Positions 1-27,195 of a DNA stretch of 27,195 bases are shown here, piece after piece (position 1 is the stretch's first letter; every line of letters starts with the position of its first letter). The notes under the pieces are model-generated. The model was not told where the DNA came from. It searched no databases and was given only the letters and a program-made list of their open reading frames with translations. Made by a program: the position numbers and the translations under genes. The stretch comes from a virus. The DNA lies in IMG/VR virus record IMGVR_UViG_3300030329_004623, positions 1-27,195 of that record. One strand, 5' to 3'.

Positions 1-1
1 T

Positions 2-211
2 GGGAATCATTATTATGAGATGTATGATAAAGATTCTTTCCACACTCTTAAATTTGGCAAAACCAAAAAAGATGGAAGTTTATTTCCAAGAAGAAAAGAT
101 GCAGATGGAAATTATTTCCCAGATGGTGGTTGGGTTAAATATGACCCTAATGCTCCAAAAGTTAAATCTGCTCCAAAAGAAAAAGCAGCAGATGGAGACA
201 TTCCATTTTAA
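2..211 (+). CDS. C-terminal fragment of SSB-like DNA-binding protein (5' end outside window)
   Basis: The reading frame is open from the window edge, so the gene probably starts upstream; an internal ATG at 20 is possible but has no clear ribosome site. About 69 residues are visible. They are hydrophilic, rich in Lys, Gly and Asp, and end in the tip GDIPF. An acidic-to-hydrophobic DIPF tip is the hallmark of bacterial and phage single-stranded-DNA-binding proteins, where it docks partner replication proteins. The OB fold itself would lie outside the window, so the assignment rests on the tip and on the next gene, which looks replication-related. The stop overlaps the next start as TAATG (209-213), implying translational coupling. 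Another small phage DNA-binding protein with a convergent tip is possible. Confidence 0.5.
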   Translation, partial: GNHYYEMYDKDSFHTLKFGKTKKDGSLFPRRKDADGNYFPDGGWVKYDPNAPKVKSAPKEKAADGDIPF

Positions 212-687
212 TGAAAATAAAAGTAGCCATAGAGAAAGACGGAAAGCAGTATTATGCTGACGGAGACAAAGTATTCTCTTGGCTAATGGAACGATATTCA
301 AAATATCAGGGAAGAAAAACTGCTGGTACAGTTATGCCTTACGATGAAAGAGTAAATAACTTTTTCATTCAAATAGCTAGTGAGGGAGCTTGGCTAAATG
401 ATATGCGTAAGGCTTTCCCTGGTATTAATATCCAAAACGAACTAGATAAAGCTAAGGCTTGGCTATTATCTAACAAGGCGCACAAGAAAGATTTAAAGAA
501 GTTTTGTTATAATTGGATTAGCAAAGCTAGACCAGAGACAACCGTTCTTCACGACAAAACTAGAGCAGATGTTCTAAGACAAAGAAAACAGTTTGCTGCG
601 AACAACAATATATATGCTGATGAAGATTGCGCAGAACCCAAAGCCATAAAAGATATTTTAAAAAACTACAAAAACTTAGATGACTGA
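211..687 (+). CDS. Putative replication accessory protein (helicase-loader-like C-terminal segment)
   Basis: A 158-aa, Lys-rich protein with no membrane segment. Residues about 78-106 (DKAKAWLLSNKAHKKDLKKF followed by a CYNWISKA stretch) resemble the short helical segment often found at the C-terminus of phage replication organisers and helicase loaders, with the pattern KAKAWL...N...KKD..RF..NWL.RA. The N-terminal half was not recognised. The start overlaps the stop of the SSB-like gene (TAATG), and the 3' end overlaps the next small ORF by 8 nt, so this is one operon. The role as helicase loader or replisome organiser is inferred from this segment and the neighbour only. Confidence 0.5.
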   Translation: MKIKVAIEKDGKQYYADGDKVFSWLMERYSKYQGRKTAGTVMPYDERVNNFFIQIASEGAWLNDMRKAFPGINIQNELDKAKAWLLSNKAHKKDLKKFCYNWISKARPETTVLHDKTRADVLRQRKQFAANNNIYADEDCAEPKAIKDILKNYKNLDD

Positions 688-832
688 TAATATTAAAAAA
701 AACATACAAATCCTTTATAGCGCACTAGAAGTAGCTAGAGAAGGCTTGAAGATGTTAGAGGATAGAGACCCAATAGCAAAGACAACTCTAATGGAAATCG
801 ATAAAATATGTAATAAAATATGGGAAGAATAG
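680..832 (+). CDS. Small hypothetical protein, 50 aa
   Basis: The ORF begins with ATGACTGA, whose TGA is the stop of the preceding gene, so translation is likely coupled (8 nt overlap). The product is predicted to be mostly helical and acidic with mixed charge (starts MTDNIKKNIQILYSALEVAR, ends CNKIWEE). There is no signal peptide, Cys pair or known motif. The composition looks like real protein and the overlap arrangement matches the rest of the operon, but I do not recognise the family. Confidence 0.55.
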   Translation: MTDNIKKNIQILYSALEVAREGLKMLEDRDPIAKTTLMEIDKICNKIWEE

Positions 833-843
833 CTATATTATGA

Positions 844-912
844 TGGCTACCCACGAAGGTTTTCTTTCCTTTCGCCCTTCTCACAGGTCTACACTTACTC
901 CTGGGGTAGCCA
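844..912 (+). promoter_or_regulatory. Structured RNA element / possible attenuator (three-way junction followed by T-run)
   Basis: A 9-bp closing helix (TGGCTACCC at 844-852 with GGGTAGCCA at 904-912) encloses two possible hairpins: CGAAGG 854-859 with CCTTTCG 868-874 (one bulge), and CAGG 884-887 with CCTG 900-903. A T6 run follows within four bases, and the next ATG is at 922. The arrangement fits an intrinsic terminator with a large structured loop, an attenuator, or a riboswitch-like leader. The acceptor-like stem recalls a tRNA, but no T-loop or D-loop consensus is present. Confidence 0.4.
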
Positions 913-921
913 CTCTTTTTT

Positions 922-1137
922 ATGACTGTAATTAAAAAGCTACCCAAAGATGACTACACTTGTTATATGTGTAAAGAATATTGCTTTATAAAGCACAAAT
1001 ACATTTACCAGACATTTGATTTTTCTCCAGAGCGCCCATCTATAGAGTTTGAGATATGCCCTAAGTGTGCGATTAGGGAGTCTAAGTATAAAAAATTAGA
1101 AGAACTTGATAAGTTTTTAGCAAAAGGAAAAATATGA
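922..1137 (+). CDS. Small zinc-finger protein, 71 aa
   Basis: The protein carries two CxxC pairs (C14/C17 and C46/C49) plus C21, a spacing typical of a treble-clef or zinc-ribbon fold that binds one zinc. The C-terminal third is Lys/Glu-rich and helical. The frame is closed by a TAG at 907-909, so ATG 922 is the first available start. It has no Shine-Dalgarno site and sits directly after a structured element and T-run, so its translation may depend on that structure. The stop overlaps the next ATG (1134). Function is unknown; an RNA- or DNA-binding regulator is an inference from fold type. Confidence 0.6.
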   Translation: MTVIKKLPKDDYTCYMCKEYCFIKHKYIYQTFDFSPERPSIEFEICPKCAIRESKYKKLEELDKFLAKGKI

Positions 1138-1499
1138 TTACAAACGAAATAGAAGAACAATACCCAGAATGTACAGATGAGTTGTTGGAAAATTTCCAAA
1201 AGGCATATAAATTATGGTGTCAAAAGCAATCTGATTATGGAGACGGAAATATCAGGCTGGGGCTAGATATCTCATCCAAGGACTCCTCCTTTCACGCACA
1301 AAATAGCGCTCTAGCCCAGCTTGGTATTATCATAAGAATGAACGACAAAATCCAAAGACTATTTAATATCTATAGAAAAAACATATTTGATAACAAAGGG
1401 ATAGATGTATCTGATGAATCTATTGAAGATACTTGCACAGATATTATGAATTATGCAAATATGCTTATGGTGTTATTAAAAGGAAAGTGGGGGAAATGA
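1134..1499 (+). CDS. DUF1599/Nmad1-like (nucleotide-modification-associated) protein
   Basis: A 121-aa helical protein. It has the pattern seen in the DUF1599 family, named nucleotide modification associated domain 1: a K..DYG.GN motif near residues 32-40, an LG..IR..DK..RL.NI stretch around 62-79, and a final ESIEDTCTDIMNYANMLMVL helix. The family is compared with MazG-like all-alpha nucleotide pyrophosphohydrolases and occurs in phages near base-modification genes. Its next recognisable neighbour is a Mom-like enzyme, which supports a role in modified-base metabolism, but the substrate is unknown. The start overlaps the previous stop (ATGA). Assignment is by eye from motif pattern. Confidence 0.6.
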   Translation: MITNEIEEQYPECTDELLENFQKAYKLWCQKQSDYGDGNIRLGLDISSKDSSFHAQNSALAQLGIIIRMNDKIQRLFNIYRKNIFDNKGIDVSDESIEDTCTDIMNYANMLMVLLKGKWGK

Positions 1500-1513
1500 A
1501 AGTTGTTGAATGA
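1496..1513 (+). other. Five-codon coupling minigene (MKVVE) upstream of the Mom-like gene
   Basis: ATG 1496 overlaps the TGA of the Nmad1-like gene (1497-1499), and the minigene's own TGA (1511-1513) overlaps ATG 1510 of the Mom-like gene. A ribosome finishing the first gene could reinitiate twice and so deliver translation across the 10-nt gap. The double overlap is visible; its use is inferred. Confidence 0.35.
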
Positions 1514-2190
1514 GCATAAAAGATAAATACAAGGTAGAATCAATAGATTCTAAAGAAACTTATGATTGGTTGTTGCATAAGCATTATGCAAAAAGAATAC
1601 CACCCATTACATATTCTTTTGGATTGTTTAAAAACAAAATATTGATTGGTGTATGCACTTATGGAAACGCCTTGCTAAATTGCACAACTGAAGCAATATG
1701 TGGTGTTGAATATAAAAAATTAGTATATGAATTAAATAGATTATGTGTATATAATGACCACAAAAATTGTTTATCATACTTTGTATCTCAGACAATAAAA
1801 TTATTGCCTAAACCAAAAATATTAATCTCTTTTGCAGACATATCACAAAATCATAATGGATATATATATCAAGCAACTAATTGGATATATACAGGTATAA
1901 CAGAACAAACAGGTGGATATGTATATTTATTTGATGGTAAATATGAACACCCACGAGCAACTTTATCAAGATTAGGAACAAGGAATCATAAAGAAATAAT
2001 AAAAAAAAACAAAAATATTAAATATAAAAAATTAGGAAGAAAACATAGATATATATATTTCACAGGAAATAAAACACAAAAGAAAAATATGTTAAAAAAT
2101 CTTAAATATGAGATACAACCATATCCTAAAGGCAAAAACAAGAGGTATGATGCAAGTTATAAACCAACAATACAAACGAAGTTGTTTTAA
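1510..2190 (+). CDS. Mom-like DNA adenine modification enzyme
   Basis: A 226-aa protein with the signature of phage Mom-family enzymes, which have a GNAT-like fold and in phage Mu convert adenine to N6-carbamoylmethyladenine to block host restriction. Visible blocks: WLLHKHYAKRIPPITYSFGL (residues about 20-39), a GVCTYG strand near 47-52, ELNRLC near 74-79, SYFVSQTIKLLPKP near 89-102, and SFADISQNHNGYIYQATNWI near 107-126 followed by YTG. The C-terminus is strongly basic, as expected for DNA contact. Composition differs from the neighbours: positions 1561-2160 have about 26% G+C by hand count, against about 41% in part of the preceding gene, with an A9 run at 2001-2009, suggesting recent acquisition. 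Which base and which modification it makes cannot be read from sequence. Confidence 0.78.
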   Translation: MSIKDKYKVESIDSKETYDWLLHKHYAKRIPPITYSFGLFKNKILIGVCTYGNALLNCTTEAICGVEYKKLVYELNRLCVYNDHKNCLSYFVSQTIKLLPKPKILISFADISQNHNGYIYQATNWIYTGITEQTGGYVYLFDGKYEHPRATLSRLGTRNHKEIIKKNKNIKYKKLGRKHRYIYFTGNKTQKKNMLKNLKYEIQPYPKGKNKRYDASYKPTIQTKLF

Positions 2191-2234
2191 ATAGTAACAT
2201 TAATTATATTCTTAAATAGGGAGAATGGTTTAGA

Positions 2235-2663
2235 ATGAGCTTTAGTGAAGACCTTAAGGCAGGAAAGGTTGTAGAAGAATATATACTAGAAAGGATACAG
2301 GAAAAATACCCCAAAGCAAAAATTATGGAAGGCTACTTTAAAGAATACGATATTATAATTCCAGAAATTAATAAAACCGTGGAAGTTAAATCAGATGTTA
2401 AGTCTTTACATACAGGAAATTATGTTGTAGAGATTGCTTTTGATGGAAAAGAATCAGCCTTATCCACTACAAAGGCAGACTGGTGGGTATTTTATGATAG
2501 CGAGTGCGAGGTTTGGATTAAACCAGAAAGCATTTGGAGAGCAGTTAAAGGTCTTGAGATGAGAGAATTTATAGGCAAGGGAGATGAGAAATCTAAAACA
2601 GCATATCTCTGCCCTAAAGAATATATAAGAATACAAGCAGATTTCATAAGGAGAGTAGAATGA
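2235..2663 (+). CDS. PD-(D/E)XK-fold nuclease, 142 aa
   Basis: The sequence shows the core of a PD-(D/E)XK nuclease: an N-terminal helix with E15/E16, then D39 in YDIIIP, and E50-V-K52 in the next strand (VEVKSD). The catalytic Asp, Glu and Lys are all present with normal spacing. The C-terminal half has aromatic-rich strands (WWVFYD, then VWIKPESIW) that probably hold DNA. Small phage enzymes of this fold serve as Holliday-junction resolvases, recombination nucleases or restriction-like nucleases; I cannot choose between them. A short non-coding gap (2191-2234) separates it from the Mom-like gene. The stop overlaps the next start (ATGA). Confidence 0.65.
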   Translation: MSFSEDLKAGKVVEEYILERIQEKYPKAKIMEGYFKEYDIIIPEINKTVEVKSDVKSLHTGNYVVEIAFDGKESALSTTKADWWVFYDSECEVWIKPESIWRAVKGLEMREFIGKGDEKSKTAYLCPKEYIRIQADFIRRVE

Positions 2664-2833
2664 AATGTTGGCATTGTAATGAAGAGGTTATATGGGGAGG
2701 CGACCATGATTATGAAGATTATGGCATGGAAGGTGAAGGAATTGTTAGTAACTTAAGCTGTAGCAGATGCTCGGCTTTTTATAAATGTTATTATCCGATA
2801 GGAGAAGAAGATGAGTCATCCAAGCAAAATTAA
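2660..2833 (+). CDS. Small CxxC...CxxC zinc-finger protein, 57 aa
   Basis: The ATG overlaps the stop of the upstream nuclease, and the 3' end overlaps the next gene by 23 nt. The protein begins MKCWHCNEEVIWGGDHDYED and has Cys pairs C3/C6 and C34/C37 bracketing an acidic loop, so it should bind zinc as a compact ribbon. I recall similar small proteins in other tailed-phage genomes without a known function. By size and Cys layout it is loosely comparable to the Mu Com regulator that activates mom translation, but it lies downstream of the Mom-like gene here, so that link is only a hypothesis. Confidence 0.65.
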   Translation: MKCWHCNEEVIWGGDHDYEDYGMEGEGIVSNLSCSRCSAFYKCYYPIGEEDESSKQN

Positions 2834-3191
2834 AGGTAATAAGTTTGAAAGAGATGTAGTAAAGAAAGCAGAATTATTTGAGATAGATGGAAAGCGTGCC
2901 TGGGCTTCAGATGGAAGGTCTCTTGGACTTGATGCTGAAGTTGACGTTGTTATAGGCAGTAAAAAATATAAAGATGAGATGCACGTTCAATGCAAAATCA
3001 GAAAGCGCTTACCAGAATATATATTTCCTAAAAATGATGCTATAGATAGCCACGTTATTAGAGAAGATAGGGGCGAGACCTATATAGTGCTTAGGTATGA
3101 GGATTATCTTGCAGAAATGAGGCGCTATCGCACCTTAAAACAGAAATTAGAGCTATATGAAGGCTCTACCAAGTCTCAACAAAAGTCATAG
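2811..3191 (+). CDS. Putative Holliday-junction-resolvase-like PD-(D/E)XK nuclease with a QxK variant
   Basis: 126 aa with the order found in small phage and archaeal Hjc-like resolvases: an N-terminal KGNKFERDVVKKA helix carrying E13, a WASDGRSLGL segment, D45 in AEVDVVI, and Q60-C-K62 in the HVQCKIRK strand. The usual catalytic Glu of ExK is Gln here; QxK variants are known in Mrr-like members of the superfamily, so activity is still possible. The tail is Arg/Lys-rich. A ribosome site (GGAG) lies about 7 nt before the ATG. The last 26 nt overlap the 3' end of the leftward late operon. It could resolve branched DNA before packaging, which is an inference from the fold. Confidence 0.65.
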   Translation: MSHPSKIKGNKFERDVVKKAELFEIDGKRAWASDGRSLGLDAEVDVVIGSKKYKDEMHVQCKIRKRLPEYIFPKNDAIDSHVIREDRGETYIVLRYEDYLAEMRRYRTLKQKLELYEGSTKSQQKS

Positions 3192-4263
3192 ATACATCGT
3201 ATGTCTGATGTGCGACTTGTTTTGCTGTAAATGAAGACTTATCTAGTCTGCAAATAGCAAAATCATCTTTTGTTTTATCTGGCTGGAATATGAAAGGAAT
3301 AGTCCCACCTAAAGTAAGTGTATAGAAATGAGATAATATACTTTCTTTCTTTGCTACTGAAAATAAATTTCCAAATTCGTCATCGTCAGATGGGGAGACA
3401 TAATTAGAAAATAAAAATCTATCATTAAAGTTTTGAGGAAAAACTGAATCATGTGCTATGTAAGAGAATGAAAGTTCAAAGCTTCGCCTTCCATTAGAAC
3501 CTATCGATGTTGATTCTTCGCTATTTGTAAAAGGTCTATATTTGCCAATCCAATTAGGTGGGCTACTGTATGACACATTCACAACATCACTGCCACCTAT
3601 AGTTCTTTTCTTGCTAATTCCATCGTAGTCATAATTTACATTAAGATTTAAATCTGGGCTATTAGGCATATCCATATATCTACCAACAGAAATAGCGCCA
3701 ACTTCAGGAAGTACAGGAAAGTCTGCGCTGCTATCTGAATTCAATATAACTACATAGCCACGATTATTTTCAAGTCCATTAGCTGAGGCTATTTTTGGGT
3801 CAACTAATTTTATTCTATATCCATTCCAATCATATAAATGAGAGTTTGGGGAATATTGACTTTCTGAAAAATCTTCATTTGAATAATGCGTATCTGCGTC
3901 TATTACATTTATATATGTGTCATTTGTTGATACATCTGAAAAATTATGTCCCAACACAGCGTAGTAGTTTGCAGAAGATAAAAGTTTCTGTATACCTGGC
4001 AGTTCAACATTCATTGCTATTTCGATACCCCATCTTGTCCAATAGTAATCTTGGGTATCTCCAAGAGCGCCATCAGAGTATGTTGTTTTTGCAGGATTCA
4101 TATTCCAAACTTCTTTAAAGTCTCCTGACATTTGATACCCTTGATGAGAGCCTGCCCACTGATAATATGATATTGGAACATTTGTTGCCTTGCAAAATTG
4201 CACATAATCTATAAAAATTCTCGGAGTCCCAACCGAACCATAAACGCTAGAATCTAAAGCCAT
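3166..4263 (-). CDS. Tail/virion structural protein, last gene of late operon
   Basis: 365 aa, rich in Ser, Asn, Asp and Tyr with alternating beta-strand character, no membrane segment. The final 40 or so residues (an FIFQPDKTKDDFAICRLDKS stretch followed by a beta strand ending VETW) resemble the closing strands of distal-tail and tail-tip accessory proteins, which is suggestive only. It follows the giant tail-tip gene and a 162-aa protein, a position typical of baseplate or tip accessory proteins. The start has a good GAGGAG site and overlaps the previous stop as TAATG. No catalytic motif was seen. It overlaps the plus-strand nuclease gene tail-to-tail by 26 nt. Confidence 0.55.
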   Translation of the reverse strand: MALDSSVYGSVGTPRIFIDYVQFCKATNVPISYYQWAGSHQGYQMSGDFKEVWNMNPAKTTYSDGALGDTQDYYWTRWGIEIAMNVELPGIQKLLSSANYYAVLGHNFSDVSTNDTYINVIDADTHYSNEDFSESQYSPNSHLYDWNGYRIKLVDPKIASANGLENNRGYVVILNSDSSADFPVLPEVGAISVGRYMDMPNSPDLNLNVNYDYDGISKKRTIGGSDVVNVSYSSPPNWIGKYRPFTNSEESTSIGSNGRRSFELSFSYIAHDSVFPQNFNDRFLFSNYVSPSDDDEFGNLFSVAKKESILSHFYTLTLGGTIPFIFQPDKTKDDFAICRLDKSSFTAKQVAHQTYDVSMTFVETW

Positions 4264-4751
4264 TATTCACTCCTCTTTGCTATTAAATTTTCTAAAATTT
4301 TACTATTTGGCAAGCTTGTATTGCCTGCTCTTTTTTTTCTATTAAGATAAAATCTTTTATCTTTGTTAACATAAGACAATAAAGAGTCTCCTTCAATAAA
4401 ATATTTAAAAGATTTGTTGTAATCTTCATATTTTGTCTCAGCTTCGCTCCACTTTCCAAAAATCCTATTTACCTCATCAGAGTGTTTTATAACAGGAACA
4501 GCAATAGAGCTGTCTTTAAAACGCATATATACTCTTGTAATATTTAAATTCCCTTCATATCTAATAAGCAAATTGCTTGCCACATTCTCTTTTATATTAG
4601 ATATTAATATTCTATTTTTTCCCATTGACACATGACCCTCTGGGATTAAATCTCCAGTAAATGCGCCATTAAATCTTATATCAATAAGCCTTGCTCCAGC
4701 ATAGCCAGACATAAATATTTCATTGTAATATTGGTCTATTCTAGCCTTCAT
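4263..4751 (-). CDS. Tail-associated protein of unknown function, 162 aa
   Basis: Not recognised. The first half is predicted beta-rich (ARLIDIRFNGAFTGDLIPEG, then ILISNIKENV and LLIRYEGNL), and the second half is charged and helical with a Lys/Arg-rich end. There is no Cys, signal peptide or membrane segment. Its ATG lies 11 nt inside the end of the tail-tip gene and its stop overlaps the next start as TAATG, so it is co-translated with the tail tip. A small tip subunit or assembly partner of the giant upstream protein is a reasonable inference. Confidence 0.5.
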   Translation of the reverse strand: MKARIDQYYNEIFMSGYAGARLIDIRFNGAFTGDLIPEGHVSMGKNRILISNIKENVASNLLIRYEGNLNITRVYMRFKDSSIAVPVIKHSDEVNRIFGKWSEAETKYEDYNKSFKYFIEGDSLLSYVNKDKRFYLNRKKRAGNTSLPNSKILENLIAKRSE

Positions 4752-7700
4752 TGTTCTCCCAATAATTTTCAGGTGCGTAAATATCTATTTTGAAAAACAT
4801 AGCTAACTCAGATGGAATTTTATCATTTACTTCATAGTTATATTCTACTCCTCCTAAGCTAAAGCTTTCGTTACCTATCCAATTAAAATCATCTGGATGG
4901 GAAATTGTGTCTGCTTCTAGCCTAAAAAATACTAGACCTCCACTGGGTTGTATTCTACAATTTCTAATAGTCATACCATCTAAGGCTAAAAATGCTTGAC
5001 ATACATCCCATCGCTGACCATTTTGATAAGTTTGAACAAATATCAAATCCTCGTCACTACCTATAAAACTTGTCCTGATTATTAAGTCTGTTTTTTCTTC
5101 GTGGTCACCATTAGTAGGGTGATACCCTAACGAATAACTGGCAGTATTATGAATCTTTGTATAAAGCGATTGCCAAGTAGCATCTGGGGCAAAAACATGG
5201 TCATCGCTTGTTGCAGTATAATCTGTGTCAAACTTAAAATTTATAGCGTTTATGCCATAATGGTCATATTTTCCAAGCGTTACAGAATTAAGAGATGCCT
5301 GCCCAACCTGTAAATCTGTACCATGAGAAGTTGAGGCTAGCTCAAAATAACCTTCAAAAGGGTCACTTTCACTTCCCCCACTATCAGAATCTATTAATTC
5401 TTGTAATTGATTTAGTTGAGAGGTTGGAAACAATCCTATATTTTCTATATTACTTGCACCACACAGATTGACATAATCTTGAATTGTTATTTCGTAATCA
5501 GTTTGATGGAAGTCTTTATACCAACTCACAAAAGCCTCCAAACCTAAGCCATTAAGATAAGAACCCAATGTGTATTCCTGTATTTTATCAAAGTCGTCTT
5601 GTGTTAAAAGAGCGCCATTTATAAACCCTTCTTGATATTCATTTGTCGTGCAGTAGTTAATACCATTTTCAAATTGACCTAACAAAAAGGCTATTAAATC
5701 ATGAGGCAACCCAGAAGTAGCCCCTGTGTCAATAAAGCCATTGCCATTAAGGTCGCCATTTAAAACTTGAGTGTCTGTAGGAGTGGCAACTCCATCAAAT
5801 ATTTTTAAATGATAAATAATATCTCTTATGTTTACTTCGCCATTCATAGTTAAGTCGCCTGGAACTTGGAAAAACTCTCCATTTATGTTATTATATTCAG
5901 CAAGAAGAATATTATAGTCTTCCCAATCTGTTGACCCATCATTGTCAAAGTCAGGAAGATTAACATAGTGAGGGTTTCCTTCTTGTATTGTAAATCCTTG
6001 AATTTCCTGTAAGTGAAGCTGAAGATACAACAAATCAATAGAAGTAATGACTCCATCACCATCTATGTCGCCTGGCACTTCAGAGGAAAAATCCATTTGC
6101 TGTGCTACTGTTGGATAAGCGTGTAGTCCTGCAATGTAATCTGCCCAATCAATAGAGCCATCTAGGTTTGCATCAGCATTTTCCATCCATGCAACATTAG
6201 GGGGGTCGACAGTTCCTGCATACATATTAGTAACATATTGCCAAATAGCTTGGAAGTCATGTGTTGTAATATAGCCATCTCCATTAACATCCCAAGGTCT
6301 GTCTGGGGCATCTTCCATATCCTCATCATGTAGACCTGTGTTTTGGTATTCGTCAATCAAGTCACTTAATAAACTTAAATCCTGTTCATCTATTACCCCA
6401 TCTTGGTTTATGTCTGCATTCGCTAATCCTTGTTCTGATATCTCAATATCCATTCCTGCAAGATAGTCTGCGAGAAGTTCATAATCTGTTTCGTTAACCC
6501 ATCCATTCTGATTAATGTCTCCAGGCAAGGTAGGGTTTAAGGTTATTATTTTTAATTCATTAAATTGATAAAGCTCTAAATTTACCTCAGTTAGACTCTT
6601 GGATGCGCTAGTTATCATAAAGTAGGGTAGTGCTTTTTGGTCTGTGTTTCCTATTGAATGGCTCGAAGTTACGGTTTTACCAAAAGGTTTGACACCTCCT
6701 GGGTCTTTTGAAAACCTGACAATATCTCCAACCTCTAGCTCTACACCTTCTTTTAATGGCAGTGTTAGTTTGCAAGTTAAGTGCTGGTTTTTATTTAACT
6801 CATACAAATAGTTCATTAAAATTTTTGCAGTTGTTTCGTCTTGTATGTAGGGAGTATCTATTTCTACTCTATAGTCTAGGTGATTATCTACATCATATAA
6901 GTTTTTAAAACTATCTACTTGTTCTTCAGTGTACTTGGTTGCCACAACTCCATCGTATTCTTTTGTTAAATAGTTATATGCGTATTTAACAGTGACACCA
7001 CCAAAACATAAATTTTCTATTCTTGTTTTTGAAAATTGATATTTTAAAATCATATCAGAGTCAATAAGCTTATTTACATCTCCATTATTATAAGTATTCC
7101 TTATGGCATCAATGACTGGAGACCCATCACTCACCCTATGTCTAAAAAATAGTCGTGATTGCCTACATATATCTTCAATCACATCTTTTGCAGGGGTAGA
7201 CTCGTTTATAGAAAATGCAAATTTATTATTTTGTTCAGAATTTAAAGCATTGTTGTATTTCTGCAAATCTTCAAATCCAACTACATTTCCAATTTCATTC
7301 TCCACAACATCTTTAATTATTTCTGCTGGGTTTTCTGCGAGATTTTGATAGTCTGTATTGACGCAATTCCAATACGCCATCGTATACCCTCGTCTTTGAT
7401 ATGTATTTGCCCCATAATAATTAGAAACAGTGCCCCAAGGACATCCATTGCTATCATTAAAAGCACTAAATTCGACATTTTGGTCTTCTGGAGATTCTGT
7501 TATGGAACTTATGCGCTTATTGCCACTTTCTCGAAAATAATTTTTTCTTGCCCATACAATTCTCAATCCAAAAAAAGCACCCTTTAAACTTCCTGATATT
7601 TGAGGAACATCTCCAAAAAGATACCCAGAAAATCTAATATCCCAGCCTTTGCTGTGCAAAACACTAGAGTCTACCTCCCCAATATCTACTAATGTTCCAC

Positions 7701-10143
7701 CTGATGGAGTTCCCACTATTAACTCGCCACCATTACCATTTTCTCCGTAAGAAAGACCTAAATTGTGAATATCTACATCATATAAATAAGCTTTGGTGAT
7801 AGTTCCGTCAGGAAGCTCAGTCAAAGAAACCAGCATTCTTTCGTACAATTTTCCATTTATAAGTCTTGTCTTTAGCTTTGTATCTGTAAATATTTTATGA
7901 AATTCATGAAAATGAGTGTTATTAGTGCTTTTATTGAAGCTGCCATCCTCGTTCCCCCAAAGAATTTCAATTATCCCTGATACTCTTTCTGTTTGGTTGT
8001 ATTGTTGAAAATAGTCAGAATACCACAAAAACCCATCGCCTCTTTTTCCCTTTGCATTTACAAAAAAATCTTTTGAAAAAATGTTGCTTTCAGCCCATGT
8101 TTTTTTCAGCCTTACATCTTTCCAATAACTTGTAATATCAGCATCTCCAATGTCAGCATCAGATTCTGTGTGGTGCATCATATAAAAAGATATTTGCGTG
8201 ACATCTATTAAAGAAAAGTGACTTGAATAACCAACTTGCAAAAGACCCTCTTCATTTATAAACATATATTCCATGTGGTGTCCAAAAGTCTTTTTATTTA
8301 GCTCATTAAACAAATCTCCATAAAGATACGCTTGATAACTATTAGTAGTGCCACCCTGGTCTACATTTGTTGTATGAAAGTGATTAAGTGGAGCAGATGG
8401 CATAGTTGATGGCGAGTAAAAATCGTGAAATCTTTGTGTGTCAAAAGCGTAACTATAAGGAAAATCAGTAGTGCCTTGTTGCATCTCATAGGGCATCATA
8501 TAAGGGCTTATTTCGTCTGGATACCCTATTTCATCATCAGCCTGCAAAGCGCCAGTTAGCCACAGAGACTTGTCTACACCAAAATCTCCAAGCCCCTGCA
8601 TATCTGTGTTTATTTTAAATTTAGATGGAAATCCAAACACTGCCATAGAATTGCAAGTTAAGTCATGAGGAACATCTCCTGAAAAATAATGTTTATTTCC
8701 ATTCGTTTGATAAATATTTCCTGCCACTGACTCTATGTGGTGTAAGCCAACCAGTCCAATATCTACAGGATGATAAGTATTGTTTCCTTCTCCATCAACA
8801 ATGAAATATATTTCTGCCCCAGAGAAAGGTTCAAAGTTTAATGTTTCAATCGCAGTAGAGCATTTTTGATACTCAAATGTAGTAGCCCAGTCTTCATTAA
8901 TGTCTCCAAAATTTACCGATGTATGTATATCTAAAAACTCTGTTTTTTCTGAATCTGAAACAGCAGGATAGTAGTAGTTTTCAACATTTGTAGTATCTTC
9001 TGCATTTGTAAATATTTGAGAAATGCTATTTAAAACTATTCCACTTTTCGATAAATAGTCTGACAAATGATTAACCCACAAAGCGCCCTTTGTTAATAAT
9101 GTCGGATTTGAATCAAGTGTCCCAGTGGCTGTCTCTGATATTAAAGTGATACTATTCATGTCTGAGCTAGAGTTATCAAGGAACGCATATCCATCATAAT
9201 TATCTACAATATATTGTGGGTGCGCATATATATTTTCGCTAGACATATAGCTGCCATCAGTAACCATATTATAACTTTCAAACAAAGCAGCACTTGCATT
9301 CCAAGAAGGTACTGCTAAAACAGAGCAAAATTTTTCATCTACTCCTATTTTTAAAGTATCATTGTCTTCTAAAAACTTTCCATAAACTGTTTCCCCTCCA
9401 CCCCCTGCTTCATAAGACCAGTTTGTAGGAGAATTTGTCCATGCTCCATTTACTTCACCTGCAAATCCTAAATTTTTAATTCCACATATTTTGCTAGTGC
9501 TAGGATTTAAATAGGATGTATCTACGAGAACTTTTACTGAGCTATCTTCACTATTAATATTTTCAACATATATAGTTGCAGGAGCAGCTTCCAAGTGTCC
9601 ATATAAGATAGGAACTGGCTTTGCATTATAATGTTCATAAGTATCAACTGCTTGTCTTAAAATATACTCATCTTGTGGTAAGTTTTGAGAAAAAGCTTGC
9701 ATAGAGATGTCATCTGCATTTATTTTTACTTTTTTCTCATCATGCTCTATCCTAGTAATCTTTAATTTTGCTACCCTTATGCAATCAGAAGTGCTTTGAC
9801 AAGATTGGGTTTTTAGCCAAACATCTATTGTTGCTCCTATTGCAAGAGCAGGATTATTTGAAATTCTATCTTCGTTGCTTACAGAGGCTGGAAAGTTTGT
9901 TAATGTTATACTTATGTTAGATAGTTGTATTTTTTTCGTTCTAAGGTTTATCCTTTCTGAAATCTTAGATATCTTCAGGTCTCTATCTTCGTAGAAGCGT
10001 GTGCCAGCATCAAACATTTGTTTTTTTGTTGCAATATAAATAGGAGAGGCATCTCTTCCTCCTATTCTGATTAAATGTTCAGCATTGGTAACTCCTGCTG
10101 TTAAATCGTCTTTTAATATTGAGTATTGAGATAAATCTATCAT
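4741..10143 (-). CDS. Giant tail-tip/hub protein with four dockerin-like (EF-hand) modules
   Basis: 1800 aa. Residues 1-200 (RIGGRDASPIYIATKK region, then KISERINLRTKKIQLSNISI) look like the N-terminal part of siphovirus tail-tip proteins. Residues about 985-1200 include an LEVGDIVRFSKDPGG stretch, typical of a hub domain. Residues 1209-1475 hold eight 12-residue calcium loops (first Asp at 1209, 1244, 1285, 1324, 1359, 1398, 1430, 1464), each followed by a helix; they pair into four dockerin-like modules of 71-76 residues from first to second-loop start. Loops 2-6 keep Asp at 1, Asp/Asn at 3, Asp at 5, Gly at 6 and Asp at 12; loops 7 and 8 are degenerate. The C-terminal 250 residues are beta-rich and may be a receptor or carbohydrate-binding cap. 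It follows the tape measure with a TAATG overlap. Being the tail-tip protein is supported by position and domains; host attachment by the repeats is inferred. Confidence 0.75.
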   Translation of the reverse strand: MIDLSQYSILKDDLTAGVTNAEHLIRIGGRDASPIYIATKKQMFDAGTRFYEDRDLKISKISERINLRTKKIQLSNISITLTNFPASVSNEDRISNNPALAIGATIDVWLKTQSCQSTSDCIRVAKLKITRIEHDEKKVKINADDISMQAFSQNLPQDEYILRQAVDTYEHYNAKPVPILYGHLEAAPATIYVENINSEDSSVKVLVDTSYLNPSTSKICGIKNLGFAGEVNGAWTNSPTNWSYEAGGGGETVYGKFLEDNDTLKIGVDEKFCSVLAVPSWNASAALFESYNMVTDGSYMSSENIYAHPQYIVDNYDGYAFLDNSSSDMNSITLISETATGTLDSNPTLLTKGALWVNHLSDYLSKSGIVLNSISQIFTNAEDTTNVENYYYPAVSDSEKTEFLDIHTSVNFGDINEDWATTFEYQKCSTAIETLNFEPFSGAEIYFIVDGEGNNTYHPVDIGLVGLHHIESVAGNIYQTNGNKHYFSGDVPHDLTCNSMAVFGFPSKFKINTDMQGLGDFGVDKSLWLTGALQADDEIGYPDEISPYMMPYEMQQGTTDFPYSYAFDTQRFHDFYSPSTMPSAPLNHFHTTNVDQGGTTNSYQAYLYGDLFNELNKKTFGHHMEYMFINEEGLLQVGYSSHFSLIDVTQISFYMMHHTESDADIGDADITSYWKDVRLKKTWAESNIFSKDFFVNAKGKRGDGFLWYSDYFQQYNQTERVSGIIEILWGNEDGSFNKSTNNTHFHEFHKIFTDTKLKTRLINGKLYERMLVSLTELPDGTITKAYLYDVDIHNLGLSYGENGNGGELIVGTPSGGTLVDIGEVDSSVLHSKGWDIRFSGYLFGDVPQISGSLKGAFFGLRIVWARKNYFRESGNKRISSITESPEDQNVEFSAFNDSNGCPWGTVSNYYGANTYQRRGYTMAYWNCVNTDYQNLAENPAEIIKDVVENEIGNVVGFEDLQKYNNALNSEQNNKFAFSINESTPAKDVIEDICRQSRLFFRHRVSDGSPVIDAIRNTYNNGDVNKLIDSDMILKYQFSKTRIENLCFGGVTVKYAYNYLTKEYDGVVATKYTEEQVDSFKNLYDVDNHLDYRVEIDTPYIQDETTAKILMNYLYELNKNQHLTCKLTLPLKEGVELEVGDIVRFSKDPGGVKPFGKTVTSSHSIGNTDQKALPYFMITSASKSLTEVNLELYQFNELKIITLNPTLPGDINQNGWVNETDYELLADYLAGMDIEISEQGLANADINQDGVIDEQDLSLLSDLIDEYQNTGLHDEDMEDAPDRPWDVNGDGYITTHDFQAIWQYVTNMYAGTVDPPNVAWMENADANLDGSIDWADYIAGLHAYPTVAQQMDFSSEVPGDIDGDGVITSIDLLYLQLHLQEIQGFTIQEGNPHYVNLPDFDNDGSTDWEDYNILLAEYNNINGEFFQVPGDLTMNGEVNIRDIIYHLKIFDGVATPTDTQVLNGDLNGNGFIDTGATSGLPHDLIAFLLGQFENGINYCTTNEYQEGFINGALLTQDDFDKIQEYTLGSYLNGLGLEAFVSWYKDFHQTDYEITIQDYVNLCGASNIENIGLFPTSQLNQLQELIDSDSGGSESDPFEGYFELASTSHGTDLQVGQASLNSVTLGKYDHYGINAINFKFDTDYTATSDDHVFAPDATWQSLYTKIHNTASYSLGYHPTNGDHEEKTDLIIRTSFIGSDEDLIFVQTYQNGQRWDVCQAFLALDGMTIRNCRIQPSGGLVFFRLEADTISHPDDFNWIGNESFSLGGVEYNYEVNDKIPSELAMFFKIDIYAPENYWENNEG
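5670..6525 (-). repeat. Eight EF-hand/dockerin loop repeats within the tail-tip gene
   Basis: Protein-level tandem repeats with loop cores DINQNG, DINQDG, DVNGDG, DANLDG, DIDGDG, DFDNDG, DLTMNG and DLNGNG, spaced 32-41 residues. Odd repeats 1, 5 and 7 follow a Pro-Gly, so the array reads as four two-loop dockerin-type units. The DNA copies have diverged in sequence, so this is not a recent expansion. Confidence 0.85.
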
Positions 10144-12206
10144 TAGGACATTCCGAAGTCTGCGCCTTTCCTAACAGCTTCTGATATAAGTTCTGGAAGC
10201 TCAGATTCTACAAACTCAGAGCTGATTATTGGGTTGTTGATAACAATAGATGCTCCAGCTCTACCTGCGTTCATTGCTTGCAAGTTATTTACGCCTATAG
10301 AATCTACTGCATCTCTACTCATAACAAACTCGCCTCGTTCTGCTTCTATCATTGTGCCACCTTGAGCGTGCCTTCTACCACCAACAAGACCACCTTGTTC
10401 ATATTTTAAGGAGTCTTTTGCCATTTTAGTGGCGCTTAAAAAAGTTAGCCCTGCTATTATTTCTGGAATAGGTGGTTTGGCAATTTCTGACATTTGTTCC
10501 CATGTGTTCATCGAAATCCTAAAAGCATCCACCATCATAAGAGCAAAGTTTGCAGCTTTTAAATGTTCTGCATTCTTTGAAAAAGCTTGGAGAGTTTTTG
10601 CTCCAGTTTGTATCATCATCATTCCAGTTTTCTGGCTTTGTTTTACAGCAAGCTTATCTAGTTCAATACCTCTTAATTTATGCGCATTTATTGCCGTTGT
10701 AAGCTGTGTCTTATTTATTAAATTAGCTTCTTCTTTCTCGTGTGCCTCTGCTAACATAAGGTTATTATTTATTTCTTCTTGCTGTATAGGAAGGATATCT
10801 CCTCTTGCTACAGCTAACGACACAACAGATTCTTTGAACGCTCTATCAATAGCTATACCAGCAGCTAAAAGTTCCTGTTCTTTTGCTCTTGCTACTGACA
10901 ATAAATTTTGCAAAGCTATTAAGTCTGCAAGAGATTCTGCTTCTTTTTCTAAAGCATCGATATTAACATTTATTCCCTCAACATAACCTTCGTCTGTTTT
11001 TTTCAAAAACTCAATCTTAATTCCAAGGTCTTCCATTTGTCCTATAAGCTCAACATTTTCCTTTGCCCAAGCCTGCACTCTTCCAATATTTATTACAGTT
11101 TGCTCTTCTAATCCTTCTAAGCTTTTTGTGTTTTTATCAGTAAGTATATTTAAATTAAATTCAGTATTTATTAACTTCTCAGTGACTGCCTCATCTTCTT
11201 TTTTAATTTCGACTTGTTTTGCTGTAGCAGTATTTTGTCCTTCTTGTATCGCTAGTATTTTTTCTTCTATTTCTACGACCCTAGCTCTTGCAGCACTTAA
11301 ATCATTTAGCGACCTTATTCCTTGAACTTGAGAGTTTATAGCTTTAGCAGTTTCTTCATTGAATTTAGCAGATTCTTTTAGCGCATCATTGTAGAATGGA
11401 AGCAAACTTGTAACTGTAGTAACAATAGAATTTAACCCTTGAAATGCAAGAGTTAGTCCTTCCATTAACTTTACAACGCCAATATTAGCCAACAAGCCCC
11501 CTAAAGCCTCGACTAAGTCTCCAAAAGATGCCCCTAATTTATCAAGAGACCCTAATGTTGCAGAGCCAGCGATTTTAGCCATATCTCCAAATAGAAGATT
11601 AGTATTAGTTACCAAACTATTTATTCTTTGATTTGAATTTGCAGCACCTTGGACAGCAACTCCGTATCTTGACATTGAGTTTGTGGTAGAGCCTATAGTT
11701 TTACCAACTAGGTTTGCTGCTGAATTTAAGTCTATACCAAGACCAGCAGATAAATCAAGAATTGTTGTTGTTAGTTTTGCCACCTGCTCTTCATTCTTTA
11801 CAAAACTTGCAAGTATTGATTGAGCGCTTATAATAACTTCATCACCAACGCCAGTTACATTTTGCATCTCTGAGGCTAGCTCTCTTAATCTTACTGTGTT
11901 AAAGCCAAGAGCATTGTTTAATTTGAGAGAAACCTTTTCTTGCTCTCCAAACATTTTAAGAGCCTTTCCTATGCTCATTGATACTAACCCAAATCCAAAA
12001 GACATAAGCAACAACCTGGAACGAATTGTCGCAAAGCTATTGTTTAGCAGCCTTCCTTTGTTCGTGATATCTGTCATTCCTTTGCCAGTTTTCTTCTGCT
12101 CTTTTTCTAGCCTTGTCTGCGCCCCAGCAAGTTTATTTATAGCGCCTACTAACTCTTTGTGTCCCTTTGGTTGGAATTTTATTTCTATCGTTGGTCTATT
12201 TGCCAT
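10143..12206 (-). CDS. Tail tape measure protein
   Basis: 687 aa. The N-terminus is charged and coiled-coil-prone, followed by a hydrophobic stretch near residues 62-84 (LLLMSFGFGLVSMSIGKAL) and further hydrophobic helices near 235-275, as usual for tape measures. The middle, about 275-530, is long helical coiled coil. The C-terminus has the characteristic GGTMIEAERGEFVMSRDAV motif seen in many siphovirus tape measures. It sits between the chaperone pair and the tail tip, the canonical position. Length predicts a tail near 100 nm at 1.5 angstrom per residue, an inference from known tape measures. No peptidase or lytic transglycosylase domain is visible. Confidence 0.9.
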   Translation of the reverse strand: MANRPTIEIKFQPKGHKELVGAINKLAGAQTRLEKEQKKTGKGMTDITNKGRLLNNSFATIRSRLLLMSFGFGLVSMSIGKALKMFGEQEKVSLKLNNALGFNTVRLRELASEMQNVTGVGDEVIISAQSILASFVKNEEQVAKLTTTILDLSAGLGIDLNSAANLVGKTIGSTTNSMSRYGVAVQGAANSNQRINSLVTNTNLLFGDMAKIAGSATLGSLDKLGASFGDLVEALGGLLANIGVVKLMEGLTLAFQGLNSIVTTVTSLLPFYNDALKESAKFNEETAKAINSQVQGIRSLNDLSAARARVVEIEEKILAIQEGQNTATAKQVEIKKEDEAVTEKLINTEFNLNILTDKNTKSLEGLEEQTVINIGRVQAWAKENVELIGQMEDLGIKIEFLKKTDEGYVEGINVNIDALEKEAESLADLIALQNLLSVARAKEQELLAAGIAIDRAFKESVVSLAVARGDILPIQQEEINNNLMLAEAHEKEEANLINKTQLTTAINAHKLRGIELDKLAVKQSQKTGMMMIQTGAKTLQAFSKNAEHLKAANFALMMVDAFRISMNTWEQMSEIAKPPIPEIIAGLTFLSATKMAKDSLKYEQGGLVGGRRHAQGGTMIEAERGEFVMSRDAVDSIGVNNLQAMNAGRAGASIVINNPIISSEFVESELPELISEAVRKGADFGMS

Positions 12207-12543
12207 CTTCTACAGCCTTATTTTGCATTTTATTCACAGCTTTCTTGATTATAAAAGACTTTTGCACCCACAGGGCAGGCTGGTCATCATAACCACCTGG
12301 ATACGCTGGGGTCTTAAAGTTTTCACAATATATATATCTTTCTATGTCTTTTTGAAATTCTTTGTCGAAAAGGATGTTGTTGCAAGCGAAAAAAGGAAGT
12401 TGAGATTTTACTGAGCCTGATACCTCAAAAGACTTCCCTGTTGTTTCGTTCATTTCCTTGGTTTCCCTTATAATTAAATCTACAACATCCCAGACATCTT
12501 GCTCACATGAAAATATGCGAGCTTCATATTCGCCATCTACCAT
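12196..12543 (-). CDS. Tail assembly chaperone, downstream (T) frame, probably made only by -1 frameshift
   Basis: 115 aa counted from the first ATG, but the frame is open without a stop back into the upstream chaperone ORF. The extra 29 codons encode plausible protein (including a CGGC motif and an RFHKFPYEAQ stretch), and no ribosome site precedes ATG 12543. It is therefore best read as the T half of a G-T fusion of about 233 aa. The fold is not recognised beyond a helical C-terminus (QPALWVQKSFIIKKAVNKMQ). The 3' end overlaps the tape measure start by 11 nt. The proposed job is holding the tape measure during tail-tube assembly, as for lambda gpGT. Confidence 0.65.
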   Translation of the reverse strand: MVDGEYEARIFSCEQDVWDVVDLIIRETKEMNETTGKSFEVSGSVKSQLPFFACNNILFDKEFQKDIERYIYCENFKTPAYPGGYDDQPALWVQKSFIIKKAVNKMQNKAVEDGK

Positions 12544-12617
12544 TACTGGCAGTTGCGCTTCGTAAGGAAATTTATGGAATCTACAGCCCCCACATGGCTC
12601 AATCGTTACATTGAGTT

Positions 12618-12896
12618 CTAGTTGGAGGCTTTTTGCTCCCCCATGATAAAGTGGTCTTGCATTTTTACAAAGATTTCTACTCTATCGTCTTCTGATAAGG
12701 ATGTAAAGAAATCATCAGAGAACTTTTCTATCCCTGCGCTAAGCCATCTATACATACATTCAAATGGAGCAGTGAATTTATTATCCTCAGAATTAAAATC
12801 TGTAGAGTTGTGCAATATATCTTTCAATTTACATAACTCTAATACAGATATCTCTTTAAACTTAACCTTTTTACCAGATTTTGTTTTAAATTCCAT
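12618..12896 (-). CDS. Tail assembly chaperone, upstream (G) frame
   Basis: 92 aa, acidic and helical, located between the major tail protein and the tape measure, which is the invariant site of siphovirus tail chaperones. The sequence begins with basic beta strands (EFKTKSGKKVKFKEI), then a helical core, and ends MQDHFIMGEQKASN. A short ribosome site (AGGGA) precedes the ATG. Near its 3' end there are a G5 run (12638-12642 on this strand's complement) and an A5 run (12630-12634) within 13 bases, both able to support a -1 slip into the T frame. Family assignment rests mainly on position and the frameshift layout. Confidence 0.7.
   Translation of the reverse strand: MEFKTKSGKKVKFKEISVLELCKLKDILHNSTDFNSEDNKFTAPFECMYRWLSAGIEKFSDDFFTSLSEDDRVEIFVKMQDHFIMGEQKASN
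12628..12644 (-). promoter_or_regulatory. Candidate -1 programmed frameshift site between tail chaperone frames
   Basis: On the coding strand the segment reads ATG GGG GAG CAA AAA GC in frame 0, then stops at TAG 12618-12620. A one-base backward slip on GGG (re-pairing GGG) or on AAA (re-pairing AAA) enters the frame that stays open to 12196. Slip at AAA gives a fusion of 89 + 144 = 233 aa. Neither run is a perfect XXXYYYZ heptamer in phase, so the exact slip codon is uncertain. Confidence 0.6.
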
Positions 12897-12919
12897 TGTT
12901 TTTCCCTTTTATTTATTTA

Positions 12920-13921
12920 TTATGCCACATCAATAGTTAAGACATTGCCTGACTCTTGATTCAATGCTTTCATTTCAACATCTAACATCATAGCGTCACC
13001 TTCGTTGTAAGCAACATTTGTTAAAACACCACAAGGAATCGCAATAGATGTTGCTGTATCCGTGGTTTGATTTATAGTGAATAAATCTGCTGCATCATGT
13101 GTTGATTGAGTGTCAAACGCAGAAGGAAGTTCCATTGTAGCACTATCTAGTTTAACGGTGGCAGTTGCTGTAACAGCTATTTCTTCGCCTCTTCCAAATG
13201 TAGCATATCCACTTCCCTCGCCCACACCAGTATAAACTGCTGGACTATCAATGGTTACGCTGAATGCAGATAAAATTGGACTTACACTGTATATCTTAGT
13301 CTCAGAAATATCGATTCCAGACATATCTACATGGTCAGCACTATAAGCTGTTCCTGCTGCTGCGCTATTTTCTGTTAAGTCAGGAACTCTTCCAGAACTT
13401 ATTGTGGCGCTCCATTTATACTGTCCTCCGTCTGTTCCCATGTCGGCACTAATTTGAAAATTTGTGCAAAGGCAGCCTTTCACTACTATGTTCTGGGCAT
13501 CAGTTCTGTCAGGGGATGCTAAAACAAGAGTGAAGGTTTTATTTGCTTCAGATTCTCCGTACTTTCCTACAGTTGCTGATGGAGCTGCTCCTATAGTTAT
13601 ATCGGCAACGCTGTCTGGTGTCAGTGAATTAGAACATACACTTTGAGCTAGCATTACATGACCACCATCTTTGTGCCATGTTCCAGATAGAGATACCTCT
13701 ACAGCTCTATAATCATTATCTTGGAAAAAATCATCAATATGTGCTACTCTACCTGTTTGACTTCTAACTGATGTTACTTGATTCACATTTAAAGATGGGA
13801 AAGAAACTGAGTCTACATCTAACTGGTATAACCCAGAAGTTAATGTAGGCGCTGTCCCTGTTGTTGTTTCTTCTATTACCCAAGCTTTAAAATCTCTTGG
13901 CGAAAATACTGCATTTGCCAT
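12920..13921 (-). CDS. Major tail (tube) protein
   Basis: 333 aa, Thr/Ser/Ala-rich and beta-strand dominated, no membrane segment, with a conserved-looking N-terminus (FSPRDFKAWVIEETTTGTAP) and an SVRSQTGRVAHIDDF stretch, as often seen in the tube subunit of siphoviruses. It lies immediately before the chaperone genes, the usual place. At 333 aa it is longer than the minimal tube protein (about 200 aa), leaving room for a C-terminal decorative domain (residues about 215-333). The ATG overlaps the stop of the upstream small gene as TAATG. Confidence 0.8.
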   Translation of the reverse strand: MANAVFSPRDFKAWVIEETTTGTAPTLTSGLYQLDVDSVSFPSLNVNQVTSVRSQTGRVAHIDDFFQDNDYRAVEVSLSGTWHKDGGHVMLAQSVCSNSLTPDSVADITIGAAPSATVGKYGESEANKTFTLVLASPDRTDAQNIVVKGCLCTNFQISADMGTDGGQYKWSATISSGRVPDLTENSAAAGTAYSADHVDMSGIDISETKIYSVSPILSAFSVTIDSPAVYTGVGEGSGYATFGRGEEIAVTATATVKLDSATMELPSAFDTQSTHDAADLFTINQTTDTATSIAIPCGVLTNVAYNEGDAMMLDVEMKALNQESGNVLTIDVA

Positions 13922-14109
13922 TATTTAACCTCCTTTGGTTTAGGTTGCTTTTTATTTTCTACTGTTTCTACTTTGTCTTTTATGAACTTATTAATTTCTT
14001 TAAGCTCTACTGTTTTTCCTTGTTCAAGAGCTAGCCAATCACTATGCGACAAACCACAATGGTTATTCATTGACGATAAGTTAACTCCACTTTTTAGCTT
14101 TACTTTCAT
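13921..14109 (-). CDS. Small conserved-position protein, 62 aa
   Basis: Not recognised. The protein is charged, with a Lys-rich C-terminal third (ENKKQPKPKEVK) that is probably disordered, and an N-terminal part (MKVKLKSGVNLSSMNNHCG) that may form a small beta hairpin. A good AGGAGG-type site precedes the ATG. It sits between the tail-completion protein and the major tail protein and shares a TAATG overlap with the latter, so it is made together with the tube. A small tail-tube or neck accessory is the only inference offered. Confidence 0.5.
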   Translation of the reverse strand: MKVKLKSGVNLSSMNNHCGLSHSDWLALEQGKTVELKEINKFIKDKVETVENKKQPKPKEVK

Positions 14110-14117
14110 AAAACCTC

Positions 14118-14555
14118 CTATCCTACATTAGCTAAATGCTGTCCTGCCCAAGTAAGCTGAACAACATATTCATTTTCTTCATCTAAAGCATTTAATTCAG
14201 TGGCATCAACTCGACAGTTAATACATTTTGAATTATCAGAAAGTGTCATTGACATATTATCGTGTATTAATGCTTCAATTCTTGATGTGTATCTCAATAC
14301 ATGGTCTAAGGAACTTTTTTTTATATTTTTATCTACAAAATAATAATACATAACAATATTGTATTCCCTTAGTTCAGCAGAAGACATATATGATACTAGC
14401 TCTGACCCTACTGGGTCAAGCCTTACAAATTGACTACTTGCTTGAGCAGACTCATGACCTATGTATACAGGTAATGCGCCCTTAAATTCTGTTCTTAAAA
14501 TGTTCCTTAATTTATCAAGAATATTCTTAAAGTTGTTAGTAAAAGTTATTGCCAT
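14118..14555 (-). CDS. Tail completion/terminator-like protein
   Basis: 145 aa with the size and layout of siphovirus tail terminators: an N-terminal amphipathic helix (NNFKNILDKLRNILRTEF), then beta strands (YNIVMYYYFVD), a helix (LRYTSRIEALIHD) and closing strands ending VVQLTWAGQHLANVG. It lies between the head-tail adaptor and the major tail protein, as expected for the protein that caps the tube and joins it to the connector. No catalytic motif is expected. The ATG overlaps the stop of the adaptor-order neighbour with TAATG (14553-14557). Confidence 0.6.
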   Translation of the reverse strand: MAITFTNNFKNILDKLRNILRTEFKGALPVYIGHESAQASSQFVRLDPVGSELVSYMSSAELREYNIVMYYYFVDKNIKKSSLDHVLRYTSRIEALIHDNMSMTLSDNSKCINCRVDATELNALDEENEYVVQLTWAGQHLANVG

Positions 14556-15511
14556 TAATAATATCTTCTTCTAGTCATTTTAATACCTTTTAAGTCGGCT
14601 GTATCAATTTCTTCGTTATAACCTCTTACTTCAACTTCCCATTCATCATTACTTGCAGCCGAATCTCCTAGGTTGCTATCTCCAAATCTAACCTCTAATC
14701 CATAGGCTAGGGGTTGATAATCACCAATTATTAACTTATCGTCTACAACTAGATTATTTTTTAAACCATCTGCATCTTTAGTCCAAACAGAATATTTGCA
14801 AGTTCCTATAGTGCCAGAGGTTGTAATTTTTATTTTTATTTGGTCATAATCTACGCCACCTGCCATACCCCTTAAATCTACAGGTCTTATCGACCCTGCT
14901 GTATATTGAACATCTCTTATAACCCCTCTTGAGGCATCTCCAGTGTTCTGGTATGACAGTGCAGCCCTACCTTCATTTAGTAGTTGTACATTATTATCTG
15001 CTTCTAATATTATTGCAGCAGCTATCTCTGAGGTTGGGTCTTTAGTTCTTACCATGAACCCAGCAGCATATAGAGCTGTTGTTCTTACTATCATATAATC
15101 AAATTCGCCTTCGCTATTCTTCCACATATTCTTAGGCAGTTTAGGGTCAAGCCTTGAATCAAGGTATCTACTTGCATCTGTTCTGAATTGGGTTACCATA
15201 GTAGTGAAAAGTTCTCCTGCCTCCATTAGTTTATCAGCAGGGCTACTAGCAGAATAATAGTAAAGCACATCATCAGTAGAGTTGTAAAACCATTCTCCCT
15301 CAACATTCAGGTCGGTGTGAGCAGATTGTGCTGACCCTAAAGATTCTCCATCTACAAACAACTGAGTTACCGAACCACTATCGTGAGCAGCGTATTTGTT
15401 AGTTGTAACTTCCGTCCAACCATAGACAGGAGTCTTCTGGTCAAACTCATCTAATTGAGGAAATACTCTTTTTAATTCTTTGTGCGTGCAATATATTGGT
15501 GCTGATGCCAT
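14555..15511 (-). CDS. Putative head-tail connector/adaptor protein with extra domain
   Basis: 318 aa. The N-terminus (YCTHKELKRVFPQLDEFDQK) and the helical middle (FRTDASRYLDSRLDPKLPKN, then MIVRTTALYAAGFMV) match the helical bundle of gp6/gp15-type head-tail adaptors, which sit under the portal. That family is usually about 100-120 aa, so residues about 30-90 and 190-318, which are beta-rich, are probably inserted or appended domains. The C-terminus is basic (KMTRRRYY). Strong ribosome site before ATG 15511 (GAGGAG). Adaptor identity is inferred from the helical core plus position. Confidence 0.55.
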   Translation of the reverse strand: MASAPIYCTHKELKRVFPQLDEFDQKTPVYGWTEVTTNKYAAHDSGSVTQLFVDGESLGSAQSAHTDLNVEGEWFYNSTDDVLYYYSASSPADKLMEAGELFTTMVTQFRTDASRYLDSRLDPKLPKNMWKNSEGEFDYMIVRTTALYAAGFMVRTKDPTSEIAAAIILEADNNVQLLNEGRAALSYQNTGDASRGVIRDVQYTAGSIRPVDLRGMAGGVDYDQIKIKITTSGTIGTCKYSVWTKDADGLKNNLVVDDKLIIGDYQPLAYGLEVRFGDSNLGDSAASNDEWEVEVRGYNEEIDTADLKGIKMTRRRYY

Positions 15512-15513
15512 AA

Positions 15514-15606
15514 TTATCTCCTCTTAATAGATTTTCTTTTCATCTTCCTTTTAGACTTTTTGGGTCTTCCTCTTTTCTTACCGTATGTTCCTTTACCGTA
15601 TGGCAT
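15514..15606 (-). CDS. AT-hook microprotein, 30 aa
   Basis: A short ORF with an AGGAG site about 7 nt before its ATG and tight packing: it stops 2 nt before the next start. The product reads MPYGKGTYGKKRGRPKKSKR and then continues basic to the end; 16 of 30 residues are Lys or Arg. Residues 10-17 (KKRGRPKK) are a perfect AT-hook, the minor-groove DNA binder built on Gly-Arg-Pro. I recall similar tiny MPYGKGTYG proteins in tailed phages, without a proven role. A DNA-condensing or packaged virion peptide is a plausible inference. Its neighbour upstream also starts MPY and is basic. Confidence 0.7.
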   Translation of the reverse strand: MPYGKGTYGKKRGRPKKSKRKMKRKSIKRR

Positions 15607-15615
15607 ATTAATCTC

Positions 15616-17145
15616 CTAGTATGTATCTACTTTTAATGTTGCATTACCTTTTTGCTGTGGAGTATTTCCGTACACAGCAATAAGTGAATTGATTTTAGCT
15701 GATTCTGTTGCATCTTGCTTTCCTGATAATGGAGAGTTGTATAGTGCGCTCACAACAAACTCTGCGTTAGGACATGATGGTATCGCCCAAGAATGAGCGC
15801 CTGTTTCATAGTTTATGTCTCCAACAACTACGCCTTGATACATAAGATTTCCTAGCCCATCATCTCTTACAAAAATATCTTTATATGATGTAGAATAAGT
15901 GACTGGGTCATAAATTGTTTCTGTTTCTAATCTTGCATCTACAGCAGCCATAACATCTCCGATAGCAGGGATTCTACCTGTTCCAAAGAACTCAGCAACT
16001 AAACTTGAACCTGAACCAAGTGATATTGCTGATGTTGATAGTTTACTACCTGACCTGAATACTATGTCGCCACCCTCTATCCTACAAGTCACTCTCTTTT
16101 GAAAAAGATTGCCTGCTGTGTAGTATTGAGTGTCTAGTGCATCTTGAATTTTTGCAACAATTCCATCAGAACCACCAAATTTTGTGTTACTTGAATCTAC
16201 GGTAAATGATAGGTTGCTAAATGTTGTTCCACCATCTACTGTGATGTCAAACTCGTATGCTGTTGAAGCTGTTAGTCCTGATTCTGTGTTTCCTGTAATA
16301 TCAGACAATCCAAGTTTCTGATAGCCTTGCGTGTAAAATTGTATAGCTACTGAGCCTGGTTGAATACCACTTAAATATGTTGACGCTCTACCATACCCAA
16401 AAAAGTTCATAGCTTTCCATCTACCTTGGTCATCGCTTTGTGCAACGCTGTATTTGTCATAGTCATGATGAGCATTAAAAAATGGGAATCTTATATCAGG
16501 AGTTCCACTGTGTGCTGCATTTGTTGAGCCATTCCAACCTCTTGACACAACTATATGATTATCTGCTACTGTCGATGCTGTTGGATTGTCATCATAAGTT
16601 CCTTCTACTCTTAGAATCTCATTTTCACATCTTATTAAGTCACCTACTCTATACTTCTCATGTCCATTGTCTAGTTCAAACACAACTGGGTCTGTGGTGT
16701 TGTTTAGCTCTCCACTTGCAACATTGTCACCTGAATCTGTGTATTCATTTGAGTTGGGTGCTGTGGCTGTAACGACATCGCCTTCATACATATCAGAAGT
16801 CTCTGTCATTATAGCTCTTTGGGCAGGTAGTGAAACAGACTCTCCTGCGCTTAAAAGAAAATGCAAATAAGAAACTGCTCCCACTGTATCCTCGTCTGTC
16901 CATCTGTTATATTTAAAAACAGCTAGAGCAGGCACATCTCCTGTGTTTGAAACTTTTACATGAGAGATATCTGCCGAGTTTGCCTCTGTGGCGCTTGTAG
17001 ATTTGCTTATTTCTAATAAAGTGTCATTTACTGTTGCTGAATATGCAAGAGATTTTGTAACTGAAGATGTAGGTCTTGACGCTATCCTTCTTCGTTTTCT
17101 TCTAGGTGTTCCACCTCCTGATGATGGTCTTGCTATGTAAGGCAT
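15616..17145 (-). CDS. Large virion structural protein with basic N-terminus
   Basis: 509 aa, Ser/Thr/Ala-rich, beta-dominated with no membrane segment. The first 25 residues are basic (MPYIARPSSGGGTPRRKRRR), which may bind DNA or the capsid interior; the rest has repeated beta blocks, e.g. LDNGHEKYRVGDLIRCENEI near 152-171. I cannot assign a family. Position between the fiber-like protein and the connector genes suggests a virion component such as a decoration, fiber or neck-whisker protein. The RBS is GGAG. The shared MPY-plus-basic start with the next, 30-aa gene is curious. Confidence 0.55.
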   Translation of the reverse strand: MPYIARPSSGGGTPRRKRRRIASRPTSSVTKSLAYSATVNDTLLEISKSTSATEANSADISHVKVSNTGDVPALAVFKYNRWTDEDTVGAVSYLHFLLSAGESVSLPAQRAIMTETSDMYEGDVVTATAPNSNEYTDSGDNVASGELNNTTDPVVFELDNGHEKYRVGDLIRCENEILRVEGTYDDNPTASTVADNHIVVSRGWNGSTNAAHSGTPDIRFPFFNAHHDYDKYSVAQSDDQGRWKAMNFFGYGRASTYLSGIQPGSVAIQFYTQGYQKLGLSDITGNTESGLTASTAYEFDITVDGGTTFSNLSFTVDSSNTKFGGSDGIVAKIQDALDTQYYTAGNLFQKRVTCRIEGGDIVFRSGSKLSTSAISLGSGSSLVAEFFGTGRIPAIGDVMAAVDARLETETIYDPVTYSTSYKDIFVRDDGLGNLMYQGVVVGDINYETGAHSWAIPSCPNAEFVVSALYNSPLSGKQDATESAKINSLIAVYGNTPQQKGNATLKVDTY

Positions 17146-17154
17146 AATTTGCTC

Positions 17155-17943
17155 CTATGTTAAATGATATTTAACGGTAATATTTAAACTATAATCAGAG
17201 TTCACACTATCTGATTCAAAAAATACTAAAATAACTTTCCCTGCTGTAACTGCTGCACTATCTATAGTCCAACTAGATACATAGGCTTGCTCAGAACCTG
17301 CGTTTGTAGTATCACTACTATGTGCAAGTAATGTTCCATTTGTTAGGCAAGATGTAGACCCTGATGTAAGGTCGTAGGAAAGAGCATGAAATCTTGTTGT
17401 GTCTCCACTAGCAGCGTCTGCTCCCTCTAGCGAAACAATACTATCAATGCTAATTGCATTAGGCAGATACCAGCAATATCTAACAATGTCACTTGCTCTT
17501 TCATCATTGCTATTTGCTGTTGTAAATGAAGTTGCAGGGTCTGTTCCTGTTCCAAATGTAGTTTGGTCGTTTGCTACTGCTCCCATTGTTGCTGCAAATG
17601 GCACAGGGTGATGATTGTTAGCTAGCCATGAGTCTGATACATCGTTTGCAATTCCAAAGTAAGCATATTGACTATTTACATAGTTACCTAGGGCAGATAC
17701 CTTACTATTGGTAGAATCTGCTGCCAATAAAGTTGTCCCTCCTTGGGAAAGTACACTAAATGCTGCTGTAGTGTCATCATTTTGTGGTCTAACTAAAACC
17801 ACATCATCAGATAATCTTAATGCAGAGTTCGTACCCTCTCCATCTTTAACAACTCTGGTTGTAGTGTCAACACCACTATTAGAATTGTCCATTTGTAAGA
17901 CATCTTTATATGTATTTGCTAATGTTTTTCCTGTTAAGCTCAT
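17155..17943 (-). CDS. Fiber-like virion structural protein
   Basis: 262 aa. The N-terminal 90 residues (LTGKTLANTYKDVLQMDNSN, a GVDTTTRVVKDGEGTNSALR stretch, then FSVLSQGGTTLLAADSTNS) form a phage structural module that I recall at the start of fiber or spike proteins, where it is thought to trimerise and attach the fiber to the particle. The C-terminal part is beta-rich with few charged residues, fitting a receptor-binding or decoration head. No enzymatic motif is visible. It is located next to the 509-aa structural protein, and both may form one appendage; this pairing is inferred. Confidence 0.55.
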   Translation of the reverse strand: MSLTGKTLANTYKDVLQMDNSNSGVDTTTRVVKDGEGTNSALRLSDDVVLVRPQNDDTTAAFSVLSQGGTTLLAADSTNSKVSALGNYVNSQYAYFGIANDVSDSWLANNHHPVPFAATMGAVANDQTTFGTGTDPATSFTTANSNDERASDIVRYCWYLPNAISIDSIVSLEGADAASGDTTRFHALSYDLTSGSTSCLTNGTLLAHSSDTTNAGSEQAYVSSWTIDSAAVTAGKVILVFFESDSVNSDYSLNITVKYHLT

Positions 17944-17966
17944 TTACAATCCTTATTAATTTGCAT

Positions 17967-18194
17967 TTAGTCAGACCCTTGCCAGTCATACTTGTTAACT
18001 TTATCTACAAAAGCTTTTGTTTCTAATAGCTCTAATCTTTTATGAACTTTAAGTATCTGGTCTTTAGAGAATAAAGGGGGATGCGAATCTTTCTCTAGTC
18101 TATCAATTCTTTTGCACACTTGCACCACCCCTTCATCTTTTTGTATTAATGTCATTAAATATGGTAGCAGTTTATTTGCCAGCCACTTAATCAT
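17967..18194 (-). CDS. Small coiled-coil protein, 75 aa
   Basis: Not recognised. It starts with a hydrophobic helix (MIKWLANKLLPYLMTLI) that is probably membrane-associated, followed by charged coiled-coil segments (VCKRIDRLEKD and HKRLELLETK). The overlap of 8 nt with the upstream 97-aa gene ties it to the run of small membrane proteins. A similar RLEKD-type coiled coil occurs in the 56-aa minus-strand protein at 26436. A lysis accessory or holin partner is possible, but nothing in the sequence proves it. Confidence 0.5.
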   Translation of the reverse strand: MIKWLANKLLPYLMTLIQKDEGVVQVCKRIDRLEKDSHPPLFSKDQILKVHKRLELLETKAFVDKVNKYDWQGSD

Positions 18195-18480
18195 CGCTCC
18201 TTAGTCCTCTGATGAAACCTCGAACCATTGAACCAAAAATATTATCAATTAAATCAATAAACCATGGCTCTATAGTATTATTCCAAACCTTCTTAGTTGC
18301 ACTCCACTTGCCTAAACCTAAAGTCATAATCTTGCCTAGGCTTTCAAATGTAGTTTCAACTACACTACATATACTTTCGTTAGGCACTTTCTTAAGTACC
18401 CATAATACTGCTGCTGATGTTCCACCACCAACAATCATTGCTGAATTACTTGTAACTGCTCCTAAAATTGAATCAAACAT
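18187..18480 (-). CDS. Small membrane protein, 97 aa
   Basis: Residues about 10-30 (SNSAMIVGGGTSAAVLWVLK) form one glycine-rich membrane helix. The rest is amphipathic with a Trp-rich stretch and a basic end (VRGFIRGLRSDD). No signal peptidase site is seen. It belongs to a row of three small membrane proteins downstream of the lysozyme and phosphoesterase genes, so a holin, antiholin or virion membrane-contact role is plausible. Family not recognised. Confidence 0.5.
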   Translation of the reverse strand: MFDSILGAVTSNSAMIVGGGTSAAVLWVLKKVPNESICSVVETTFESLGKIMTLGLGKWSATKKVWNNTIEPWFIDLIDNIFGSMVRGFIRGLRSDD

Positions 18481-18492
18481 AGTTTTCTCCTA

Positions 18493-18789
18493 TTAGTAAT
18501 TGTTATCTTGCTTGCGCATAAACTTTTCTTTTAATCCATTCCCGCTCATGCTTGCGAGAATTTCCACTATAGCTCTGTAACTAGCCTTGATGTCTCTTTG
18601 TTCGAGCTGATTTACTTTACTTTGGTCAATTAACTTGATTATTATTCCTTCAACTCTAGTAAAGGACTCTCTTAGCTCAGTTTGAAGCTCATCTTGTATA
18701 AATTGATTCTGCCTATTAACATACCAACCAAGGGCTATTACCATAAACACTGGCAATCCAAATGTCTCTAGTATCCCTATAAAATCCAT
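18493..18789 (-). CDS. Holin-like protein (BhlA/UviB-type layout)
   Basis: 98 aa from ATG 18789, chosen because it overlaps the upstream stop as TGATG; a TTG three bases earlier gives one extra residue. A single N-terminal membrane helix (residues about 3-22, ILETFGLPVFMVIALGWYV) is followed by a long charged coiled coil and a basic tail. This one-helix plus coiled-coil layout fits BhlA/UviB-type holin-like proteins, which permeabilise the membrane so the lysozyme can reach the wall. The GH24 lysozyme lies about 1.5 kb upstream in the same operon. The call is from architecture only. Confidence 0.5.
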   Translation of the reverse strand: MDFIGILETFGLPVFMVIALGWYVNRQNQFIQDELQTELRESFTRVEGIIIKLIDQSKVNQLEQRDIKASYRAIVEILASMSGNGLKEKFMRKQDNNY

Positions 18790-19034
18790 CAATTCTCAAT
18801 GATAAGGGTTTCAAGTCTTTTTCCCCATTCGTCAATCTTGGTTTCTATTTTACCTATATCTACTTTATTTTTATTTACATCTTTCTGAACGCTGTGTATC
18901 ATATTAGCGTTATCATCTGCATCACCCTCAACAGAACTAAGCCTGTGAGATGTTGCTCCCTGAGTAAATATAAAAGTACCTATGACGGTGGCTATTGTTA
19001 TAAGCGTACCTAAAGATATTTTTTTGTCAATCAT
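18789..19034 (-). CDS. Membrane-anchored coiled-coil protein (holin/lysis candidate)
   Basis: 81 aa: a membrane helix at about residues 8-25 (LGTLITIATVIGTFIFTQG) followed by a polar coiled coil (HSVQKDVNKNKVDIGKIETK). The layout resembles the next gene, so the two may be a pair, for example holin plus regulator, or membrane-bound subunits of one complex. No lipobox Cys is present, so it is not an o-spanin. The stop overlaps the downstream start (TGATG), supporting joint production. Function is inferred from layout only. Confidence 0.5.
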   Translation of the reverse strand: MIDKKISLGTLITIATVIGTFIFTQGATSHRLSSVEGDADDNANMIHSVQKDVNKNKVDIGKIETKIDEWGKRLETLIIEN

Positions 19035-19072
19035 AAAATCTTATTAGTGTTGTTTTTGTTGAAGTCCAATAA

Positions 19073-20284
19073 CTAGACGACAACTTCAAATATTGTTTTT
19101 TTCTGTGTTCTTTTTTCTGTCGATTTTGCATTATAAGCCTCCAATGACTTATCTATGTCATATCCTTCTTCTTTTACATTTTGAAGGTCAACTTTAATTC
19201 CGTCTCTATTCCCATTGCTGTAAAATATGTAGCAATTCTGACTAGCTCTGCCGTTCAAGTTAAGAGCTTTCTCTGAATAGTCATTAGCCCCTACCATTGA
19301 TGAGCTTCGACCAAAATTGTCTCCCACTCTAGCTGAATGGACATGACCAAAGATTACATAATCAATCTTTATTCCTTTTAAAGAGTACCTTCCAGCGATT
19401 TGGTTCACAGAGGTATCTAATTTTCCTTTTAACGAACCGTGTCCATGGAGCATTAATAAATTTTGACCTGCGACATTTATTACTAATTCTGATGGGTCTC
19501 CATGTATAAATTTAACACTTTTATCTCTAAATAAATACCTTAAACATTGAAATATTGTATAATCATAGTTGTCTGTAGCTACAACATTACTCCATCCCAT
19601 TTCTTTATTTGCTCTACCTTCATTTCCGACTACAGAAGCTACAGTTACATTAAAATCTTTATTTAAGTCTATAATAGCTTGTTGGAGGATGTCCACCCCA
19701 AGAAAAGTAGCCTTAGCTCTGTTGGTAGCTTGATTTAAAAGCTCATCAAGTCTCCTGTCGCTGTTCATAAGGTCACCTGTCAGTGCCATTACTATATTAC
19801 TAGCCTTCGCTGTCTTAAAATAGGTTCTAGCCTTATTAACAAAATATCTAGTTCGTGCAGAAGCAACCTTGAAATCATATCTGTTGTTTTCTAATTCTAC
19901 AAGCTCGTTGAAGTGGACATCGGAAAATTGTATTACGCCCACAGCTTTATTGTTAGACTCAAAAGTATTTAAAGTCTTATGTAATTTGTTTTTTTCAAAA
20001 AGCGATACTAATTCTTTACTGTATTCTTCAACAGCATTTTCAACTCTAGCGTGTTCACGAAACGCCTTGTTGGATATTCTGTTTTTGTCCTGCGCTCGCT
20101 GTTTCTGCTTAGATAACCTTACATTTTCTCGTATGATGTCATGGTCAGCATCACAGATTGGATATATCGTTGAAACTTTGCATTTTGCACATTCATATCT
20201 TTGCTTATGATTTCTCGTGAAACCACATTTCATTAGACCGATATGATAGCAGTTCGGACATATTAACTCTTTAGGGTTTACCAT
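19073..20284 (-). CDS. Zinc-ribbon-metallophosphoesterase fusion protein
   Basis: 403 aa in two parts. Residues 9-35 form a zinc ribbon (C9, C12, C32, C35; CPNC...GFTRNHKQRYECAKC) like the DNA-binding N-terminus of IS1 InsA. A basic helical linker (50-105) follows. Residues 116-330 carry the calcineurin-like metallophosphoesterase motifs: D122-x-H124, G170-D171, G220-N221, H280-G-H282 and G313-H314-x-H316. The usual GNH(D/E) reads GNEG here, so the catalytic His of motif III is replaced by Glu, while the metal-binding Asn is kept. The combination suggests a DNA-directed phosphodiesterase or nuclease, as in SbcD/Mre11 relatives, but substrate is unproven. It lies between the lysozyme and the membrane proteins, an odd place for a DNA enzyme. 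Confidence 0.75.
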   Translation of the reverse strand: MVNPKELICPNCYHIGLMKCGFTRNHKQRYECAKCKVSTIYPICDADHDIIRENVRLSKQKQRAQDKNRISNKAFREHARVENAVEEYSKELVSLFEKNKLHKTLNTFESNNKAVGVIQFSDVHFNELVELENNRYDFKVASARTRYFVNKARTYFKTAKASNIVMALTGDLMNSDRRLDELLNQATNRAKATFLGVDILQQAIIDLNKDFNVTVASVVGNEGRANKEMGWSNVVATDNYDYTIFQCLRYLFRDKSVKFIHGDPSELVINVAGQNLLMLHGHGSLKGKLDTSVNQIAGRYSLKGIKIDYVIFGHVHSARVGDNFGRSSSMVGANDYSEKALNLNGRASQNCYIFYSNGNRDGIKVDLQNVKEEGYDIDKSLEAYNAKSTEKRTQKKTIFEVVV

Positions 20285-20299
20285 TTACCCCCTGGCTTG

Positions 20300-20725
20300 T
20301 TATTGTGATTTTATAATTTCACTTAACTCTTTAGCCCTATTAGGACTATCTGACCTTGCCCATTTGGAATCGAGCATCTCCTCACTAGCCATTAAAAAGT
20401 TATCATCTTTTATGTATTGTATTGTTTTTTTAAATTTCTTAACGCCAGAAAAGCCTATCTGGAAAATCATATTGACCAAAACATCTTGAACTGTCTCTGA
20501 TTTATCAAAGAACCAAGAGTCCCAGTCGTCATCTCCTTCTATTCTAGCTAATATACCTCGTATTTTCTTGTCGAGTATCAAGTTTGCAATCTCTTCATCC
20601 ATAAATAAATCTTTGATTGCGAATCCATACCCTATAGTATCATAACCATTAGGGCATTTATATACACGAGGTTCGTAACCTTCGTGTTTTGCTATCATCT
20701 CTTTTAAATTATTTAAGTCTTTCAT
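20300..20725 (-). CDS. GH24 lysozyme (endolysin), Cys variant of the catalytic triad
   Basis: 141 aa, close to the usual 145-165 aa of T4/P22-type lysozymes. The active-site block is HEGYEPRVYKCPNGYDTIGY, with E15, C24 and T30 in the positions of T4 lysozyme Glu11, Asp20 and Thr26 (E-8 residues-D/C-5 residues-T). A Cys in the second position is found in functional members of the family. The enzyme hydrolyses the muramic acid-glucosamine bond of peptidoglycan. There is no signal peptide or SAR anchor, so release would need a holin; three small membrane-protein genes lie downstream. The stop/start overlap with the upstream zinc-ribbon gene is ATGA. It also implies a bacterial, peptidoglycan-bearing host. 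Confidence 0.88.
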   Translation of the reverse strand: MKDLNNLKEMIAKHEGYEPRVYKCPNGYDTIGYGFAIKDLFMDEEIANLILDKKIRGILARIEGDDDWDSWFFDKSETVQDVLVNMIFQIGFSGVKKFKKTIQYIKDDNFLMASEEMLDSKWARSDSPNRAKELSEIIKSQ

Positions 20726-20907
20726 AGAATATCTTCACCAAGCTCTTTTCTTAGGTGCTTGTCAGTTATTGGGTTGAATTGCACTTGTGGGCTTCCAAGT
20801 CGATTCCACTTAAATGACCCACACTTAATACATTTAGGGGTCTCTGATTTTTTATAAAATCCTACCCACCTATATCCACAATCTTTGCAAGTGTAATTAT
20901 GAGTCAC
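20722..20907 (-). CDS. Small zinc-ribbon protein, 61 aa (GTG start)
   Basis: Contains CKDC near the N-terminus (C7/C10) and CIKC near residues 26-29, with aromatic Trp/Tyr around the first pair, the pattern of a rubredoxin-like zinc ribbon. The C-terminal half is polar. It starts with GTG, 11 nt inside the end of the preceding basic gene, and its stop overlaps the lysozyme ATG. Function unknown; DNA or RNA binding, or a structural zinc knuckle, are options. Confidence 0.6.
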   Translation of the reverse strand: MTHNYTCKDCGYRWVGFYKKSETPKCIKCGSFKWNRLGSPQVQFNPITDKHLRKELGEDIL

Positions 20908-21070
20908 TTTTCTTCTTTCTTTGCTTTTTTATTGACTTTTTAGTCTTTAATTCCTTCCCATCTTCTGTACATTCGACATAACCCTTATCTGCAAAGCTAT
21001 TTAAAACTTTTTTAGATATACTATCTAATTTTCCAAATACGCTACCATCTTTCCTCTTAAAATATTTCAT
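20897..21070 (-). CDS. Small basic protein, 57 aa
   Basis: The start at 21070 is chosen over an upstream in-frame ATG because a perfect AAGGAG site lies just before it. Residues 1-35 (MKYFKRKDGSVFGKLDSISK and on) look folded; residues 39-57 are Lys-rich (TKKSIKKQRKKK) and probably disordered. It follows the major capsid gene across a strong hairpin. Nucleic-acid or capsid binding is inferred from charge. Family not recognised. Confidence 0.6.
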   Translation of the reverse strand: MKYFKRKDGSVFGKLDSISKKVLNSFADKGYVECTEDGKELKTKKSIKKQRKKKSDS

Positions 21071-21084
21071 TCTTTCTCCTTTTA

Positions 21085-21114
21085 ATATTAGGGGGAAGTT
21101 ATCCCCCCTAATAT
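21085..21114 (-). terminator. Stable hairpin after the major capsid gene (partial terminator or mRNA stabiliser)
   Basis: An 11-bp stem (21085-21095 with 21104-21114, GC-rich core GGGGG/CCCCC, 8-nt loop) lies 11-40 bases beyond the capsid stop. In the direction of transcription it is followed by TTAAAAGG rather than a U-run, so it is not a complete intrinsic terminator. It could cut read-through or protect the 3' end of the abundant capsid message. Confidence 0.6.
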
Positions 21115-21124
21115 ACATCATTTA

Positions 21125-21997
21125 TTATGATGGGTTTGCGAAGTTTACAACTGGAACATCTGTAGTTCCACCTGTTGCACCTGAGAGTGCTGCGCCAAAC
21201 ATAACATCTACAACAATAGATGTAGATAGATAATCAATATCATATTGGCTTTGTACCCTTGGAGCTAACTGCTGTGCGAAATAAACTGCGTTTCTGTTAA
21301 ATATCGTAGCAGTTTCATCACCAGTATCACCATCATCATCCCAGTCTGTTGAAGAGAATGTAGGCATCCCATAAATAGAACCTAGCGACCCATTAACTGC
21401 TGGGTTCGTAGAGTCTCCTCTTCTTGATGCGTCAAAAAAGTCTTGAAGACTTAATATGTACATATACGCTGCTGGGGAACAATAAAGAAATGTATCTCCA
21501 TCGCCATAATCCCAATTACCATCAAGAAGTTTTTGTAATCCTTCTCTGATTTTTGCAGATGTCATATTATTATCAGTCCCAAGCGTTACATCATTCCCAG
21601 TAGCTGCTTGTAAAACGCTAACAGCAAGATAGTTTTCAATGTACTTTGCTATAGAATATCCCATTGATTTAGCATAAGCACCAAAGAGGTCTGCGCTTTC
21701 TTGAACTTTTACATGGTCTCCTATTCTTTTAGCCTCTACAGCGTGCTGGTTAATAGCTAAATCAACTACTCCATCTGTATTAGCACCATAACTTACAGCA
21801 GAGCCTGATGATAGGTTTGTAGCAGTCTCTTCTGTTACTTTAGGAATATGTAATGTATCCCCTCCACCAGCTACCATACTACTAAAATCGAGAACTTGGT
21901 TTTTTAATTGAAATTTAGCCTCAGCATAATCTAATATTGCATCACTCCACATTTCTGGAATAAAATTAGCTGCCGTGGTTGTTGTTACTTCAGCCAT
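21125..21997 (-). CDS. Major capsid protein (HK97 fold)
   Basis: 290 aa with the layout of self-assembling coat proteins of the HK97 superfamily: an N-arm start (NFIPEMWSDAILDYAEAKF), a core strand block (LHIPKVTEETATNLSSGSAV), a spine-helix region (ESADLFGAYAKSMGYSIAKY), and A-domain stretches (LYCSPAAYMYILSLQDFF and AVYFAQQLAPRVQSQYDIDY). No separate protease or N-terminal delta domain is seen, which fits the separate scaffold gene just upstream in transcription. An AGGAGG site lies about 9 nt before ATG, consistent with high expression. Coat proteins are the most abundant virion component; identity is also supported by scaffold and terminase neighbours. Confidence 0.88.
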   Translation of the reverse strand: MAEVTTTTAANFIPEMWSDAILDYAEAKFQLKNQVLDFSSMVAGGGDTLHIPKVTEETATNLSSGSAVSYGANTDGVVDLAINQHAVEAKRIGDHVKVQESADLFGAYAKSMGYSIAKYIENYLAVSVLQAATGNDVTLGTDNNMTSAKIREGLQKLLDGNWDYGDGDTFLYCSPAAYMYILSLQDFFDASRRGDSTNPAVNGSLGSIYGMPTFSSTDWDDDGDTGDETATIFNRNAVYFAQQLAPRVQSQYDIDYLSTSIVVDVMFGAALSGATGGTTDVPVVNFANPS

Positions 21998-22060
21998 TGA
22001 AATAGCCTCCTAATTTACGTTCTTTCAACTATGCAATCGCACCTTCATTTTGAACGTATG

Positions 22061-22582
22061 TTAATTTTTGGAGTAAGACTTAATTATATCTTTCCAATTC
22101 TCCCTCAAGGCTTTTTTATCGGAGTAATCTATTTTCTCTTTTAATACTTTCTGCCTTGGGTTGCCAGCAACCTCTGGAGCGTTGGATTTAATATTATTAA
22201 TCTTACTTGTTAAATATTCGAGAGTATCAAGGTCTAAACCTGCTAACCTTTCTCTCTCCTCTTCAGGGGCTGATTCCAATAAAGTGTTTCTGCGATTCTC
22301 CTCATACTTATTCCACTTCTGTGCAGTGTTAGATAAACTTTCATTTTCAGAAGACACTTTTTCATAAAGTGCTTTAAAATCTTCCTTCTCTTTAAGTTTA
22401 GCTTCTTCTGCTCTAGTAAGTTTCTTTTCAAGTTCAGCTAATCGTGCCTCAGCGTCCTGCGCCCTTTTTCTGTACTTCTTATTTTCATAAGCAAGTGGAC
22501 TTTCAGTATCAGGCGAATCTACCTCAGTCCCTGTTGAAACTTCCTCACTGACTGTGGCGTTGGTTTCGGTATTATCAGACAT
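22061..22582 (-). CDS. Scaffolding protein (coiled-coil, acidic)
   Basis: 173 aa from ATG 22582, preferred over an earlier ATG at 22597 because GGAGG lies about 8 nt before it. The N-terminal 40 residues are acidic and low-complexity (SDNTETNATVSEEVSTG), residues about 45-95 are a long charged coiled coil (RAQDAEARLAELEKKLTRAE), and the C-terminus is basic, which is the usual scaffold layout: a coiled-coil dimer plus a basic coat-binding end. It precedes the capsid gene. The job is guiding procapsid assembly and then leaving. No protease motif is visible, so it is a free scaffold rather than a fused protease-scaffold. Confidence 0.75.
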   Translation of the reverse strand: MSDNTETNATVSEEVSTGTEVDSPDTESPLAYENKKYRKRAQDAEARLAELEKKLTRAEEAKLKEKEDFKALYEKVSSENESLSNTAQKWNKYEENRRNTLLESAPEEERERLAGLDLDTLEYLTSKINNIKSNAPEVAGNPRQKVLKEKIDYSDKKALRENWKDIIKSYSKN

Positions 22583-22676
22583 TGTTATGTCCTCCATATA
22601 TAGTGTTTTTTTTAGGTCAAATACACAATATCTTGTATATATCCCATTGCGTAACTTATATTACATTGGCTTTAAA
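22583..22676. promoter_or_regulatory. Divergent intergenic region between scaffold and terminase operons
   Basis: The only divergent gap in the window, so it should carry promoters for both late operons. On the plus strand, TTGTAT and TATATT about 18 bases apart precede the terminase start, a fair sigma-70-like candidate. On the minus strand only weak candidates exist (TTGTGT or TTGACC before TATATA with poor spacing). A T8 run is present. No clear operator repeats were seen. Confidence 0.4.
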
Positions 22677-24002
22677 ATGCAAACATTTAATAATAATCTA
22701 ACAAATTTTAAAGAAAAGTGGTTTGATTTTATGGACTACAAGCCTCATAACGGTCAAACTAAACTGCATTTTCCTACAAAGGATAAGTCTCGGTTTTTTG
22801 TCATGGTTTGTGGTCGTAGGTTTGGAAAGTCTACAGCAGCAGCTATGGAAGCTACCTATTATGCTTCTCAGCCAAATAAAAGAGTATGGCTTGTTGGTCT
22901 TTCCTACGACAAAGCAGACATTATGTTTAGAGAAGTTTGGAAGCGAATGGTTATCGGAAAAGCTAATGATGTTGAAAAAGCCTCTGAGAAAGAACGATAC
23001 ATACGCTTCAAATGGGGTAGCGTAGTAGAAGCTAAGTCAGCAGATAACCCAGATTCTTTAGTGGGAGCTGGTCTTGACCTACTTGTTATCGATGAGGCTG
23101 CTAAAGTAAAGAAGAAGATATGGGAAATGTATCTTTCTCCTACATTAGCCGATAAGAAAGACAGTAAATGTATTTTTATCACTACCCCACAAGGATTTAA
23201 TTGGATATATGACCTGTTTTTATTGGGTAAGTCCGATGAATTATGGGAATCGCACCAAGCACCTTCTTGGGAAAATCAATATGCGTTTCCTGAAGGAGAG
23301 TCAGATGCTTTCCTTGTTGAAAGAAAAAGAAATATGTCAAAGGAAATGTTTGAGCAAGAGTTTGGCAGCGCTTTTACTTCCTTTGAAGGTAAAGTTTATC
23401 CATTTGATAGGAACAAAGATGTTGGGGATTATCCTTATAATCCTAATTATCCAACTTACTGCTCAATAGACTTTGGATACAGGATGCCAGCAGTTGGCTG
23501 GTTTCAAATACATAGAATAGACGGAGAATGGCATATAAATGTTATTGACGAAATTATACATGAAAAAAACATTAAAACGGACGAGCTTATTAATAAAATA
23601 AAAGCAAAAAATTATTGGGTTAGGGAATATTATGGAGACCCAGCTGGGATGCAAGCTCAAGGACAGTCTGGACTGGGAGATATAGAAATTTTTAGAAGGA
23701 ACGGTATTAATGTTAGGTCTGTCAGAGATAAAACTTCAAGAAATATTGCTTCAGGGATTAGCCACATTAGAGGATATATTGAAAACGCCAACGGCAATCG
23801 CTATTTACATTTGGATAATAAGTGCAAAGGATTGGCTGAAGACTTGGAAAATTATCGTTATCCAGAAGCTATTGAAAACAAAGATTTAAAACCTGAGCCG
23901 TTAAAAGACGGAAGGCATGACCATGGCTGTGATATGCTTAGGTACTTTTTTATAAACCAATTTCCAATAAAGCGAAATAAATTAATCATGAGGACTAGAT
24001 AA
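22677..24002 (+). CDS. terL: Terminase large subunit (TerL)
   Basis: 441 aa from ATG 22677. Motifs in order: Walker A GRRFGKST (residues 46-53), Walker B LLVIDEA (135-141) with catalytic E140, a coupling-motif candidate ITTPQG near residue 168, and the C-terminal RNase-H-like nuclease acids D265 (SIDFG), D321 (YYGDPAG) and D419 (HDHGCD). It cuts concatemers and pumps DNA through the portal. The longer frame back to 22554 is rejected because it would run antisense into the scaffold gene and its residues do not fit. The stop overlaps the portal start as TAATG. No small terminase gene is adjacent. Confidence 0.92.
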   Translation: MQTFNNNLTNFKEKWFDFMDYKPHNGQTKLHFPTKDKSRFFVMVCGRRFGKSTAAAMEATYYASQPNKRVWLVGLSYDKADIMFREVWKRMVIGKANDVEKASEKERYIRFKWGSVVEAKSADNPDSLVGAGLDLLVIDEAAKVKKKIWEMYLSPTLADKKDSKCIFITTPQGFNWIYDLFLLGKSDELWESHQAPSWENQYAFPEGESDAFLVERKRNMSKEMFEQEFGSAFTSFEGKVYPFDRNKDVGDYPYNPNYPTYCSIDFGYRMPAVGWFQIHRIDGEWHINVIDEIIHEKNIKTDELINKIKAKNYWVREYYGDPAGMQAQGQSGLGDIEIFRRNGINVRSVRDKTSRNIASGISHIRGYIENANGNRYLHLDNKCKGLAEDLENYRYPEAIENKDLKPEPLKDGRHDHGCDMLRYFFINQFPIKRNKLIMRTR

Positions 24003-25309
24003 TGACTACAGTAGAACAAATTATAGCAGAATCGATTAAAGATTATAAGTTGCACCAAGCCCAATCTAGGCGAAAAGAAATATACAAGCTTTTAGATTTT
24101 TATTCTGGCTGTGAAATTCAAAAATACATAACGCCTTATTTTGATGCAGACGCTTTTAGGGAGATTCCTGTTTATAGTGCGAATTTTACCAAAAGATTTA
24201 TAAATAAGATGTCAAGAATTTACAATGTTGGCGCAAATAGAAATGTAAATGACTCTTATGACAATCTAACTATCAAAAAAGATGCGAGAATGAAACATAT
24301 AGAAAAAATGACTAGACTTATTGGAACTGTAGCCACACAAGTCATTTATAGAGATGATGTTGAGATGCCTCACTTTGATTATCGCCCAGTTTATTACTTT
24401 GATGTTCACATGGAAGATAATCCTTTTGTCCCAACAGCTATTACATATCCAATCCTTCACAATGTTAATGAAGTTTATGATACAAGAAAATTAGAATACG
24501 CTTATTGGGATAGCAATATGTACGCTCATTATGACGAAGATGGAAATATAATATCAGAATACGAGCATGGCTACGGAGTTATTCCTTTTGTATTTACCCA
24601 CAGAGAAAATCAACTAGATTCTTTCTTTGTCGAGGGCGCTAATGATATTGTTGACTGCAACGAGCAAGTAAATATTACTATGACTGAGCTTCAATTAGGG
24701 CTTCGTTTCCAAATGTTTGGTCAGCCATTTGTTACTGGAGTATATAGTGATAAAGGAATGAAGAGAACAGGGTCAGATTCTATTCTTGACTTACCAGAAG
24801 GAGCTACTTTCGGCATCGCTTCTCCTGGAGGCAATATTCAGTCTGTAATAGAAAGTGTTAAGTTTCAAGTAGACCTTGTAGCGCAAAATAATCACCTATA
24901 TGTTCAGTTTGCTCAGGATGGAGGCGAAGTTCCTTCAGGTATAGCACTAAAGATTAAAGACTTAGAAAGATTTGAAGACTATCAAGATGACTTGGAGCTT
25001 TGGAGAATGTATGAGCATGACTTATATCATGTTGAAAGAGCTATTGCTGGGTATAATGGAATTAATCTTCCTGGCGAGCTTAAACTTGACTTTATTGAGC
25101 CTGAGTATCCAAAAACTGTACAAGACCAGATATTAATGGATAATCACGCTCTTCAAAATAATCTTACAACACAGCCACAGCTTTTAGTTAAACAGAATAA
25201 GGATTTATCATTAGAGGAGGCAAAAGAAATTGTCAGAGCAAACAAGCAAGAAAACGAGCAACAATCAATATTTGAGAGAATTCGTCAGCAAGCTCAAAGA
25301 CCTGCATAA
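24002..25309 (+). CDS. Portal protein
   Basis: 435 aa, directly after TerL with a TAATG overlap, the standard order. An N-terminal helical part (RRKEIYKLLDFYSGCEIQKY), a GVIPFVFTHRENQ strand region, an EQVNITMTELQLGLRFQMFG helix and a C-terminal acidic/helical region fit the wing, stem and crown of SPP1-type portals. The protein forms the dodecameric ring at the head vertex through which DNA enters and leaves. The last 80 nt overlap the next gene. Size is near the usual 420-500 aa. Confidence 0.85.
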   Translation: MTTVEQIIAESIKDYKLHQAQSRRKEIYKLLDFYSGCEIQKYITPYFDADAFREIPVYSANFTKRFINKMSRIYNVGANRNVNDSYDNLTIKKDARMKHIEKMTRLIGTVATQVIYRDDVEMPHFDYRPVYYFDVHMEDNPFVPTAITYPILHNVNEVYDTRKLEYAYWDSNMYAHYDEDGNIISEYEHGYGVIPFVFTHRENQLDSFFVEGANDIVDCNEQVNITMTELQLGLRFQMFGQPFVTGVYSDKGMKRTGSDSILDLPEGATFGIASPGGNIQSVIESVKFQVDLVAQNNHLYVQFAQDGGEVPSGIALKIKDLERFEDYQDDLELWRMYEHDLYHVERAIAGYNGINLPGELKLDFIEPEYPKTVQDQILMDNHALQNNLTTQPQLLVKQNKDLSLEEAKEIVRANKQENEQQSIFERIRQQAQRPA

Positions 25310-25463
25310 ATTAGATATTGACATTGATGGAGATATTTCTGAAATTATAGAAGACCCAAAAGCATGGGGCGAGCAAATAGCTAATAAAATCCTTTTACAA
25401 AATGCTAATAAAATCATGAAAGCACGCAAACTCGGAGAAGAATTTGGCAGAAAAATCACTTAA
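25230..25463 (+). CDS. Small protein overlapping the portal gene, 77 aa (TTG start)
   Basis: It begins at a TTG 9 nt after a strong GAGGAGG site lying inside the portal reading frame, and overlaps the portal by 80 nt. The product is helical and charged, with an acidic middle (DLHKLDIDIDGDISEIIEDP) and a basic end, no Cys and no membrane helix. The overlap plus the strong ribosome site argue that it is real. It may be a small head-assembly or portal-associated protein; the family is not recognised. Confidence 0.6.
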   Translation: MSEQTSKKTSNNQYLREFVSKLKDLHKLDIDIDGDISEIIEDPKAWGEQIANKILLQNANKIMKARKLGEEFGRKIT

Positions 25464-25896
25464 ATTTACTACAAACTTTAGTTTCAAAAACCTTTCTAGT
25501 AAAATAAACTCTATTGTTGACAAGGCAATGAAAAAAGAAGGTCAGGGCGTTGCTACAGAATCTAAAAAAACAATAATGTCTGGAACTGAATTAAAACCAT
25601 TATCTGCCACTACTATCAAAAAAAGAATAGCAGGAATAAGTGATTATGAACCTGAACATCAGCCTTTTAGTCAGCCACAAACTAAACCTCTCTTTTACAC
25701 TGGAGACTTACATGATTCTATAAAAGCTAAAGACAAGTCAGTTGAAATGTTTTTTTATGGAAGGAATCACAATGAGGGGATTGGTGAGCCAAAAAGAGAA
25801 TTTATAGCCAAGCCAGGCTCTGAAAAGCTAAAGAAAACAGAAGATTTGATACGAAAAGAAATGGAAAAAGATATTTATGAGGCTATGAAGAAATAA
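25444..25896 (+). CDS. gpG/gp10-like virion morphogenesis (neck) protein
   Basis: 150 aa starting at a TTG with GGAG 6 nt before it, inside the end of the previous gene. It has the pattern of the Mu gpG / P2 gpS / HK97 gp10-like group: an LKPLSATTIKKR segment near 51-62, a PLFYTGDLHDSI segment near 82-93, an FFYGRNH strand near 103-109 and a basic KREFIAKPG segment with a C-terminal helix. Such proteins act in the neck or in tail completion. It lies in the packaging operon before MuF rather than beside the other connector genes. Confidence 0.65.
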   Translation: MAEKSLKFTTNFSFKNLSSKINSIVDKAMKKEGQGVATESKKTIMSGTELKPLSATTIKKRIAGISDYEPEHQPFSQPQTKPLFYTGDLHDSIKAKDKSVEMFFYGRNHNEGIGEPKREFIAKPGSEKLKKTEDLIRKEMEKDIYEAMKK

Positions 25897-26435
25897 TGGC
25901 TGAACAGTACGATAACCTAGAGGAGTTTTTAGATGCCGAAGAAATCGAACAACAAGACGAAGACACCCTGCTGTGGGTTGCACTCGGACTCGCTTACGGA
26001 ATTGATGTCCTTGCTACAAGAATTGAACGAGAGATTGCTATTTTGCGAGGAAGTGGCGTTGGAGATGCAGCGATTGTCCAAATCTTATCAGATGACCTAC
26101 GAGATGGAGGAAGAATTTTTGGAGAGTTTAGAAATACCCTTAAGCGAGGAATTGTGGGAGGAATTATGCAAGGCTTTAGAATCGGACAGGATAATGTTTA
26201 TGGGGATAGCGTAAATTTCCGTTGGGTTTCTGTTGGTTCGCCTAGAATATGCGATGATTGTGCTTCAAGGGTTGGTCAGGTCGATACATGGGAAAATTGG
26301 CAAGCAGAAGGACTGCCTGCAAGTGGATTCTCGGTCTGTAAGGAAAACTGCTACTGCCAGCTTATACCAGAAGACATACCTATTGACGATAAAGTCATAA
26401 TTCAGGGTGTTGGTGGAGTAGAATCTACAAGATAG
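25896..26435 (+). CDS. MuF/SPP1 gp7-like minor head protein
   Basis: 179 aa. The C-terminal half carries the MuF-domain block: WVSVGSPRICDDCASRVGQ (C119, C122), then WENWQAEGLPASG, then C148, C152 and C154 (VCKENCYCQLIP); these Cys probably bind zinc. The N-terminal half is helical. MuF proteins usually lie next to the portal and enter the virion to aid DNA packaging or ejection; they are often 250-500 aa, so this one is short and has no visible toxin domain. The start overlaps the previous stop as TAATG. The stop is directly followed by the stop of the opposite-strand gene. Confidence 0.8.
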   Translation: MAEQYDNLEEFLDAEEIEQQDEDTLLWVALGLAYGIDVLATRIEREIAILRGSGVGDAAIVQILSDDLRDGGRIFGEFRNTLKRGIVGGIMQGFRIGQDNVYGDSVNFRWVSVGSPRICDDCASRVGQVDTWENWQAEGLPASGFSVCKENCYCQLIPEDIPIDDKVIIQGVGGVESTR

Positions 26436-26606
26436 TTAAATATTAGTCTTTATAGCGTCTCTTTCTAACCTTTTTACTCTCTTTTCAAGCTTCTTTATCT
26501 TCTTATCTGCGTCATTAGGCTTTTCAACATACTCTAAAACCTTATCTAACTTAAATTGTTTAGCTAAAAGCTTGATTACGCTTTCAATTATTAGTTTTTG
26601 TATCAC
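26436..26606 (-). CDS. Small coiled-coil protein, 56 aa (GTG start)
   Basis: Starts at GTG 26606 inside the end of the next upstream gene and stops exactly next to the MuF stop. The product (MIQKLIIESVIKLLAKQFKL and on) has an amphipathic N-terminal helix and a basic heptad coiled coil (KKIKKLEKRVKRLE). The open frame and protein-like composition support it, and the 75-aa protein at 17967 has a related coiled-coil segment. Function unknown. Confidence 0.55.
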   Translation of the reverse strand: MIQKLIIESVIKLLAKQFKLDKVLEYVEKPNDADKKIKKLEKRVKRLERDAIKTNI

Positions 26607-26775
26607 TTTCACCTTCTTTTTTTAGCTTTTCATTCAAATCAATTAAATGTTTCTGGAAATCAGCAGAATTGCCACTAAAATCTACATAAGTCCCAAATAA
26701 TCTGTTTAAGTTAGTTACTTGGCTGGTCAACCATGCGATTTGCTGGTCTCTTTCCTTATTTGTTGGTTTTGCCAT
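26584..26775 (-). CDS. Small coiled-coil protein, 63 aa
   Basis: Begins MAKPTNKERDQQIAWLTSQV, with heptad-like spacing through residues 10-52 and a polar end (KKEGESDTKTNN). A GGAG site lies about 10 nt before the ATG. Upstream and downstream small genes overlap it by 20 and 23 nt, so the set is one tightly packed transcript. No Cys or membrane helix is present. Function not recognised. Confidence 0.6.
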   Translation of the reverse strand: MAKPTNKERDQQIAWLTSQVTNLNRLFGTYVDFSGNSADFQKHLIDLNEKLKKEGESDTKTNN

Positions 26776-26866
26776 TCTTCTTTCTCCTTTTTCTTTTTCT
26801 TTTAGGCTTCACAGGTGGATTCCACCATTCTATAAATGAATTTAGCAGTTTTACTGATTCTTTCAT
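26756..26866 (-). CDS. Very small basic protein, 36 aa
   Basis: An AAGGAG site about 7 nt before its ATG supports this short gene. Residues 1-18 (MKESVKLLNSFIEWWNPP) form a hydrophobic helix ending in WWNPP; residues 20-36 are a run of Lys and Arg (KPKRKRKRRKK) followed by NGKTNK. The layout, amphipathic helix plus cationic tail, suggests membrane or nucleic-acid contact. It overlaps the next gene by 20 nt in a different frame. Function unknown. Confidence 0.5.
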   Translation of the reverse strand: MKESVKLLNSFIEWWNPPVKPKRKRKRRKKNGKTNK

Positions 26867-26892
26867 TATTTTCTCCTTTATTTTAGTTAATC

Positions 26893-27102
26893 TTACCATA
26901 ATGGCTGTTTTTGCTTCTTCCAGCGCTCTTTATTCTTCTTCAGGGAGCATATTTTGCATCTTGTGGAAGTTGTATAGTAATCTTCAAGCTTTCTGACCTC
27001 ATTGCAGCCATAACACAGCTTCCCACCATCCTTAAATCTTTCCTGATGCTTAATTGTGCCTATTTCGTGCCTGCCACCTTTAAATTTTTCTATTTTTGAC
27101 AT
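26893..27102 (-). CDS. Small double-CxxC zinc protein, 69 aa
   Basis: Two Cys pairs (C30/C33 in CYGCNEVRKLEDYYTT, and C49/C52 in CKICSLKKNKERWKKQK) followed by a basic tail. The arrangement is like the zinc part of small HNH-type and endonuclease VII-type phage proteins, but no catalytic His-Asn-His is visible, so nuclease activity is not claimed. A GGAAG site precedes the ATG. It overlaps the end of the upstream partial gene by 23 nt. Confidence 0.6.
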   Translation of the reverse strand: MSKIEKFKGGRHEIGTIKHQERFKDGGKLCYGCNEVRKLEDYYTTSTRCKICSLKKNKERWKKQKQPLW

Positions 27103-27195
27103 TCTTCCAGTATTTCTCCCTATAATATGCTTTTGCTAAGTTATCTTTCTTCCTTTTTGGTCTTAAAATCAAATCTCCACTTACAGATATATAAA
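27080..27195 (-). CDS. C-terminal fragment of a basic protein (5' end outside window)
   Basis: The frame is open from the right window edge to TAA 27080-27082. It encodes a Lys/Arg/Tyr-rich end (LRPKRKKDNLAKAYYREKYW, then KNVKNRKI). It overlaps the start of the zinc protein, which fits the tight packing around it. Too little is visible for a family; a shorter gene starting at an internal TTG cannot be excluded. Confidence 0.4.
   Translation of the reverse strand, partial: YISVSGDLILRPKRKKDNLAKAYYREKYWKNVKNRKI

What the first reader, a model, noticed from the sequence alone, without database searches (positions are those of the whole stretch)
5670..6525. Four dockerin-like calcium modules inside a siphovirus tail-tip protein
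Eight DxNxDG-type loops with following helices, at residues 1209-1475 of an 1800-aa tail-tip protein, pair into four dockerin-type units. Dockerins are best known for binding cohesins in cellulosomes and on bacterial surfaces. In a tail tip they could make a calcium-rigidified arm or bind a cohesin-like protein on the host surface. The loops come directly after the hub domain and before a beta-rich C-terminal cap, so they look like a spacer presenting the cap.
Basis: partly seen in the sequence, partly recalled or inferred. Interest (0 to 1): 0.8.

Follow-up and report, generated by a model that had tools for sequence, protein, structure and literature searches.

The report
Phage tail-tip dockerins with cohesin-like partner
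A marine virus of bacteria carries calcium-binding docking modules in its tail-tip protein, next to a small gene for a cohesin-related protein; in Marinimicrobia surface proteins the same two modules sit side by side in one chain, which suggests the phage took over a bacterial surface clamp.

Summary
The 1800-aa tail-tip protein (window 4741-10143, minus strand) has four dockerin-type units at residues 1207-1495 (Pfam Dockerin_1, 93.5 bits in total, E 9e-27). Seven of the eight loops keep all calcium ligands. Unit 1 is predicted at pLDDT 93-97, and its nine best PDB matches are all dockerins.

In a clade of related marine phages a dockerin follows the hub, often as the extreme C-terminus. A small gene ("d1", window 4263-4751) always comes next. 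Related phages without dockerins have no d1: hub and next gene abut. The d1 domain also occurs in Marinimicrobia (19 of 244 genomes; 0 of about 700 tested in other phyla). In all 11 Marinimicrobia proteins read, it lies 11-18 residues after a dockerin. These bacterial d1 domains are homologous to cohesins (hhalign 86%, E 5e-6); Foldseek's top hits for the window's d1 are also cohesins, weakly.

Best reading: a dockerin-d1 surface module captured from Marinimicrobia and split into two genes, with d1 as the non-covalent partner of the tail-tip dockerin. The window's own dockerins keep calcium ligands but lack the conserved partner-contact residue, so units 2-4 may be mainly a rigid spacer carrying a variable cap. 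Binding is untested.

The parts
4741..10143 (-). tail-tip (hub-type) protein, 1800 aa
   Evidence: ORF; follows the tape-measure-like gene; Dockerin_1 93.5 bits
6565..7335 (-). conserved C-terminal hub domain (residues about 937-1193)
   Evidence: profile match in relatives with and without dockerins; two relatives match PF13550 Phage-tail_3 at E about 1e-3 here
6349..6525 (-). dockerin unit 1 (residues 1207-1265); loops DINQNGWVNETD and DINQDGVIDEQD
   Evidence: 45.3 bits PF00404; pLDDT 93-97; PDB top 9 all dockerins; positional homologue of the post-hub dockerin of relatives
6109..6297 (-). dockerin unit 2 (residues 1283-1345); loops DVNGDGYITTHD and DANLDGSIDWAD
   Evidence: 31.3 bits PF00404; both loops have all calcium ligands
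5884..6075 (-). dockerin unit 3 (residues 1357-1420); loops DIDGDGVITSID and DFDNDGSTDWED
   Evidence: 32.5 bits PF00404; both loops intact
5659..5862 (-). dockerin unit 4 (residues 1428-1495); loop DLTMNGEVNIRD intact, second loop degenerate
   Evidence: 18.4 bits PF00404, below the cut-off on its own
4744..5646 (-). C-terminal cap (residues about 1500-1800), not detectably homologous to the caps of relatives
   Evidence: cap profile of L156/L160/L162 does not beat shuffles on the window; model low confidence
4263..4751 (-). d1: 162-aa protein with a cohesin-related beta domain in residues 1-90 (nt 4473-4748) and a low-confidence tail
   Evidence: high-confidence beta domain; Foldseek PDB ranks 1-3 and 5 are cohesins, E 0.03-0.06; homologous to the domain that follows dockerins in Marinimicrobia
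3166..4263 (-). d2: 365-aa protein, the next tail gene; present with or without dockerin and d1
   Evidence: clusters across all relatives; profile scan and tree; no Pfam match, no PDB match
10143..12206 (-). tape-measure-like protein, 687 aa
   Evidence: position and length; homologous in all relatives; no family match above cut-off

Best explanation
The window's phage belongs to a clade of marine siphovirus-like phages that took a two-domain 'dockerin + d1' surface module, most likely from Marinimicrobia (SAR406), where the domains follow each other in one exported protein. In the phages the module is split over two adjacent, sometimes overlapping genes: the dockerin is on the C-terminal side of the tail-tip hub protein, and d1, a shortened cohesin relative, is made separately. 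The most likely mechanism is that d1 docks onto the tail-tip dockerin in a calcium-dependent, cohesin-dockerin-like way, completing a host-like surface module at the tail tip that serves adsorption. In the window's phage, unit 1 is the inherited docking unit. Units 2-4 are extra, diverged copies that keep their calcium sites and probably act mainly as a calcium-stiffened arm carrying a variable cap. Shown: the dockerins, the linked d1 gene, d1's homology to a Marinimicrobia domain next to dockerins, and that domain's profile similarity to cohesins. Inferred: that d1 binds the dockerin, that the module was gained from Marinimicrobia, and that its role is adsorption.
For: Dockerins real and beyond chance. 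Canonical dockerins, many at the extreme C-terminus, across the clade. d1 lies between hub and d2 in all 26 dockerin-clade lineages and in none of 46 dockerin-less lineages, whose hub gene ends within 45 bp of d2. The d1 profile, which contains no dockerin sequence, hits 19 of 244 Marinimicrobia genomes (best E 2e-14) and none of 395 Bacteroidota, 294 Planctomycetota or 15 other dockerin-bearing genomes. All 11 Marinimicrobia proteins read have a dockerin 11-18 residues before d1; the eight scanned end in a T9SS sorting domain, PF18962. Host d1 to phage d1: hhalign 98.9%, E 4e-17; host d1 to Marinimicrobia cohesins: 86%, E 5e-6 over 79 columns, reversed control 0.1%. Foldseek of the window's d1 ranks cohesins 1-3 and 5 among 350,542 PDB chains; the cohesin idea was noted before that search. 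Contigs of three Marinimicrobia genomes carry a relative of the capsid protein (53-55% identity) and of the hub; the two longer contigs have bacterial genes nearby.
Against: Dockerin plus d1 is one change on the tree, so their co-occurrence is one event plus long retention, not repeated association. In three lineages (L221/G024, L219/G025, L165/G030) d1 stays while the dockerin falls below detection with the bacterial profile. The window's loops lack the V/I at loop position 10 that 16/16 C-terminal phage loops and 53/63 bacterial loops have. Phage d1 alone is not significantly similar to cohesins by sequence; Foldseek E-values are only 0.03-0.06. d1 could be a companion fold of the dockerin rather than a binder. 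Phage dockerins alone are no closer to Marinimicrobia than to other phyla.
Confidence: 0.5

Rival explanations
1. The dockerins dock the tail tip onto a cohesin displayed on the host surface: the phage mimics host dockerin-bearing proteins to adsorb to the surface scaffold. d1 is then a companion of the dockerin, as it is in cis in the host proteins.
For: Five Marinimicrobia and one Gemmatimonadota genome all have cohesin hits, five of six above Pfam's cut-off. Some Marinimicrobia proteins combine cohesin-type domains, dockerin, d1 and a T9SS tail. C-terminal phage dockerins keep the bacterial contact residue at position 10.
Against: The host is not established for this phage. The window's own dockerins lack that residue. 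No direct evidence of binding.
Confidence: 0.25
2. Pure calcium-stabilised spacer: the four units form a stiff arm between hub and receptor-binding cap, with no docking partner.
For: Calcium ligands are kept in 7 of 8 loops while the contact position varies. The units lie between a conserved hub and a cap not detectably shared with relatives.
Against: In relatives such as L168 and L169 the dockerin is the last domain of the protein, presenting nothing. It does not explain why a cohesin-related gene is always linked.
Confidence: 0.2
3. Passenger: dockerin and d1 were picked up together as a stretch of a host gene and persist as neutral tail decoration.
For: A single change on the tree.
Against: Both are detected in 23 of 26 divergent lineages; calcium ligands are nearly invariant in the phage C-terminal set.
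Confidence: 0.05

Closest known systems
Type I dockerin (Pfam PF00404)
   Same: two calcium-loop-helix repeats per unit, fold, calcium ligands; C-terminal position in many relatives
   Different: inside a phage tail-tip protein; four in tandem followed by a cap in the window; contact position 10 not conserved in the window
Cohesin (Pfam PF00963)
   Same: d1 is a beta domain with cohesins as top structural hits and significant profile similarity through Marinimicrobia intermediates
   Different: about 90 residues instead of about 140; no Pfam match; free-standing phage protein with a low-confidence tail
Marinimicrobia T9SS-exported proteins with dockerin-d1-Por_Secre_tail
   Same: same two domains in the same order
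   Different: one polypeptide with a sorting tail in bacteria; two genes without a sorting tail in phages
Hub-type tail proteins (PF13550 Phage-tail_3)
   Same: conserved domain just before the dockerins
   Different: dockerin-less relatives stop after the hub domain (about 700-1000 aa); here the protein is 1100-1880 aa
EF-hand-like calcium site of phage lysin LysGH15 (PMC4022735)
   Same: calcium-binding loop in a phage protein (title and abstract as listed)
   Different: an enzymatic lysin domain, not a docking module of the tail

Membership tests
Dockerin type I | two EF-type calcium loops per unit with Asp/Asn at 1, 3, 5 and Asp at 12 | tested here: met
   7 of 8 loops intact (one has Thr at position 3), the eighth degenerate
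Dockerin type I | profile score above Pfam's curated cut-off | tested here: met
   93.5 bits overall; units 1-3 above 22.9 bits alone, unit 4 18.4 bits
Dockerin type I | dockerin fold | tested here: met
   unit 1 pLDDT 93-97, TM 0.7-0.88 to solved single dockerins; units 2-4 not resolved by the model
Dockerin type I | conserved cohesin-contact residues (loop positions 10-11) | tested here: not met
   position 10 V/I in 1 of 7 window loops, against 16/16 real C-terminal phage loops and 53/63 bacterial loops; met in the C-terminal relatives; that these are contact positions rests on established knowledge
Dockerin type I | calcium-dependent binding to a cohesin | not testable with these tools
   needs binding assays
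Cohesin | match to PF00963 above cut-off | tested here: not met
   no Pfam cohesin match for 15 d1 proteins; none in the phage records above cut-off
Cohesin | homology to cohesins | tested here: met
   through Marinimicrobia d1: 98.9% to phage d1, 86% / E 5e-6 to Marinimicrobia cohesins; phage d1 directly not significant
Cohesin | jelly-roll fold of about 140 residues | tested here: inconclusive
   beta domain of about 90 residues; top Foldseek hits cohesins but E 0.03-0.06 and TM 0.2-0.3 with the disordered tail included
Cohesin | binding to a dockerin | not testable with these tools
   needs binding assays
Cellulosome | scaffoldin with several cohesins plus dockerin-bearing enzymes | tested here: not met
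   no PF00963 above cut-off in the phage records; dockerins only in the tail-tip gene

The most novel reading that the evidence does not exclude
A phage clade carries its own cohesin-dockerin-type clamp on the tail tip: a dockerin at the end of the hub protein and a separate, shortened cohesin (d1). The clamp was copied from a Marinimicrobia surface-protein module in which the two are fused, and lets the phage assemble or exchange a host-like adsorption module non-covalently and depending on calcium.
Probability: 0.4. Interest if true: 0.87.

Novelty: new variant of a known kind. Interest (0 to 1): 0.76.

Why it matters
Dockerins and cohesins are known from cellulosomes and from many non-cellulosomal bacteria and archaea. 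The open-access papers searched here held no report of the pair in a phage tail. If d1 binds the tail-tip dockerin, this would be a phage using a plug-and-socket pair to build its adsorption device. The link to Marinimicrobia also gives a testable host hypothesis for a group of uncultured marine phages, and a candidate function for the uncharacterised domain that follows dockerins in Marinimicrobia exported proteins.

Tried and rejected
Whole-protein searches for relatives of the tail-tip protein found none in IMG/VR by patterns, none in the phage records, none in PHROGs; relatives came from capsid, terminase, tail-gene and d2 queries. Cohesin profile against the phage records: two sub-threshold hits of 13.8 bits (G035, G297) in the N-terminal part of the tail-tip gene, at the same profile positions in two near-identical tail genes, taken as chance. 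Direct profile comparison of phage d1 with cohesins was not significant, and the cyclic-shift null used there is contaminated because it keeps the local match. Dockerin similarity as a host marker was rejected: phage dockerins are about equally close to rumen Bacteroidales and Marinimicrobia. Terminase in Marinimicrobia: best 42%, not convincing. Homology of the window's cap to other caps, suggested by a MAFFT alignment, did not beat shuffles. Cellulosome membership rejected. The Gemmatimonadota control returned only one genome and says nothing about that phylum.

Full report
1. The observation. The window is a 27,195-base IMG/VR virus record. The minus-strand ORF 4741-10143 encodes 1800 residues. 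Pfam Dockerin_1 matches four stretches, 93.5 bits in total, E 9e-27; singly 45.3, 31.3, 32.5 and 18.4 bits in protein order. Seven strict calcium loops are present, against a mean of 0.008 in 5000 shuffles. The eighth is broken by an insertion. A model of residues 1188-1800 gives unit 1 with pLDDT 93-97; its nine best PDB matches are all dockerins, at about 1 A (2.3 A for one NMR model). The rest of that model is poor, so units 2-4 rest on sequence.

2. Relatives. Searches with capsid, terminase and tail genes gave more than a hundred mostly marine-looking metagenomic records. Of 50 records scanned, 13 have dockerins above the cut-off, all in the long ORF behind the tape-measure-like gene. Gene order is constant: tail tube-like, two small genes, tape measure, tail tip, d1, d2. 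In L164, L166-L172 and the truncated L173 the dockerin is the C-terminus of the protein. In the window and L156-L163 dockerin-like units directly follow the hub domain and are followed by caps. Two relatives match PF13550 Phage-tail_3 just before this point.

3. The linked gene d1. Between the dockerin-bearing gene and d2 there is always a small gene. The d1 proteins form two BLAST clusters that are one family by profile (97%, E 7e-11). In 72 lineages (d2 clustered at 90%), 23 have both dockerin and d1, 46 have neither, and 3 have d1 with a dockerin too degenerate for the bacterial profile. Without d1, hub and d2 lie within 45 bp of each other. On the d2 tree this is a single change, so it is one gain or loss with long co-retention; it does not by itself prove interaction.

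4. What d1 is. I noted a resemblance of d1 to a shortened cohesin before testing it. No Pfam or PDB sequence match to cohesins exists. The window's d1 folds as a beta domain (residues 1-90 mostly high confidence), and Foldseek ranks cohesins 1, 2, 3 and 5 in the PDB, though with E 0.03-0.06. Direct profile comparison with cohesins was not significant. A d1 profile then found the domain in 19 of 244 Marinimicrobia genomes at E up to 0.05, best E 2e-14, but in none of 395 Bacteroidota, 294 Planctomycetota or 15 other dockerin-bearing genomes at E up to 0.001. The 11 Marinimicrobia proteins read all have a dockerin 11-18 residues upstream of d1. The eight scanned with Pfam end in a T9SS sorting domain; one of them also has a Pfam cohesin, and two have a dioxygenase domain. 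These host d1 domains match phage d1 (98.9%, E 4e-17) and Marinimicrobia cohesins (86%, E 5e-6 over 79 columns; reversed control 0.1%). So d1 is a cohesin relative, and the phage gene order dockerin-d1 mirrors the host domain order.

5. Mechanism. Two domains fused in one organism and encoded by adjacent separate genes in another often interact; here that predicts that d1 sits on the tail-tip dockerin. This is inference. Loop position 10, the first of the two positions known to contact cohesin (established knowledge from cellulosomal dockerins), is V or I in 16/16 real loops of the C-terminal phage dockerins and 53/63 bacterial loops, but in 1/7 window loops and 0/13 loops of internal relatives. 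The pattern-matched C-terminal set holds one spurious seventeenth match. Unit 1 of the window and most internal relatives have E or Q there; units 2-4 vary. So in the window's branch the docking surface has changed or been lost while calcium binding stayed, which suits a calcium-stiffened arm for units 2-4, carrying a cap that relatives do not detectably share.

6. Host. No close isolate relative was found. Three genomes of the Marinimicrobia group carry relatives of the capsid protein (53-55%) and of the hub; on the two longer contigs bacterial genes such as an M13 peptidase and a sodium:alanine symporter lie nearby, so they look like prophages. They lack dockerin and d1. Together with the d1 distribution this makes Marinimicrobia the best host guess, not a demonstrated one. 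Dockerin similarity alone does not discriminate. Misbinning of MAG contigs cannot be excluded.

7. Known or new. Dockerins and cohesins outside cellulosomes are known (review cited within PMC9012536). Paper searches gave no phage-tail cohesin-dockerin pair; phage papers that mention dockerins report an unrelated gene or a template match (PMC3558961, PMC5967307). Most subscription journals were not searchable. I rate it a new variant of a known kind.

Noticed in passing
L445-L455 (Marinimicrobia genomes): A domain family with no Pfam match of its own lies between dockerin and T9SS tail in Marinimicrobia exported proteins, including dioxygenase-domain proteins (L448, L451); G055 has 11 hits, G232 and G233 8 each.
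   Followed up: partly
L461-L465 (contigs of G243, G244, G245): Likely prophages in Marinimicrobia-group genomes with capsid (53-55%), portal and hub relatives of the window's phage, GC 53-63%, no dockerin or d1.
   Followed up: partly
L167 9699-9703 and L170 8984-8988: The d1 start codon follows the tail-tip stop codon directly and in frame (TAGATG); stop readthrough would make a fused dockerin-d1 protein as in Marinimicrobia.
   Followed up: no
BFVD A0A516LNX3 (1389 aa): Structural match to d1 inside a very long viral protein (E 1e-5): possibly a natural fusion of d1 with a tail protein.
   Followed up: no
window 22061-25309: Terminase and portal genes are on the plus strand while capsid and tail genes are on the minus strand.
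   Followed up: no
L164 and L173 tail-tip proteins: GCT-x-NY-x-DDGSC-type short repeats between the hub domain and the C-terminal dockerin.
   Followed up: no
window 19073-20284 and 20300-20725: A calcineurin-like phosphoesterase-type protein with an N-terminal zinc-ribbon-like stretch, next to a lysozyme-type endolysin.
   Followed up: no
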